From Prochlorococcus sp. AG-347-K15 (GTDB taxonomy: Bacteria; Cyanobacteriota; Cyanobacteriia; PCC-6307; Cyanobiaceae): a stretch of 64,000 bases of DNA. A program made the translations under genes and the position numbers. The stretch is from positions 1-64,000 of the forward strand of contig QCCC01000004.1 in the NCBI GenBank assembly GCA_003281415.1, in the 5' to 3' direction. Each line of letters starts with the position of its first letter. The stretch's first letter is position 1. This document shows positions 1 to 64,000 of this stretch, one piece after another. The notes beneath the pieces are model-generated. The model had not been told where the DNA came from, did no database searches, and saw only the letters and a list, made by a program, of their open reading frames with translations.

Positions 1-192
1 TTCACTTTCTTCTGGTTCCTGTGGTTTTACTTTTGAATTTACTGAGCTTTGATCTTCATCTTTACTTAAGAGGAACTTTAATAGTTTTTTGAATAATAAG
101 AAACCTTTTTCAATTCTTTTTGGACCTAAAATTGAAAGCAAAATTACCAATATTATGAATATTTCAGGTGAATTTAAACCTAATAGTTTCAT
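1..192 (-). CDS. TatA/B-like single-TM protein, truncated by window edge (MKLLGLNSPEIFIILVILLSILGPKRIEKG...)
   Basis: Open minus-strand frame from ATG at 192 to the window edge; PEI-hydrophobic-GPK pattern followed by an amphipathic/charged tail resembles TatA family. Confidence 0.5.
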   Translation of the reverse strand, partial: MKLLGLNSPEIFIILVILLSILGPKRIEKGFLLFKKLLKFLLSKDEDQSSVNSKVKPQEPEESE

Positions 193-239
193 AAAATTTC
201 ATATTCTATTTATATTTTAGTACATGCTAAAAATTTAAT

Positions 240-677
240 CTAATTATTCTCAAAAGTTGGTAAATAGAGCTCCCTATTTGATGCAATTAAACCTTCTTCT
301 TTAAAAAAAATCTCTAGGTCTTTTAAATCATTTATATCTACAAATTCACCACAATTATCTAATATATTATTATGGGTGAAATTCCATAAATCAGCCAAAT
401 ATTGGTCATCATCTGGAAATGCTACAAATTTCAAATATGTATTATTCAAAGCATATTCACTAGCAAAATCAGAATCTAAACCTTCCCTCTTAGCATCACA
501 AAAAACTTTAGCAAATCTTTTGCCTACAGAAGTTTGAGCACTTGATAAATCTAAATTACCTTGCATAGCATTTACATTTATTGGTGCAATAAAAATAATT
601 ATTGGAAGAAAAACAGATACTAATATAAACAAGAAAAAATTTCCTTTTTTAAATTTCAACTCAACATAAACTAGCAA
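240..677 (-). CDS. hypothetical exported protein
   Basis: ORF 145 aa with hydrophobic signal-like N-terminus ending in VNA. Confidence 0.7.
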   Translation of the reverse strand: MLVYVELKFKKGNFFLFILVSVFLPIIIFIAPINVNAMQGNLDLSSAQTSVGKRFAKVFCDAKREGLDSDFASEYALNNTYLKFVAFPDDDQYLADLWNFTHNNILDNCGEFVDINDLKDLEIFFKEEGLIASNRELYLPTFENN

Positions 678-804
678 AAAAAGTAATCAATTAGGCCTAT
701 TTAAGAAAAAGCACTTATTATAAATTAAGAAATAAATAGAAAACATAAAATCAGCTCAATATCTGAATTTATAATAAATAAAGATTAAACAAATTTAAAA
801 TTAT

Positions 805-1794
805 ATGTCTTCAAATATAAGTTTAAAAGGAAGGGGAGTTAACAGGATAATTACGAGTAAGGTCATGCTATCGCCATTAGCAGGTGTTACAGATAACATT
901 TTTAGACGACTTGTACGTAAATGGGCCCCAAACTCTTTACTTTTTACAGAAATGATAAATGCCACAAGTCTTAAAAAAGGATATGGCACACAAAAAATCA
1001 ATCAAATAGATTTAGAAGAAGGTCCAATTGGAGTACAAATATTTGATAATAGGCCATATGCTGTTTCTGAAGCTGCCAAACAAGCTGAGGACTCTGGAGC
1101 TTTCTTAATTGATATAAATATGGGATGTCCAGTAAAAAAAATTGCAAAGAAAGGTGGAGGCAGTGCTTTAATTAAAGACCGAAAACTTGCTATAGAATTA
1201 GTCAAAAATGTTGTAAAAGCTGTTAGGGTTCCAGTAACAGTAAAAACACGACTCGGATGGGATAGTAAAGAAGAAAATATAGAGGATTTCTTATTTAAAC
1301 TTCAAGATGCGGGAGCAACAATGATCACACTTCATGGAAGAACTAGAAAACAGGGTTTTTCAGGCAAGTCAGATTGGGAAATGATCGGGAGACTTAAAAA
1401 GTTGTTGGAAATTCCAGTAATTGCTAATGGAGATATCAAAAATCCAGATGATGCTCTTAATTGTTTAAAAAAAACAAATGCTGATGGTGTAATGATTGGA
1501 CGAGGAATTTTAGGATCCCCATGGAAAATTGGAGAAATAGATTATGCTCTTAGAGAAAATAAAAATTTTAAAGAACCAAACACAGAAGAAAAACTATATT
1601 TAATTATTGAGCATCTTGATGAATTAATAAAAGAAAAAGGAGATCACGGATTGCTAATTGCAAGAAAACATATCTCATGGACATGCAAAGACTTTAAAGG
1701 AGCATCAAATTTGAGAAATAACTTGGTTAGAGCTGTTGATAAAAATGAAGTTAAAAATTTAATAATTAAAATGATTAAAACTTTGAATAATTAA
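805..1794 (+). CDS. dus: tRNA-dihydrouridine synthase
   Basis: Dus family motifs: MSPLAGVTDNIFRRL, DINMGCPVKKIAKKGGGSALI, HGRTR, VIANGDI. Confidence 0.96.
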   Translation: MSSNISLKGRGVNRIITSKVMLSPLAGVTDNIFRRLVRKWAPNSLLFTEMINATSLKKGYGTQKINQIDLEEGPIGVQIFDNRPYAVSEAAKQAEDSGAFLIDINMGCPVKKIAKKGGGSALIKDRKLAIELVKNVVKAVRVPVTVKTRLGWDSKEENIEDFLFKLQDAGATMITLHGRTRKQGFSGKSDWEMIGRLKKLLEIPVIANGDIKNPDDALNCLKKTNADGVMIGRGILGSPWKIGEIDYALRENKNFKEPNTEEKLYLIIEHLDELIKEKGDHGLLIARKHISWTCKDFKGASNLRNNLVRAVDKNEVKNLIIKMIKTLNN

Positions 1795-1830
1795 AAAAAT
1801 AGATTAGCTTAAAAAAAAATTATTTTTTAA

Positions 1831-2088
1831 ATGAAAATTATTAGTAAAGAAACAAGTAAAAGAGTTTGTGATCACATGAACAATGATCACATAGATTCAG
1901 TGCACAAATATCTTACCCATTATGGGAAGATATCAACATTTGAGAATGCCTATATGGAAGAAATTAATAATAGTTATATAAAAATAAATTACGATGGCCA
2001 ATCAGCAATTATCAATTTTAAAAATGAAATATCTGAAGAAGAAATTCATTCAACTTTAGTATCAATGATTAAAGACATTAAAGAATAA
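1831..2088 (+). CDS. DUF2470-like small protein
   Basis: ORF 85 aa; VCDHMNNDHIDSVHKYLTHYG pattern of heme-utilisation-associated DUF2470 domains. Confidence 0.75.
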   Translation: MKIISKETSKRVCDHMNNDHIDSVHKYLTHYGKISTFENAYMEEINNSYIKINYDGQSAIINFKNEISEEEIHSTLVSMIKDIKE

Positions 2089-2107
2089 AATAATTTATAA
2101 AAAAATC

Positions 2108-2272
2108 CTAATTTTTATTTTCATAGTAATCAGTTATCTTTTTACATTCTTCAAATGAAAGCATGCTTAATCTAGATGTTGCTTTTATTTTTAAAATTGC
2201 ACAAACAGCTAATAAATCAGCGCTATCAACAGTAAGTGCTTCAGAAAGTTCTAGGACCCTAAGACCTTTCAT
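2108..2272 (-). CDS. 54-aa protein resembling the IF-2 N-terminal (IF2_N) domain
   Basis: Manual translation MKGLRVLELSEALTVDSADLLAVCAILKIKATSRLSMLSFEECKKITDYYENKN; absent from ORF track because of length. Confidence 0.65.
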   Translation of the reverse strand: MKGLRVLELSEALTVDSADLLAVCAILKIKATSRLSMLSFEECKKITDYYENKN

Positions 2273-2314
2273 TAGTATTAAAAAATCTTTTCTACATTAT
2301 CAAGAAACTTAAAA

Positions 2315-2551
2315 TCAATGGGCTGCATTTTTCCCTAAACCTGCAACGAATGGAAAAGTTTGTTCATCACCAAATATATCTTCTACCGAAGAATTAGAAA
2401 TATTAGTTTTTTTATTATCAGGCTTAATTTCTTCAATTTCATTAGAAATATTATCTTTAATGTTATTTTCAATTTCTTTTGCTAATAAATTATTCGTATT
2501 AGAAAATATTGAAAAAACTAATACACATAAAAACAAAACAATTTTTTTCAT
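2315..2551 (-). CDS. hypothetical exported protein
   Basis: ORF 78 aa with signal-peptide-like N-terminus. Confidence 0.6.
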   Translation of the reverse strand: MKKIVLFLCVLVFSIFSNTNNLLAKEIENNIKDNISNEIEEIKPDNKKTNISNSSVEDIFGDEQTFPFVAGLGKNAAH

Positions 2552-2652
2552 AAAAAAAATTTATCTAATACTATTTTTATATGCCAATAGTGTTATTTAG
2601 AAAAACTAGATAATTTTAAAACAAATCTATATAAATCAAAATCAAAAAATAT

Positions 2653-2889
2653 TCATCTTCCCAACTTATTTCTATTTTTAAATCTAATTAAAAAATAAAG
2701 ACCTAGTAACAAAAGAATTGCGAAGGAGTACTGATTAAGAAAAACATAGACCATATACACGAGAAAGGGGAATAAGCACGCCCTCTTGAAATTTAATTTC
2801 TGTTCCTTTGACATATTTTTCCAATTTAAATATTCTTCCCATTGAAAAATCTTCTTCATTTTTCTACTTTTATTTTTACGATTAAACAT
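2653..2889 (-). CDS. hypothetical small membrane protein
   Basis: ORF 78 aa, hydrophobic C-terminal half. Confidence 0.55.
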   Translation of the reverse strand: MFNRKNKSRKMKKIFQWEEYLNWKNMSKEQKLNFKRACLFPFLVYMVYVFLNQYSFAILLLLGLYFLIRFKNRNKLGR

Positions 2890-2992
2890 AACTTTATAAA
2901 TATAGTTTTGATGATTCTTATGTTAATAAATAAAATTAATCTACAATATCAAAATATGTTTTTTCATTGAATTAAAATTTTCTAAATAAAAG

Positions 2993-3412
2993 ATGAACTC
3001 AAAACCAGTTTGGAAAATAGAAAAAATTGTTTTACCTCAACATGCAGATCATGCAGGGGTAATGTGGCACGGTAAATATTTTAATTGGCTTGAAGAAAGC
3101 CGAATAAATGCACTTTCAGAAGTAGGTATAAGTTATTTCGAACTAACTAAAAATGGCTTAGATTTACCTTTAATCAATACTTCCATAAAATATAGATCTC
3201 CTTTATTTCTTGGTGAAAAAATAACAATCGAGAGCGAATTCAATATTGATAAAAGTCCTAGGATTAATGTAATTTCAAAATTTAATAACAAGAAAAATGA
3301 AATCTTAACGATTGCTGAAGTCAATTTAGTCTTAATAAATAAACTGAATTTTTCTATAATAAGAAAAAGACCAGATTTCCTATCGGAAGCCTTTAGTAAA
3401 TTAAATGGTTGA
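2993..3412 (+). CDS. hotdog-fold acyl-CoA thioesterase (4HBT/YbgC-like)
   Basis: QHADHAGVMWHGKYFNWLEESR active-site region typical of 4HBT family. Confidence 0.88.
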   Translation: MNSKPVWKIEKIVLPQHADHAGVMWHGKYFNWLEESRINALSEVGISYFELTKNGLDLPLINTSIKYRSPLFLGEKITIESEFNIDKSPRINVISKFNNKKNEILTIAEVNLVLINKLNFSIIRKRPDFLSEAFSKLNG

Positions 3413-3644
3413 AATTATTATCCGCCAATTTAACGATTTATTAATTATGAATATATTTCAAGTTATTGATTCTTATCAATATGAAATGGAATCAAGATAT
3501 CAAGAAAAATCAATGCTCACAAATCTTTTTACAGAGCACAAATTTATAGGATGGTTAGGGTTGTTTATAGTATTTTTCTCTATCTTTGCAATTTTTGTTT
3601 TTCAATTTCTTGAGTGGGAAAGTAATGACAATAATAAAAGTTAA
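3405..3644 (+). CDS. hypothetical small membrane protein
   Basis: ORF 79 aa with one TM; start overlaps previous stop, internal ATG possible. Confidence 0.5.
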   Translation: MVEIIIRQFNDLLIMNIFQVIDSYQYEMESRYQEKSMLTNLFTEHKFIGWLGLFIVFFSIFAIFVFQFLEWESNDNNKS

Positions 3645-3684
3645 GAAGATTTAATGCTTATAATTCAACTGAATGATTTAAAAA

Positions 3685-3936
3685 ATGGCTATCTACTTAA
3701 AAATAACTAACCCTACAGAGGTTGTAAAAAAAAAGACCTCAAAATGGCTTACAGATATAACACCTGAAAGAATTGATAGAAAATTGGTCGAGGATGAAGT
3801 AATAAAAGGCATTATCGAGCAATTAACATTAGAAGGCATAAAAGGAGAAATATCAGCAATTAATGGGTTTGAAGTAAATGAATCTTCAGTTATAACAAAA
3901 AATAATTTTGTTATTAGAAAAACAAAAACTTTTTAG
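3685..3936 (+). CDS. hypothetical protein
   Basis: ORF 83 aa. Confidence 0.6.
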   Translation: MAIYLKITNPTEVVKKKTSKWLTDITPERIDRKLVEDEVIKGIIEQLTLEGIKGEISAINGFEVNESSVITKNNFVIRKTKTF

Positions 3937-3956
3937 ATAGAAAATAAAAATCTTTA

Positions 3957-4826
3957 ATGAACATTTTTTTTATTTTAATTATTTTTATCATTTTTTTAAT
4001 TTTTATAATTGTAAGAGATTATCAAATTAAGAAGAAAAAGTTAAAATTAAACAATGCCTTAAATTCTAATTTCTTTATTCAAACAATAAATAAATTAATT
4101 GAAGAGAACAAATACAATTTGTTAGAGGAGAGGATCAGATTAAGGGAAATAGATGCTTACGGTAACGAGGATTATAAAAAATGGATTGGCAATCCACCTC
4201 TTGATGAAAAAGCCATTGAGAAAAATATATTTAATGGATCTAAGCGATTTAGAGAGGGTATACCATACTTCTATGAAAAAGTAATTTTAAAAGAATTTGG
4301 AAGTACGGAATTATTTTTCGAAAAGTGGAGATCCTATTGTAATGAAAATCCTACTATTGATGATGAGATAATTGGATCTATTAGAAAGCTCGAGACTGAA
4401 GATTGGTTTGTTTTCATAGCAAGTCAAATTGAGAAATCATGCTTAAACCTTATAGAAAAAAACTACTCAAGTAAAAAAAAGGGAAACTACAAAAAAGGTA
4501 TTAGATTTGAAAATCATTGTATGGAAATTCTCAAACAAAATGGCTGGGAAGTAAAAGAAACCCCAATTACAGGAGATCAAGGGGTTGACTTAATTGCGTC
4601 AATAAATGATTTAAGAATATGTATACAATGCAAAGATCATGAAAAAGCCATTGGAAATAAAGCAGTTCAGGAAATTTCAGCTGGTAAATTATTTTGGAAA
4701 GGCACACATGCAATAATAGTCTCAAAATCTGGCTTTACAAAGTCTGCTCATCAACTAGCAAAATCAAATAAAGTGGAACTAATCAATGAATATCAATTAA
4801 AAGATTTAGAAAATTTTATTGTTTAA
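3957..4826 (+). CDS. membrane-anchored Mrr_cat-like endonuclease
   Basis: N-terminal TM; C-terminal RFENHCMEILKQNGWEVKETPITGDQGVDLIA...RICIQCKD matches the GxxGxD...QxK (PD-(D/E)xK) pattern of Mrr_cat domains. Confidence 0.82.
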   Translation: MNIFFILIIFIIFLIFIIVRDYQIKKKKLKLNNALNSNFFIQTINKLIEENKYNLLEERIRLREIDAYGNEDYKKWIGNPPLDEKAIEKNIFNGSKRFREGIPYFYEKVILKEFGSTELFFEKWRSYCNENPTIDDEIIGSIRKLETEDWFVFIASQIEKSCLNLIEKNYSSKKKGNYKKGIRFENHCMEILKQNGWEVKETPITGDQGVDLIASINDLRICIQCKDHEKAIGNKAVQEISAGKLFWKGTHAIIVSKSGFTKSAHQLAKSNKVELINEYQLKDLENFIV

Positions 4827-4831
4827 AAAGT

Positions 4832-5236
4832 TTATATCAATTGAGTTAAGCCCTCTTTGTAAAGCAAAAGTGTTGTAAAAATTCCTGAGGCCCACATTAA
4901 ACCTCTAGCTGTGGGGATATTAAATATGTATGCACCAATATATAAAAAACGAAAAATAGGATGAATCAATGCTGCAATTATTGCAATATTAGAGTCAGTT
5001 AAACTAATCAAACAAAGAAGACATGCGGGTGCATGTAGGGAAATACTTTCCCAACAATTTTGATGACACCAAACTGCTCTTTTTCCAAAAGAAGGTAATT
5101 CATCGAATAAAGCCCTTGGAGCAGACATATTTTCAACAGAATATCCCGCTTTAACTCTCCCTATAGTTAAAGGGATAATTGATAATAAAACAACACCAAC
5201 TGATAGACAAAGGCTCCAGGCAAAAGCTACTTGCAT
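4832..5236 (-). CDS. MAPEG-like membrane protein
   Basis: 134 aa, TM-rich, RAxWCHQNCWESISLHAPACLL...HPIFRFLYIGAYI pattern. Confidence 0.75.
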   Translation of the reverse strand: MQVAFAWSLCLSVGVVLLSIIPLTIGRVKAGYSVENMSAPRALFDELPSFGKRAVWCHQNCWESISLHAPACLLCLISLTDSNIAIIAALIHPIFRFLYIGAYIFNIPTARGLMWASGIFTTLLLYKEGLTQLI

Positions 5237-5353
5237 ATGATTTAAATAATATCATTAGCTTAATAATTGAAGCTCTTTATCGTGATAAGTGAAAAATCAT
5301 TACCAAAGATAAAACTTTGCAAAAAATGCTGTAATTTATAAAAAAAAGCATTT

Positions 5354-5479
5354 ATGGATATTTCAAAGATAGTTTTAATTTTTGGCATAAGTTTACTTAT
5401 ATATTCTGCTTTTCTGTTTTTAGGATTTTTTCTTAAGAATAAAAATCTAAAGGCACAGAATCTAAAAAAAGAAGAATAG
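5354..5479 (+). CDS. 41-aa single-TM protein
   Basis: MDISKIVLIFGISLLIYSAFLFLGFFLKNKNLKAQNLKKEE; manual translation. Confidence 0.5.
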   Translation: MDISKIVLIFGISLLIYSAFLFLGFFLKNKNLKAQNLKKEE

Positions 5480-5610
5480 ATTATTAATGCCACGAAAATT
5501 TACTATTTTCTAAATATTTTTATATCTTTTTGAATATATTTAATGGAAATAAAATTTGATCCAAATAATAATAAGGGATATTTGAAATTAAATAAGACAG
5601 TTGCTGGTAT

Positions 5611-5904
5611 ATGAAAAAATTTTATAAATTTCTTAAAAGTTTTCTATTTATATCACTATGGCTTATTTTATCCTCATTTTTAACCCAATATTGGAATACC
5701 TTTCATTGGGAATATGTTTACTTGAACTTCAGAATTATATTTGATAAAGAATTTTGGTTTGCTGTAGAAAAAATTCTTTTAGGATTTGATATTGGTTACT
5801 GGTTAGAAGAAGCACTAAAATTTTTAAGTTATGAAATACCTAAAGAATCATTTAAATATTTACCAATTTATTTCGTATTAAAGTCTATTTGGATAAAGAA
5901 TTAA
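5611..5904 (+). CDS. hypothetical membrane-associated protein
   Basis: ORF 97 aa. Confidence 0.6.
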   Translation: MKKFYKFLKSFLFISLWLILSSFLTQYWNTFHWEYVYLNFRIIFDKEFWFAVEKILLGFDIGYWLEEALKFLSYEIPKESFKYLPIYFVLKSIWIKN

Positions 5905-5913
5905 TTTCTATTT

Positions 5914-6456
5914 TTAATAGATTTTAATAAATTCCTTGAAATTCTTGAATAAAGTCGGTGAATTTATTTTTCTTAAAACAAATAAAGTTCCTTTATCACC
6001 TCTACAAATTCTAAGCTTATTGCTTAAATAAGTTATCTCTAACCACCCTAATTGTTCATTATTTATTTCTTTCATAGCCTTTATATTTTTTTTCCCAAAT
6101 TTAGGACCAATAACACCAGCATGTGTAAATTTGACCCCAATTTTTTTTTCATTTATGTAATTAAGTCTTATTAAAATGCCAGTACCAATAATTGATTTGA
6201 TTCCTCTAGGTTTAAGTAAATTAAGACCATTTAAATTTAACGGATCAAGAATTTGAAGGTTATCAATAAAAGGAGAATATTTTAAAAAAGGATTATTAGA
6301 ACTACTCCACCTAAGCTCCCAAACACCCTGCAAATCATTTCTATCTTTGCTAAAGGAAAAATTATGATCAATTTCAAGTTGTTCGGCAAAATTACGTATA
6401 CTCTCTGAATTTGGAGATTTAAGAAGTAAATTTAATAAATCATTTTCGGTTTCCAT
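5914..6456 (-). CDS. PAP/fibrillin (plastid-lipid-associated) family protein
   Basis: LQGVWELRWSSSNNPFLKYSPFIDNLQILDP and C-terminal LRICRGDKGTLFVLRK pattern. Confidence 0.75.
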   Translation of the reverse strand: METENDLLNLLLKSPNSESIRNFAEQLEIDHNFSFSKDRNDLQGVWELRWSSSNNPFLKYSPFIDNLQILDPLNLNGLNLLKPRGIKSIIGTGILIRLNYINEKKIGVKFTHAGVIGPKFGKKNIKAMKEINNEQLGWLEITYLSNKLRICRGDKGTLFVLRKINSPTLFKNFKEFIKIY

Positions 6457-6535
6457 TTAATAAACGCTGGAGTATATAGCTAAGGATAAATACTTACCTC
6501 CATGTGCTATATTCTACCCAGAATATGTTGATTTG

Positions 6536-6820
6536 ATGACAAAGAGCTATTGGCTTAAGAAAATTTCAATTCCAAATGCTGATTTATTTCTGGAATATAT
6601 AAGGACAGTATTGCCTTGGATTAAATCTGTGGGAGGAGTAATAGTAAAAAGAGATTTAATACAAGAATCAACCTCAAATGAATGGGATGGAGGGCAGCTT
6701 GGATTAGTAATTGAATTCGAATCAAAATTTGCTGCTAAAAAAGCATTTTATTCTGAAGTATTTCAAAAATATCTGCAGTCCAGAGATTTAATGGAACTAG
6801 TTACTATAAGTACTCTTTAA
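6536..6820 (+). CDS. DUF1330-like protein
   Basis: 94 aa; GGVIVKRD...LVIEFESKFAAKKAFYSEVFQKYLQSR. Confidence 0.7.
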   Translation: MTKSYWLKKISIPNADLFLEYIRTVLPWIKSVGGVIVKRDLIQESTSNEWDGGQLGLVIEFESKFAAKKAFYSEVFQKYLQSRDLMELVTISTL

Positions 6821-6956
6821 AAATTCAACCAATAGCGATCTCACGCAAACAAATAATAAGTATTTATTACTATTAAATTATTTATGTAATATTTATAACT
6901 TCACTAGCAATAGCATATTTTGCAAAATTTAATTGTAAAAGTAATCCGTTAATCAA

Positions 6957-7136
6957 ATGAACTATTCAACAGAAAAGGACGATTATTTGATGACAACTCC
7001 ATATACAAAAAAAATTCAGCAAAAATTTGAAAAGGTTAAATCTTTTTTAGAGCAAAATGGATTTAATCCTTCATCAGAGAGCTTAATGCAAGATATAGTT
7101 AGCTCAGAAGAATATATTGCTAAAAATGGCTTATAA
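6957..7136 (+). CDS. 59-aa hypothetical protein
   Basis: MNYSTEKDDYLMTTPYTKKIQQKFEKVKSFLEQNGFNPSSESLMQDIVSSEEYIAKNGL; manual translation. Confidence 0.5.
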   Translation: MNYSTEKDDYLMTTPYTKKIQQKFEKVKSFLEQNGFNPSSESLMQDIVSSEEYIAKNGL

Positions 7137-7140
7137 AATA

Positions 7141-7320
7141 TCAGAATATATTCAAAGTCTTCAAATAATAAAAACCGCCTATTAGAAAAGGTAATAATAT
7201 TCCAATAAATAAAAATATGGATTTCTTTGATTCGCCTTCTGATATGGGGTTAATTTCTGGTTCAATTGCAAAACCATTTTGTCTACCACCGCTTTCGGTT
7301 GTATAACCTTTTTTATTCAT
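7141..7320 (-). CDS. Psb34/ssl1498-like single-TM protein
   Basis: MNKKGYTTESGGRQNGFAIEPEINPISEGESKKSIFLFIGILLPFLIGGFYYLKTLNIF; TTExGGRxNxFAxEP motif followed by one TM. Confidence 0.6.
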   Translation of the reverse strand: MNKKGYTTESGGRQNGFAIEPEINPISEGESKKSIFLFIGILLPFLIGGFYYLKTLNIF

Positions 7321-7405
7321 AAGAAAAATAATCTAAGCAGATTATCTCATGTAAAAACTTATTTAAAAAAATATTTTACATTTAGAATTAAACTAATTTT
7401 GAAAT

Positions 7406-7540
7406 CTAATAATTAATTTCAATCTTAGATTTCAATTTGGCAGCTTTTTTTAAAAGACCTACAACTTCCTTACGACCAGTAGCAAACTCAGCCTTGTTAA
7501 GTAACTCACTATATTTTTTTGTGATTTCTCTATGGTTCAT
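7406..7540 (-). CDS. 44-aa hypothetical protein
   Basis: MNHREITKKYSELLNKAEFATGRKEVVGLLKKAAKLKSKIEINY; manual translation. Confidence 0.5.
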   Translation of the reverse strand: MNHREITKKYSELLNKAEFATGRKEVVGLLKKAAKLKSKIEINY

Positions 7541-7626
7541 TTTGAATGTTATCTTCTATAAATTATAAAGTTACTAAAAATATTTTTTGTATAAAAGATA
7601 TCAAAAAAGAGTTTAAGTACCTTTAC

Positions 7627-7929
7627 CTATTTAAACCAACCTTTTTTCTTTGGTTTAATCTCCTCTTTAATAACTTCTTTTTTTCTACCAAATAATCCCT
7701 TTTTTTGGACTGGTGAATTATCTTCAACAGGTTTAGATTTTCTGTTAAATAAGCCTTTTTTTGGTTCTTTTTTAATTGATTCTTTTGTGTCAGAAATCTT
7801 TGTTTTTTTAGGATTTAATTTTGAATTTTTGGGTTTTCTATCTGCAAATAAAGTTTGATATACAAAAAAACCAAAAACAGCAAAGAAGCCTATTGCCTGT
7901 ATTAGAGCAGTTCCAAGATTATCAAACAT
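7627..7929 (-). CDS. Lys-rich TM protein with KKG(L/W)F repeats
   Basis: N-terminal TM then KKGLFNRK / KKGLFGRK / KKGWFK repeats. Confidence 0.65.
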   Translation of the reverse strand: MFDNLGTALIQAIGFFAVFGFFVYQTLFADRKPKNSKLNPKKTKISDTKESIKKEPKKGLFNRKSKPVEDNSPVQKKGLFGRKKEVIKEEIKPKKKGWFK

Positions 7930-8115
7930 TTAAGCCTCAACTTTGTATAGTGATTCTTTTTCTTTGGCTTCTATACATTTTTTATCATCAGACAAGCATT
8001 CAATTTCTGCCTTCTTCTCAGTATGAGAACTGCAACCACCTGCATTTGCATTAGATATTGAAAAAAAAGTTAGTGCCCCTAAAATTAAGGCGCATGAGGT
8101 GTTAATCGGTTTCAT
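7930..8115 (-). CDS. small exported Cys-containing protein
   Basis: Signal-like MKPINTSCALILGALTFFSISNANA then GGCSSH...C...C; start placed at internal Met. Confidence 0.6.
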   Translation of the reverse strand: MKPINTSCALILGALTFFSISNANAGGCSSHTEKKAEIECLSDDKKCIEAKEKESLYKVEA

Positions 8116-8198
8116 GAGTTTTATTTTTATTATGGAAAAATAATTTCGCAATTGCGAAGATAATCTTCTCTTCTGCTAAAAGTATCCCCTTTTTATAT

Positions 8199-8378
8199 TT
8201 ATTTGTAGTAATTAACTAAATCGATAATTAATATTGCCAGTAATGAAAAACCTAAAATGAAAGGTAAATAAGGATATTTATTTAAAATTTTGTTTAGTTG
8301 ATTTTTCGATGTTTGTTTTTCCTTTTTCTTTTCTCTAGGTGGTAATCCTAACTCTTCCCTTCTCTTAGCTTCTCCCAT
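8199..8378 (-). CDS. DUF2839-like 59-aa protein
   Basis: MGEAKRREELGLPPREKKKEKQTSKNQLNKILNKYPYLPFILGFSLLAILIIDLVNYYK; MGEAKRRxxLGLPPR motif plus TM. Confidence 0.65.
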   Translation of the reverse strand: MGEAKRREELGLPPREKKKEKQTSKNQLNKILNKYPYLPFILGFSLLAILIIDLVNYYK

Positions 8379-8504
8379 AATTTTTTAAACTATTTAAAAC
8401 TATTTTATACACTTAGAAAAAGTAGTGTATTGTTCTTGATTTAAATTATTAACGGTTAATTTATTTTAAATTTTGGATATATTAAAAATATACAAAAAGA
8501 TTAC

Positions 8505-8612
8505 ATGATAGAAGTAGTTTGGTCAGTAAATATAATGATTGCAATTCTGATTATTGGTGTTGCCTGGGTTCTTTATTACATATTTACTTATGATCAAAAA
8601 TTTACTTCTTAG
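8505..8612 (+). CDS. 35-aa single-TM protein
   Basis: MIEVVWSVNIMIAILIIGVAWVLYYIFTYDQKFTS; manual translation. Confidence 0.45.
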   Translation: MIEVVWSVNIMIAILIIGVAWVLYYIFTYDQKFTS

Positions 8613-8616
8613 ATAA

Positions 8617-8799
8617 ATGTCAGATAAAGATCTAAGTAATTTTCTAAAAAAAATAGAGCAACTTAATCAAATTGCTGAGCTAATAAAAAATAATCCTAGT
8701 AAAAAGTTATCCCTTTCAAAATGCAAGAATCATGATGAAGTAATTAGATTAACCACTGAATGGGGTTTTGATATTGGTAAAAGGTGGGGAGAATATTAA
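8617..8799 (+). CDS. Nif11-like domain protein
   Basis: 60 aa: MSDKDLSNFLKKIEQ...KNHDEVIRLTTEWGFDIGKRWGEY, Nif11-type leader pattern. Confidence 0.6.
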   Translation: MSDKDLSNFLKKIEQLNQIAELIKNNPSKKLSLSKCKNHDEVIRLTTEWGFDIGKRWGEY

Positions 8800-8884
8800 T
8801 TGATTTTATTACCAGCATTATTAAAATTGCCATCAACTTCAAATTAAATTCCTAAGATTAACTAGTATTTCTTGTATTGGAGTT

Positions 8885-9655
8885 ATGAAAGAAATTGGAG
8901 AGATAAAGTCAAATATATATAAAATAGCTGCTGTTACAGATAGAGGGCAAAGATTAAATAAATTAATTTCTCCTATGTATGAGGAAAAAGCTAATGAAAT
9001 GAATGAATTGATTGATGATCTTAAAGACTTTAGTTTTGAAATATCAGAAAAATTATTGTCTGGAGAGTGGGAATTGATTTTTTCTAATGTTGAATTATTT
9101 CGAAGTTCCCCTTTCTTCCTTGCTATTGAAAAGGCATTAAATGATGAATTTAAAAGTAATCTTTTTTTTAAATTACATCAATTGCAAGTAGGATCCTTTG
9201 GCATATCAACTATTGGGAGAATTGCTCAAAAGATTGATTTTGACAAAAAAGAATTTATATCTACTTTTGACACTACAATATTTGGGCTAACAACAATTCC
9301 TATCTTAGGTTGGTTCAAACTATTGCCTACTTTTGGTGGAAGAGTAATAACTCTAGCAAGTGATTTAGTTTTAAGAAATAATTTACTTGACATGAACTTA
9401 CAAAAGACAAAAGTTTCCAAAGTTAATGGACTTAATAAGATTCCATTATTTAGTGAATTACTTATGGATAGATGGTATCCAGTTAAAGAGGTATGGAATA
9501 AGTTACCTTGGAATAAAGAATCGCCCAATTGCCAGGTTTCAATTGTATATTTAGACGATGAAATGAGAATTATGCAAGATATGTATGGGTCTATTTTTAT
9601 TTATATAAGGCCTTCAATTTCTTTGTTGAATTCAAATACAATCTTTAATGATTAA
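8885..9655 (+). CDS. PAP/fibrillin family protein
   Basis: 256 aa; LLSGEWELIFSNVELFRSSPFF and C-terminal YLDDEMRIMQDMYGSIFIYIRP. Confidence 0.75.
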   Translation: MKEIGEIKSNIYKIAAVTDRGQRLNKLISPMYEEKANEMNELIDDLKDFSFEISEKLLSGEWELIFSNVELFRSSPFFLAIEKALNDEFKSNLFFKLHQLQVGSFGISTIGRIAQKIDFDKKEFISTFDTTIFGLTTIPILGWFKLLPTFGGRVITLASDLVLRNNLLDMNLQKTKVSKVNGLNKIPLFSELLMDRWYPVKEVWNKLPWNKESPNCQVSIVYLDDEMRIMQDMYGSIFIYIRPSISLLNSNTIFND

Positions 9656-9761
9656 TTAAAACACTGAATGATAATTTTGTAATTTATAGAAAAAAACCAT
9701 TAAAAATTTATTTTAAAGATTAATTAATAAAAACATCTCACATCTTAAATACAAATAGGTT

Positions 9762-9778
9762 ATGTTCATAATGAACAT
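9762..9778. promoter_or_regulatory. perfect inverted repeat ATGTTCAT-A-ATGAACAT
   Basis: 8-1-8 palindrome 8 nt upstream of the next start codon. Confidence 0.4.
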
Positions 9779-9786
9779 TTTTTATT

Positions 9787-10101
9787 ATGCTTAGAAATCA
9801 AGAAAAAAATTCAGTTGTTAGAGGAATATTCCTTATAGGAGGTTGGGGCTTAGGTCTAGACAGATTCTACGAAGGAGATAAAAAAGGCGGCTTTTTATCA
9901 ATAATTGGTTGGAGTATCACATTTTTTAGCTTTATCTTTCTTAAATGTTCAGGTTATGAATATGTTGAGGGTGTGAAAAATTATTCAGATTATTCCCCTA
10001 ACCCTTTAATAGTATTACCTTTACTGGCAGGAGCATATGGTGGCTTTCTAATAATTAAGAAGGCATTTAGATTAGCAAAGCAATTTGAGAATGCTGAATA
10101 A
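9787..10101 (+). CDS. TM2-like domain membrane protein
   Basis: GGWGLGLDRFYEGDKKGGFLSIIGW resembles TM2 domain. Confidence 0.7.
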   Translation: MLRNQEKNSVVRGIFLIGGWGLGLDRFYEGDKKGGFLSIIGWSITFFSFIFLKCSGYEYVEGVKNYSDYSPNPLIVLPLLAGAYGGFLIIKKAFRLAKQFENAE

Positions 10102-10119
10102 TAATAACAGGAGGCAAAT

Positions 10120-10281
10120 TCAAGATAATAATCCAGATCCTTTCAAATAAAATTTAAATAAAAGAATTACTAAAAGGTTTACTATTGCTAAGGCTACTAA
10201 ACCATTTCTGTTTTTTACATCTAATTTCTTAACTAAATTAGAAAGATAAACAACTGGATTTTCTGGCTCTTTATTATCCAA
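10120..10281 (-). CDS. candidate 53-aa single-TM protein (TTG start)
   Basis: LDNKEPENPVVYLSKLVKKLDVKNRNGLVALAIVNLLVILLFKFYLKGSGLLS; no ATG in frame. Confidence 0.4.
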   Translation of the reverse strand: MDNKEPENPVVYLSNLVKKLDVKNRNGLVALAIVNLLVILLFKFYLKGSGLLS

Positions 10282-10377
10282 ATTTTATTTAAATATTAAT
10301 TTGACAAGAAAATATCACAGTTTCATTTGAAGAATCAAAATTGTAAAGATGATTATCCAAAAAGAAATAAATAATTT

Positions 10378-10752
10378 CTAACCCATAATTCCAGCATTTC
10401 TTAAAAACGCTTTACCCATATTGCCAATTACAAAAAATAGAGACAAATTAATTAAAAGGATTATTAATAATGCCAACATTTTATAGTTTGGATTAGTTGA
10501 AATGCCATCAAATCCATTATTAAGAAATCTTTTAAAAAGTGATTTGTCAATTTTTGGTTTTTGTTGCTCAGAATCAAGTTTTACTTCTTCTTTTAAAGAA
10601 TCTTGACTACTTGCTTTCTCTAGAAATTCTGTAAATGCTTTAACATTTTCTTCTTTTTTAATCCCCTCATTAAGATCTTTATTGTCTTCATTCAAATTGG
10701 GTGACGATTCGATTGAATTATTTTCCTCAGGATTAAGTTTTGAATCTTCCAA
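10378..10752 (-). CDS. hypothetical protein, acidic/Lys-rich with C-terminal TM
   Basis: ORF in track extends to 10800 with GTG start but that overlaps a terminator-like hairpin; TTG at 10752 preferred. Confidence 0.5.
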   Translation of the reverse strand: MEDSKLNPEENNSIESSPNLNEDNKDLNEGIKKEENVKAFTEFLEKASSQDSLKEEVKLDSEQQKPKIDKSLFKRFLNNGFDGISTNPNYKMLALLIILLINLSLFFVIGNMGKAFLRNAGIMG

Positions 10753-10784
10753 ATTAGTATTAAATGCTAGGAGTATATTACACC

Positions 10785-10875
10785 ATAAAAAAAAACCCAC
10801 TCGATCAATTGAAGAGAGGGTTAGCTAAGGTTAAAGTTCTTATAAATATAATAATTTATTTTAATTAAGTTTGCG
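10785..10875 (-). ncRNA. candidate small RNA with intrinsic terminator
   Basis: Minus strand: TATGAT (-10) at 10881-10886, ~90 nt, hairpin AACCCTCTC...GAGTGGGTT followed by T-run. Confidence 0.4.
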
Positions 10876-10936
10876 TTTGTATCATAATGAAGTTTTAATT
10901 TAGATTTAATTCAAGGTAATTTTTTTTTTAGTAAAT

Positions 10937-11143
10937 ATGTTAGATGCGAATACTAAAAAAGCATGTAAAGATGATCCCTCAATAAGAGAAATTAAAATTA
11001 AAAATATAGAACATGCTATTGAACAAGCAGAATTGATGATAAAAGAATCAAAAATGAGCCAAGAAGAATTAATCTTCTTAAAAAGAAAAATATCGGACTC
11101 AAGACAGGATTTAGAAATACTTTATTTAATGAAAATTCAATGA
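10937..11143 (+). CDS. hypothetical protein, predicted helical
   Basis: ORF 68 aa. Confidence 0.6.
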   Translation: MLDANTKKACKDDPSIREIKIKNIEHAIEQAELMIKESKMSQEELIFLKRKISDSRQDLEILYLMKIQ

Positions 11144-11258
11144 ATATAAATTTTTTAATCTTTTAAAAGAATTGAATTTTTGCAAAGAAAATTAATTTGT
11201 ATATTTGAAGACTTATAAAATTTAAAGAGAATGTAAGAATTTTATAAATGTTCTAGTT

Positions 11259-11360
11259 ATGTCTAAAAATAATCTATATATACCTTTAAAGGTTGTGCCA
11301 TACATTTTCATTTCAATTACTGCTATCGCAATAACAGCAGCTACATATGTAATTACTTAG
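11259..11360 (+). CDS. 33-aa single-TM protein
   Basis: MSKNNLYIPLKVVPYIFISITAIAITAATYVIT; manual translation. Confidence 0.4.
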   Translation: MSKNNLYIPLKVVPYIFISITAIAITAATYVIT

Positions 11361-11424
11361 TTATATAAGCTATGTAAAGTTTTTAGATATTAAATAAATT
11401 AAAATATTTGTATTAACTAATCAT

Positions 11425-11667
11425 ATGAATAAAGTCAAAATAGCAATTTTTACAATATTAGTAATCATATTTTCCCTTTTTGGGATTAAAAAATTAATTT
11501 ATATAAATCAAGTTGAAGATTTAAAAAATAAAGAAGAATCATTTTTAAATGAATCTATACGTGTTTTAAATGAATGCTTCGATCTAGAAAACAAAAATAA
11601 AAGAACTCTTAATAAATCAATTGAATTAATTGAGTATTGCTTAGATGAATATGGATATAAAAACTGA
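11425..11667 (+). CDS. hypothetical protein with N-terminal TM
   Basis: ORF 80 aa. Confidence 0.55.
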   Translation: MNKVKIAIFTILVIIFSLFGIKKLIYINQVEDLKNKEESFLNESIRVLNECFDLENKNKRTLNKSIELIEYCLDEYGYKN

Positions 11668-11794
11668 TTTCAAAACTTGAATGATGAATTTCCTTAATAC
11701 TCCACTAATATGCAAATAAAAAATTTCTAATCAATAATCTTGTTATGTTCCATAATTTTTTATTAATAATATTTTCCTAATTTAATTTTTTAAA

Positions 11795-12214
11795 ATGACT
11801 AAAATTAAATGTTCTTATTTAGGAAATTTAAATTGTGAGGCTATTCATCTACAATCTGGCAGTCTTATTAGAACTGATGCACCTTTAGATCACTGCGGTA
11901 AAGGTGAAAGTTTTTCCCCAACTGATTTATTAGCGACATCTCTAGGTACTTGCCTGCTAACCATTATGGCAATCAAAGCTAAATCGAAAGGATTTGATTT
12001 GAAAGGTATATATTTAAATATTGAAAAAGTAATGACACAAAATAGCGAGAGGAAGATAAAAGAACTAATAATAGATATTTTTATACCAGATAGCACTTCT
12101 AATGAAACTATTGATTTTTTGAAAAAAGCTTCCAAAGAATGTCCAGTTACAAGAAATTTATCTAAAGAAATAGATATTAAAATTAGTTGGCATAATGAAA
12201 AATCTCAAACATAG
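11795..12214 (+). CDS. OsmC family protein
   Basis: KGESFSPTDLLATSLGTCLLTIMAIKAKSKG ... ECPVTRNLSKEIDIKISW. Confidence 0.92.
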   Translation: MTKIKCSYLGNLNCEAIHLQSGSLIRTDAPLDHCGKGESFSPTDLLATSLGTCLLTIMAIKAKSKGFDLKGIYLNIEKVMTQNSERKIKELIIDIFIPDSTSNETIDFLKKASKECPVTRNLSKEIDIKISWHNEKSQT

Positions 12215-12231
12215 TAATTACATAAAAAATA

Positions 12232-12357
12232 ATGAAATACTTTATTGGAATAGTCATTCTTTTATTTGGAATATATGTAATGACAGACTTGGCATTAAAG
12301 ACTAGGTATACAAGAAAAAGACTTTCAAAAGGAAAAAATAAATCTTATAAATTTTAA
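12232..12357 (+). CDS. 41-aa single-TM protein
   Basis: MKYFIGIVILLFGIYVMTDLALKTRYTRKRLSKGKNKSYKF; manual translation. Confidence 0.45.
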   Translation: MKYFIGIVILLFGIYVMTDLALKTRYTRKRLSKGKNKSYKF

Positions 12358-12416
12358 TATTGCAGATTAAGGAAATAGATTTATTTTTGTACCGACAATT
12401 AAAGCATATTTTAGTT

Positions 12417-12701
12417 TTATTTTTTCACTATTTTTTGGTCAATCAAGCTAATCAAAGGGATCATGAAATTTACATTTATTCCAACAGTGCACCATGCATA
12501 AATAATAAGAAAAAATATTTTTATAAATAAATTAGGGGGTAAGGTGAAAAATATTTTGAAAAACCCTCCAATGAATAATACCAATATTCCAATTTGCAAG
12601 AGACCTTTGATTATCCATTTAACTCCACTTTTTTTAATATTTATATAAAACCAGAAAAAAACAAAACTAAATAACAATAAATATATAAAATTTATGATCA
12701 T
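12417..12701 (-). CDS. hypothetical membrane protein
   Basis: ORF 94 aa, multiple TM. Confidence 0.55.
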   Translation of the reverse strand: MIINFIYLLLFSFVFFWFYINIKKSGVKWIIKGLLQIGILVLFIGGFFKIFFTLPPNLFIKIFFLIIYAWCTVGINVNFMIPLISLIDQKIVKK

Positions 12702-12840
12702 CTGTTCAGAGAAAATCTAATAAATTTGCCATTATCAAGGCATTATGACAATTATCACTTTTTTATCTGCTAATTTTTTTTTAAAATGGAAAAGTTATAC
12801 AAAAAACAATAAAAATAAATTATTTTTTTTACTTTTTATC

Positions 12841-13224
12841 TTAAAACATTTTTGATTTTAGTAAATCAACTCTTTTTTGATTCACTCCCAAATCACTTTC
12901 TCCAACTCTTGATTCTGATCTTATTGATAAGATGTTTGATTCAGGTAGAAAGGATACTTCTAAGTCGTCTACATACTTCATCCATTTACTGGTTGCCTCA
13001 GCATGAAGATAATCGCCATCAATTTCTACAATCTCAGTTCTTGGAGTGTTTTCGATAAATGTTTTAATCTCTTTAAAAGGTTTCTCAATATTATTAACCT
13101 CCCATTCTTCTCGTACACAATGAGCAATCTCTACACAAGGTTTTAGTTCTATATGTGAGGCAAATGATGAAGAAGGGAATAAAAAGCTTGAACAAATTAA
13201 AAATGCTAAAAAAAGTATTTGCAT
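12841..13224 (-). CDS. DUF1499-like exported protein
   Basis: Signal peptide; HAEATSKWMKYVDDLEVSF...SIRSESRVGESDLGVNQKRVDLLK matches DUF1499 pattern. Confidence 0.85.
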   Translation of the reverse strand: MQILFLAFLICSSFLFPSSSFASHIELKPCVEIAHCVREEWEVNNIEKPFKEIKTFIENTPRTEIVEIDGDYLHAEATSKWMKYVDDLEVSFLPESNILSIRSESRVGESDLGVNQKRVDLLKSKMF

Positions 13225-13352
13225 TAACAGAAGAATTTAACGACATATAATCTAACGAATTAAATTACTAATTTGTAATGAGGAACTAATTATTTTGGAA
13301 GAAAGCATATATGTTTTTATATTCAGGATTTAATATGTATTTCTAATAATCC

Positions 13353-13452
13353 CCAAAAAAAAAGATCCCTCAGAGAGAGATCTTTTTAAAATTGATTTAA
13401 ATCAAGTGTTTCCTTGTTTCCACTGAAATAAATCAATTCCTCCTACACACAT
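13353..13452 (-). ncRNA. Yfr2-family-like small RNA
   Basis: Minus strand GUGUGUAGGAGGAAUUGAUUUA...GUGGAAACAAGGAAACAC...UAAAUCAAUU: 10-bp stem (13390-13399/13429-13438), two GGAAACA motifs in the loop, terminator hairpin 13359-13387 plus T-run. Confidence 0.72.
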
Positions 13453-13522
13453 ACTTAATATCACACCTAAATTCAAAATATGTAATGCTTAATAGACCTC
13501 TATCTTAACTGTCACATCATAA

Positions 13523-13631
13523 AAAATACAAAAAGTACTCAAACATCGAGGTCGAGTACTTTTAAAGTTATCAGAAAAAAGTGTGTGAGGAGTTTCTGAT
13601 GTTTTTAATCTACTCCGTAGGTAATTTAAAA
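13523..13631 (-). ncRNA. candidate small RNA carrying the Yfr1 motif ACUCCUCACAC in a hairpin loop
   Basis: Minus strand: TATACT -10 (13638-13643), hairpin ATCAGAAA-CTCCTCACACAC..-TTTCTGAT (13570-13600), 10-bp hairpin AAAAGTACTC/GAGTACTTTT (13531-13563) followed by T-rich tract. Confidence 0.6.
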
Positions 13632-13684
13632 GGCTACAGTATAAATTACTAAATATTTAAATCTTTCAGAAAAATTGGTCGTTG

Positions 13685-13852
13685 ATGAAAAAAAATAATC
13701 AAAAACATAAAAAATTCATGAAAAGCATTTACAAAAAAATCATTTTTATTATTTCGGCAATTGCTCTTTTTTCAGTGATAGTGAGTGTTGTCAAATATTC
13801 GCTTACTTATATTGAAAATAATCCCGAAAAATACTTACCTACACAAAAGTAA
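13685..13852 (+). CDS. 55-aa single-TM protein
   Basis: MKKNNQKHKKFMKSIYKKIIFIISAIALFSVIVSVVKYSLTYIENNPEKYLPTQK; manual translation. Confidence 0.45.
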   Translation: MKKNNQKHKKFMKSIYKKIIFIISAIALFSVIVSVVKYSLTYIENNPEKYLPTQK

Positions 13853-13929
13853 GAGAAAAATTAAGTATAAATTCACTTCAAAAAATCTATAAAGTGTCTT
13901 AAATATGTTCTACATAGAAAGCTTAAGTC

Positions 13930-14073
13930 ATGAAAATCAAAAATAATTCAGTTCTTAATCAGAATAATATTCATTTAAGTCAATTTAAAAATAAGCATAA
14001 ATATCAAATACTTGAGAATTACTGGAAGAAAAGGAAGAAAGAATGTGAAAAGAATCTTTCAAAATTTTGCTAA
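13930..14073 (+). CDS. 47-aa hypothetical protein
   Basis: MKIKNNSVLNQNNIHLSQFKNKHKYQILENYWKKRKKECEKNLSKFC; manual translation. Confidence 0.4.
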   Translation: MKIKNNSVLNQNNIHLSQFKNKHKYQILENYWKKRKKECEKNLSKFC

Positions 14074-14082
14074 CCGATAATT

Positions 14083-14331
14083 ATGAATTTTATTTTTTCT
14101 TTTTTATTAGCATCTGTAATGTGGGTACAAGTTCCACAATGGGAAGCTGACTGGTCAAAATGTGCTGTAGATGTTCCCGACTCATCATGTCACTGGTACG
14201 TAGCTGCTCCCGATAATACTTTTGGGGAAGGATTTAATTGGGAAAACGCTCCTTGGTTTGATGCTAATGGATTACAGGATGTAGCTAAGATTGAGAAAGA
14301 ATCTGTAGTAGAAAAACTTCAAAATAACTAA
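14083..14331 (+). CDS. hypothetical exported protein
   Basis: ORF 82 aa, Trp-rich, signal-like start. Confidence 0.65.
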   Translation: MNFIFSFLLASVMWVQVPQWEADWSKCAVDVPDSSCHWYVAAPDNTFGEGFNWENAPWFDANGLQDVAKIEKESVVEKLQNN

Positions 14332-14413
14332 AGTTTCTATTTCATCAATTAACTTTTAAAAGTATTTAAATTTAGTTGCTTATTCGTTAACTTTTGATTA
14401 ATTAAAAAATTTT

Positions 14414-14560
14414 ATGCGTTTCAAAGTAAGTCTCAAAAAAAATGGAAAGGAATTTGATGAAGTTGTTATAGCTAATAATAAAAAAGAGGCTATGGAAGTA
14501 GCTTTAAAAAACAATCCAGAAGCTCAAGGATTAAACTCTGATTGGACATTTAAGATTTAA
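14414..14560 (+). CDS. 48-aa hypothetical protein
   Basis: MRFKVSLKKNGKEFDEVVIANNKKEAMEVALKNNPEAQGLNSDWTFKI; manual translation. Confidence 0.5.
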   Translation: MRFKVSLKKNGKEFDEVVIANNKKEAMEVALKNNPEAQGLNSDWTFKI

Positions 14561-15346
14561 TTATTTGCGAAGCTTAGGAATCAAAAGAGATGCAACACAA
14601 ATAACACTAATTGCAGGCCCAGGCGAAAGATTAAAGACTATAGAGAGAATAAATCCCAGAAGTGAGATGCATAATCCAAAAAATGAAGACCTCATCATTG
14701 CAATTCTTAAACTATGAGCCTTATTTAGCCCTAACAAAGTTGGAGTAGAAAGAAGAGCAATTACAAGAATTACTCCCACTGCTGACATTGAACTAACAAT
14801 TACTAATGCCGTTGTAAAACTCAAAGCAAGATTTAATAAAGAAACGTTTATACCACTTGCGGATGCACCTTCTGGATCTAATCCAACATAAACAACCTTT
14901 TCATATCCAAAAGTCATTAAAATTATAAATACTAAAAATGCAATTATTGTTCTAAGTAAATCTCCAAAATTTGCTGTCAACAAATCTCCAAATAATACTG
15001 CCTCCAAATCAATCCTTATTCCGAGGAGAGGAATAATAAGGACTCCAAACCCAAGCATTCCAGCGAGAATAGTATTCATAACTGCTTCATAATTTTCACT
15101 TTTTCTATTAGTTAAACTTTCCGCAATTACTGAGCCCAGAAGACCACTTATAACGCCACCAATTGAGGGATGAATTCCAAGCGCTAATGCGAGAGCAAGT
15201 CCAGGCAAAACACAATGAGAGATTAAATTAACTTGTAATAATCTCTTATGGGTGATTAATACAGTTCCCATAGCTGGGCATAAGATCCCGGAAAATATAG
15301 TTATTATTAATGGAACCAACCACCAGTTGTTATTAATAAAAGACAT
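14561..15346 (-). CDS. znuB: zinc/manganese ABC transporter permease (ZnuB-type)
   Basis: ABC-3 family permease: CPAMGTVLITHKRLLQVNLISHCVLPGLALA..., YVGLDPEGASASGI; adjacent to zur/znuC/znuA. Confidence 0.92.
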   Translation of the reverse strand: MSFINNNWWLVPLIITIFSGILCPAMGTVLITHKRLLQVNLISHCVLPGLALALALGIHPSIGGVISGLLGSVIAESLTNRKSENYEAVMNTILAGMLGFGVLIIPLLGIRIDLEAVLFGDLLTANFGDLLRTIIAFLVFIILMTFGYEKVVYVGLDPEGASASGINVSLLNLALSFTTALVIVSSMSAVGVILVIALLSTPTLLGLNKAHSLRIAMMRSSFFGLCISLLGFILSIVFNLSPGPAISVICVASLLIPKLRK

Positions 15347-15402
15347 TATTCGAAAGATTCGGTATGATCAAAAATACGAGACAAAAAAAGATTTTGGAAA
15401 CA

Positions 15403-15798
15403 ATGGTGACTAAGTCTGACATTACCAAAAGACAAGAACAACTTCTTGAAGAACTTAATAAATGCGAGGATGAATTGAGCGGTCAAGAATTGCATAGGCA
15501 GTTGATCACAAAAGGCAAATCCATGGGGTTGACCACTGTTTATAGAAATCTGCAAATCTTGATAAAGCATGGATTAATTCGTTCCAGACATCTCCCAACA
15601 GGAGAGGTTCTTTACACTCCCGTAGACAGAGATATTCATCATTTGACCTGCGTTCAATGCGGAGAGACGTCGAAAATGGAAGGTTGTCCTGTTAAAAATA
15701 TTCATGCCCCTAAAAAAAATCCAAGAAAGTTTCAACTTTTGTTTCATACACTCGAATATTTCGGCCTTTGCCAAAACTGTTATCAAGCTCAAAATTAA
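15403..15798 (+). CDS. zur: Fur-family regulator, probably Zur
   Basis: Fur-type winged helix TTVYRNLQILIKHGLI, HHLTCVQCG and CxxC motifs; inside Znu locus; start chosen at second Met (ORF opens at 15364). Confidence 0.85.
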   Translation: MVTKSDITKRQEQLLEELNKCEDELSGQELHRQLITKGKSMGLTTVYRNLQILIKHGLIRSRHLPTGEVLYTPVDRDIHHLTCVQCGETSKMEGCPVKNIHAPKKNPRKFQLLFHTLEYFGLCQNCYQAQN

Positions 15799-15811
15799 TA
15801 AGGAACATTTT

Positions 15812-16582
15812 CTAATCACAGAAATTATTTTCCTTTATAGAGCTTATGTTTATCGCATCTAATTTATCTTTTATTTGATCAGGACTACCAACTGCTAAAA
15901 CACTTTTATCAAGAACGATTACTTGATCGTAGTTATTTAGAGACTCGCCCCAATCATGGCTACTTACTAGCAAAGAAAGTCCCGCATCTGCGAGTTGACG
16001 AACAATTTTCAGGAAGTCCTCTTTTGCGGGGGGATCCAATGCCGCACAAGGTTCATCCAGAAGAAATATTTTTGCAGGGGACATAAGAGTTTTTGCTAAT
16101 AGAGCTCTTTGTTGCTGTCCTCCTGAAAGAGAATCGAGTCTTCTATTAGCTAAATTAGCAATTCCTACTCTTTGCATTGTCGCTTCTAATTCACAACATT
16201 TATTAATCCAAGAATTAGGATATTCTAAAAGAGCCTTGATTTGAAAGGGGTTATTACTTCTTGATTTTGAATACTTTATTTGACCAAGAGATACCAATTT
16301 TTCAACTGTAATGGGAAACTTCCAATTCATAGAACTTCTTTGAGGCATAAGTGCCACTAGAGCTCTAGATCTATATAAATTTTCACCGTCTATTTTTATT
16401 TCGCCTTTATCTGGAGTATTTTGTCCTTGCAATATCCTCAAAAGAGTGGATTTACCGGCACCATTTGGACCTACTAGCGCTGTTAGAGTTCCAGGTTTAA
16501 TCTCAACAGATACCTTATTTAAAGCTGGCTTACTTTTTTCTGTGTATGCAAATGTTAAATTTTCAGCGACTAAAGTAGCCAT
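15812..16582 (-). CDS. znuC: zinc ABC transporter ATPase
   Basis: Walker A GPNGAGKST, LSGGQQQRALLAKTL, Walker B IFLLDEPCAALD. Confidence 0.93.
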   Translation of the reverse strand: MATLVAENLTFAYTEKSKPALNKVSVEIKPGTLTALVGPNGAGKSTLLRILQGQNTPDKGEIKIDGENLYRSRALVALMPQRSSMNWKFPITVEKLVSLGQIKYSKSRSNNPFQIKALLEYPNSWINKCCELEATMQRVGIANLANRRLDSLSGGQQQRALLAKTLMSPAKIFLLDEPCAALDPPAKEDFLKIVRQLADAGLSLLVSSHDWGESLNNYDQVIVLDKSVLAVGSPDQIKDKLDAINISSIKENNFCD

Positions 16583-16667
16583 TAATTAATCTTCATGAAA
16601 AAGTCACTTTACAAGCTTACCAATAATGCAAGCTGCGTATTATTTTCATAACATTTGATACCTTTTC

Positions 16668-16699
16668 TTGTCAGCTGTAATGAAAATGATTATCATTTT
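16668..16699 (+). promoter_or_regulatory. znuA promoter with overlapping Zur-like operator
   Basis: TTGTCA-17 nt-TATCAT; perfect palindrome AAAATGAT-T-ATCATTTT at 16683-16699 covers the -10 region. Confidence 0.72.
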
Positions 16700-16719
16700 T
16701 AAGTATTTAATAATTTTTT

Positions 16720-18261
16720 ATGTCAATTTTTAAAAGACTTTTATCAAATAAAAAAGTTTCAAGTAAGTCAATTATTAAAAATTCCGTAATCGCTGGAACG
16801 ATTATATTTTCTGGTTTTGGGCAGGATGTAATGGCTAAAGGAAAGTCATACGTAGCAGTAGAACCACTAGTTTGTGATTTAGTTAAATCAATTGCGTTAC
16901 CATCTGACGAAGTTACATGCTTAGTAGATAGAAAACAGGATGTTCATGACTTAAAGATCAATCCAAGACAAGCTCAATTACTAAATAGCGCAGACAAAGT
17001 ATTCACTCTTGGCAAAGAAATGACTCCAAGTATGAGAAATTGGGAAAGTAAAAAGAATACTGTTGTTGTAGGTGTTAGTGCAATAGACGTAGATGATCAT
17101 TCTGATCATGAAGGTCACGATGACCACTCAGACCATGGCGGACATGACGATCATGCTGAACATTCAGCTAAGGTAGATGATCATTCTGATCATGGAGGTC
17201 ATGATGATCATTCAGACCATGGTGGACATGATGATCATGCTGAGGGTGCTTTCGAATGGGCAGGTAAATTCCAGCTATCTAAGGGTTCATACAAATGGTC
17301 ATTTGAAAAAGTCGATGGCGAATATGCAGATCCTGCAATGAAGATGGTGATTCTCAAATCTAATGACATAGAAGGGTCTGAAGATTTAGCCAAAGAATTA
17401 TTAGGATCTAAAGACTCAATAAGCAGAAAAAATGATGGAACTTTGATAGCAAGTAATAAAGCTTTTGTTCTTAACTTTGATCAAAGAAAAGAAAGTACTG
17501 TTTTTAACGTGGATATCAAAGAAGATGGTCAATATATATTTTTTACTGAACACATGCCTTTTGAGTTTGAAGCAACTCAACACTTTTTTAAAGACGTTTC
17601 AAATAGTGATGTAGAACCAATAGCACAAGTTCCAGACGAAGGAGAGGGGCATCATCATCATGACCATGGAGGTCTAGATCCACATGTATGGCATGATCCA
17701 CATAACATCATAAAAATGGGAGATCTTATAAGCAAAAGTTTAAAGAAAGATATTTCAGTTTTTAATAGAGGTGACAGAAAACTAATTAATGAAAGATTCG
17801 AAAAAGCTGATTCTCTCTTAGAAGGCTTAGATAGTTGGATCGTCGAACAAGTAAGCTCTATTCCTGAGGAAAACAGAGTAATTGTCTCTAAACACAAAGC
17901 AATGGAATACTACGGGGATGCATTTGGTTTTGAAACCATTAGTTTACTTGACTTTCTTGGAGACTCCTCAAGCTTAAGGCCAGACAACATAAGTTCTACT
18001 TTAAAAATGTTAGATGAAGAGAAAGTTCAGGCAATATTTCCTGAACAAATTCCAGCATCTAAGTTATTAAGGAACTTAAGTAGACAAAGTTCAGTTCCTT
18101 TAGCTTCTAATCAAATATTCGTTGATGGATTGATGATGGATGGTAATACGGTTTCAGTAGCCGTACACAACACTTGTACAATTGTTGATTCATTAGGTGG
18201 AAGCTGTGATAAAGAATCTGGCTCCAATCTTGAGTCTGAATGGTACAAACTTTCAGATTAA
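16720..18261 (+). CDS. znuA: zinc ABC transporter substrate-binding protein with His-rich loop and inserted domain
   Basis: Signal peptide, VAVEPLVCDLVKSIALPSDEVTCLV, DPHVWHDPHN, VSKHKAMEYYGDAFGFETISL; DHSDHGGHDDH repeats. Confidence 0.92.
   Translation: MSIFKRLLSNKKVSSKSIIKNSVIAGTIIFSGFGQDVMAKGKSYVAVEPLVCDLVKSIALPSDEVTCLVDRKQDVHDLKINPRQAQLLNSADKVFTLGKEMTPSMRNWESKKNTVVVGVSAIDVDDHSDHEGHDDHSDHGGHDDHAEHSAKVDDHSDHGGHDDHSDHGGHDDHAEGAFEWAGKFQLSKGSYKWSFEKVDGEYADPAMKMVILKSNDIEGSEDLAKELLGSKDSISRKNDGTLIASNKAFVLNFDQRKESTVFNVDIKEDGQYIFFTEHMPFEFEATQHFFKDVSNSDVEPIAQVPDEGEGHHHHDHGGLDPHVWHDPHNIIKMGDLISKSLKKDISVFNRGDRKLINERFEKADSLLEGLDSWIVEQVSSIPEENRVIVSKHKAMEYYGDAFGFETISLLDFLGDSSSLRPDNISSTLKMLDEEKVQAIFPEQIPASKLLRNLSRQSSVPLASNQIFVDGLMMDGNTVSVAVHNTCTIVDSLGGSCDKESGSNLESEWYKLSD
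17089..17247 (+). repeat. 84-bp tandem duplication encoding His/Asp-rich VDDHSDHxGHDDHSDHGGHDDHAE
   Basis: Copy 1 from 17089, copy 2 from 17173; near-identical codon order with mostly silent differences. Confidence 0.85.
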
Positions 18262-18338
18262 ATTTTTCTAATAAAAACGGTTTTCATTTCTTATGGTTAC
18301 TATTATTAAACTATTGTTTATTTGGTAAAAATCATTAA

Positions 18339-19694
18339 ATGAGCATCAAAGATAAAGTTCCAGTTACTATTCTCACTGGATTTCTAGGTTCAGGGAAAAC
18401 TACTTTACTTAATAGAATACTAAGTGAAGAGCACGGGAAAAGAATAGCCGTAATTGAGAATGAATACGGTGAAGTAGGGATAGATCAAGGGCTCGTAATT
18501 AATGCCGATGAAGAAGTGTTTGAGATGTCAAACGGGTGCATTTGTTGTACTGTTCGCGGTGATTTAATAAGAGTCCTTGGCAACCTTATGAAAAGAAGAG
18601 ATAAGTTTGACTATGTTTTAGTAGAAACGACCGGATTAGCAGATCCTGGGCCAGTCGCGCAGACATTTTTCATGGATGAAGAAATTAGTTCTGAATTTAC
18701 TCTTGATGGAATTGTAACTTTAGTTGATGCTGCTCATATTGATCAGCAGCTAGGAAGAAGTGATGAAAGTTCAGAACAAGTTGCGTTTGCAGATGTTCTT
18801 GTCCTTAATAAAACTGATTTAGTCTCTGATGATGCACTAGATACTCTTGAATCGAGATTGAGAGATATGAACCGAATGACTCGAATCATTAGAGCCGAGA
18901 ATGCCCAAGTACCAATCGAAACAGTCCTAAATCTAAGTGCATTTGATCTCGATCAAATCCTTAAACGCAGACCAACATTTCTTGAACCAGAATATCCTTT
19001 TGAATGGACAGGTGTTTACGACCTTGCTGCAGGTAAATATGAATTAATGCTAGAAGAAGGTCCCGATCCAGAAATGTCATTAGTAGCTTTCGCTAATCAA
19101 GGTGAGAGTGAAGAAGAACTTAAAGATGGTGCTGAATCCTGCGTAAGACTTTATGCAGAAAAAGCTAAAAGCATAGAACCTGGGAATATCATTCCATTTG
19201 GAGAACATATAAACCTTAAATTGGAGGATAAAGGAAATAAATCATTCATATTAATTATCGAAAAGGGATCAAAGATAGGTTTATATACACAGCACACTGC
19301 TGAAGAATTCAATATGAAAATCATTAAAAGTGAAGACAATAATTCAAAAGAGATCCCATTTAATATTGAAAGATTCTGGCAAGCCGAGCACGAGCACGAT
19401 GATGAAGTAACGTCCATTGCAATTGAACGATTTGGAGATGTTGATCCAGAAAAACTTAATACTTGGTTGGGCAGACTTCTTTCTGAAAAAGGAGTGGATA
19501 TATTTAGAACTAAAGGTTTCATTAGCTACTCAGGCAACCCACAGAGAATAGTTTTCCAAGGGGTACATATGTTATTTACAGCGCAACCTGATAAGGAATG
19601 GGGTAACGAACCTCGTAGAAACCAACTTGTTTTTATAGGTAGAAATTTGGACGAGAAAGAGATGAAAGAAGGTTTTGAAAAATGCCTGATATAG
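18339..19694 (+). CDS. COG0523 (CobW/ZNG1-type) GTPase, putative zinc metallochaperone
   Basis: GFLGSGKTT, CxCC motif GCICCTVRGDL, VLNKTDL; C-terminal CobW_C. Confidence 0.93.
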   Translation: MSIKDKVPVTILTGFLGSGKTTLLNRILSEEHGKRIAVIENEYGEVGIDQGLVINADEEVFEMSNGCICCTVRGDLIRVLGNLMKRRDKFDYVLVETTGLADPGPVAQTFFMDEEISSEFTLDGIVTLVDAAHIDQQLGRSDESSEQVAFADVLVLNKTDLVSDDALDTLESRLRDMNRMTRIIRAENAQVPIETVLNLSAFDLDQILKRRPTFLEPEYPFEWTGVYDLAAGKYELMLEEGPDPEMSLVAFANQGESEEELKDGAESCVRLYAEKAKSIEPGNIIPFGEHINLKLEDKGNKSFILIIEKGSKIGLYTQHTAEEFNMKIIKSEDNNSKEIPFNIERFWQAEHEHDDEVTSIAIERFGDVDPEKLNTWLGRLLSEKGVDIFRTKGFISYSGNPQRIVFQGVHMLFTAQPDKEWGNEPRRNQLVFIGRNLDEKEMKEGFEKCLI

Positions 19695-20740
19695 AATCAT
19701 TTAGCCCAAGAGGCATGTTCCACGAGGGATGGACAGCTGAAGTTAATGATTATGCCATAGTTTGTGGTTGGGCTACTAAAGGAAAGTTATTCATTGTTGG
19801 GGATGTAGCAGGAGGTATTTTTGCCTTTGAAGGAGATACTGGGAAAATTATTTGGAAAAAAGAAAATACACACTCTGCTGGTCTATTAGCAATGTCCATT
19901 CATCCAGAAGGAGAGATTTTTGCAACTTCCGGTCAAGATGGAAATATTCAAATATATAATTGTCACGAAGGTAAAGTAATTAAAACACTTAATCTTGGTA
20001 AGGCTTGGATAGAGCATCTTAAGTGGTCAAATGATGGCTTATTTCTTGCAGCAGCTTCTTCAAAAAAAGTATATGTTTTTAATGAAATTGGTGAAGAAAA
20101 ATGGGTATCAGATGATCATCCAAGCACAGTGAGTGCAATAAAATGGTCAAATAATAATGAGCTAGCTACAGCCTGCTACGGGAGAGTAACATTCTTTGAC
20201 ATAGTAAATAATAAAACGAATCAAAAGCTCGAGTGGCAAGGATCATTAGTCTCAATGGAATTAAGTCCTGATGGTGATATAGTCGCTTGCGGGAGTCAAG
20301 ACAATTCAGTTCATTTTTGGAGAAGATCAACCGGAATGGATGCTGAAATGACAGGATACCCAGGAAAACCTAGTCACCTTTCTTTTGACGATAGTGGAAA
20401 ATTACTGGCAACTAGTGGCAGTGAAAGAATTACAGTGTGGAGCTTTATAGGTGACGGTCCCGAGGGGACTATGCCGGGAGAACTATGGCACCATACCGAA
20501 CCTATTTCTAGCCTAGCCTTTTCAAATAAAGGCATGCTTGTAGCTTCCGGATCTAGAGATGGTTCTGTTGTCGCAAGTTTTCTAAAAAAAGACGGTAATG
20601 GTGACCCAGTTGGGGCTGCATTCGCAGGCGATTTAGTGGGTGCACTTTCGTGGAGACCTGATGATTGTGCACTAGCTGCAGTTAACGCAAAAGGTGTAGT
20701 AAATGTTTGGAAATTTAAAGTTCGTACTAATTCTTTTTGA
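19682..20740 (+). CDS. WD40-repeat protein
   Basis: Repeated LAMSIHPEGEIFATSGQDGNIQIYN / LSPDGDIVACGSQDNSVHFW / LAFSNKGMLVASGSRDGSV units; 13-bp overlap with upstream CDS. Confidence 0.9.
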   Translation: MPDIESFSPRGMFHEGWTAEVNDYAIVCGWATKGKLFIVGDVAGGIFAFEGDTGKIIWKKENTHSAGLLAMSIHPEGEIFATSGQDGNIQIYNCHEGKVIKTLNLGKAWIEHLKWSNDGLFLAAASSKKVYVFNEIGEEKWVSDDHPSTVSAIKWSNNNELATACYGRVTFFDIVNNKTNQKLEWQGSLVSMELSPDGDIVACGSQDNSVHFWRRSTGMDAEMTGYPGKPSHLSFDDSGKLLATSGSERITVWSFIGDGPEGTMPGELWHHTEPISSLAFSNKGMLVASGSRDGSVVASFLKKDGNGDPVGAAFAGDLVGALSWRPDDCALAAVNAKGVVNVWKFKVRTNSF

Positions 20741-20773
20741 AGGAATTTAAGCAGGAAAATAAAATAATTCAAA

Positions 20774-20929
20774 CTACCAATAGTTAGCTTTTAAATGTCT
20801 TTCCATACAGATGACTTCACAGTCATTATCTATACCTTTTGGGTGAATATCGCAATATGAGAGACATTGAAAATATTCGTCTATAGGATTAGATTGATCA
20901 GCTTTACTAACTTCTTTCGAATGATTCAT
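20774..20929 (-). CDS. 51-aa twin CX3C protein
   Basis: MNHSKEVSKADQSNPIDEYFQCLSYCDIHPKGIDNDCEVICMERHLKANYW; manual translation. Confidence 0.6.
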   Translation of the reverse strand: MNHSKEVSKADQSNPIDEYFQCLSYCDIHPKGIDNDCEVICMERHLKANYW

Positions 20930-21141
20930 AAAAGAATTCCTCAATTATTTAAAATCAAGATAGTCGAATTAAATATCAAAAGAAATAAGCAAAACTTACT
21001 AAAAATATCTCAAAAAAATTAACGCGATTGATTACCACTTTCGGACATTTTTAATAAAAAAGCAATGCGTATAAAAACGGATTGTCTTTAGAGAAATATT
21101 CCCCTAATTTTATATTGTTGAGTTCTAGGAGGTCTTTCAAA

Positions 21142-21174
21142 ATGATCGATAGCCTGCCTGAAATTTCGGAATAA
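21142..21174 (+). CDS. candidate 10-aa micro-ORF MIDSLPEISE
   Basis: AGGAGG (21127-21132) 9 nt upstream of ATG. Confidence 0.25.
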   Translation: MIDSLPEISE

Positions 21175-21215
21175 AACGAACTAATTTAATTAACTGCTCC
21201 AATTATTTTTTATTA

Positions 21216-21305
21216 ATGTCTAAGCTTCCTTCTTCTGCATCGTTTAGGTGCCCTTTAAGAAACAAGCTTAATTCTAGAGTTTTTGCCCCAGTTAAAGACA
21301 ATTAG
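21216..21305 (+). CDS. candidate 29-aa micro-ORF MSKLPSSASFRCPLRNKLNSRVFAPVKDN
   Basis: ATG-to-stop ORF in an otherwise unexplained spacer. Confidence 0.35.
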   Translation: MSKLPSSASFRCPLRNKLNSRVFAPVKDN

Positions 21306-21401
21306 TTAATTTTGGTGATCATTAGCTTAAAAGAAGTTAGCAACAAGGATCGATGATTTAGGTACGTTATTAACTTCAGTAAAAAATATAAGTAAGAGAT
21401 A

Positions 21402-21432
21402 AAAGAGGGCTTAAATTAGCCCTCTTTTTTTT
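21402..21432 (+). terminator. strong intrinsic terminator
   Basis: AAAGAGGGCT-TAAATT-AGCCCTCTTT followed by T-run. Confidence 0.85.
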
Positions 21433-21486
21433 AATAAGATGACTTTCTTCTAGTTTTATAGATAATGATTAAAAGAATAAAATAAA

Positions 21487-21762
21487 ATGGTTAAATATTA
21501 TTGCCCATATTGCAATCCTAAATATCAATTTCAAAAACAATCCTCAAAAGGTAATTTGATTTGTGGCTTATGTGGAGAGGATCTTGTAAAAAAACCATTT
21601 ATTAGGTTGAACCAGATAATCGCTTTAGTTGCTGCTTCATCATTACTTTTACCGTTGATATATACTTTTATTTTTTTAATTAAAAATCAATTAAATCCTC
21701 CTAATAAAAATTATCAAGCAAATGGTACTTTAATGATCATTATCAAAGAAACAATTTCATAA
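21487..21762 (+). CDS. zinc-ribbon membrane protein
   Basis: CPYCN...CGLCG plus TM segment. Confidence 0.65.
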   Translation: MVKYYCPYCNPKYQFQKQSSKGNLICGLCGEDLVKKPFIRLNQIIALVAASSLLLPLIYTFIFLIKNQLNPPNKNYQANGTLMIIIKETIS

Positions 21763-21786
21763 AACAATTTTAAAAATCTCGAGTGG

Positions 21787-22008
21787 TCAACCTCTACATA
21801 GTGATTTATTTAAACAAGAATTTTTACTCTCAATATTTATTTGATCATCAATATTTTTTAATTTGTTTTTATTACTTATTACTTTAACTTTTTGCCCACA
21901 ATGTTCTTTACAACCCCCATTAAATAAATTATGTGCATATAAATTGGAACTATTCGTAATTAATAAAAGAAAAATTATTTTATAAATTTGCATAAAATAA
22001 GACTTCAT
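21787..22008 (-). CDS. small exported Cys-rich protein
   Basis: Signal-like N-terminus then GGCKEHCGQ...C...C. Confidence 0.55.
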   Translation of the reverse strand: MKSYFMQIYKIIFLLLITNSSNLYAHNLFNGGCKEHCGQKVKVISNKNKLKNIDDQINIESKNSCLNKSLCRG

Positions 22009-22051
22009 TTTTATTATGATTTTATCGGAATTAGTAAATAAATAATATCAG

Positions 22052-22288
22052 TTAATTCCAAGGAGTGTTTATAAGTCCCCAGATATCAAAGAAGAAAAAT
22101 AAAACTGCAATAACAACAAGATCCCATGCTCTTTCCCTAAAAGCCCAAGGAGCAATAAAAACTTCCCCAAGTCCATGGAGTGCCGCCCCAATAGGTAAAT
22201 GATCAAGAACAAGCAAACTGTGAGAGAGAATAAAAAGAAAGCTTGCGAAATATCTAAAAAAAACAAATTGCCAATTACTAGAATTCAT
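22052..22288 (-). CDS. hypothetical membrane protein
   Basis: ORF 78 aa, multiple TM; coding frame preferred over overlapping 22069..22266. Confidence 0.6.
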   Translation of the reverse strand: MNSSNWQFVFFRYFASFLFILSHSLLVLDHLPIGAALHGLGEVFIAPWAFRERAWDLVVIAVLFFFFDIWGLINTPWN

Positions 22289-22417
22289 ACTTTTTTAGAT
22301 TTTTAAAAAATATACTTCAATGATCAAAATAAAGAAATAGATCGAGTTAGGAGATGTTTTTTTTTGTAGCCATAAATACGAATAAAGATTTGAAGCTAAA
22401 GTAAAAGTTATTAAACC

Positions 22418-23860
22418 ATGAAATATATGTTTTCAAGCTATCGTCCAAAAAATAGTTTTGATGAATACTTTAAAGATAACGTCAACTCTGCCAGAGAAAT
22501 ATTAATTCCACTTCTATCCTCTTTAGATAATATGGGTCTTGAAGAGTTAAACAGGAATCATTCTGCAGCAAAAAAATTATTATTAAGACATGGTGCCACT
22601 TTCAGATTAAACGATACTGGTTTAAAAGGTACTGAGAGAATATTACCTTTTGATCCACTGCCAAGAATAATAAGTAAAGATGATTGGGTAACATTAGAAA
22701 AAGGCCTAAAACAAAGGCTTGAGGCAATTGATTTATTCCTAGACGATATTTATAATTCTCAAAATATAATTAATGATGGAATAATTCCAAGAGAGTTAAT
22801 CGAGAGTTCAGAAGGTTGGAGACCTCAAATGATAGGTTTCAAACCTCCATTAAATAAATGGTGTCAAATTTCGGGACTTGATTTAATAAGGGACAGAAAA
22901 GGAGATTGGCATGTTTTAGAAGATAATTTAAGGTGTCCTTCTGGGGTTGCTTATTTTTTAGAAAATAGATTAGTTATGAAAAATATTTTCCCTAATCTTT
23001 TTTCTGGAAGAATAGTAAAACCAATTGATGAATATCCATCATATCTTTTAAAAACTCTTCAAGAACTTGCTGTTTGGACAGACACTCCCAAAATAGTTCT
23101 ACTAACTCCTGGAATTTTTAATAGTGCATATTTTGAACATAGTTATTTAGCGCAAGAAATGGGCATCCAATTAGTACAGGGTCATGACTTAATTTGTAAT
23201 GATAATTATGTATATTTAAAAACTACCTCCGGTTTAAAGAGGGTAGATGTCATTTACAGACGAATTGATGATGATTTTTTAGATCCTCTTAATTTTAGAA
23301 AAGATTCCTGCCTTGGTGTTAGAGGATTACTTGATGTTTTCAAAGCAGGTCATGTTGCTTTAGCAAATGCACCTGGGACTGGAATAGCAGATGACAAAAT
23401 GATTTATTCTTTTGTTCCAAAAATGATTAAATATTATCTTGATGAAGAAATTATTATTAAAAATGTAGAAACATATATTTGTCATTACGAAAAGGATCGG
23501 GAATACGTTCTAGAAAATTTACCAAAACTTGTTGTTAAGTCTGTCGCTGAAGCTGGTGGATATGGAATGTTAATTGGGCCTCACTCAACAAGCAGTGAAA
23601 TAGAGGAATTTGCTAATAAAATTAGAAAAAATCCTAGAAATTTCGTAGCACAACCAACATTAGAATTATCTACTGTACCATCGTTATGTGATGGAGAACT
23701 ATATCCATGCCATGTTGATTTAAGACCATATATCTTGAGAGGAAAAGATTCATGGGTTAGTCCAGGTGGGCTTACGAGGGTAGCATTAAAAAAAGGATCA
23801 TTAGTTGTAAACTCTTCTCAAGGTGGAGGATGCAAAGATACATGGGTTGTAGGTAAATAA
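22418..23860 (+). CDS. circularly permuted type 2 ATP-grasp protein
   Basis: WHVLEDNLRCPSGVAYFLENR, KSVAEAGGYGMLIGP, DLRPYIL motifs of CP_ATPgrasp (DUF404/407). Confidence 0.92.
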   Translation: MKYMFSSYRPKNSFDEYFKDNVNSAREILIPLLSSLDNMGLEELNRNHSAAKKLLLRHGATFRLNDTGLKGTERILPFDPLPRIISKDDWVTLEKGLKQRLEAIDLFLDDIYNSQNIINDGIIPRELIESSEGWRPQMIGFKPPLNKWCQISGLDLIRDRKGDWHVLEDNLRCPSGVAYFLENRLVMKNIFPNLFSGRIVKPIDEYPSYLLKTLQELAVWTDTPKIVLLTPGIFNSAYFEHSYLAQEMGIQLVQGHDLICNDNYVYLKTTSGLKRVDVIYRRIDDDFLDPLNFRKDSCLGVRGLLDVFKAGHVALANAPGTGIADDKMIYSFVPKMIKYYLDEEIIIKNVETYICHYEKDREYVLENLPKLVVKSVAEAGGYGMLIGPHSTSSEIEEFANKIRKNPRNFVAQPTLELSTVPSLCDGELYPCHVDLRPYILRGKDSWVSPGGLTRVALKKGSLVVNSSQGGGCKDTWVVGK

Positions 23861-23861
23861 T

Positions 23862-24803
23862 ATGCTTTTAAGTCGTGTAGCAGAATCTCTTTATTGGATC
23901 AATCGTTATTTAGAACGAGCAGAAAATATATCTCGTTTTGTGGAAGTAAGTGAAGCAATGTCATTAGATTGTCCACCAGGAAGTGCAGAACCTTGGCTCC
24001 CGTTAATTGATGCTTCAAGCGACAGAGAATCTTTTGATAAAAGATTCCCAGAAAAAAAGCCTGATGACGTTATAAATTTTTTAATAAGAGATCGTTTAAA
24101 TCCAAACAGCATAATTTCTTGTATTCAATTAGCTAGAGAAAACGCACGACAAATAAGAGACGTGTTGACAACAGAAATGTGGGAGCAAATTAATATTTTA
24201 TATTGGAATATGCAAGAAGGAGAAGCAATATGGAATAAGCCAAGACAAGAACAATTAAGTGAAATAAGGAGAGCATGTCAGCTTTTTTATGGAATTACAG
24301 ATGCGACTTTAAGCAAAGACCTTGCTTGGAGATTTAGCATTCTTGGAAGATTAGTTGAGAGAGCTGATAAAACATCGAGAATTTTAGATGTTAAATATTA
24401 TTTACTTCTCCCCAGCCTAGATGAACTTGGAGGTGTTCTTGATGAGTTGCAATGGATCGCTCTTTTACGTTCCGCTGGAGCTTATCAAATGTTTAGGAAA
24501 GCAGAGCAAAATTCTATTAAGCCTGAATCAGTTGCAAGATTCCTTTTATTGGATCCAATTTTCCCGAGATCAATAAGATACTGTCTTGATGGGATAAGCA
24601 ATACTCTTAAGATGATAGATACCTCTCCTCCTCCTGAAAATCCTTCCGAATTAGAATGCATGAGAGGCTTGCTCAAAGCAAAGTGGAGTTATATCAGAAT
24701 TGAAGATATAATTAATGATGGTTTACATGAGGCAATCGATTCATTGCAAATTGATTTGAATAAATTAAATGATCTCATTCAAGAAAAATACTTTATCAAT
24801 TAA
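23862..24803 (+). CDS. alpha-E domain protein (DUF403)
   Basis: MLLSRVAESLYWINRYLERAENISRFVEV. Confidence 0.92.
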   Translation: MLLSRVAESLYWINRYLERAENISRFVEVSEAMSLDCPPGSAEPWLPLIDASSDRESFDKRFPEKKPDDVINFLIRDRLNPNSIISCIQLARENARQIRDVLTTEMWEQINILYWNMQEGEAIWNKPRQEQLSEIRRACQLFYGITDATLSKDLAWRFSILGRLVERADKTSRILDVKYYLLLPSLDELGGVLDELQWIALLRSAGAYQMFRKAEQNSIKPESVARFLLLDPIFPRSIRYCLDGISNTLKMIDTSPPPENPSELECMRGLLKAKWSYIRIEDIINDGLHEAIDSLQIDLNKLNDLIQEKYFIN

Positions 24804-24814
24804 TAAGTTTTTTA

Positions 24815-25672
24815 ATGAGAATTACATACCTTCACAAACTTGAATATAAATATGAAGAACCTGTTCAATTAGGCGAGCATAGATTGTGTATAAAGCCAAG
24901 GTCAAATGGATTCCAAAAGCTGAAGAATTTTGAATTAAAAATAACCCCAGAACCAGAAATTATTTATCCATTACTTGCTGCAAGTGGCGAAGAGATTAAT
25001 CGAATTAGATTCAATGGAGCAACAGATAATTTAATTATTGAATCAATAAGCGAAGTTGAGACCATTAAACATCCAAATATTATTGATGGGGTAAAAAATA
25101 GAGATCTAACATTACCTTTTTGCAAAAGTATCATAAACAGAGATTTACAAGGGGCATTAGAGGGATGGATGCCAAATGGACAGCACGATCCCTCTGCAGT
25201 TGAACTTGCCCAAGAAGCATTAGCAGGAAGTTTTAATAACGCATTATCATTTACTTACCAACTTATAGAGATTATTCAAGATCGGGTTAAATATACAAAA
25301 AGACATACAGGTCCTGCATGGCCAGCGAGCAGAACACTTAAAGAACGTATAGGTTCATGCAGAGATTTAGCAATGCTCATGGTTGAAGCTTGTAGGTCTA
25401 TTGGTATCCCAAGTAGATTTGTAAGTGGTTATCATTTTGAAGATCCATTGCCCTCTGAGTTAGATTTACATGCTTGGGCTGAGTTATACATTCCAGGTGC
25501 TGGTTGGAGAGGTTTTGATCCAAGCGGAAAAGGATTAATAGACGAAAGATATTTAACATTAGTATCTTCTTCTAAATCTAATTTAACCTCTATAATTACA
25601 GGAAACTTCATAGGAAAAAATAATCTAGAAAATACTTTATCCTGGGAAATCAAACCTCTTGAAATTAAATAA
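24815..25672 (+). CDS. transglutaminase-like family protein
   Basis: GSCRDLAMLMVEACRSIGIPSRFVSGY ... LHAWAELYIPGAGWRGFDPS catalytic Cys-His-Asp pattern. Confidence 0.93.
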   Translation: MRITYLHKLEYKYEEPVQLGEHRLCIKPRSNGFQKLKNFELKITPEPEIIYPLLAASGEEINRIRFNGATDNLIIESISEVETIKHPNIIDGVKNRDLTLPFCKSIINRDLQGALEGWMPNGQHDPSAVELAQEALAGSFNNALSFTYQLIEIIQDRVKYTKRHTGPAWPASRTLKERIGSCRDLAMLMVEACRSIGIPSRFVSGYHFEDPLPSELDLHAWAELYIPGAGWRGFDPSGKGLIDERYLTLVSSSKSNLTSIITGNFIGKNNLENTLSWEIKPLEIK

Positions 25673-25797
25673 ACACTAAATTTTTATCTTTTAAAATAAC
25701 AAATCAATTTAAATAATAATATGTTTGTTTTTTAGTGTTAATTGATACGTTCTTAGATATATATATCTGTTTTCATTTGTTTAATCTTTAAAGAAAA

Positions 25798-26319
25798 TTG
25801 AACTCAAGTTTAGAAATTCCAGTTATCAAATCAAATAAATCAAAAATGTTTGAATTGATAAGTTATGAAAAATTTCGCGATACAAAAGATGTCAGATTTT
25901 TTGATATTAGTGTTAATGAATCAAATTATAGAGATCTAGTAATTCACAGTGGTCCTGCGGTTAGTCCTCCAAATGATGAAGATTTAAACAATTGGCAATT
26001 TTACATACATCACAATCAAGAAGATAATCTATTAGCTATCTCTGGGGGTAGAACATTTTTTCTTGTCAATTTTGGTTGGGATTACCCTTTTTATAAAGTT
26101 AGATTAGAATCTTGCGGATATATTTTAAGGATACCTAGAGGAACTTTTCATAGATCGGTATCTGACGAAAATGGTTCCATAGTTTTAAATCAAGCCATTA
26201 GAGATGAAGGCGGTACAGTTGAATCTGAATTCAAGGTTACGAATAGCAAAGATAACAAAAAGCTTCTAGATTGTATAACCAATCTAGAACCTAGATTTAA
26301 AATTTATAGTGTTAAATAA
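25798..26319 (+). CDS. cupin-like hypothetical protein
   Basis: 173 aa from TTG (ATG at 25846 alternative); RIPRGTFHRSVSDENGSIVLNQ resembles cupin turn. Confidence 0.6.
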   Translation: MNSSLEIPVIKSNKSKMFELISYEKFRDTKDVRFFDISVNESNYRDLVIHSGPAVSPPNDEDLNNWQFYIHHNQEDNLLAISGGRTFFLVNFGWDYPFYKVRLESCGYILRIPRGTFHRSVSDENGSIVLNQAIRDEGGTVESEFKVTNSKDNKKLLDCITNLEPRFKIYSVK

Positions 26320-26402
26320 TCTTAAAAAGGAGTTCCAAATTTATATATCAATTTTAAAAATTATCTAATTGTTATAAAATAAAATTACTCAAATTTTTTT
26401 AT

Positions 26403-26921
26403 ATGAAATTTTTTAGGTTTTTAAGATATTTTTTATGCATAACATTTTCTTTCTTGGTTTTATCCTCTCCAGTTTTTGCTGGGGCGAATGTTGCTGTTAA
26501 GGGCGAAGGAGATGAAGTCCCAAGTTATGTAAGATCTAATATTACAGGATTTGATTTCCATGGAGAGGATCTTCATTTGTCTTCTATAGCTGGAGCAGTT
26601 GCTAGAGACGCAGATTTTAGTGATGTTGATTTACATGGGACAACCTTAACCCTATCTGATTTAAAAGGTTCTAATCTAAATGGAATCGACCTAACCGATA
26701 CTCTTTCTGATCGAGTTAATTTCCAAAAAACAGATCTTAGAAATGCTGTTTTAATTAATATGATCGCATCAGGCAGCAGTTTTGCAGGAGCTCAAATAGA
26801 AGGAGCAGATTTTTCTTATGCTATTCTTGACAGCGAAGACCAAAGAAACCTTTGTGAAATTGCTGATGGGATCAATCCAACAACAGGCGTTTCAACTAGA
26901 GAAAGTCTTGAGTGTAGTTAG
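26403..26921 (+). CDS. exported pentapeptide-repeat protein
   Basis: Signal peptide; [48 protein letters not shown]. Confidence 0.88.
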
Positions 26922-26929
26922 CATTAAAA

Positions 26930-27283
26930 TTATAAGTAAACTTTCTTACCATTATTAAATTTATAAATCCTTTGTTCTTCGTCTTTAAATATCATCTCAC
27001 CATTTAATTTGGATTTCTTAAATTTTGAAAGTCTTGCTCTGTGTATATTGGATTTTCTATTTATATTTTCTTCGTTATCATAAATTCCAATATAAATATT
27101 TATATTAGGATTTGAAAAGGTTTTTTCTTCCTCTCTTAAAAAAATTCTTTCAATATTTGTTTGTGTGCTCTGTAGTTTATTTTTAAATTTATCTAATTTT
27201 AGATTCTTTGGTTTTTTAAAGCTAATTTTTTTATAGCCCAAAAAAATAACTCCTAAAATTAGAAAGACTAAAAATATATTCAT
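26930..27283 (-). CDS. hypothetical protein with N-terminal TM
   Basis: ORF 117 aa. Confidence 0.6.
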   Translation of the reverse strand: MNIFLVFLILGVIFLGYKKISFKKPKNLKLDKFKNKLQSTQTNIERIFLREEEKTFSNPNINIYIGIYDNEENINRKSNIHRARLSKFKKSKLNGEMIFKDEEQRIYKFNNGKKVYL

Positions 27284-27474
27284 TACTTAATTTTTATTTT
27301 TATATCTACGCCTAAGTTACTTTTAGTAGTTAATATTTCTTTTTTTATGATTCCATAGGTAAAAATTTTAGATAAAGTTTTTAAAGATTTAAAAACTAAA
27401 AAAACAGTAAATAAAAAGAAAACAATAATGTTTTCTACAAGTAGATTTTTATTTTTATTATCTAAATTTCTCAT
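27283..27474 (-). CDS. hypothetical single-TM protein
   Basis: ORF 63 aa, start/stop overlap with neighbour. Confidence 0.45.
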   Translation of the reverse strand: MRNLDNKNKNLLVENIIVFFLFTVFLVFKSLKTLSKIFTYGIIKKEILTTKSNLGVDIKIKIK

Positions 27475-27490
27475 ATAATTCTTAAATTAA

Positions 27491-28360
27491 TTATTTTTCA
27501 TCAATATATGCATATGGGCCAAAAAATTGACTGGCGTCTCTCCCCAATACTTTAGCAAGATTTAAACTTTTATCTATATCCCATTTAGATGCCATTCCAT
27601 AAAGAATACCAGCAGCAAAAGAATCACCACATCCATAAGAATCAACTTTTAGTTTTTTGTTTTTAAGAGCCTTATATCTTCCTCCTGGGAATATAATGCC
27701 TCCCTTCTCTCCCTCGGTTTTAATAGTATATTTGGGTTTTAATGATAATTCAGAAAAAGAAAAAACTTCTCCGGGATCAAGATTACTGCCTATTAATCCA
27801 TCTAAAAGAACATTTGAATTATTAATTGTATTTAATCCTACCCTTGGTGTTGTACACAGTATTGAAGCCGATCTAGCCATTTTAAAAATCTCTGAATCAG
27901 ATGCAGTAATAAAAATTCCGTCCATTTTTTTTAAAATGTTCCATTCTAAATTGTCTTTATGAGTTGGAGCTAACCTTTCTCCAATAACTGTTATTGCTCT
28001 TTCACCTTGAGAGTCAATTAAACTAAATCCTCTTCTAGTTGGTTTATCACGCCAAGCTACATGTAACTTAATTCCCATATTTGACAGAATCTTGAAACAC
28101 TTATCTCCATAATCATCATTACCTAATGACGTAAAAAAATGAATTTGGTTTGAAGTTAAATCAGAAAGTATTTTCGCGATAATAGATCCACCACCAGCTG
28201 GATAATCAAGGGACTTTTCAGAATGAGAAATGACTCCGGGTTTTGGTAATTGATCAACCTTTAAAAAATTTATCCACTCAACATGACCAACAACGGCAAA
28301 ATTTAAATTGCCTTTATTAAATTTATAGTCTTCAACTTTATTATTCTTTTCAACAACCAT
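27491..28360 (-). CDS. PfkB-family carbohydrate kinase
   Basis: GHVEWINFLKVDQLPKPG, C-terminal VDSYGCGDSFAAGILYG motif. Confidence 0.9.
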   Translation of the reverse strand: MVVEKNNKVEDYKFNKGNLNFAVVGHVEWINFLKVDQLPKPGVISHSEKSLDYPAGGGSIIAKILSDLTSNQIHFFTSLGNDDYGDKCFKILSNMGIKLHVAWRDKPTRRGFSLIDSQGERAITVIGERLAPTHKDNLEWNILKKMDGIFITASDSEIFKMARSASILCTTPRVGLNTINNSNVLLDGLIGSNLDPGEVFSFSELSLKPKYTIKTEGEKGGIIFPGGRYKALKNKKLKVDSYGCGDSFAAGILYGMASKWDIDKSLNLAKVLGRDASQFFGPYAYIDEK

Positions 28361-28401
28361 AAGCTTTTAAATACTATTATTAAAAGAAATATTTTTGACA
28401 A

Positions 28402-28773
28402 GTGAATTCATTTAACATTTTAAAAGATAATAAACAGATACTATCTTTTCTTTACCTTTTTCTATCAATTTTGGGGGCTGTTCTGCCAATGTTGGCAAAT
28501 TTCGAATTTGCTAGGGAATATGGAAACAGCTTTGATATAAATAACTTCATTTCTTTAGCGAATGCAAACCCTGCAGCTCAGTCAATTTCTAGAGACTTAT
28601 TAGTAGGTGCAAGCGCTATTTTTATATGGATAGTAAATGAATCAAAAAAACTAAACATGAAGAATATGTGGGTTGTATACATTGGAACTTTTCTTATAGC
28701 CTTCGCATTCTCTGCACCTTTTTTCTTATTTCTAAGAGAGAGAAGAATTATTGAATTAGAAAAGATTAATTAA
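28402..28773 (+). CDS. DUF2834-like membrane protein (GTG start)
   Basis: TM-rich 123 aa; LANANPAAQSISRDLLVGASAIFIWIV. Confidence 0.75.
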   Translation: MNSFNILKDNKQILSFLYLFLSILGAVLPMLANFEFAREYGNSFDINNFISLANANPAAQSISRDLLVGASAIFIWIVNESKKLNMKNMWVVYIGTFLIAFAFSAPFFLFLRERRIIELEKIN

Positions 28774-29999
28774 AATAATCTCTTATATAGAATTGCAAAT
28801 GCAATAAAGCAACAACAAGAAATTGAAAGCCAGATTATTGAAGCATAACCAAATAGATCTAATATGCGTCCTGAAATAAATGGTCCAAAAAAATAACCCA
28901 TAGCGAAACATTGTGATAGTAGAGCAAGTGCAAAACCTTTTTTATTTGAAGGAGCTATTCTGAAAACGACATCTGTTGATGTTGGGAGAAATGAAGCAGT
29001 CCCTAAACTTACTAAAATCAATGCAAAAGAAATTAAATAAAAAGCTGGGATATTCAAATAACTTGAAATAAATAATAAAAATGAAGCTAAAGAGAAATTT
29101 ACTAAACTAAATTTCAAGCCAAATAATCTTTCTTTCTTAGAGATCCAAGAACCGACAGGCCATTGTAAAAACAACAATAAAATTAACTGAATAGAAATTA
29201 TAAGACTAATAATTTCTTTGCTTAATGCATTACGATTTACACCACCTTTAACAAGATCCAGAGGCAAAGTTACTTGAATCAAAGCTAAAGATGTAGTTAT
29301 CAATAAAATAGATAAAATTATTATTGTTGAATTCTTATTCCATTTCAATTGTTTCTGATTAGTTGGATTTACTAATTTTTTTTGGAAATTTTCTAAGTTT
29401 TTTTTAATAGAAGAACTATTTCTAGATATTAAATAAGTGATAACTAACATGCAAAATATATCATTAATAAAAATTGATTTGGAATACAAAAAATTGGTCA
29501 TATAACCCCCTAAGAATACCCCTAGAAATATTCCTAAAGCCTCCGAACTTCTTACAAGAGCATAAGCTTTGCGTGTTTCGATAGGATAACAAAAATAAGG
29601 CACCCCAAACTCGGCAGCAGGCCAATATATTCCTGCAGCAGCCCCAACAAGTGATTGTCCAATTATGTACAAAAAAGTATCTCTTGAAAAAATGAAGCAT
29701 AAGCTAGCGGCAATACTTAATATTGAAGAAGTAATTATCGGAAATTGTATTTTTCCCGTTTTATTAAGATAATTACCCGTAAAGAGTCTTGTTATAGTTC
29801 CAATTATTGCTGAAATGGTAAATCCTAGGCCAATATCTGTCGCCGATAATCCTAGGTTATTAAAAATAAGTGATGTTAAATAAATAACACCTCCTGCTCC
29901 AAATGCAGCGAAAAATCTTATCTTGGTTATTAACCTCAAATGATATGGAAATTGAATCCACCAATTTTTGCTAATTTGTAAACTATTTGGACTAATCAC
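28770..29999 (-). CDS. MFS transporter
   Basis: 12-TM-like protein, FTISAIIGTITRLFTGNYLNKTGK motif region. Confidence 0.85.
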   Translation of the reverse strand: MISPNSLQISKNWWIQFPYHLRLITKIRFFAAFGAGGVIYLTSLIFNNLGLSATDIGLGFTISAIIGTITRLFTGNYLNKTGKIQFPIITSSILSIAASLCFIFSRDTFLYIIGQSLVGAAAGIYWPAAEFGVPYFCYPIETRKAYALVRSSEALGIFLGVFLGGYMTNFLYSKSIFINDIFCMLVITYLISRNSSSIKKNLENFQKKLVNPTNQKQLKWNKNSTIIILSILLITTSLALIQVTLPLDLVKGGVNRNALSKEIISLIISIQLILLLFLQWPVGSWISKKERLFGLKFSLVNFSLASFLLFISSYLNIPAFYLISFALILVSLGTASFLPTSTDVVFRIAPSNKKGFALALLSQCFAMGYFFGPFISGRILDLFGYASIIWLSISCCCFIAFAILYKRLF

Positions 30000-30001
30000 T
30001 A

Positions 30002-31552
30002 GTGAAATACATTTTTATAATTTTTTTTAGTTTTTATGGTTTATTTTTTAATAATGGTTTAAAGGCCGCTGAAAAGATAAATATTAAGTTTGAAGAGATG
30101 GAAATCCCTCTTACTATAGAACAATTATCAAAATTAGAAAAATACAAAGATGATTCAACAGAATTAATAGATTGGTTAAACAACAATAGATTTATGAGAT
30201 TTTTAGAATTATCAAAATTTATAGAATTTCCAGTTTTTAAAGAAGAGGGATTAAATAGAGAAATATTAAGAAGTTGGATAGGGCGTAAAATTCTTACGGA
30301 ATTAAGCAACAGCATTAAAGTTCCAAATGACAATAATGGAACAGAAATATATAACACTATAGAAAATTTATTAGATCAAAAAAAAGAAGTTTCAACATTA
30401 GACATCATAAAGGCATTACCATCAGAAGAAATTTCACTAGATATTGATAACCTAATTTTAATAATTTCATCTTGGAAAAATGAATTATCTATGCAACAAG
30501 AACTGTTATCCAAATTAAATAAACTTGAAAGAACTAAACAAAATGCCTTTAAAAATACTGAAAAAAAATCAACTAAAGATCTTATAAAAATTGATAAAAA
30601 AATTTATGCTCCTCACCGAGTGAAACCTTTTGAAATTGAAATATGGAAAAGCAATAAAACAAATGTTGATAAAGAATTGATAATATTTATGCCAGGACTT
30701 GGTGGCGAAATTAATAATTTCAAATGGATAGGTAACGAATTGGCTAGAAGAGGCTGGCCAATATTATTCATAGATCATAGAGGGAGTAATTTAGAGTCAT
30801 TAATAGAAGTGCTCGATGGTAAGGAAACAATACCAGGAAGTGCAGACTTTTTCTTATATAGAATTAAAGATTTAGATGCTGTATTAAAAGCTCATGAAAA
30901 TGGAGAATTTGGTTTACCTAATAATTCTTATATTTTAATGGGGCATTCACTTGGTGCTTTAATAGCACTTTTATATGAAGGCAAGAAACCTACTGATCAA
31001 CTAGAGGAAAAATGTGATTCGGCATTAAAAGACTTTGCGGTAACAAATTTATCAAAATTACTTCAATGTCAGTTGAGCGAAATACCATTCCCTAAGAAAA
31101 ATAACACTAATAAGGCCAATGCCATAGTAGGTTTTAATTCATTTGGAAGTTTATTATGGCCAAAAGAAAATAGTACAGGCATTAAAGCACCAACTCTTCT
31201 AATAGGCGGTACTTATGACCTTATTACACCGTTAATCAATGAACAATTTAGAGTTTTTTATGCTTTAGATAATCCATCAAATAGATTTCTAATTATTGAA
31301 GGAGCAAGTCATTTCTCTCCAATAAGAATTAATAAAAGGTATGAAGAAAATAATGACCTCTTCAAAATAAGTGAATCTTTTATTGGTTCAGAGCCAATAT
31401 TAGTACAAGATTTATCCACTAAATTTATAGTTGAATTTTTAAAAAATATTCAAGACCAAAAGATCCCTAATGTAGTTAAAAACCAAAGAGATTTGGGACT
31501 TGATTTTCATCTTTTAGATCTTGAAACGATAAAAGAAATTTCCGAGAATTAG
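30002..31552 (+). CDS. alpha/beta hydrolase with N-terminal DUF1400-like domain (GTG start)
   Basis: FMPGLGGEINNF, ILMGHSLGALIALLYEG nucleophile elbow, EGASHFSPI. Confidence 0.87.
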   Translation: MKYIFIIFFSFYGLFFNNGLKAAEKINIKFEEMEIPLTIEQLSKLEKYKDDSTELIDWLNNNRFMRFLELSKFIEFPVFKEEGLNREILRSWIGRKILTELSNSIKVPNDNNGTEIYNTIENLLDQKKEVSTLDIIKALPSEEISLDIDNLILIISSWKNELSMQQELLSKLNKLERTKQNAFKNTEKKSTKDLIKIDKKIYAPHRVKPFEIEIWKSNKTNVDKELIIFMPGLGGEINNFKWIGNELARRGWPILFIDHRGSNLESLIEVLDGKETIPGSADFFLYRIKDLDAVLKAHENGEFGLPNNSYILMGHSLGALIALLYEGKKPTDQLEEKCDSALKDFAVTNLSKLLQCQLSEIPFPKKNNTNKANAIVGFNSFGSLLWPKENSTGIKAPTLLIGGTYDLITPLINEQFRVFYALDNPSNRFLIIEGASHFSPIRINKRYEENNDLFKISESFIGSEPILVQDLSTKFIVEFLKNIQDQKIPNVVKNQRDLGLDFHLLDLETIKEISEN

Positions 31553-32571
31553 TACTCTATTCGTGGATCTAAATATGCGATTAAAATATCCACCAAGAGA
31601 TTAAGAGAGACTATAAGCATAGAGGTAAAAATTACAATTCCTTGAACCAAGGTATAGTCTCTTTGAGAAATAGCTTCATGTAATCTTAAAGCTATACCAG
31701 GCCATGAAAAAGTCACCTCGAACAACAGAGCACCTCCTGCTAAAGAGGCCATAGTCAAGCCAGAAATAGTGACAATTGGCAATAGAGCATTAGGCAATGC
31801 ATGGTTTAAAAATATTTTTTTCCTCGATATTCCTCTACATATAGCAGCATTTACATAATCACTTTTTAATGTCTTATCCAAATTTACTCTTAATGATCGG
31901 CTGAATATACCACTTAATAAAAAGCCAAGTGTAATCGAAGGAAGTGCGAGATGATAAAGACTATCTTTCAAAGCAATAATATTATTTGAAAGAATACTAT
32001 CTAAAACTAGAAAACCTGTAATTTGGGGTTGTTGCTGAAATATTGGAAATCTCCCCCCAATTGGGGAAATACTAAAAAATACAGAAAATAATAATTGCGC
32101 TAACATTGCACCCCAAAAAGGAGGGATCGCATATGTAGCAATTCCTAATATTCTCGCAATATAATCAGTCTTTTTCCCTCTATTTCTTAAGCCAATTAAT
32201 CCCAATGGGAAACCTATAAGTATGGCACTTAATATTGAAAAGAATCCAAGCTCAAGACTTGCAGGCAATGACTTGATAATAATATTAAGGACTGGCTCTT
32301 GGGTACTAAGCGATTGGCCAAAATCTAAGTGCAATATATTTTTAATATATGAAAAATATTGATTTATTAAAGTTTCATTTAGCCCCAATTTATTTCTTAG
32401 AAGCTCTCTAGAAACCTCGTCTGCACCAGATCCAAGTATGGCATCGACAGGATCGCCGGGAGCAACTCTTAATAAAATAAAAACTAATGAAGAAATTATC
32501 CACAACATTATCGGTATTAATGAAATTTTTAATAAGGAATAATTTAGTAGTTTATTTAAATTTCTACTCAT
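31549..32571 (-). CDS. dipeptide/oligopeptide-type ABC transporter permease (DppB-like)
   Basis: FILLRVAPGDPVDAILGSGADEVSRELLRNKLGLN, VNAAICRGISRKKIFLNHALPNALLPIV, QRDYTLVQGIV. Confidence 0.92.
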   Translation of the reverse strand: MSRNLNKLLNYSLLKISLIPIMLWIISSLVFILLRVAPGDPVDAILGSGADEVSRELLRNKLGLNETLINQYFSYIKNILHLDFGQSLSTQEPVLNIIIKSLPASLELGFFSILSAILIGFPLGLIGLRNRGKKTDYIARILGIATYAIPPFWGAMLAQLLFSVFFSISPIGGRFPIFQQQPQITGFLVLDSILSNNIIALKDSLYHLALPSITLGFLLSGIFSRSLRVNLDKTLKSDYVNAAICRGISRKKIFLNHALPNALLPIVTISGLTMASLAGGALLFEVTFSWPGIALRLHEAISQRDYTLVQGIVIFTSMLIVSLNLLVDILIAYLDPRIEY

Positions 32572-34135
32572 TAATTAACTCAAGATCACTCAATGAAATT
32601 ATTCCTGCGCCATTAAAAATAGGTTTTGATATTTTATTTTGTGACCATGCCTTTTGAGAGGAGATCCAAATAGGAATATAAGGTATTGAACTTGCTGCTA
32701 TTTTTTCAATTTCAACAAGTTTTTCTAATCTTTTAATTCCACTTTTTTTTTCACTCTCAAGAAATAAACTTTCCACTTTATTAGATCCCCAAAAACTACC
32801 GCTGTAAACTGATTCTCCTTTTTTACATATGCCATCAACTATTTCATTACAACTTAAAAGAGGGGTAAGATAAGCCTCTGGATCTGAATAAGCCCCAGTC
32901 CAATCGAGAATAACTGCCGTATAAATTCCTAAACTTAGATTCTTATAAACTGTTGTAGATTCAACCCCATTGAGTTCAATATTAATACAATCTTTCAAAG
33001 AATTTTTAATTTCTTCTTGCCATGTCAGAGCAATAAGCTTGTCAGCTGGTACATTCGATCTATAAGTAAGGGGTATTTTTAGAATATTTCCATTGCAATA
33101 ATTTTCTTTTTCTAATAACCTTCTCGCTTCTAAATAATCATATTTAGGCCACAGTTCTTGATTATCTTTTTTTAATATCGGAGGAATAATTGATCTAGAT
33201 GGCTTCCTTAATCCATAACTTACTTTCTCACTAATCAATTTTCTATTAAGACTTTTTGCCAAAGCCAGTCTTAAATTAAGATTACTTAAGGGATAAGAAC
33301 TAGTTTTGAGGCTTATAAAACTTAATTCAGTGAAAGGGCTATTGCCCTCATTAAACTGTTTATTTTTGCTTAAATCATTTAAACTTTTTCTCTGACTATC
33401 ATCAATTGAATTTGATAAAAGAACGTCAATCTGTTTACTTTTTAAAGCCCCAAAAAGAGAGGATGAATTTGAATATCCCACAAAATTAACCCCCTTATTT
33501 AAGGGCTTTTTACCCCAATAATTCAAATATGGATCAATTGATTGAACTTCATTAGAAAAACTGGTCAGCACATAATTGCCAGTTCCTACGAATTTTTCAT
33601 TTAGAAACCTATCAGAATATTGTTTGTAAAATGTAGGAGATATTGGAGTTAAATTTACTGATGTGAGTAAACCATTTAAAGAACTTGATGGTTTATTCAA
33701 ATTTATTATGACCGAATGTTCACTTGGCGTTTCTATTGATTTAATCTTATTTCCTAAAATATAATTCATCGTTCCAATTCTTTTGAATCTATCGAAGGTA
33801 AACTTCATAGCATTTGAGTTAAATGCAGTTCCATCATGAAAAAAAACATTCTTTCTTAAATTGATAGTTATTTGAAGTCTATCCTTCGAAATAATTGGCA
33901 TCCCAGATGCGAGTTCAGGTATTAATTCACCGTTAGAATTTAATTCATATAAAGTGTCCCCCAGAGAACTAATTAATTGAATTGCTTTAAGCGTACTTGC
34001 TCTAGCGGGATCTAAAGATTCAATTTTTCCAGAACTGGCTACTATGATTTTTTTAGATATTCTTTTTGAGCCGCAAGAATTCTGTAAAAAAGAAATTAAG
34101 ATAAGAAATATTGATAAAACAACTTTTTTTTTCAT
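32564..34135 (-). CDS. ABC transporter substrate-binding protein, SBP_bac_5 family (lipoprotein)
   Basis: Lipobox-like LQNSCGS; SLDPARASTLKAIQLI, LRKNVFFHDGTAFNSNAMKFTFDR. Confidence 0.93.
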   Translation of the reverse strand: MKKKVVLSIFLILISFLQNSCGSKRISKKIIVASSGKIESLDPARASTLKAIQLISSLGDTLYELNSNGELIPELASGMPIISKDRLQITINLRKNVFFHDGTAFNSNAMKFTFDRFKRIGTMNYILGNKIKSIETPSEHSVIINLNKPSSSLNGLLTSVNLTPISPTFYKQYSDRFLNEKFVGTGNYVLTSFSNEVQSIDPYLNYWGKKPLNKGVNFVGYSNSSSLFGALKSKQIDVLLSNSIDDSQRKSLNDLSKNKQFNEGNSPFTELSFISLKTSSYPLSNLNLRLALAKSLNRKLISEKVSYGLRKPSRSIIPPILKKDNQELWPKYDYLEARRLLEKENYCNGNILKIPLTYRSNVPADKLIALTWQEEIKNSLKDCINIELNGVESTTVYKNLSLGIYTAVILDWTGAYSDPEAYLTPLLSCNEIVDGICKKGESVYSGSFWGSNKVESLFLESEKKSGIKRLEKLVEIEKIAASSIPYIPIWISSQKAWSQNKISKPIFNGAGIISLSDLELINE

Positions 34136-34419
34136 ATTCCATAATTACTTAATTTTTCTGAAGAATTATTTGAGCAAAAAATTTGTAAGGTTATTTGACT
34201 TATTTCTAAAGCAAATGTTTTTTTAGAATTCCCGGAAAAAGGCCACTCTCTAACCCAACAAATTTTTTTTCCTTTATTTAAACCAATTACTTGAAAAGTT
34301 TTACTGCTATTTTTAATTTTTACACAAGCACCTTTATAAAGGTTTTCAGAAAAAATTAAATTATTATTTTCATTGTCTAATAGTTTTGAATGAATCATTA
34401 AGAAGCTAAAGTCAAACAC
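34132..34419 (-). CDS. hypothetical protein
   Basis: ORF 95 aa overlapping the SBP start by 4 nt. Confidence 0.6.
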   Translation of the reverse strand: MFDFSFLMIHSKLLDNENNNLIFSENLYKGACVKIKNSSKTFQVIGLNKGKKICWVREWPFSGNSKKTFALEISQITLQIFCSNNSSEKLSNYGI

Positions 34420-34468
34420 TTACTTTCTTCGGTTTACCAAGCTATAAAGAAATTTGCAAACTATTTTT

Positions 34469-35770
34469 TTAAATACAACTTAATTGACTTGCGATAATTT
34501 TGACTTCATTAAGCGAATTTATTTCATCTTTCGATCTCTCAAAATCTCCATTATTCACCTCATGAGTAATAACGACAATTTCAGCTTTATCTTCACTTGC
34601 ATCAAGTTGAACGATTGATTCAATTGATACATTATTCTTTCCAAAAATATCTCCAATCTTTCCTATTACACCTGGGCTATCAAGACAAATAATTCTCAGG
34701 TAATTTTTTTTAGTTATTTGTGAAGATTCAATGATATGACAATTTCTCCAGAAATAAAAAGATAATAATGGATCAATTAAATTTTTATTTTTTACTGAGG
34801 CGGCATGCAGATTTAATATATCTGATACTACTGATGCAGCAGTTGGGCCACTCCCTGCACCTGGACCATATAACATTATCTCTCCAAGAGGATCAGCCTC
34901 TATCAATAAGGCATTATTAACACCCTTAACTGTTGCCAATGGATGGGATTTTGGAATTAAAGAAGGTCCTACCCAAATATTCAAAGCAAGTGAATCATTA
35001 CTATTAATTTGTCCCCTTTCGGAAAGCGCTAAAAGTTTTATTTCAAATCCTAATTTATTGGCATATTCGATATCCTTGAGGTTAATTTTACTAATACCCT
35101 CAGAATGTATCTGCTCTCTTTTGATTTTGCCTCCAAATGCAAGTTCACTAAGAATTGAAATCTTATCAGCAGCATCATGACCCTCAACATCTGCAGTTGG
35201 ATCAAATTCTGCATATCCAAGACTTTGGGCCAACTTTAAGGTCTCATTATAATCAGCTTTTTCATTAGTCATCTTTGAAAGAATAAAATTTGTTGTGCCA
35301 TTTATTATCCCAACCATTTTTTTTATACTGTTACTTTTTAATGATCTTTTTAAGGGTTCAATTATAGGAATCCCTCCGCAAACTGCCGCCTCTGACAATA
35401 TATAAACTCCCTCTTTAGAGGCAGTTTTATATATTTCTTCTCCATATCTTGCAATGACTGCTTTGTTTGCTGTAACAACAGATTTACCTAATTTTAATGA
35501 TTGCAGAATAATATCTTTCGCTAACTCAACCCCACCCATTACTTCAACAATTACATCTATAGAGGGGTCATTAATTAATTTAAATGGATCATCAGTTAAT
35601 AAATTATTATCTAGCTCAATTTCCCTTTTTTTATTAAGATCTTTAACTGCTATTCTTGCAATTTCTATTTCTTTGAGAATTGGATGTGAATCAACTTCAG
35701 AACTTAATATTTTATAAATCCCTGAACCTACAGTTCCAAAACCTACAATCCCAATTTTGCATTTTCTCAT
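34469..35770 (-). CDS. hom: homoserine dehydrogenase
   Basis: IGIVGFGTVGSGIYKIL, NGTTNFILSKM, AEFDPTADVEGHDAADK, ACT domain C-terminus. Confidence 0.97.
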   Translation of the reverse strand: MRKCKIGIVGFGTVGSGIYKILSSEVDSHPILKEIEIARIAVKDLNKKREIELDNNLLTDDPFKLINDPSIDVIVEVMGGVELAKDIILQSLKLGKSVVTANKAVIARYGEEIYKTASKEGVYILSEAAVCGGIPIIEPLKRSLKSNSIKKMVGIINGTTNFILSKMTNEKADYNETLKLAQSLGYAEFDPTADVEGHDAADKISILSELAFGGKIKREQIHSEGISKINLKDIEYANKLGFEIKLLALSERGQINSNDSLALNIWVGPSLIPKSHPLATVKGVNNALLIEADPLGEIMLYGPGAGSGPTAASVVSDILNLHAASVKNKNLIDPLLSFYFWRNCHIIESSQITKKNYLRIICLDSPGVIGKIGDIFGKNNVSIESIVQLDASEDKAEIVVITHEVNNGDFERSKDEINSLNEVKIIASQLSCI

Positions 35771-35814
35771 TTTTTATTTCTTTTGACTTTGAATTTAATT
35801 TTATATTATTAGGC

Positions 35815-36234
35815 CTACAAAAATTTACTTGCTTGAGACTGCATTTTCAATAAAATATTTAAAAACCCATTTGATCTTGAAGGGGTTAGGCTTGCTTTCA
35901 AACCAGTATCTTCTATAAATTTCTTATCTATTTCAACAACTTCATTTGGTGTTAACTCATTTAATCCACTTATTAGAAAGGCCAACAAACCCTTTGTTAT
36001 GAGAGCATCAGAATATCCTTCCCAAAATAATTTATCAGCTTTAATAGTTGCCTTTACAAAAACTTCTGAAACGCATCCCTTAACTTTATTTTCTTCAACA
36101 AGGATTTCACTATCTGGTTCTTTCAATTTTTTGCCTAACCACAATATGTATTCATATTTCCTTTTTGGATCTTCTGATTTCTTCAACTTTTCTACTAACT
36201 TTGATAAATTATTGTATTTTTCCTGATTTTCCAT
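35815..36234 (-). CDS. sufE: SufE family sulfur acceptor
   Basis: EENKVKGCVSEVFVKA, SRSNGFLNILLKMQ. Confidence 0.93.
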   Translation of the reverse strand: MENQEKYNNLSKLVEKLKKSEDPKRKYEYILWLGKKLKEPDSEILVEENKVKGCVSEVFVKATIKADKLFWEGYSDALITKGLLAFLISGLNELTPNEVVEIDKKFIEDTGLKASLTPSRSNGFLNILLKMQSQASKFL

Positions 36235-36273
36235 TTTTTAAAACTATAAATTAACCACTTTATGAATCTTCTA

Positions 36274-36831
36274 TTATACAAATATTTCTTTTTCTGTGAT
36301 AAAGCCCGATAAAGGAATATCCCACTCAGCTCTGGTTAATGGAATCGTACTTACACAATTAGAAGTTAATACTCCAATGCATGGAACATTTCTCCAATCA
36401 TTATCTTTCCTTAATTTATCAAAATAACCGCCTCCATAACCTAATCTTGTTAAATTTTTATCAATGGAAAGACATGGTACAAATATCACGCTTATCTGTA
36501 AATAACTTAATGGGGAAGTGTTATTTGGACTTAGTATCCCCTCAGAATCTTTGGTAAGAGGTTTTTCGTCCCATGGATAAAATAACAACTCTTTTTTATC
36601 TTTACAGCTAGGCAAAGCTAAACTAAATTTTTTTTTAAGACTTCTTATATCAACTTCATTTTTTAGAGGCCAATATATACCTATGTAACCAATATTTTTA
36701 TATCCCTTAACAAATGAATCAATATATAATCTTACATTCTTTTCAACATTTTCTCTTTGATAAAGAGAAATCCCATCTCTTAGTTTTCTAAACTTATCCC
36801 TCTCCAATTTCTTATTTTCAAAGATCGTCAT
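36274..36831 (-). CDS. 5-formyltetrahydrofolate cyclo-ligase
   Basis: YWPLKNEVDIRSL, PCLSIDKNLTRLGYGGGYFDK. Confidence 0.93.
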   Translation of the reverse strand: MTIFENKKLERDKFRKLRDGISLYQRENVEKNVRLYIDSFVKGYKNIGYIGIYWPLKNEVDIRSLKKKFSLALPSCKDKKELLFYPWDEKPLTKDSEGILSPNNTSPLSYLQISVIFVPCLSIDKNLTRLGYGGGYFDKLRKDNDWRNVPCIGVLTSNCVSTIPLTRAEWDIPLSGFITEKEIFV

Positions 36832-36840
36832 ATTAAATTT

Positions 36841-37314
36841 TCAGTTAAAGCCATCCACATTTAGTTTTGTGAGTGCTATAGCCAATGCATCTGCTGAATC
36901 ATCAGGTTTTGGAGGTTTATTAAGATCTAAGTTATACATAACAGCATCAAGAATATCTTTCTTAGATGCCTTTCCAGATCCAGCAATTGTTAATTTTATC
37001 TGAGCAGGTGAATACTCGCTAACATGAATTTTTTTAGAGGCTAATACCATCATAATAACCCCTCTGGCCTGCACCACACTAATGGTAGTGCTTGACCTGT
37101 AAAAGAAAAATTTTTCTACTGCAGCTGCAGTTGGGTTCCAATGATTTATTAGTTCATTAAGATCTTGGAATATCTCATAAAGTCTATCTTCTTCTTTTTT
37201 ATCTTTACCTGTCTCTATAACGCCGCAATCTAATAATACCTTTCTTTCATCTTCTATCTCAATTATTCCATAACCAACTCTAGCTAATCCAGGGTCAATC
37301 CCAATTATTCTCAC
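36841..37314 (-). CDS. ruvC: Holliday junction resolvase RuvC
   Basis: [51 protein letters not shown]. Confidence 0.97.
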
Positions 37315-37319
37315 TGTTA

Positions 37320-38408
37320 TTAAGCTTCAGCAGACAATTGAAATTTTGAAAGATTTTCTTTTTCATCTAAATCAAATACTTTACAAAAAGCTTGAATAAC
37401 TCTTTCACCTGAATCAACTTGTTCTAAAGGATCTTTTCTAAGTCTATGTCTTAAAGAACAAGAAATAACCCTTGCTATGTCATCTTCTTGCACTTCAGTT
37501 CTGCCCTCAAATGCTGCAATTGCCCTTGCTGATCGATTTGTAACAATATCTCCACGTAAACCATCTACATCTAGTTCTCCGCAAATTGCAGAAATATTCA
37601 ATCTTAAGTCATCGTCCATTTGAACAGAATTTAATATTTCTTGTGCCTTAATAACTTTTTGTTGAAGTTCATCCTGTTGTTTCTCAACACTCAACGAAAA
37701 CTCATCAGGATTATCATCAAAAGAAGTTCTTTGATCAACCACTTGAACTCTTAATTCAGCATCTCTAACTGTCTTAACTTCAACACTCATTCCGAACCGA
37801 TCCAATAGTTGAGGCCTTAATTCACCTTCTTCTGGATTTCCTGAACCAATAAGAACAAACCTCGCAGGATGTCGAACTGAGACTCCCTCCCTTTCAACTG
37901 TATTCCATCCGGAAGCCGCTGAATCTAAAAGTACATCAACTAAATGATCATCAAGTAAATTCACTTCATCAACGTATAGTAAACCCCTATTAGCTTTTGC
38001 TAATAGACCTGGTTCGAATGCCTTAACACCTTCGCTCAAAGCCTTCTCTATATCAATGGTTCCACAAAGCCTGTCTTCAGTAGCCCCTAAAGGCAAATCA
38101 ACCATAGGTACTTGTTTTTGAATACCTTCTAGATTTTCTCCTTGAGTAATTTTTTCCAACACTTCTTTACTTTGTAAATCAGGATCGACTAGTGAACTAT
38201 TATATGGATCGTCTTTAACAACATCGATTGCAGGCAACAAATCAGCTAAGGCTCTTATTGTAGTAGACTTTCCAGTCCCTCTATCACCCATTATCATCAC
38301 GCCTCCAATTCTTGGATCAATAACATTTAACAAGAGAGCTAATTTCATTTCTTCTTGACCAATTACTGCTGTAAAAGGAAAAACTCTTCTTTTCTTTGTT
38401 GTAGGCAC
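37320..38408 (-). CDS. chlI: magnesium chelatase ATPase subunit I
   Basis: [45 protein letters not shown]. Confidence 0.98.
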
Positions 38409-38525
38409 AGTTTTAGTTTTCTTAAATATTCAAATAATCAATAGATGTTACTTCAGAAAATGTTTTTAGTAAATATCCCCATCAAATTAAAACAAGAAGT
38501 GAATAATAACTAATCAAATTTATTC

Positions 38526-39281
38526 TTACTTATTTTTTTTTGAATTGTTCAAAAACCAGTTAATTTGATGGACAATTCCTCTTAAAACATTTATTTCGTG
38601 CATGGATGTATTTGCCCTCAAAATAAAATTCTTAAATTTACTGATTTTTGCCTTGGAGGTATGTTTTAAGAGATATCCAACTCGCAAAAGCATTTCCTCT
38701 ATCTCCACATATGTATCATGTACTTCTTTCGTTGATGCTAAGTTAAAAACTTTTAATTCATTATTTAAATTCTTTTTAGAAGATTTATTTAATTCATATA
38801 AAACTATTGAAACAGCGTGAGAAAGATTTAATGAAGGATTATTCTGAGAAGTTGGGATATTAAAAGTTTTATTAGCCAGAAGCAATTCATCGTTAGTTAA
38901 CCCCCTATCTTCTCGTCCAAATATAATTGCTAAATTATTTATCTTCTTAAAAGATAAAGTCCAATCAAATATATCTTCAGAAGATCCAAAAAATGAATCT
39001 TTCTTTACATTAATCCTCCCACAAGATGCTAGAACTAAATCACAATCAAAAAGTGCGTTTTGAAGATCATCAAAAATCTTACAATTTTCGAGAAATTTTT
39101 GCCCTTTAAGTGCCATTTTTCTTGCTTCTAAAGAGAAGATATCGCATTTTGGAGAAACAATTCTTAATTCATCAACCTCAAAGTTGGAGCATAATCTTGC
39201 AACGCTCCCAACGTTTAAAGGCCCATTTGGTTCAACTAATATTACCTTTAAATTAGAAAAATTTTTTTTCTCCAAAATCAT
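38526..39281 (-). CDS. TrmH/TrmJ-type SPOUT RNA methyltransferase
   Basis: VEPNGPLNVGSVARLCSNF, IFGREDRGLTNDEL, NPSLNLSHAVSIVLYE. Confidence 0.92.
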   Translation of the reverse strand: MILEKKNFSNLKVILVEPNGPLNVGSVARLCSNFEVDELRIVSPKCDIFSLEARKMALKGQKFLENCKIFDDLQNALFDCDLVLASCGRINVKKDSFFGSSEDIFDWTLSFKKINNLAIIFGREDRGLTNDELLLANKTFNIPTSQNNPSLNLSHAVSIVLYELNKSSKKNLNNELKVFNLASTKEVHDTYVEIEEMLLRVGYLLKHTSKAKISKFKNFILRANTSMHEINVLRGIVHQINWFLNNSKKNK

Positions 39282-39664
39282 TCAAGGCTATGAAGATACT
39301 TTAATAAATTAGACATATTTGCAGGATCAATTTCAAAACTAGGCATCGGAGGAGTAAGTCCACCAGTAACTTGTTTAATTATCTCTTTATCATTCAAACG
39401 TGTAGTTATTGAGTGTAAGTCTGGGCCAACTAATCCTCTTGCTGTAATTCCATGACACCCAACACAATTTATTTTAAAAAGAGCATCTCCTTCCTCTACA
39501 GAGCCATTAAGCTCAAGAGTTTCAATAATATATTTGTTATTTTCATGATGATTCACAAAAAATATTGAAAAACATATCAGTAATACAAAAAAAATAATAA
39601 AAAAAATTCTCAAGAATTCTCTTTTAAAGTCTATTTCTGCTGCAGATGATGAAGATGTTGACAC
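39278..39664 (-). CDS. cytM: membrane-anchored c-type cytochrome, cytochrome cM-like
   Basis: N-terminal TM, CVGCH heme motif, [16 protein letters not shown]. Confidence 0.82.
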
Positions 39665-39719
39665 AAAAAATAATCTCTATGTAACAATTGTGAATAAGAA
39701 ATTCAAAAAAGGCAAAAAA

Positions 39720-39839
39720 ATGATCGAGCCTCTTCTATGTGGAATTGTTTTAGGGTTAGTTCCAATAACTCTTCTTGGATTATTCGTGAGTGCATGGAAT
39801 CAATATAGAAGAGGTTCAGGGATGTTGGACATTGATTAA
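39720..39839 (+). CDS. petG: cytochrome b6-f complex subunit 5 PetG
   Basis: [39 protein letters not shown]; manual translation. Confidence 0.95.
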
Positions 39840-40415
39840 GAATGTTAATCGTGATTGTCCATAGTCTCTTACATCTATAGTTTCCCATAAAGTACTTTTT
39901 TTAATAATTAGCTTTGGAGAATGTTCACAAATAACTATTGAATCTTTTTTTAAGAAATTACAATTAAATATTTGATTTAAAACTAATTCATGAAAATTAG
40001 CATCATAAGGAGGGTCTAGATAAACAAAATCAAATTTAAATTTGTCTAAATCCAAAATTTTAGAAGAAAAGTTTCTCTCGTAATTTGGTTTTGTCCAGTT
40101 CAAAACGTCTTTACAAATAACTTCAATATCATTTCTCCTATTGTCTATATCTTGTAACGAGAATAAATTTTTTAAGCAAATTTTTGAGTTGTTTTTGTTT
40201 TTTTCAATTGCAATTATTTTTCTTGCCCCATGATTATATGCTTCACAAGATATCGCTCCTGTTCCACTAAATAAATCTAACCAGTTACTATTTACAACTC
40301 TGTTGTTTAGTATATTAAATAAAGCTTCTCTAACTCTCAAAGTTGTAGGTCTCGTACAAATATTATTTGGACTTTGGAGTCTTTTACCACCTATTAATCT
40401 TAAGTTAGTCTTCAT
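39816..40415 (-). CDS. rsmD: 16S rRNA (guanine966-N2)-methyltransferase RsmD
   Basis: IGGKRLQSP...[39 protein letters not shown]. Confidence 0.95.
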
Positions 40416-40427
40416 CCCTAATCATAT

Positions 40428-41045
40428 TTATTGAATATTACTAAGCCATCTTCTCAAAAGTTTTTCTCCAGTTTTACCAGATTTTTCTGGATGAAATTGA
40501 CAGGCCAATAAATTATCATTCTCAATCATTGCAGTTAATTTTTCGGAACCATAATCAACCTGAGCTGCGATAAGCCTTGAATCATCCGGGATTGCATGAT
40601 AGGAATGTACAAAATAGACCCAATTGTTTAATTCTTCAAGCCCTAATAAAGTATTTGGTTTTGTTGGCAAAAGTTGGCACCAACCCATGTGAGGGATTCT
40701 TTGGTTAACAATATTAGGTATTTTTTGTATTTTTCCTTTTAAAATTCCCAGTCCTTGAACTTCTCCTTCATCACTAGATTCAAAAAGGATTTGGAGACCT
40801 AAACATATTCCCAAAAAAGACTTCCCACTTTTAATCCAATTTTTCAAATCAGTTATCAAATCAGTATTTATAAGATTATTCATAGCTGGATCAAATGCTC
40901 CAACTCCAGGAAGTATTATTGCTTTACAAAGCTTAGACTCATTAAAGTTTTTAATTAATATTATTTCTTCTCCAAGACTTTCTAGAGATTTTGTTACAGA
41001 ATGAATGTTACCCATTCCATAATCAATAAGTCCAATTTTATGCAA
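40428..41045 (-). CDS. hisH: imidazole glycerol phosphate synthase subunit HisH
   Basis: IDYGMGNIHSVTKSLE, GVGAFDPAM, FLGICLGLQILFESSDEG, CQFHPEKSG. Confidence 0.97.
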   Translation of the reverse strand: MHKIGLIDYGMGNIHSVTKSLESLGEEIILIKNFNESKLCKAIILPGVGAFDPAMNNLINTDLITDLKNWIKSGKSFLGICLGLQILFESSDEGEVQGLGILKGKIQKIPNIVNQRIPHMGWCQLLPTKPNTLLGLEELNNWVYFVHSYHAIPDDSRLIAAQVDYGSEKLTAMIENDNLLACQFHPEKSGKTGEKLLRRWLSNIQ

Positions 41046-41056
41046 AGATTTTAAAT

Positions 41057-41380
41057 TTATAAATGCTTAGTTAAAGTACTCGAAAGAGTTGCTTTTGGTA
41101 CAGCCCCAACAACAGTATCAACCTTTTGACCTCCTTTGAAAATCATTAGAGTAGGAATACTTCTGATTCCGTATTGACTGGCAACATTTGGATTCTCATC
41201 TGTGTTTAATTTAAAGACTTTAATTTTCCCTTCAAAGTCTTTTGAGATTTCTTCTACAACTGGTGCAACCATCCTACATGGACCACACCATGGTGCCCAA
41301 AAATCAACCAATACTGGTAGATCACTTTGAAGTACATCTTTGTCAAATGAAGAATCAGTTACGGCTGGAGCTGATGACAT
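41057..41380 (-). CDS. trxA: thioredoxin
   Basis: [35 protein letters not shown]. Confidence 0.98.
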
Positions 41381-41471
41381 AATTTAAGTATTCCTTTTTG
41401 AAAATTTAGCAGGCAATTCTTTTAAGTGATGATTTCATTACAGATAAAATAATATAAGTAACAAAATATCT

Positions 41472-41532
41472 AAAAAAAGCCCGATTAATCGGGCGATTTA
41501 GTGTGTGAGGAGTATGGGGTTTCCCCCATCAT
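41472..41532 (-). ncRNA. yfr1: Yfr1 small RNA
   Basis: Minus strand AUGGGGGAAACCCCAU hairpin, unpaired ACUCCUCACACAC, terminator hairpin GCCCGAUUAAUCGGGC+U7; lies in the guaB-type/trxA spacer. Confidence 0.93.
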
Positions 41533-41615
41533 TTAATAATAACTCCTAATTAGATAATTGTTCAATTTAATGCTTAATTCTCTAAGGTTTTTAATTTCGC
41601 TCTTAATGAACTGAA

Positions 41616-42791
41616 CTACTTACCCATCCCAAGCTGCTGAGCTTTTTGATAAACCTTACCTTCTGTAAGAAGCGATGGCGCGATAACTATTTCAACTTCC
41701 TGCATTTCTTTAATGTTTTTAGCCCCAAGAGTACTCATTGATGTTCTTATGGCTCCTAATAAATTATGTGTCCCATCGTCAAGAAGAGCTGGGCCTTTAA
41801 TTATCCTTTCTAAGGATCCTGTAGAACCAACTTCAATTCTTGTACCTCTTGGTAATAGAGGACTTGGAGTCGCCATCCCCCAGTGAAATCCTTTACCTGG
41901 AGCATTTGAGGATTTAGCTATTGGTGATCCAATCATTACAGCATCTGCACCGCATGCCAAACATTTACAAATATCTCCGCCGGTTACAATTCCTCCATCA
42001 CCAATAATAGGAATATAACGACCACTTTCTTGAAAGTAATCATTCCTTGCAGTACTACAATCAGCGATTGCAGTTGCTTGAGGGATTCCAATTCCTAATA
42101 CACCTCTTGAAGTACATGCCGCTCCAGGTCCTATACCAACCATTAAACCTGCAACTCCAGCTTCCATTAGAAGTTTGGCAACTTCATAAGTGACACAATT
42201 ACCCGCTACGACTGGGACATTCATATCTTGGCAGAGATCTTTAATATTTAAGGTTTCCTTATCTTCCATACCAATATGTTCAGTTGAAACAACTGTTCCT
42301 TGAAGGAAAAATATATCTATTTTGGAATTATTAAGTGTTTCTTTAAACTTAATAGCAGCTTGAGGCGTTCCACTAAAAGCTGCGATGCCTCCTCTTTCTT
42401 TGACCTCATTTATTCTTTGTAAAATCAATTTCTCCTTGACCGGTTCACTGTATATCTTCTGCATTAATGGAACAAAATCATTCTTCCCAACTGATGCTAT
42501 TTGATTCAATATTTCATCAGGTTTTTCATATCGTGTTTGTATACCCTCCATATTAATAACCCCTAGAGATCCTAATTTTGTGAGTTCTACAGCTGTATTT
42601 ACATCAACAACGCTGTCCATAGCACTAGCTACAATCGGAACTTCTCTTTTGAAATCACCTATTGACCAAGAAGTATCAGTCAAATCGTAATCAAGTGTCC
42701 TTTTACCAGGGACTAAAGCTATTTCATCAATACCATAAGCCCTTCTTACTTTTTTATTTAAGCCAAGTTCAATATTCACGGAATTTTTCAT
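41616..42791 (-). CDS. GuaB3-family IMP dehydrogenase-related protein
   Basis: VPIVASAMDSVVD, VGIGPGAACTSRGVLGIGIPQ, IIGDGGIVTGGDICKCLACGADAVMIG; start set at MKNSVNIELGLNKKVRRAYG (ORF opens at 42848). Confidence 0.92.
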   Translation of the reverse strand: MKNSVNIELGLNKKVRRAYGIDEIALVPGKRTLDYDLTDTSWSIGDFKREVPIVASAMDSVVDVNTAVELTKLGSLGVINMEGIQTRYEKPDEILNQIASVGKNDFVPLMQKIYSEPVKEKLILQRINEVKERGGIAAFSGTPQAAIKFKETLNNSKIDIFFLQGTVVSTEHIGMEDKETLNIKDLCQDMNVPVVAGNCVTYEVAKLLMEAGVAGLMVGIGPGAACTSRGVLGIGIPQATAIADCSTARNDYFQESGRYIPIIGDGGIVTGGDICKCLACGADAVMIGSPIAKSSNAPGKGFHWGMATPSPLLPRGTRIEVGSTGSLERIIKGPALLDDGTHNLLGAIRTSMSTLGAKNIKEMQEVEIVIAPSLLTEGKVYQKAQQLGMGK

Positions 42792-42957
42792 TATTCTGAT
42801 TAAATTAACAACTAAAGGGGTAATAAGCCAAGGTTTATTTAAAAACAACAGGTTTTATTTTGATTTGTGTGTAAATGTGAGTATTTGAGAATTAAATAAA
42901 TCTTTTTTTTTATTCATTATGACAATCAGCGATTATTATTAAATAAAGGATTTTTGT

Positions 42958-45555
42958 ATGTCTGATATTTTAGATTCCGATAACTCAGGATTAAGCGAAG
43001 ATAACGACCGAATTATTCAGACTGACTTAAGAAATGAGATGTCGCGCTCTTATATAGAATATGCAATGAGCGTTATTGTTGGTCGTGCTCTTCCAGATGC
43101 AAGGGATGGATTAAAACCTGTTCATAGAAGAATTCTTTATGCAATGTATGAACTTGGTTTGACTAGCGGTAGACCATATAGAAAATGTGCAAGAGTTGTT
43201 GGAGAAGTACTTGGTAAATACCACCCACATGGTGATACAGCTGTTTATGATGCTTTGGTTAGGATGGCTCAGGATTTCTCTATGAGAATGCCACTCATAG
43301 ATGGCCATGGAAACTTTGGTTCTGTAGATAACGACCCTCCAGCAGCAATGAGATATACAGAATCTCGTTTACAGTCTCTTACAGATGAAAGTTTACTAGA
43401 GGATATTGAATCTGAAACTGTAGATTTTGCCGATAATTTTGACGGTTCTCAACAAGAGCCAACAGTTTTACCGGCCAGAATTCCTCAACTACTTCTAAAT
43501 GGATCATCTGGAATAGCAGTAGGAATGGCAACTAATATTCCACCTCATAACTTAGGGGAATTAATTAATGGTCTTAAATCAATAATTAAAAATCCCTCAA
43601 TTGAAGATAGAGAACTTTTTGAAATAATTAAGGGTCCTGATTTCCCCACAGGTGGTCAAATTTTAAGCAGAGATGGTATTAGAGAAACTTTCAAGACCGG
43701 AAGGGGTTCAATAACCATGAGAGGTGTAGCAAATATTGAGCAAATTAAAGCCCCTGGTAGGGTAGAAAAGGATGCAGTAATAATTACAGAGCTTCCATTT
43801 CAAACTAATAAAGCGGCATTGATAGAAAGAATTGCAGACTTAGTTAATGATAAAAAATTAGAAGGTATTTCTGATATTAGAGATGAAAGTGATCGAGATG
43901 GAATGAGAATTGTTATTGAACTAAAAAGGGATGCCTACCCACAAGTAGTTTTAAATAATTTATTTAAGTTAACACCTCTACAAAATAACTTTAGTGCGAA
44001 TATCCTAGCTTTAGTAAAAGGAGAGCCCACAACACTTTCGCTAAGGAAAATGTTAGACGTTTTTCTAGATTTTAGGGTTGAGACAATAAGGCGAAGAACA
44101 GCATTTTTATTAAAAAAGGCAGAAGAAAGAGATCACATTGTAAAGGGTCTTTTATTGGCCTTAGATGCTATGGATGAAATTATAAATCTAATAAGATCAG
44201 CAAAAGATACAGTTTCAGCTCGAGAAAAATTACAAAACGACCATAAATTATCTTCCATACAGGCAGATGCAATTCTACAAATGCAGTTAAGAAGATTAAC
44301 AGCACTTGAAGCAGATAAAATCAAAGGTGAACATGATGAGTTAACCCAAAAAATCAACCTTTATCAGCAAATATTAAATAGTAAAGAAAGAATTTTTGAA
44401 ATTATTCTTGAAGAACTTAATAAAATCGATGAAAGATTCTCTTCTCCCAGGAAAACAGAAATACTAGATTTAGGCGGCGGATTAGATGATATTGATCTCA
44501 TAGCTAATGACAGATCCGTAGTTCTCTTAACTGAAGCAGGTTACTTAAAAAGAATGCCTGTTAATGATTTTGAATCCACCAGTCGTGGTTCAAGGGGTAA
44601 AGCTGGCACAAAAACCAAAGAAGATGATGACGTGAAATTATTTATAAGCTGTAACGATCATGATACACTTTTGCTTTTCAGTGATAGAGGAGTAGCTTAT
44701 GCTCTCCCAGCATATAGGGTTCCTATGAGTAGCAGAACAGCAAAAGGGACTCCATCAGTTCAACTACTCCCAATTCCAAGAGAAGAAAAAATAACTTCAC
44801 TAGTTGCTGTGGATTCTTTTGTTGACGATCGTTATTTATTAATGCTAACCAAATCTGGCTTTATAAAAAGAACTGCACTTTCTGCTTTCTCAAAAATTCG
44901 CTCAAATGGGCTAATAGCAATTAATCTTGAGGATGGAGATGCTCTAACCTGGGTCAGACTATCAAAAGAAGGTGATAGTGTTTTAATTGGATCTAGAACA
45001 GGAATAGCGATTCATTTCAGACTAGATATCAATGAATTAAGACCACTTGGCAGAACAGCTAGAGGGGTTAAATCAATGAACTTGAGAGATGGAGACAATC
45101 TAGTTTCTATGGATGTTTTAACATCTAATTTGGTTGATCAATTGGCTAAAATTGAAGAACTCACAGAAGATCTTGATGATAATTTTGAGGAAAACTCTTC
45201 AGATGGTCCATGGGTATTAATAGCCAGTGCATTTGGACTAGGAAAGAGAGTACCTGTAGCTCAGTTTAGATTACAAAAAAGAGCAGGCATGGGTTTGAGA
45301 GCAATAAAATTTAGAATTAAAGATGATCAGCTAGTTTGTTTGAAGGTCCTTGGCGAGGGAGAAGAATTACTGCTTGTGACAGAAAAAGGCGTAATAGTAA
45401 GAACAAACGCAGATAAAATCTCTCAGCAATCCAGGGCGGCTACAGGAGTAAAATTACAAAGATTAGATGACGGTGATCATTTATCTGAAGTGGTATTGGT
45501 ACCTCGTGAACAAATAGAGGAAAAAGACCAAACTAGCTCAGTCGAACAAAACTAA
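42958..45555 (+). CDS. gyrA: DNA gyrase subunit A
   Basis: [38 protein letters not shown]; GyrA beta-propeller repeats. Confidence 0.97.
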
Positions 45556-45579
45556 AAGCCTTATGGTTAGCTAAATAAT

Positions 45580-46791
45580 ATGGAAATACTTGATATTTTA
45601 ATTTTAGGTTCAGGTCCTGCAGCATTATGTTTAGCTTCAGAATTAGCCAAGCAGGATCTAAATATTAAGGGAATATCAACAAAATCTCCAAATGAAAAAT
45701 GGGAGAATACATATGGTATTTGGGCATCTGAATTAGAAGAATTAGGATTAGAGTCCTTGTTATCTCACCGATGGCGTAAAACAGTTAGTTTTTTTGGAAA
45801 TGGGGAAAATAAAAAAGGGGATACTCCGACAAAACACAACTACGATTATGGTTTAATAAATCAAGAAGCCTTTCAAAATGAGCTTTTAAAAAAATGTAAG
45901 GGGATTGAATGGTTGAATGAAACAGCAAAAGACATTAAAGAAAAGAATAAACTATCTGAGGTAATTTGTTTTTCAGGTCTCAAAATAAAGGCGAGATTAG
46001 TTATTGATGCAAGTGGTCATAAAAGTAATTTTGTAAAAAGACCAGTTCAAAATGAAATCGCTCAACAAGCTGCTTACGGAATTGTAGGTAAATTTTCATC
46101 ACCACCTGTTAATAAAGAACAATTTGTTCTAATGGATTTTCGTCCAAATCATTTAAACAATGAAGAAAAGTTATCATCTCCTTCCTTTCTTTATGCAATG
46201 GATCTTGGCAACGAGACTTTTTTTGTTGAAGAAACTTCATTAGCTAGTTATCCTGCATTATCCCAAGAAAATCTAAAAAAAAGACTTTATAAAAGACTTA
46301 ATAGTAAAGGTATTGAGGTAAGTGAAATTTTTCATGAAGAGAATTGCCTTTTCCCTATGAATTTACCCCTCCCATTTAAAAAACAATTTGTACTTGGTTT
46401 CGGAGGGGCTGCAAGTATGGTTCATCCTGCATCAGGATACATGGTTGGATCTTTATTAAGAAGGGCTCCACTCCTTGCACAAAAATTAGCAATCTTTTTA
46501 AAAGAACCTCATCTAAGTTCACTAGAGTTAGCTTCAAAAGGTTGGGAAATTCTATGGCCTTTCGAGTTAACACAAAGGCATAAACTTTACCAATACGGGC
46601 TAAGAAGGTTGATGAGTTTTGACGAAAGTAGATTAAGAAGCTTTTTCTCAAATTTCTTTAGATTATCAACCAATGAATGGGTAGGTTTTCTTACTAATAC
46701 ACTTCCACTTCCAAAACTAATTTACGTGATGAGTAAGATGTTTATAAATTCGCCTCTAAAAGTAAAACTAGGAATGCTCAAGTTAAATTAG
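45580..46791 (+). CDS. crtL: lycopene cyclase (CrtL type)
   Basis: Dinucleotide-binding LILGSGPAALCLASELA, ENTYGIWASELEELGL, FGGAASMVHPASGYMVGSLLRRAP. Confidence 0.9.
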   Translation: MEILDILILGSGPAALCLASELAKQDLNIKGISTKSPNEKWENTYGIWASELEELGLESLLSHRWRKTVSFFGNGENKKGDTPTKHNYDYGLINQEAFQNELLKKCKGIEWLNETAKDIKEKNKLSEVICFSGLKIKARLVIDASGHKSNFVKRPVQNEIAQQAAYGIVGKFSSPPVNKEQFVLMDFRPNHLNNEEKLSSPSFLYAMDLGNETFFVEETSLASYPALSQENLKKRLYKRLNSKGIEVSEIFHEENCLFPMNLPLPFKKQFVLGFGGAASMVHPASGYMVGSLLRRAPLLAQKLAIFLKEPHLSSLELASKGWEILWPFELTQRHKLYQYGLRRLMSFDESRLRSFFSNFFRLSTNEWVGFLTNTLPLPKLIYVMSKMFINSPLKVKLGMLKLN

Positions 46792-46796
46792 TATTT

Positions 46797-48380
46797 TTAT
46801 TTTCGCCAATCATCAATATTAATATTGGGGAAGACCTTATCCTCTTCCTCAATATCTTCAAGAAATTTTAAATTAATATTAGAATGATTTTTAATCATTT
46901 TAACCAATTTCCAGAACCTGAATAAGTGTCTTTCTATTCTCTCTTTTGCAAGCTCAGTTGTAGTTCCAGCTCTTAGAATAAAACTCCAATCAGAAGACTC
47001 AGAAAGAAGTAGTTCTCTTGCAGCTTGCTTGAAGAGTCTTAGAGATAAATCATTATTAAAATTTTCCAAGCACAAATCTACGAATGTTGAGCCTGCCTTA
47101 GTGATTTCTGGGACGATCCATGCATTTGCATCATTAATCCAGTAATCATGGTAACCACCTTGCCCCCAGCTTGATGGCGATGGATCACAAATCTGAAGAT
47201 TTGGTTTTTGCATTAAGAATTCTTTTAAATTTGTAAGCTTTATTGAATATTTACGAGAGTTCTTTAGTAAATTTTCAATAAAAAAAGGTCCCTCATACCA
47301 CCAATGACCAAATAACTCTGCATCAAATGGAGCTACCAATAAAGGCTTAAAAGATGAGGATACATTCAATTTTTCTAGTTGTTTGGATCTCGCTAGAAGA
47401 TAGGCATCAGCATGATCTGCCACCTTATTTTTGGCTTCATTTTCAAGGTAAAACTCTTTTTTTCCTAAAGAAGTGTTTTCATCTGTAATCTTATGAAACT
47501 TTAAACCCAAAGGTCTTTTTGTTGAAATACCCTTGTTTTGGAGCTTTGAGAGAGGTAATTCCCAACCCAAATCTTTATGAAATTCCCTATAAACTTTGTC
47601 ACCTGGGAATCCATCCTTAGCAGACCAAACTGGCAAGGTTGACTCACTATCTCTCCCGAAAAACGCCACTCCTTTTTTCGAGCATATTGGAGCATACACA
47701 CCATATCTAGGCCTTGGCGTGGAGTTTAGGATCCCGTGTCCGTCTAAGATTGTATATCTGATTCCAGAATTAAATAGTATTTCATCTAAACCCTCATAAT
47801 ATGCGCATTCAGGCAACCAAATACCTAAAGGCTTTGTTTCAAAAATATCTTCATGGTTCCTAATGGCTGTATTAATTTGTCCTTTAATAGTTTCAGGATT
47901 CTCCCTTAGAATTGGCAAATATCCGTGAGTAGCAGCACAAGTAAGAATATCTAAATTTCCAGAGTTATTTAAAACCCTAAACTTCTCAATTAAATTTCCA
48001 GAACAATTTTGCCAATATAAGTATTTTTCATTAAGATTTTTCATTAAAAATGCAGATGCATTTTTTTCTTCTAATGACAGTTCATTTAATAAATCTTTCC
48101 TTGTTTTAAGCCAGCTAGGGAAAGTTTTTTTAATTTGTTCATTATTTAGAAGAGATAATAAAGTTGGAGACAAACTAATGGTAAGTTTTGTATTTTCAGG
48201 ATTTTCATTTTTGGAAGATTCTATTGATTGAAGAAGTGGTATATAACATTCTAAGATTGCCTGAAATAACCAATCTTCTTCTAAGGAGTTTTTTTCATTT
48301 TTTCTAACATAAGGTAGATGAGCATGTAAAACTATTGCTAACTGACCTAAAACATTTTTTTGGGGGTATTGCCCATTCAT
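46797..48380 (-). CDS. GH57-family 1,4-alpha-glucan branching enzyme-like protein
   Basis: VLHAHLPYVR, GIWLPECAYYEGLDEIL, LVAPFDAELFGHWWYEGPFF. Confidence 0.92.
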   Translation of the reverse strand: MNGQYPQKNVLGQLAIVLHAHLPYVRKNEKNSLEEDWLFQAILECYIPLLQSIESSKNENPENTKLTISLSPTLLSLLNNEQIKKTFPSWLKTRKDLLNELSLEEKNASAFLMKNLNEKYLYWQNCSGNLIEKFRVLNNSGNLDILTCAATHGYLPILRENPETIKGQINTAIRNHEDIFETKPLGIWLPECAYYEGLDEILFNSGIRYTILDGHGILNSTPRPRYGVYAPICSKKGVAFFGRDSESTLPVWSAKDGFPGDKVYREFHKDLGWELPLSKLQNKGISTKRPLGLKFHKITDENTSLGKKEFYLENEAKNKVADHADAYLLARSKQLEKLNVSSSFKPLLVAPFDAELFGHWWYEGPFFIENLLKNSRKYSIKLTNLKEFLMQKPNLQICDPSPSSWGQGGYHDYWINDANAWIVPEITKAGSTFVDLCLENFNNDLSLRLFKQAARELLLSESSDWSFILRAGTTTELAKERIERHLFRFWKLVKMIKNHSNINLKFLEDIEEEDKVFPNINIDDWRK

Positions 48381-48604
48381 ACTTTTTACAATTTATGCCT
48401 GTAATTCTATAAAAAATCAAAATTAACCTTTTATAAAAGGAAGCTTTAATCCTAAAAGAATACTTTAATAATTTAAGTATTTCTTTTTTTTTTCATAATT
48501 TTAACCAATATTGTTAAGTTATAAACTTGAAGCAAATTTTTATTGAACAAAATCTAGTCAAATTTTTTTAATTAGCTTAATATAAGTTTAAGTTATTCCT
48601 TCTA

Positions 48605-50245
48605 ATGTCAAAAGATCCTGGAAGAATTTTGATCTTTGATACAACTCTTCGAGATGGAGAGCAATCTCCAGGTGCCAGTTTAAATCTTGAAGAAAAGCTT
48701 GCTATTGCACATCAACTAGCAAGATTAGGGGTGGATGTTATAGAGGCTGGATTCCCTTTCGCAAGTCCCGGAGATTTTAAAGCTGTTAACAAAATTGCAA
48801 ATGCTGTAGGGAAAGAAAATGGTCCTATAATATGTGGTTTAGCTAGAGCCTCCAAAGGTGATATAAAAGCATGTTATGAAGCTGTAAGTCCAGCCCCCAA
48901 GAAAAGAATACATACTTTTATTGCGACGAGTGATATTCATCTAAAACATAAACTTAAAAAATCTAGAAAAGACGTGCTTCAAATAGTGCCAGAAATGGTT
49001 AATTATGCAAAATCATTCGTAGATGATATTGAGTTTTCATGTGAAGATGCCTCCAGGAGTGATCCTGATTTTTTATACGAAGTTATTCAATTAGCAATTT
49101 CTGCAGGAGCGACAACAATAAATATCCCTGATACTGTTGGATTTACAACTCCTAGTGAATTTGGCAAATTAATTGCCGATATAAATAAAAATGTTCCAAA
49201 TATTGAAGACGCAGTAATATCGGTTCATGGTCATAATGATTTAGGTTTAGCAGTAGCAAATTTTCTAGAGGCAGTAAAAAATGGAGCAAGACAACTAGAA
49301 TGTACTATTAATGGAATTGGTGAAAGAGCCGGGAATGCCTCTCTAGAAGAATTAGTAATGGCACTACATGTAAGGAAAAGTTTTTTCAATAGTTTTTTCA
49401 AAAGAAATCCAGATTCACCAACTCCTCTTACGGCTATAAGAACAGAAGAGATAACAAAAACCTCTAGACTTGTTTCAAACCTAACTGGAATGACTGTGCA
49501 ACCTAATAAAGCAATTGTCGGAGCTAACGCTTTTGCACATGAGTCAGGAATTCATCAGGATGGAGTCTTAAAAAATAGACTTACTTACGAAATTATCGAC
49601 GCAAAAACTGTTGGTTTGAGTGACAACAAAATATCTTTGGGAAAACTTAGTGGAAGAAGTGCCGTAAGAGCAAGATTGGAGGAGATGGGATATGACTTGA
49701 GCCGAGAAGATTTAAATGATGCTTTTGCTCGTTTTAAGGATTTAGCAGACAGGAAAAGAGAAATTACCGATAGAGACTTAGAAGCAATTGTTAGTGAACA
49801 AGTACAGCTCCCAGAAGCTAAATTTCAATTAAGTCTTGTACAGGTAAGTTGCGGCAACGCATCTAAACCTACTGCCACCATTTCGCTTCTAAACACGGAC
49901 GATAATACGGAGGATACTGCTGTATCAATAGGGACCGGGCCCGTAGATGCTGTATGCGAGGCCTTAAATAAATTAGCTAAAGTGCCTAATGAATTAATTG
50001 AATTTTCCGTTAAGTCGGTAACAGAAGGAATTGATGCTTTGGGCGAAGTAACAATAAGAATAAGAAGAGATAATAAAATATATTCTGGTCATTCTGCCGA
50101 TACAGATGTTGTAGTTGCTGCAGCGAATGCTTACGTTAATGCCTTAAATAGGCTTGTCTTTTCTGAGAAAAAAAATTCAATTCACCCACAATTTGATAAT
50201 TTAGATAATCCTAATAAAACATTTCTATCTAATCACGCAAATTAA
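48605..50245 (+). CDS. leuA: 2-isopropylmalate synthase
   Basis: [52 protein letters not shown]. Confidence 0.97.
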
Positions 50246-50327
50246 ATTATTTCTCAGGAATATTAAGTACTATAAAAAATTAGTCTCTTAATATTGTAGA
50301 TTAATCAAATAGTTAAAGCAGTAAATA

Positions 50328-50720
50328 ATGAGAGAAAGGATACTGGGATATTGGGCACTATCATGGGTTGGTTTAATCAGCAATATAATTGCACTGCCAA
50401 TAATCGCATTAATAATAAGTTATGGGCCTCCACTAAAAGTTGCAAATATAACTCTTGCCATAAGTCTTGGTTGGCCTGCTGCGATCGTTGGAATTGTTTC
50501 TTCAGCAGCTCTTTTAGCAGAGAGAAAATGGGGCGTAACTTTAACTTTAGTATCTCTATCAATGGTAATTTCTGGGACGGGTCCTTATTCTGTGGTAAGA
50601 CTCATAACTCTTAAAGACATTTTTGGGATTGGCGGGTTTACTCTTTTAACAACATTATTAAGTACGTTAGCTCTTCTATATTGGTGCAATCCAAAGCATC
50701 GAAGAAGTATTAGGTTATAA
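50328..50720 (+). CDS. hypothetical membrane protein
   Basis: ORF 130 aa, 3-4 TM. Confidence 0.75.
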   Translation: MRERILGYWALSWVGLISNIIALPIIALIISYGPPLKVANITLAISLGWPAAIVGIVSSAALLAERKWGVTLTLVSLSMVISGTGPYSVVRLITLKDIFGIGGFTLLTTLLSTLALLYWCNPKHRRSIRL

Positions 50721-50729
50721 AATTGAAAA

Positions 50730-52202
50730 TTAAGAAAAAGTATTATTCTTGCTAGTTGGGTACTGAATTCTTCTATGTCTAATTCTTTTCCACACATTCA
50801 AGAATGCCCTTTTTATTAGAAAAATTTCTCCTCTCGATAAATTACTATCATCTAATTGACCATCGTTTTGACGAGAAAAGATAATATTAGATATTGTTTT
50901 CAAAGCTTCTTTATCAGATGCATTAATATTCATAGCTCTTAGTGCTGCTTCACATCCATCCGCAAGCATTAAAATAGCTGTCTCTTTTGACTGAGGAATA
51001 GGGCCCTTATATCTAAAATAATTTTCATTAATGTCAAGATTTTTTTCTTTAGCTTTTTGAAAAAAATATCCCATTCTTAGGGTGCCTTGATGTTCTGGGA
51101 TGAAATTGGCTATTAATTTAGGTAATCTATTTTTTCTTGCAAATTTCAATCCTTCATCAACATGTGCCTGTAATACTTCTGCACTTTTAATCGGATCATC
51201 TAATTCGTCATGAGGATTTTTTGAACCATCCTGATTTTCGATAAACCAATTAGGTGCATGTAATTTACCAACATCATGATATAAACCTCCAGTTTTAATT
51301 AGATCAATATCACCACCAATCATTCTTGTTGCTTCCTCTGCCAAACCACATATAAGTAAGGTATGTTCAAAAGTCCCAGGAGCTTCAAGAGACAATCTTC
51401 TAATTAGAGGTTTCTCCTTATCGGCCAATTCCAGTAATCTTGCTTTAGTTAATAATCCAAATATCGATTCAAAAATAGGAATAAATAAAATAGTAAAAAG
51501 CATTACTATTGCTAATAAAAAGGAATCAGAGAATATATTGCCGCCAGCTAAAACGAATTCTTGCTTATCAATAAGAGATATTTTATCTTTACCTATTAAT
51601 ATCCATTGACTTAAGAACGCTCCAATGGGAACAAAAATTGATAGTTGGAGTAATTGAGCTCTATTTCTTATTCTTCCTCCAAGTAGAGATACTACTGAAG
51701 CGCAAACCAATAAAATAAAAAATAAATTGTTATCGACAATAATTTCTGGGTCAGGCCAACTAAAGCTCGCTATTGATACCCAAGCTAAAGCAGTAATGCT
51801 TCCCATTCCTTGAGATATTATTAATGCTGGTGGGATAATAATTGATAACGGACTTATTGTTGAAGCTAAGGCTAATTTCGCAGCTTGTACTGCTAAAAGA
51901 AGAGTAATGATCAAAAAGATTTGTCTTGAAGAAATTGTGGGATTCTCTTTTTTTGAAACTAATATCAAAATTCCCGAACCAATAAGTATTTCAGTAAAGG
52001 TCAAAAGCCATGAAAAAATATCTGCGACATTTAAAGGCGAAATAAGAAGTAGTTTAAAAGAAGAAATTATTGAAATTAAGATACATACTAAAAAAATTAT
52101 GAGATTATCTATCCTTGAAAACTTAATTGATTGTTTTAGTGGAACTTGACTTCGCCTCCACAGATAAAACAATTTCTTTAAGGTAGTTGTGATGTTTTGC
52201 AC
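50730..52202 (-). CDS. 7TM-HD (PgpH-like) HDIG phosphohydrolase
   Basis: Multi-TM then APGTFEHTLLICGLAEEATRMIGGD...GGLYHDVGK HD motif. Confidence 0.9.
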   Translation of the reverse strand: MQNITTTLKKLFYLWRRSQVPLKQSIKFSRIDNLIIFLVCILISIISSFKLLLISPLNVADIFSWLLTFTEILIGSGILILVSKKENPTISSRQIFLIITLLLAVQAAKLALASTISPLSIIIPPALIISQGMGSITALAWVSIASFSWPDPEIIVDNNLFFILLVCASVVSLLGGRIRNRAQLLQLSIFVPIGAFLSQWILIGKDKISLIDKQEFVLAGGNIFSDSFLLAIVMLFTILFIPIFESIFGLLTKARLLELADKEKPLIRRLSLEAPGTFEHTLLICGLAEEATRMIGGDIDLIKTGGLYHDVGKLHAPNWFIENQDGSKNPHDELDDPIKSAEVLQAHVDEGLKFARKNRLPKLIANFIPEHQGTLRMGYFFQKAKEKNLDINENYFRYKGPIPQSKETAILMLADGCEAALRAMNINASDKEALKTISNIIFSRQNDGQLDDSNLSRGEIFLIKRAFLNVWKRIRHRRIQYPTSKNNTFS

Positions 52203-52276
52203 AGAATATAAATAAATCTATTTGAATAATTTAAAATTATAGGCATGCTAGGTGTAAAAAGGAGATGTTTTTCTAA

Positions 52277-53173
52277 ATGTCATTAAAATTAGACGGTAAA
52301 AAATTGTCTCTTGAAATTGAAGAAAGATTAAATGACTATATCTCTAGTAATAAAAAATTTGCAAAAAGAGCTCCCGGTTTAGCTGTAATAAGAATAGGTG
52401 ATGATCCTGCAAGTGAGGTTTACGTTAATAACAAGGAAAAAGCATGTTCAAGGATTGGAATAAAGAGCTTTATCTTTCATCTAAGAGATAGTGTAGAGCA
52501 AAAAGAAGTTGAACAATTAATAATCAAACTTAATTCTGATAATGATATTGATGGCATGTTGCTACAACTTCCCATCCCAAAAAAGTTTGATGAGCAGAAA
52601 CTTATCAGCCATATTAATCCGATCAAAGATGTAGATGGATTAAATGAGATAAACATCGGCAAACTAGTGAAAAATGAGCCTGCGATGAGATCATGTACAC
52701 CTGCAGGAATTATTAATTTATTAAGATCCCAAAATATTACAATTGAAGGTAAGAAAATTGTTGTTATTGGAAGAAGTTTGCTTGTTGGGAAACCCCTATC
52801 ACTTATGTTGTTGAATTTAAATGGCACTGTAACTATGACTCATTCAAAAACGTTGAATTTGAATAAAGTCTGCAGAGAAGCCGATATCCTAATTGCGGCC
52901 GCAGGAAAACCCAACCTTGTAGATTCGAGTTTTGTGAAAGAAGGAGCAGTAATTATTGATGTTGGAATACATAGATTAAAAAGTTCCGATAAAAATCAAA
53001 CCAGATTATGTGGCGATGTATTATTAGAAGATGTCATTTCTAAAGTATTTGCTTACACACCTGTACCAGGAGGTGTTGGACCAATGACAGTAACAATGTT
53101 ACTTGTAAATACTATTTTTAGCTGGCAAAAACAATTTGGTTTATCATCAACTCTTAATGACCTTTTGCCATAA
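52277..53173 (+). CDS. folD: methylenetetrahydrofolate dehydrogenase/cyclohydrolase
   Basis: [62 protein letters not shown]. Confidence 0.98.
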
Positions 53174-53210
53174 AATCTAAGATGAAAAAAATTTTTACTA
53201 AAGATATAAA

Positions 53211-54113
53211 ATGACTGAAGTTATAAATAATATTTCTGATTTTGAAAAGTATCTTAAAAACACAAAAAAAGTTGTAGAAGAGGCACTTGATTTTTCATTG
53301 GGTCCTGAGAATCCAGAAATATTAAGAGAATCAATGAGATATTCCCTTTTAGCTGGAGGGAAAAGAATACGTCCAATTTTATGTTTAGCATCTTGCTCAC
53401 TGGCTGGAGGAGATCCCATTCTTGCTGTTCCTACTGCAGTAGCGATAGAAATGATCCATACAATGTCCTTGATTCATGATGATCTGCCCGCTATGGATAA
53501 TGATGACTTGAGGAGAGGTAGGCCAACAAACCATAAAGTATATGGAGATGCAATAGCTATTCTTGCAGGTGATGCTTTATTAACAAGGGCCTTTGAAATG
53601 GTCTCTTTAAGAAGCCCTGGAGTTGATCCAAATAGATTATTAAATGTAGTTGGCGAATTATCCCTAGTTGCTGGTGCACCAGGCTTGGTCGGGGGACAAG
53701 TTGTTGATTTGGAATGCGAAGGTAAAGAAGTCGACCTTAAAACTCTCGAATATATTCATCTTCATAAGACTGGGGCTTTATTAAAGGCTTGCGTAAGAAC
53801 AGGCGCGATGATCGCAGGCGCTAACGAAAAACTATTAAAAGCTCTTACAACATATGCAGAGGGAATTGGTTTAGCATTCCAAATAATAGATGATATTCTT
53901 GACTTAACTTCCAGCAGTGAACAGCTTGGTAAAACTGCCGGCAAAGATCTTTTAGCTGACAAAACTACTTACCCTAAATTACTTGGGATGGAGGAGTCAA
54001 AGAAAAGAGCATTTGATTTGGTTGAAAAAGCAAAAAAAGCAATTGAACCTTGGGGTCCAGATGCAAAATATCTGTTATCTCTAGCCGACTTTATTACAAA
54101 TAGAGACAGATAA
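53211..54113 (+). CDS. crtE: geranylgeranyl/farnesyl diphosphate synthase
   Basis: [43 protein letters not shown]. Confidence 0.94.
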
Positions 54114-54125
54114 ATAGTTTAATTT

Positions 54126-54605
54126 ATGTCTGAGTTTTTTCCCTTTTTTAACAATTCAGTTCTTTTCTGGAGTTTATTATCCTGTTTACTTGCTCAATTT
54201 TTTAAAATCATATTCAATTTTTTATCAAATGGAGAGATAAGATTTGGGATTATGTTTGAGACTGGTGGTATGCCTTCAAGTCATTCCGCATTAATAACTG
54301 GTGCTGCATCTGGTATAGGTTATGAATTAGGATTTGATAGCTCAATATTCGCATTATCAGTTGCTGTAGCATTAATAGTTATGTATGACGCTAGTGGTGT
54401 TCGAAAATCAGCTGGGATTCAAGCTGCAGAAATCAATAAAATATCAAAAAAACTAGACCCTAAATCTGAATTACTTTTAAAAGAAACCTTGGGCCATACA
54501 AAAATTGAAGTCATAGTGGGAAGTTTTTTAGGACCATTAATTACTTTGCCTGGCATGTTTTTTTTAGGTTCACCCCTTAAAATATTTGATTTGATAATAA
54601 ATTAA
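54126..54605 (+). CDS. divergent PAP2 family membrane protein (DUF212)
   Basis: GGMPSSHSALITGAASGIGYELGFDSSIFA, MYDASGVRKSAGIQA. Confidence 0.9.
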   Translation: MSEFFPFFNNSVLFWSLLSCLLAQFFKIIFNFLSNGEIRFGIMFETGGMPSSHSALITGAASGIGYELGFDSSIFALSVAVALIVMYDASGVRKSAGIQAAEINKISKKLDPKSELLLKETLGHTKIEVIVGSFLGPLITLPGMFFLGSPLKIFDLIIN

Positions 54606-54613
54606 GTGCCCTC

Positions 54614-55993
54614 TTAAAAACTAAGTTGGGTTGCATCTATAAAGTTTTTTGCAACTTTTGGAGAACTTGGCAAATGTAAGTGAATCCAACTTGCATGCAA
54701 TTTTTGATCAAAAAAACCTTCATTTTTATATTCAGTTTCCCAAGATTTAATTTTCCATGGGGAAGGAAGTTTCTTCTGATGCTCAGCTTTTCTTAAATCA
54801 AGTTCAGATAAATTATTTTCAATTTCCCAATAATGAAATTCATGTCCTCTAATTAATTGATTTTGTCTAATGATCGGAGTGTCATTTAGACCTTCAATGT
54901 ATCTATAACCTACTGTAAGCTTACTTTTTTTTGATCTAAAAGGAAGGATACCACTCATTTTATGATTATTACCACTTTCATCTTTTATAAAGTCTCCTAA
55001 AATCATCATCCCTCCGCACTCAGCATATATAAATCCATTTTCGCGGAATTTCTTTAACGAATTTAAGCTTTTTTTAGAGTTACTTATATGCTCAGCATAT
55101 TTTTCAGGGAACCCCCCAGGAATAATTAAAGAAGAAGCCTCGTTAGGTATTTCTTCATCATCATAAATACTCCATGAAATCAATGGGATACCTACGTCAC
55201 TCAAAAACTCCTTAGTTTCAGGGTATTGAAAATGAAAGATTTTATCTTCTGCAATTGCAATAGGTTTACTTTTTTCAATTTTAAAATCTTCAAAACTGGC
55301 AGAATTAAAATTTTTCTTTTGAGGAGATTTCAGAAATTTAATAAGAGAAAATAAATCAAGATTTCTTTCGGCGTAATTTGCAAAATATTCAACATCAATT
55401 TGTTTCTCATTATCCAATGGAGAAATCAAACCTAAATTAGATTTGTTTAAAGTTATTTTTGAATCAGACGGTAAAAAACCAAGAATTTCGATATCTTCAT
55501 TTTTAAAAACTTCTTCAATTAATTTTTTATGTCTATCTGAATTAACGTTATTAAATATAATCCCTGCTATTGACAATTCACTATCAAAATCTTTAAAACC
55601 TCTAACAGTCGCTAAAAGAGAAGCTACTTGACCTCTAGCATTAACAATAAAAATTACTGGAGCATTGAGAAGTTTAGATATATTTGCTGTGCTTGAATAG
55701 GTTGTTGCTCCTAACCCATCAAATAGACCCATTGCTCCTTCAATTAATGAGAATTCATATTTCAAAGAATGTCTAAAAAAACTTTCTTGAACCCATTCCT
55801 CACCACTTAAAAAAATATCTAGATTCCTACATATAGGTTGGCCAATGGAGCTAAGTTGTTGTTGATCAAGATAATCTGGGCCAACCTTGAAAGTTTGTAT
55901 CTTTATACCTTTTGAGAACGCCCAACAAGATATCAAAAGGGATAATGTAGTTTTCCCACTATCAGTTGAAGGAGAAGATATTACACAAGGCAT
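54614..55993 (-). CDS. cobB: cobyrinate a,c-diamide synthase
   Basis: SSPSTDSGKTTLSLLI, FKVGPDYLDQQQL, FIYAECGGMMILGD. Confidence 0.93.
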   Translation of the reverse strand: MPCVISSPSTDSGKTTLSLLISCWAFSKGIKIQTFKVGPDYLDQQQLSSIGQPICRNLDIFLSGEEWVQESFFRHSLKYEFSLIEGAMGLFDGLGATTYSSTANISKLLNAPVIFIVNARGQVASLLATVRGFKDFDSELSIAGIIFNNVNSDRHKKLIEEVFKNEDIEILGFLPSDSKITLNKSNLGLISPLDNEKQIDVEYFANYAERNLDLFSLIKFLKSPQKKNFNSASFEDFKIEKSKPIAIAEDKIFHFQYPETKEFLSDVGIPLISWSIYDDEEIPNEASSLIIPGGFPEKYAEHISNSKKSLNSLKKFRENGFIYAECGGMMILGDFIKDESGNNHKMSGILPFRSKKSKLTVGYRYIEGLNDTPIIRQNQLIRGHEFHYWEIENNLSELDLRKAEHQKKLPSPWKIKSWETEYKNEGFFDQKLHASWIHLHLPSSPKVAKNFIDATQLSF

Positions 55994-57297
55994 TTATTAG
56001 TTTTAAAACCATTAAATATTTGAAGTGCTATTTTAATAGAATTTTCAAAAAGAGGGCTTGTATTACCTCTACTACTACCTAATAATTTACTAACGTCATA
56101 CTCTGACGAAGAAAAAGAATTTGGAACAACTTGCTCTATTAATTCCATATTAGCCATTCCCCCTGCTTCAAGTCTCATACATTCCACTGATTCACAGCCA
56201 AGTATTACACAAGTGTTATTTTTTTGAACCTCACTAATTCTTGAAATCAACCTCAATCCAATAACTTGTCCTGAATGAATACTTGGATTCCCCAAAGATA
56301 AGGGATTAATTGACGCAGAAATAATTTCGCCATTAATTCTTTCAAACTCTATTTTTGTTGATTCTGTATCCCTTTCAACTCTTAGAAAAGACCAACCAAG
56401 TTTATCGCTAATCCATGAGATCAAAAACAAAGCTTGAATTATATGATCCCCTGCGATATCAATATCAACATCAGTAATATGATCTAAGATTGGTCTCCTC
56501 GAAGGAGGATCAAAAATCATTGCCAATGATTCCCTCCAATTTTTCAACCTAACCCAATTCAAATCATTAATAGCTTTGTCTGAATTATTTAATTGATCTA
56601 AAACTTTTAAACATCTGTATGGCGATCCAAGAGCAGTATCAATTATTAACCTTAGACCATAATTAGTAAAATATTCGAAGATTTCAGGTGATTCATCCAA
56701 GCTTCCATTCCACCACAACCATGAAGGTAATTCATCAATAGATAATTCATCAATTATTTTTAATCCTTTATTTGATATTGAGGCTGAGTCTCCCCTAATA
56801 ACGACTAAATCCCCACAGATAGGTTGCACAGCTGGAGTATCACTTAATGGACAGTAAGCGGATACAAAAGTTTTGATATCTGAATTTTTATTTAACGTTG
56901 GCGCTAGAGTTATTAATCTTCTTGGATTCAATGTACTTATTGATGATTCAAAAAATTGTCCTCTAAAGTCTTCAAATTCTTTATTAGATAAATTTTCCTT
57001 CAATAAATTCAATAATTCTTCACTATTAAGGGATGTAGTGATTGGGAGTCCCTGATCTAATATGAACTTTTTAGCAACTTCAATTATCTCAGGACTTAAA
57101 TTACCAGTAATTGGTCCATTTACTAATCCTTTTTGAACCAAACATTGTTCTAGCCAAGCAGGCTGCCAGACCATTAGTGTAAAAGTATTAGCTCCAGTAT
57201 TATCTTTATCTTCTGAAACCCATAATTTACTAAGGTAATTAGAAATCTCCTGATAAGGCAGCTCTAACGGGGTTTGGAGTGTAAGTTGAGGTTTCAT
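55981..57297 (-). CDS. opcA: glucose-6-phosphate dehydrogenase assembly protein OpcA
   Basis: 438 aa directly downstream of zwf; LSIDELPSWLWWNGSLDESPEIF, RPILDHITDVDIDIAGDHI. Confidence 0.92.
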   Translation of the reverse strand: MKPQLTLQTPLELPYQEISNYLSKLWVSEDKDNTGANTFTLMVWQPAWLEQCLVQKGLVNGPITGNLSPEIIEVAKKFILDQGLPITTSLNSEELLNLLKENLSNKEFEDFRGQFFESSISTLNPRRLITLAPTLNKNSDIKTFVSAYCPLSDTPAVQPICGDLVVIRGDSASISNKGLKIIDELSIDELPSWLWWNGSLDESPEIFEYFTNYGLRLIIDTALGSPYRCLKVLDQLNNSDKAINDLNWVRLKNWRESLAMIFDPPSRRPILDHITDVDIDIAGDHIIQALFLISWISDKLGWSFLRVERDTESTKIEFERINGEIISASINPLSLGNPSIHSGQVIGLRLISRISEVQKNNTCVILGCESVECMRLEAGGMANMELIEQVVPNSFSSSEYDVSKLLGSSRGNTSPLFENSIKIALQIFNGFKTNKCLV

Positions 57298-57299
57298 TT

Positions 57300-58823
57300 T
57301 TAAGGTCTACGCCAGAAAATATTATCTTTTGAGAGTAATTGATCAGATTCGGGAGGTCCCCACGTCATAGATTCATAATTATAAATAGGCAACTTCCAAG
57401 GAGAATTATCCATCAATTCTATTAATGGCGTATAAAGTTTCCAGGCTGCCTCTACTTCATCGCTTCGAGTAAATAAGGTTGGGTCAGAAAGCATTGCATC
57501 CGCTAATAATCTTACATAGCCTTCATCTGATGGTTCTCCAAATGATTCATCATAAGAAAATTCCATTTCAACAGGTCTTGATTTCATTCCAGACCCAGGA
57601 GATTTTACCTCAAACTTGAAAGTTGCCCCTTCATTTGGCTGAATTCTAAGGATAAGTTGATTTGGGGTAGGATTTATTATTGTTGATTCAAATAAATGAA
57701 CAGGCACGTCTTTAAAAGTCAAGACTATTTCTCCAAGTCTTTTAGGTAGTCTTTTCCCTGTTCTCAAATAAAATGGAACACCTTGCCAACGCCAGTTATC
57801 AACGAAAACTTTTGTCGCGATATAAGTTTCTGTTGTGCTATTGGAATTAACACCATCTTCCTGCCTATATCCTTTGAGTCGATTTGAAATATTCCCTCCC
57901 TCTCCATATTGACCTCTTATGCAACAATTCCAGGGTTTATTTTCGTCAGCAAGTTTTGAAGCTTGAAGGACTTTAGCTTTTTCATTTCTTATTGCTTCTG
58001 GCTCAAACTTCCCAGGAGGTTCCATAGCAGTAACAGCAAGCATTTGGGTCATATGGTTTTGAAGCATATCTCTTAAAGCACCTGAGCTTTCGTAATAACC
58101 TGCTCTATCTTCAACACCCACTGTTTCAGATGAAGTAATTTGAACACTTGATATATAATTTCTGTTCCAGATTGGTTCAAAAATAGTGTTAGCAAACCTC
58201 AAAACAAGAATATTTTGAACTGTCTCTTTACCTAAATAATGATCAATCCTATAAATCTGACTTTCTTCAGCACAACTTTGAACGATCTTATTCAATTTTT
58301 TTGCACTTGAATAATCTCTTCCAAAAGGTTTTTCAATCACTAAACGACTTTTCTTAGGATCATCTAAAAGGCCAGCTTCTTTAAGAGCTTTACATCCACT
58401 TGCATAGAAATTCGGAGATACTGACAAATAAAATGTTCTATTACTATGAGTAGCTTGTTTTTTATCAATTTCAATTAATCTTTTAGAAAGCCCTACGACA
58501 TGATCACTTTGTTGTAAGTCAACAGGTTCGTAGAAAAGATAATTAGAAAATTTTTCCCACTCCCTTTCTTTACCAGATATTTGATTGGATAGCTTTACTT
58601 TCATCTTTTCCCTAAACTCATAATCAGTCCACGGTCTTCTCGCACAACCAACTATTGCAAATTCACTAGGAATTCTTCTTTGCAAATAGAGTTCAAATAA
58701 GGCTGGTATTAATTTTCTATGAGTAAGATCTCCACTAGCACCAAATATTACTAAGCACTGTGGAGATATGACTCTTTCCTGCCGTAAACCTAATCTTAGA
58801 GGATTACTTAAAGTTGAAGGCAT
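57300..58823 (-). CDS. zwf: glucose-6-phosphate 1-dehydrogenase
   Basis: FGASGDLTHRKLIPALFEL, RIDHYLGKETVQN. Confidence 0.98.
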   Translation of the reverse strand: MPSTLSNPLRLGLRQERVISPQCLVIFGASGDLTHRKLIPALFELYLQRRIPSEFAIVGCARRPWTDYEFREKMKVKLSNQISGKEREWEKFSNYLFYEPVDLQQSDHVVGLSKRLIEIDKKQATHSNRTFYLSVSPNFYASGCKALKEAGLLDDPKKSRLVIEKPFGRDYSSAKKLNKIVQSCAEESQIYRIDHYLGKETVQNILVLRFANTIFEPIWNRNYISSVQITSSETVGVEDRAGYYESSGALRDMLQNHMTQMLAVTAMEPPGKFEPEAIRNEKAKVLQASKLADENKPWNCCIRGQYGEGGNISNRLKGYRQEDGVNSNSTTETYIATKVFVDNWRWQGVPFYLRTGKRLPKRLGEIVLTFKDVPVHLFESTIINPTPNQLILRIQPNEGATFKFEVKSPGSGMKSRPVEMEFSYDESFGEPSDEGYVRLLADAMLSDPTLFTRSDEVEAAWKLYTPLIELMDNSPWKLPIYNYESMTWGPPESDQLLSKDNIFWRRP

Positions 58824-58933
58824 ATTTTTCGTATTCTTTTTTTAAAATCCTCTTTTTTTCTAATATTAGCTACATATTGTGTCTAAACCAAAAAGTAATT
58901 AATACATGCAACTTAAATCTAAATATTAAAGAT

Positions 58934-60070
<1,137 letters not shown>

Positions 60071-60228
60071 TTATCAATTTGTAGTTTAATTTGTAGTGAT
60101 TTCACAAAAATGGTTACGTTTTGAGATCGGAATAATTTAATGAAATTATTTTTATTTTTCAGTATTTATTGTTTTTATCGGTATAGTTACACAGAAATAA
60201 TTTTTTTATCTTATTAAAAAATTCATTT

Positions 60229-60762
60229 ATGAATAATCCTCAAGAATCAGTAGATCATTCTAAAAGTAATGACTACAAGACAATTGAGCAAACAATGGAA
60301 AAGCTTTCTGGCGGAACAAGAAGACTTGCAGCTCAACTTACAACTTCTGCAAGCTTTGATTCTTTATGGAATGTTTTAACAGATTATGATCAACTGAATC
60401 TTTACATACCAAATTTACTTTCAAGCAAAAAAATATATCAAAAGGACAATAATGTTCACCTTAAGCAAGTTGGGGCCCAGGATTTTCTTGGTATGAAATT
60501 TTCAGCTGAGGTAACTATAGACTTAACTGAAGATAAGGAGCTTGGCCTTTTAAAATTCAATTTGATTAAAGGAGATTTCAGAAAATTTGAAGGTAGTTGG
60601 AAAATTCAAAATATTAAAAATACATCCAAAAATTCATTAATTTACGATCTCACTGTTCAAGGATGTCAGTGGATGCCTATAGGGATGATAGAGAAAAGAC
60701 TAAAAAAAGATCTTTCTGAAAATTTGATAGCTGTCGATAGACAAGCAAAATCAATAAATTAG
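60229..60762 (+). CDS. SRPBCC/START-like (polyketide cyclase/CoQ10-binding) protein
   Basis: ASFDSLWNVLTDYDQLNLYIPNLLSSKK. Confidence 0.82.
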   Translation: MNNPQESVDHSKSNDYKTIEQTMEKLSGGTRRLAAQLTTSASFDSLWNVLTDYDQLNLYIPNLLSSKKIYQKDNNVHLKQVGAQDFLGMKFSAEVTIDLTEDKELGLLKFNLIKGDFRKFEGSWKIQNIKNTSKNSLIYDLTVQGCQWMPIGMIEKRLKKDLSENLIAVDRQAKSIN

Positions 60763-60779
60763 TTTTAAATTTTAGAGAA

Positions 60780-60852
60780 TAGCCCCAAGGGGATTCGAAC
60801 CCCTGTCGCCTCCGTGAAAGGGAGGTGTCCTAGGCCTCTAGACGATGGGGCC
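60780..60852 (-). tRNA. tRNA-Glu (anticodon TTC)
   Basis: Minus strand GGCCCCATCGTCTAGAGGCCTAGGACACCTCCCTTTCACGGAGGCGACAGGGGTTCGAATCCCCTTGGGGCTA folds as cloverleaf. Confidence 0.96.
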
Positions 60853-60894
60853 AGGAAATTAGCATAACAGCTTTATTAAAAATTAGGAGTAAGG

Positions 60895-62013
60895 CTAGCC
60901 TTTCGTCAAGTATTGTTGCTCTTTGTTTTGTCCTTGCCACACAGGAACCGTAAAATGGAAGCATGAACCGACACCAACTTCAGATACGACCCATATTCTT
61001 CCTCCATGGACTTCTACTATTCTCCTACAGACAGATAGCCCAATGCCAAATCCTGAAGTTCCTTCAGAAGTCTGTGGGAGTCGAACTCTATCCAAAAAAA
61101 TTCTTTTTTGTTCACTCAAAGGAATGCCGGCACCTTTGTCACAAATCGTTATTTCTAACCATTGATTTGTTTTATGGATCATTGTAATTTTTATAGATCC
61201 AGAGTCTTTAGAAAATTTAATAGCATTTTCAAGTAAATTTAATAACACTTGCCTCATTCTTCTTTGATCTGCGAACACATTTGGCAAATCAGATGGAATA
61301 TCAGTATCGATTTCAATATCCCTTAATCTCCATAATTTTTCTAATTCAAGTATTACTTCAGCACTAATATTACCTAATTCAATTTTCTGGGGATTAAATA
61401 ATGCTTCCCATTTTGTTGTTCCAACCTCTAAAAGATCTTGAGATAAGAGTTCAATCTCTTCTAGACGTCTTTTAATTACCTCTTGTAATTTTGTAATATC
61501 TATTTGTCCAAGTTTTTGACTTTGTACAGCCAAATTTGCTGCAGTTAAGGGGGTTCGTAATTCATGTGCCACCATTCTTAATAATCTTTCCTGAGATTCT
61601 ATTCTTTTAGTTAATGTCTCATTTTCTTGTCTTAAAACAAGAAGTTCGTCTTCCAGAAGAAATTCTTTTTGAGTTCTTATGGAATCAATTTTAGATGGTT
61701 GCAGATTAATCCCAAGATTTTTTGTTAATCCTTCCTGTGTCCACCTTGGCAACCATTTCTGCAACTGAGAGAAAATATTACTTCCTGCAAATATTTGTTT
61801 TGGTGATGGAGAAATCTTAATTAGAGCAGGAATGGCTACTAATCGATGTAATTCAAGCAATTCCGGCTGTTCTGTAGGCTCAGATATTTGAAGAGAAATC
61901 TCAAATTCACAATCATCTGATTCTAAATAAGCTATAAGAGACTTAATATCATTACTAGAAAGTTGATTTCTAGCTGCTACAAGTATTAATTTTAGCTCTT
62001 TTTTATCATTCAA
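60895..62013 (-). CDS. sasA: circadian histidine kinase SasA
   Basis: N-terminal KaiB-like domain; HK motif [40 protein letters not shown]. Confidence 0.92.
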
Positions 62014-62119
62014 ATGATTTGCCCTGAAGTGTTGAAAAGCTTTTAATCCTTACGAATACATTAAGATATTTATTTTTATTTTACAGATAAGCTATGTAAT
62101 AAATATGACTTATTTATAA

Positions 62120-62662
62120 ATGGTTGTTATTAATCAAAAGAAAAATCTAAATTTTGGCGAGAATAATCCTCCAGAAATTAGTTTAAATAGTAATTTAAAA
62201 AGATGGTTTTCAAGAAATATTGGATTATGGAAATCTAATAGAACATATTTTCTAGATGAAGCAAAAAAAACTTATAACCTAAGCATGTTTATAAAGATAC
62301 AAGCTCTTGATAATAAATCTAAATGGGAGTCGCACTATAAGTTCTCTTGGTACCCTGAAAAAAAATATAATTTCTTCGAGGAAAATCCACAATATAAAGA
62401 AAAAGGAGAAATGCATGCTTTTTTAAAAGGACATCAACTTATGAGGGAAAATTTTTATTTAAGTGATAATGAAGGGATTTCAAATATTAAACAAGTTGAT
62501 GAACACGAAATGATTTTTGAATCTTCTTATAAAGACTGGTATATCCTTGAGCATACAAGACTAGTAGATTCGGATAACTTAAGATATAGAGTTATATATT
62601 CATGGAATAAAGATAAGTTAAAAATAGTAGAGAATCATCACGAAATAAAAATTATTAAGTAA
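62120..62662 (+). CDS. CpeS/CpcS-like (phycobiliprotein lyase-related) protein
   Basis: RWFSRNIGLWKSNRTYF and QVDEHEMIFESSYKDWYILEHTRLVDSDNLRYRVIYSW pattern. Confidence 0.5.
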   Translation: MVVINQKKNLNFGENNPPEISLNSNLKRWFSRNIGLWKSNRTYFLDEAKKTYNLSMFIKIQALDNKSKWESHYKFSWYPEKKYNFFEENPQYKEKGEMHAFLKGHQLMRENFYLSDNEGISNIKQVDEHEMIFESSYKDWYILEHTRLVDSDNLRYRVIYSWNKDKLKIVENHHEIKIIK

Positions 62663-62723
62663 GTCTTTTTGAAAGATTAATTATAAAAATAAAATGTTAT
62701 CTTGTATTAAATATTATTAGTTA

Positions 62724-63167
62724 ATGAGTATTAATTTTTATTCAAAAAGATTTCATAAGTTAGTAAGTTTTATCATTTTTATACCCTTAATAACAATTTT
62801 TGAGATTAGTACAATTAATAAACAAGTTAAAGCCGAAAAAAATTTAATTGCTGCCTCTGAAAAAGATCTATTCCTATATAGACAAATGGGGGCATCTTAT
62901 CTTTGTATAGCTTCCAAAGCTGAAATAGATTTTGAAAAAGGTCTTGGCATTGCCAGTGCTACTTTTGCAAATGTAATAATTGGCAAGCATGGTGGGGCTA
63001 TTAAGGAATTAGGGAATGAAAAACTTGATCAAAAAAAATTATATAACGCAGGAACATTTCAAATTGTTGGAAGTGCACTTAACATTTGTCCCGAAAGTAT
63101 TCCAAAAAAAATTAAAAATGATTATGAAAAAAGGTTTAAGCAACTTGTAAAGGAAAGCAAAAAATAA
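62724..63167 (+). CDS. hypothetical exported protein
   Basis: ORF 147 aa with signal peptide; two Cys. Confidence 0.7.
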   Translation: MSINFYSKRFHKLVSFIIFIPLITIFEISTINKQVKAEKNLIAASEKDLFLYRQMGASYLCIASKAEIDFEKGLGIASATFANVIIGKHGGAIKELGNEKLDQKKLYNAGTFQIVGSALNICPESIPKKIKNDYEKRFKQLVKESKK

Positions 63168-63176
63168 TTTAATTGA

Positions 63177-64000
63177 TTATCTGAACATTGAACTAACAGA
63201 ACTTTCTTCGTGGATTCTCCAAATAGCTTCCCCTAACATATTTGCGACAGAAAGGATTTTTAATTGTGGAAAATTATCTTTTAAAAGAACTGGTATGCTA
63301 TTAGTTACAATAACTTGTTCGAATAAATCTTCAGTACTTAATCTTTCATAAGAGGGAGGAGAGAATACAGCATGTGAGGCACATGCAAATATTCTCTTAG
63401 CTCCTTCTTTTTTTAATAAATTAGCTCCCGAACATATTGTACCGCCCGTATCTATCATGTCGTCAATAAGAATAGCGGTTTTACCTTTTACATCACCAAT
63501 TACTGTTAAGCTTTCAGCGATATTATGAGCTGATCTCCTTTTATCAATGATGGCCAATGGAGCATCCTTCATCAATTTTGCAAATGCTCTTGCTCGTGCT
63601 ACCCCTCCTACATCAGGCGAGACGACGACGACTTCCTCTAAATTTAAAGTTTCTAAGTAATCAATCAATACAGGTGAACCGTAAATATGATCACATGGAA
63701 TATCAAAATAACCTTGAATTTGAGCCGAATGTAAATCCATAGCAAGGACTCTATCAACTCCTGATTTCTCTAGTAAGTTAGCAGTAAGTTTTGCTGTTAT
63801 GGATTCTCTTCCTGAAGTCTTTCTGTCTGCCCTTGCATATCCAAAATAAGGTATTACGGCAGTTATTTGCCTGGCAGATGCCCTCTTGCAAGCATCAACC
63901 ATAATCATTAGTTCCATTAAACTATCGTTTACAGGAGCACATGTAGGTTGTATTAAAAATACATCACAACCTCTAATAGATTGCTGAATCTGAACATAAA
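63177..64000 (-). CDS. prs: ribose-phosphate pyrophosphokinase, N-terminus beyond window
   Basis: Frame stays open to the edge (VQIQQSIRGCDVFLIQPTCAPVNDSLMELMIMVDACKRASA...); VVSPDVGGVARARAFA, ILIDDMIDTGGTI. Confidence 0.97.
   Translation of the reverse strand, partial: YVQIQQSIRGCDVFLIQPTCAPVNDSLMELMIMVDACKRASARQITAVIPYFGYARADRKTSGRESITAKLTANLLEKSGVDRVLAMDLHSAQIQGYFDIPCDHIYGSPVLIDYLETLNLEEVVVVSPDVGGVARARAFAKLMKDAPLAIIDKRRSAHNIAESLTVIGDVKGKTAILIDDMIDTGGTICSGANLLKKEGAKRIFACASHAVFSPPSYERLSTEDLFEQVIVTNSIPVLLKDNFPQLKILSVANMLGEAIWRIHEESSVSSMFR

Follow-up and report, generated by a model that had tools for sequence, protein, structure and literature searches.

Steglich et al. (2008) reported that in Prochlorococcus MED4 the small RNAs Yfr10, Yfr12 and Yfr18 directly adjoin Yfr2, Yfr4 and Yfr5 (PMC2518516). 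The sequence 5′-ACUCCUCACAC-3′ is common to Yfr1, Yfr10 and Yfr18, and is found with two changes in Yfr12; pairing of this motif with GUGUGUAGGAG around a bulged C was proposed in the same study. The authors also detected a joint 270-nt precursor of the Yfr10–Yfr2 pair; for Yfr18 the bands were of 29 and 76 nt, and no precursor was seen (PMC2518516). Lambrecht et al. (2019) found Yfr1 and Yfr10 in a pull-down with MED4 Yfr2, and Yfr5 enriched in a pull-down with Yfr10. A GFP reporter repressed by Yfr1 was restored by Yfr2, Yfr2 inhibited the interaction of ppa mRNA with Yfr1 and Yfr10, and Yfr1 and Yfr10 protected Yfr2 from RNase E. The same paper noted that in high-light strains the homologues of Yfr2 have homologues of Yfr10 upstream (PMC6778093).

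The locus at 13353–13643 on the minus strand of the window, the whole 64-kb stretch of DNA analysed here, is very probably the Yfr18–Yfr5 tandem sRNA pair of high-light Prochlorococcus, a capture-type mode of action included. Its sequence can be aligned to the MED4 pair on the minus strand at about 972.1–972.3 kb, and the gene order is common to both genomes: OsmC-like protein, DUF1499 protein, sRNA pair, ABC-3 permease and Fur-family regulator. On the basis of alignment and gene order the upstream RNA was assigned to MED4 Yfr18, and not to Yfr10 or Yfr12. The MED4 sequence used was search-set genome G015, which was treated as MED4 since it has a Yfr10 match at 346661–346738, exactly the published MED4 coordinates. 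Three sRNAs in the window matched Rfam models above the gathering threshold (Cyano-1, Yfr10 and Yfr1), all on the minus strand. The remainder of the genome assembly (75.5% complete) contained no further Yfr2-family or Yfr10-family copies.

A sequence-only reading of the window had described two neighbouring RNAs, one of Yfr2 type that includes an anti-Yfr1 segment and one that displays the Yfr1 motif, and the Rfam matches bear this out. The interest of the locus as a new pair did not survive comparison with the MED4 catalogue, since the second RNA already bears a Yfr name (Yfr18, of the Rfam Yfr10 family). The pair and its motif/anti-motif interpretation are already published: the idea of a sponge or cross-regulator, which the reading had put forward, dates from 2008 (PMC2518516) and was put to the test on the MED4 paralogues in 2019 (PMC6778093). 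The interplay of Yfr1 and Yfr2 that it mentioned is likewise on record for MED4, where Yfr2 pulls down Yfr1 and undoes Yfr1 repression (PMC6778093). The only additions made here are the exact identity of the locus and a wider count of where the tandem arrangement occurs. A published regulatory RNA network of an abundant phototroph is thereby confirmed from raw sequence alone, with two modest new points: the tandem order is present in five genera beyond that of MED4, and the motif/anti-motif duplex is never perfect.

The Yfr18 orthologue (13523–13632, minus strand) is a Yfr1-like motif RNA, identified by sequence and by synteny with MED4 Yfr18. It matched Rfam family RF02362 (Yfr10) at 13600–13519 on the minus strand with 61.1 bits, against a gathering threshold of 43, and gave no match to the Yfr1 model. 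As expected of the Yfr10 family, its Yfr1 motif sits within the loop of a hairpin, and it lies upstream of a Yfr2 homologue. TATACT at 13638–13643, its probable −10 element, lies in a strongly conserved block of a 53-orthologue alignment and reads AATACC in the MED4 group. The motif CUCCUCACACAC (CTCCTCACACAC at 13581–13592) is near-invariant in the orthologues and is displayed by an 8-bp hairpin (13600–13593/13577–13570) whose inner stem is invariant in all 53. The sequence-only reading had placed the motif in this loop correctly; the loop length is here corrected to 15 nt, CUCCUCACACACUUU. A 10-bp terminator-like hairpin (13563–13554/13540–13531) is paired in 97.9% of orthologue cells.

The published MED4 Yfr18 coordinates, 972284–972388, begin 67 nt ahead of the conserved hairpin, stop before its terminator and do not agree with the conserved −10. 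Fragments of 29 and 76 nt would suit a 105-nt RNA beginning after that element, and the published coordinate table may be offset (region 972241–972388; L062, 6241–6389). Upstream of Yfr18 lies a divergent 56-aa open reading frame (13682–13852, plus strand) with a hydrophobic stretch, of which only the C-terminal 19 residues match MED4.

The Yfr5 orthologue (13353–13452, minus strand) belongs to the Yfr2 family and matched Rfam Cyano-1 (RF01701) at 13452–13385 with 80.4 bits, against a gathering threshold of 41. It has the traits of that family: an anti-motif segment at the 5′ end, a stem-loop with repeated GGAAACA, and a terminator. The anti-motif, GTGTGTAGGAG in DNA and GUGUGUAGGAG in RNA (13440–13450), complements the Yfr1/Yfr18 motif, is unpaired in the predicted fold and reads GUGUGUAGGAGG when extended to 13439 on the minus strand. 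The stem-loop with two GGAAACA copies (13390–13438) is closed by a 10-bp stem, 13438–13429/13399–13390, and is followed by a terminator hairpin of 13 pairs (13387–13359), four of which show compensatory changes. All of these stems, GGAAACA motifs and terminators, and the TATACT, stand on the minus strand where the sequence-only reading had put them. In the spacer, TGTGATATT (13457–13465, minus strand) is a possible extended −10 of Yfr5, conserved in position in the alignment. A candidate regulator site, TGTGACAGTTAA / TGTGACARTTAA (13505–13516, minus strand), contains a TGTGACA that is invariant in the 53 orthologues and lies some 55 nt ahead of the 5′ end of Yfr5. In MED4 the same element stands about 93 nt ahead of the GGAAACA core in Yfr2, Yfr4 and Yfr5, as it does in the window Yfr5, and is absent upstream of the solo Yfr3; it may be the published CGRE1 site.

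The third RNA of the network, Yfr1, is encoded at 41476–41529 on the minus strand, between genes that we take from their translations to be guaB and trxA. It had been placed at 41.5 kb on the strength of its motif, and is the only RF01116 match in the window (58.0 bits; gathering threshold 38). Two copies of the 11-mer ACTCCTCACAC lie in the 64 kb, at 13583–13593 and 41503–41513, and none appeared in 100 shuffles.

Pairing within the locus is retained in its relatives. Among the 53 orthologues the predicted structure is kept in 97.5% of pair cells, compared with approximately 36–56% when the partners are slid, and covariation strongly supports the Yfr5 stem, in which eight of ten pairs have changed on both sides. 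The anti-motif is identical in all 53, and the motif nearly so. The Yfr18 hairpin hardly varies in this set. In a wider set of 150 tandem copies, drawn from several genera, the letters of the hairpin around the motif differ and the pairing is retained, with stem variants such as TCAGAAA/TTTCTGA, ACAGAAC/GTTCTGT and GGACA/TGTCC. Stems of at least 7 bp are present in 98% of copies where the anti-motif has its high-light form (1.6% once the flanks are shuffled) and in 70% where it has the other form (0.6% once the flanks are shuffled). The recurrence of the motif relative to shuffles, the Rfam margins and the pairing kept in orthologues show that these elements are not due to chance. The motif RNAs of L021, L024, L032, L059 and L064 have altered motifs (CGCCTCACACA, ATCCTCACACA, CTCTTCACACA, CTCCTCATACA and CTCCTCATATA); this suggests that some copies, chiefly of the Yfr10–Yfr2 and Yfr12–Yfr4 classes, have decayed or acquired new targets.

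To count tandem copies, 300 genomes of the family were searched for the motif followed, after 130–160 nt, by AGGAG and GGAAACA. This pattern was found in 56 genomes, and a reversed control gave no matches. It was present in all 24 sampled genomes of the MED4 genus and in five other genera (21 of 23 in g56, 8 of 14 in g11, and one each in g28, g31 and g41); the pattern is strict, and its absence elsewhere is therefore weak evidence. In a few matches the form is shorter, CTCCTCACAT or CTCCTCACAA; a match in G417 (C3) lacks the appearance of an sRNA pair. Judged from these sequence matches, the range of the tandem appears to exceed the high-light strains named in the 2019 paper (PMC6778093). With other spacings to the anti-motif, 81 genomes gave one match at 100–130 nt, which resembles a true pair, and one at 160–190 nt, which does not. 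Within the MED4 genus, where many genomes are incomplete, Yfr10-family matches were obtained in 124 of 151 genomes and Yfr2-family matches in 133 of 151. Tandem copies outside this genus or in uncultured lineages include L119, L120, L121, L152, L163, L209, L088 and L097, many of which carry the bulge-free anti-motif form TGTGAGGAG; L209 (HNLC1) has two pattern matches. The locus had no match in the phage records searched, nor the tandem pattern in the viral contigs searched. The Yfr2 core string did turn up in two viral contigs, which were rejected: there it lies inside a protein-coding gene with phage-like neighbouring reading frames, and gives no Rfam match.

The motif and anti-motif can pair around one unpaired C, as the sequence-only reading had it, the cleanest form being 5+6 bp instead of the 6+5 bp given there. 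Predicted interaction energies were −16.1 kcal/mol for Yfr1:Yfr5 and −10.7 kcal/mol for Yfr18:Yfr5, the latter being weaker because Yfr18 must open its own hairpin; it was matched by 6 of 200 shuffles. Immediately before AGGAG the anti-motif has T, A or C in 124 copies (mean predicted duplex energy −16.3 kcal/mol) and G in 24 (−15.1 kcal/mol), whereas an ideal 12-bp complement would reach −24.4 kcal/mol. None of 148 tandem copies forms a perfect 12-bp duplex, and the longest uninterrupted match is 9 bp; this regularity is one of predicted energies, not of measured affinity. We regard it as a tentative possibility, on the doubtful side, that the cassette predates the high-light clade and extends beyond it, and that its duplex is held below full strength so that capture of Yfr1-like RNAs would be reversible.

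No compensatory change was seen in the motif/anti-motif helix among the 53 orthologues, although seven of eight motif changes still pair with the anti-motif, as G·U; conservation of the two segments could therefore stem from other partners, such as mRNAs. Motifs and anti-motifs swapped between lineages gave the same predicted energy; co-adaptation specific to each pair is thus not in evidence, and this candidate was rejected. The equal pairing across lineages, the several copies per genome, and the existence of MED4 Yfr3 and other copies without a motif RNA would also fit an evolutionary leftover, a duplicated two-gene cassette in which each RNA is conserved for its own targets and adjacency has no functional importance; the retention of the tandem throughout the sampled MED4 genus and in five others makes this rather unlikely.

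Separate Yfr18 and Yfr5 transcripts are favoured by the terminator and the promoter-like element in the spacer, and the two RNAs presumably have separate promoters. A single precursor of about 280 nt, with motif and anti-motif paired in cis and both inactive until cut by a ribonuclease, so that the tandem serves processing or dosage and not regulation in trans, is suggested by the MED4 Yfr10–Yfr2 precursor and by a 278-nt fold of the window that opens the Yfr18 hairpin and pairs most motif bases with the anti-motif (probability 0.97–1.0), but is improbable given that terminator-like hairpin and conserved promoter-like element, the published Yfr18 bands without a precursor, and the differences in intergenic spacing among lineages.

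Most likely, then, Yfr5 captures Yfr1 and Yfr18 through its anti-motif, which would free their mRNA targets. The motif, anti-motif and folds are present in the sequence; by analogy with the Yfr10/Yfr2 paralogues, we infer that the window pair behaves as they do. Yfr18 would present CUCCUCACACAC in its hairpin loop and pair with mRNAs, acting like Yfr1 and Yfr10. The unpaired 5′ segment of Yfr5 would capture this motif and withdraw Yfr18 from its targets, and would withdraw Yfr1 more tightly. Binding may in turn shield the Yfr2-family RNA from RNase E. The closeness of the two genes probably matters.

In GlmY/GlmZ and the enterobacterial sRNA sponges, one RNA modulates another, as here, and the sequences are unrelated. 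Within the network, Yfr1 and Yfr18 have ACUCCUCACACAC in common; the motif of Yfr1 lies between two hairpins, whereas that of Yfr18 is in a loop, and Yfr1 is a separate gene between the presumed guaB and trxA. MED4 Yfr10–Yfr2 (346661–346893), the pair used for the published interaction work, has the same architecture as the locus described here, but a longer spacing from motif to core (approximately 177 nt, compared with 160 nt in Yfr18–Yfr5), and its anti-motif is GUGUGAAGGAG in many relatives. MED4 Yfr18–Yfr5 (complement of approximately 972.1–972.4 kb) agrees with the window pair in order, orientation, motif, anti-motif, folds and neighbours, and differs from it solely by sequence changes in the stems, spacer and flanks.

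Follow-up and report, generated by a model that had tools for sequence, protein, structure and literature searches.

A predicted beta-sandwich domain shared by a ZnuA-type zinc-binding protein and the adjacent COG0523 GTPase of Prochlorococcus is probably a reusable metal-handling part

The window (the whole 64-kb stretch of Prochlorococcus DNA analysed here) contains a zinc-uptake cluster comprising znuB and znuC on the minus strand, a FUR-family gene, znuA, a COG0523 GTPase gene and a gene for a WD40 protein. The genes and the features within them are as follows.

14561..15346, minus strand: ZnuB-type permease (open reading frame and sequence)
15364..15798, plus strand: FUR-family regulator (PF01475, E 2e-19; cluster position)
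15812..16582, minus strand: ZnuC-type ABC ATPase, divergent from znuA (open reading frame and sequence)
16683..16699, plus strand: perfect Zur/Fur-type operator palindrome AAAATGATTATCATTTT, between znuC and znuA
16720..18261, plus strand: ZnuA-type zinc-binding protein of an ABC transporter, 513 aa (PF01297, E 9.7e-42, in two stretches)
17093..17241, plus strand: His/Asp-rich tract of ZnuA, upstream of the domain (sequence)
17242..17628, plus strand: shared domain, ZnuA copy (FEWAGKF...DPAM...FFTEHMPFEFEA...EPIAQ; homology searches; model pLDDT 73)
17650..17667, plus strand: HHHHDH tract of ZnuA, immediately past the domain (sequence)
18339..19694, plus strand: COG0523 (CobW/YjiA-type) G3E GTPase, 451 aa (PF02492, E 2.1e-61; PF07683, the CobW_C domain, E 4.1e-25)
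18978..about 19373, plus strand: shared domain, COG0523 copy (FLEPEYPFEWTGVY...GPDPEM...LYTQHTAEEF...; homology searches; model pLDDT 60)
19389..19403, plus strand: H-x-H-D-D motif at the C-terminal edge of the COG0523-copy domain and the start of CobW_C (aligned columns)
19682..20740, plus strand: WD40 beta-propeller protein (PF00400, E 1.9e-28)

The znu cluster lies under a predicted Zur-type operator. Its palindrome is the only zero-mismatch match within the window and precedes znuA in every one of the 62 Prochlorococcus loci tested, and the FUR-family regulator is probably Zur. A study of Synechococcus WH8102 (PMC9337993) describes a Zur box at the equivalent position and a znu cluster, synw0968-0973, that is Zur-repressed and de-repressed without Zur. 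The arrangement in the window corresponds to this cluster, with synw0972 and synw0973 as the candidates for the COG0523 gene. The ZnuA protein begins with a stretch that reads like a signal peptide (MSIFKRLLSNKKVSSKSIIKNSVIAGTIIFSGFGQDVMA), and the G domain of the COG0523 protein carries a P-loop (GFLGSGKTT), a CICC motif (NGCICC) and NKTD. The start codon of the WD40 gene overlaps the end and stop region of the COG0523 gene (19682-19694), which suggests translational coupling. Two further observations concern related loci. A conserved reading frame of 108-110 aa directly follows znuA in Synechococcus-type loci (L152:9169-9495 and L150:6342-6674) and is absent from the window; the copy tested had no Pfam match. 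An 873-aa ZnuA frame in genome G078 (L150:6724-9345) includes a stretch of undetermined bases and has one half repeated, and is probably an assembly artefact.

The original prediction, made from the window alone, held that a segment of ~105 aa is common to the ZnuA-type protein and the COG0523 protein, and the two inserts are indeed homologous. A single BLASTP comparison aligned ~110 residues at 24% identity (E 4e-5), and the Smith-Waterman score of 69 lay above every one of 5000 shuffles (0/5000; maximum 68, mean 30). Profile-profile comparison, the HMM-HMM check proposed along with the prediction, returned related inserts with a probability of 98.6 (E 5.9e-16). A profile built only from COG0523 inserts found the ZnuA insert among the window reading frames (E 7e-14), each insert was the best non-self match of the other among the 77 window reading frames, and the two copies matched each other reciprocally across 151 Cyanobiaceae genomes. 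Chance similarity is ruled out by the BLASTP, shuffle and profile results. The whole genome holds exactly two copies, one in each of these proteins, and its other full-length COG0523 protein gave no match to the domain. The predicted positions were right to within one base (FEW has its Phe at 17251 in ZnuA and, in the COG0523 protein, at 18999). The predicted segment is thus real, but the domain is slightly longer than proposed, at ~115-130 residues, with its C-terminal edge reaching the H-x-H.

That the shared segment stands apart from the core folds of both hosts was borne out by structural homologues: PDB relatives of ZnuA and of the COG0523 protein align on both flanks and skip the insert. 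YjiA (1nij) aligns with the COG0523 protein over residues 7-214 and 354-446, so that the insert, about 139 extra residues, falls at the YjiA 214/221 junction (with only YjiA 215-220 between) and separates the G domain from CobW_C. Metal-binding SBPs align with ZnuA over residues 36-110 and 313-476, which means that the insert and its flanking His tracts fill the His-rich loop. Both insertion points fit a metal role.

Known relatives of the two hosts resemble them outside the insert. YjiA, ZNG1/CBWD and Cupriavidus CobW2 have, like the window protein, a G domain with the CICC motif followed by CobW_C, but the junction that holds a domain of ~125 residues in the window protein is bare or a His-rich linker in these relatives; in Cupriavidus CobW2, an internal His-rich coil has been reported at this site (PMC11340326). 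Zinc SBPs of cluster A-I, such as the ZnuA proteins of Synechocystis and E. coli, likewise belong to PF01297, have a His-rich loop between the lobes and are encoded beside znuBC and a FUR-family gene. The window ZnuA has both the His-rich loop and the location beside znuBC and a zur-like gene; ZnuA proteins of its type differ in that the loop holds an extra folded domain, and sometimes two in tandem. According to the accessible part of Haas et al. 2009 (PMC2770081), COG0523 subfamily 5 clusters with WD40 and znuABC genes, and by this clustering the window protein probably belongs to subfamily 5; that part of the paper makes no mention of an insert in COG0523 proteins.

The domain is without an entry in the libraries searched. 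Neither insert matched Pfam or NCBIfam, 18 diverse members searched against Pfam gave a best E of 0.017 with no family common to several of them, and PDB sequences yielded no credible relative. In the literature searched, which largely excluded subscription papers, neither the insert nor its presence in ZnuA or haloarchaeal proteins is described. Structure models were obtained for the ZnuA insert from a ZnuA-only alignment (pLDDT 73, pTM 0.66) and for the COG0523 insert from a mixed alignment (pLDDT 60, pTM 0.54). At this low-to-moderate confidence, both models have the same order of elements (b-b-b-a-b-b-b-b-b). These weak models matched jelly-roll carbohydrate-binding modules (CBM35-like), GOLD domains and Eph receptor domains marginally, with Z of at most 5.3 (2.9-5.2 for GOLD and jelly-roll CBM domains; best values 4.1 and 5.3 for the two models) and Foldseek E of at least 0.015. 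GOLD and jelly-roll CBM domains resemble both models marginally and without sequence similarity, too weakly to assign membership; because the models are weak, the lack of a strong PDB match is no sign of a new fold. Sandwiches of the jelly-roll CBM, GOLD and Eph receptor types are best known for binding ligands or proteins, not for metal sites.

A known zinc-related protein, ZepA of Anabaena, can be set beside the domain by description: it is secreted, has an immunoglobulin-like beta-sandwich with putative zinc-site His and belongs to the Zur regulon (PMC10957091). It differs in being a two-domain protein of its own with PEP-CTERM, and no archaeal homologues of it were reported (PMC10957091), whereas the domain described here is present in haloarchaea.

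Conservation was evaluated over 23 representatives sharing under 80% identity, with residues counted from 18978. E9, G19, D30, H106, E110 and F111, which include the HxxxEF motif, are invariant in 23 of 23, and W10, G12, L16 and P31 are nearly so; the conserved His and Glu that had been singled out beforehand are therefore among the invariant residues. Both columns of the H-x-H that closes the domain are His in 22 of 23. Copies outside COG0523 proteins all have His on both sides, densely in most ZnuA proteins and sparsely in some others, and COG0523 copies have, in place of long His tracts, only the conserved H-x-H-D motif at the end. Single-domain ZnuA proteins (n=63) carry 5-25 His upstream of the domain (median 16), while nine Prochlorococcus ZnuA proteins of one lineage, with two domains in tandem, have 1 His upstream of the first. 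These nine sequences suggest, for that lineage, that a second domain copy can stand in for the His tract. Tandem-domain ZnuA proteins of 615-623 aa were seen at loci L024, L027, L056, L078, L079 and L151.

Among the 151 Cyanobiaceae genomes searched, the COG0523 copy occurs in 38 and is joined by the ZnuA copy in 30 of those; the ZnuA copy alone occurs in 0 of 151, the COG0523 copy alone in 8 of 38, and 113 show no copy. This co-occurrence has a hypergeometric probability of 1e-24 with kinship ignored. The closest named records, from Prochlorococcus, are 98-100% identical in the COG0523-copy domain. In cyanobacteria beyond Cyanobiaceae, the domain was found only in COG0523 proteins, in four genomes of another class, and in most of these a WD40 or WD40-like reading frame follows the COG0523 gene. 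Outside cyanobacteria, the hosts are more varied. Haloarchaeal ZnuA proteins with the domain occur on plasmid records of Haloarcula, Halorubrum and Halorientalis, and stand-alone copies, which the original prediction had suggested looking for, were found in haloarchaeal proteins with twin-arginine and lipobox-like N-termini. One stand-alone copy, with a lipoprotein-like N-terminus, lies directly 3' of the urease genes of Natrinema versiforme (L123:5875-6426), a possible link to nickel. In Alicyclobacillus, a membrane protein (L122:5788-6699) whose gene adjoins that of a metal-sensitive regulator carries the domain in a His-containing loop. An HSILPDHW motif in the first segment of this protein recalls NicO-type transporters, although Pfam gave no match. 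Plasmids of Pantoea and Paraburkholderia encode COG0523 proteins with the domain, followed in both intact cases by a WD40 protein. A gene for a NicO nickel transporter follows one of the domain-bearing COG0523 genes. Broken copies were also seen: Haloarcula halophila has an interrupted second copy (NZ_CP119561.1, L121, 362281-362690), and the COG0523 copy of Pantoea soli (L130, 5001-5366) is interrupted too. Searches of the plasmid collection with several different members converged on one small set of records, and protein scans and a pattern scan of viral collections found no relative of the domain. Since the contig scan gave only close relatives, nearly all Prochlorococcus, and the rest are plasmid records, the distribution outside cyanobacteria is a lower bound.

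The common factor across these hosts is transition-metal handling together with His-rich neighbours, not one partner or compartment. Because the domain recurs in several kinds of metal protein, mostly beside His-rich stretches, it is probably a reusable metal-handling part. Our best explanation, to which we give a probability of about one half, is that it is a mobile beta-sandwich of ~115-130 residues acting as a metal-capture and relay module at or next to flexible His-rich segments. The flexible His/Asp tracts would collect Zn(II), and in some hosts perhaps Ni or Co, and the folded domain, through E9, D30, H106 and E110, would keep or position the metal, or a tract loaded with it, close to the site of the host. 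Outside the membrane that site would be the cleft of ZnuA, and inside it the metal/GTPase site of the COG0523 protein, so that capture and relay would act in cis. The homology, the hosts, the insertion points, the invariant residues, the operator and the gene cluster are observed; metal binding, any sensing role, the direction of transfer and the identity of the metal we infer. The metal is probably Zn, perhaps Ni or Co, and zinc specificity is not to be assumed because the urease and NicO neighbours point to nickel. Against a metal module stand the models themselves, which at pLDDT 60 and 73 are too weak to place the invariant residues together. The closest folds, with their reputation as ligand or protein binders, and the COG0523 copies, with an H-x-H in place of long His tracts, also count against it.

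The main rival, which we consider unlikely, is that the sandwich docks its host onto a partner and that the invariant residues form the binding face. The partner would be the WD40 protein or a client enzyme for the COG0523 protein, and the permease or an outer-membrane partner for ZnuA. The predicted jelly-roll or GOLD-like fold belongs to a class often used for binding, and COG0523 genes with the insert have a WD40 gene as neighbour in several phyla, including in Pantoea, in Paraburkholderia and in cyanobacteria outside the lineage of the window; PMC2770081 already describes clustering of COG0523 and WD40 genes. ZnuA, the stand-alone proteins and the membrane protein, however, have no WD40 counterpart in their contexts, and what stays constant is metal handling with His, not a single partner. 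We regard as improbable a purely structural role, in which the domain would do no more than rigidify or space out long flexible loops and shield them from proteolysis, with the invariant residues serving as folding contacts. In its favour, the domain is inserted into loops of unrelated hosts, and many ZnuA and COG0523 proteins work without it, as the 113 Cyanobiaceae genomes without a copy illustrate. Spacing alone, however, hardly accounts for polar residues (E, D, H and E) that are invariant from archaea to bacteria, or for domain proteins that stand alone.

As originally predicted, the domain sits in metal-handling proteins that work on either side of the membrane, ZnuA outside and COG0523 inside. 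A hand-over between the two copies, which had been proposed with it, is not supported. Such a scheme would have the copies evolve as a matched pair, with zinc passed from ZnuA to the COG0523 protein through identical modules. It draws on the presence of the COG0523 copy in 30 of 30 Cyanobiaceae genomes with a ZnuA copy and on the usual adjacency of the two genes, but we judge it very improbable. The membrane separates the copies, and each can be found alone: 8 of the 38 Cyanobiaceae genomes with a copy, like the Pantoea and Paraburkholderia plasmids, have only the COG0523 one, and haloarchaeal loci have ZnuA with the domain beside two COG0523 proteins free of it. The domain tree, moreover, groups copies by host protein and not by organism, with the COG0523 copies forming one group (support 95/91) and the deeper joins unsure on long branches. 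The idea that the COG0523 insert was recently copied into the adjacent znuA was weakly rejected (AU p 0.047), a result that is unsure given the long branches.

Returning to the metal-capture and relay module, we suggest only tentatively a wider history, in which a single metal-binding beta-sandwich, present in bacteria and haloarchaea, entered uptake binders, a membrane protein and COG0523 chaperones on separate occasions as a common metal-loading module serving both sides of the membrane. For zinc entry and sorting in picocyanobacteria, which live at ultra-low ocean zinc, the domain, shared by the zinc-binding protein, a putative zinc metallochaperone and unrelated metal proteins of archaea, would represent a portable metal-handling part in which a few residues (E, D, H and E) stand out. 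'Hypothetical proteins' that consist of the domain on its own, such as the one that follows a haloarchaeal urease cluster, might be read in the same way.
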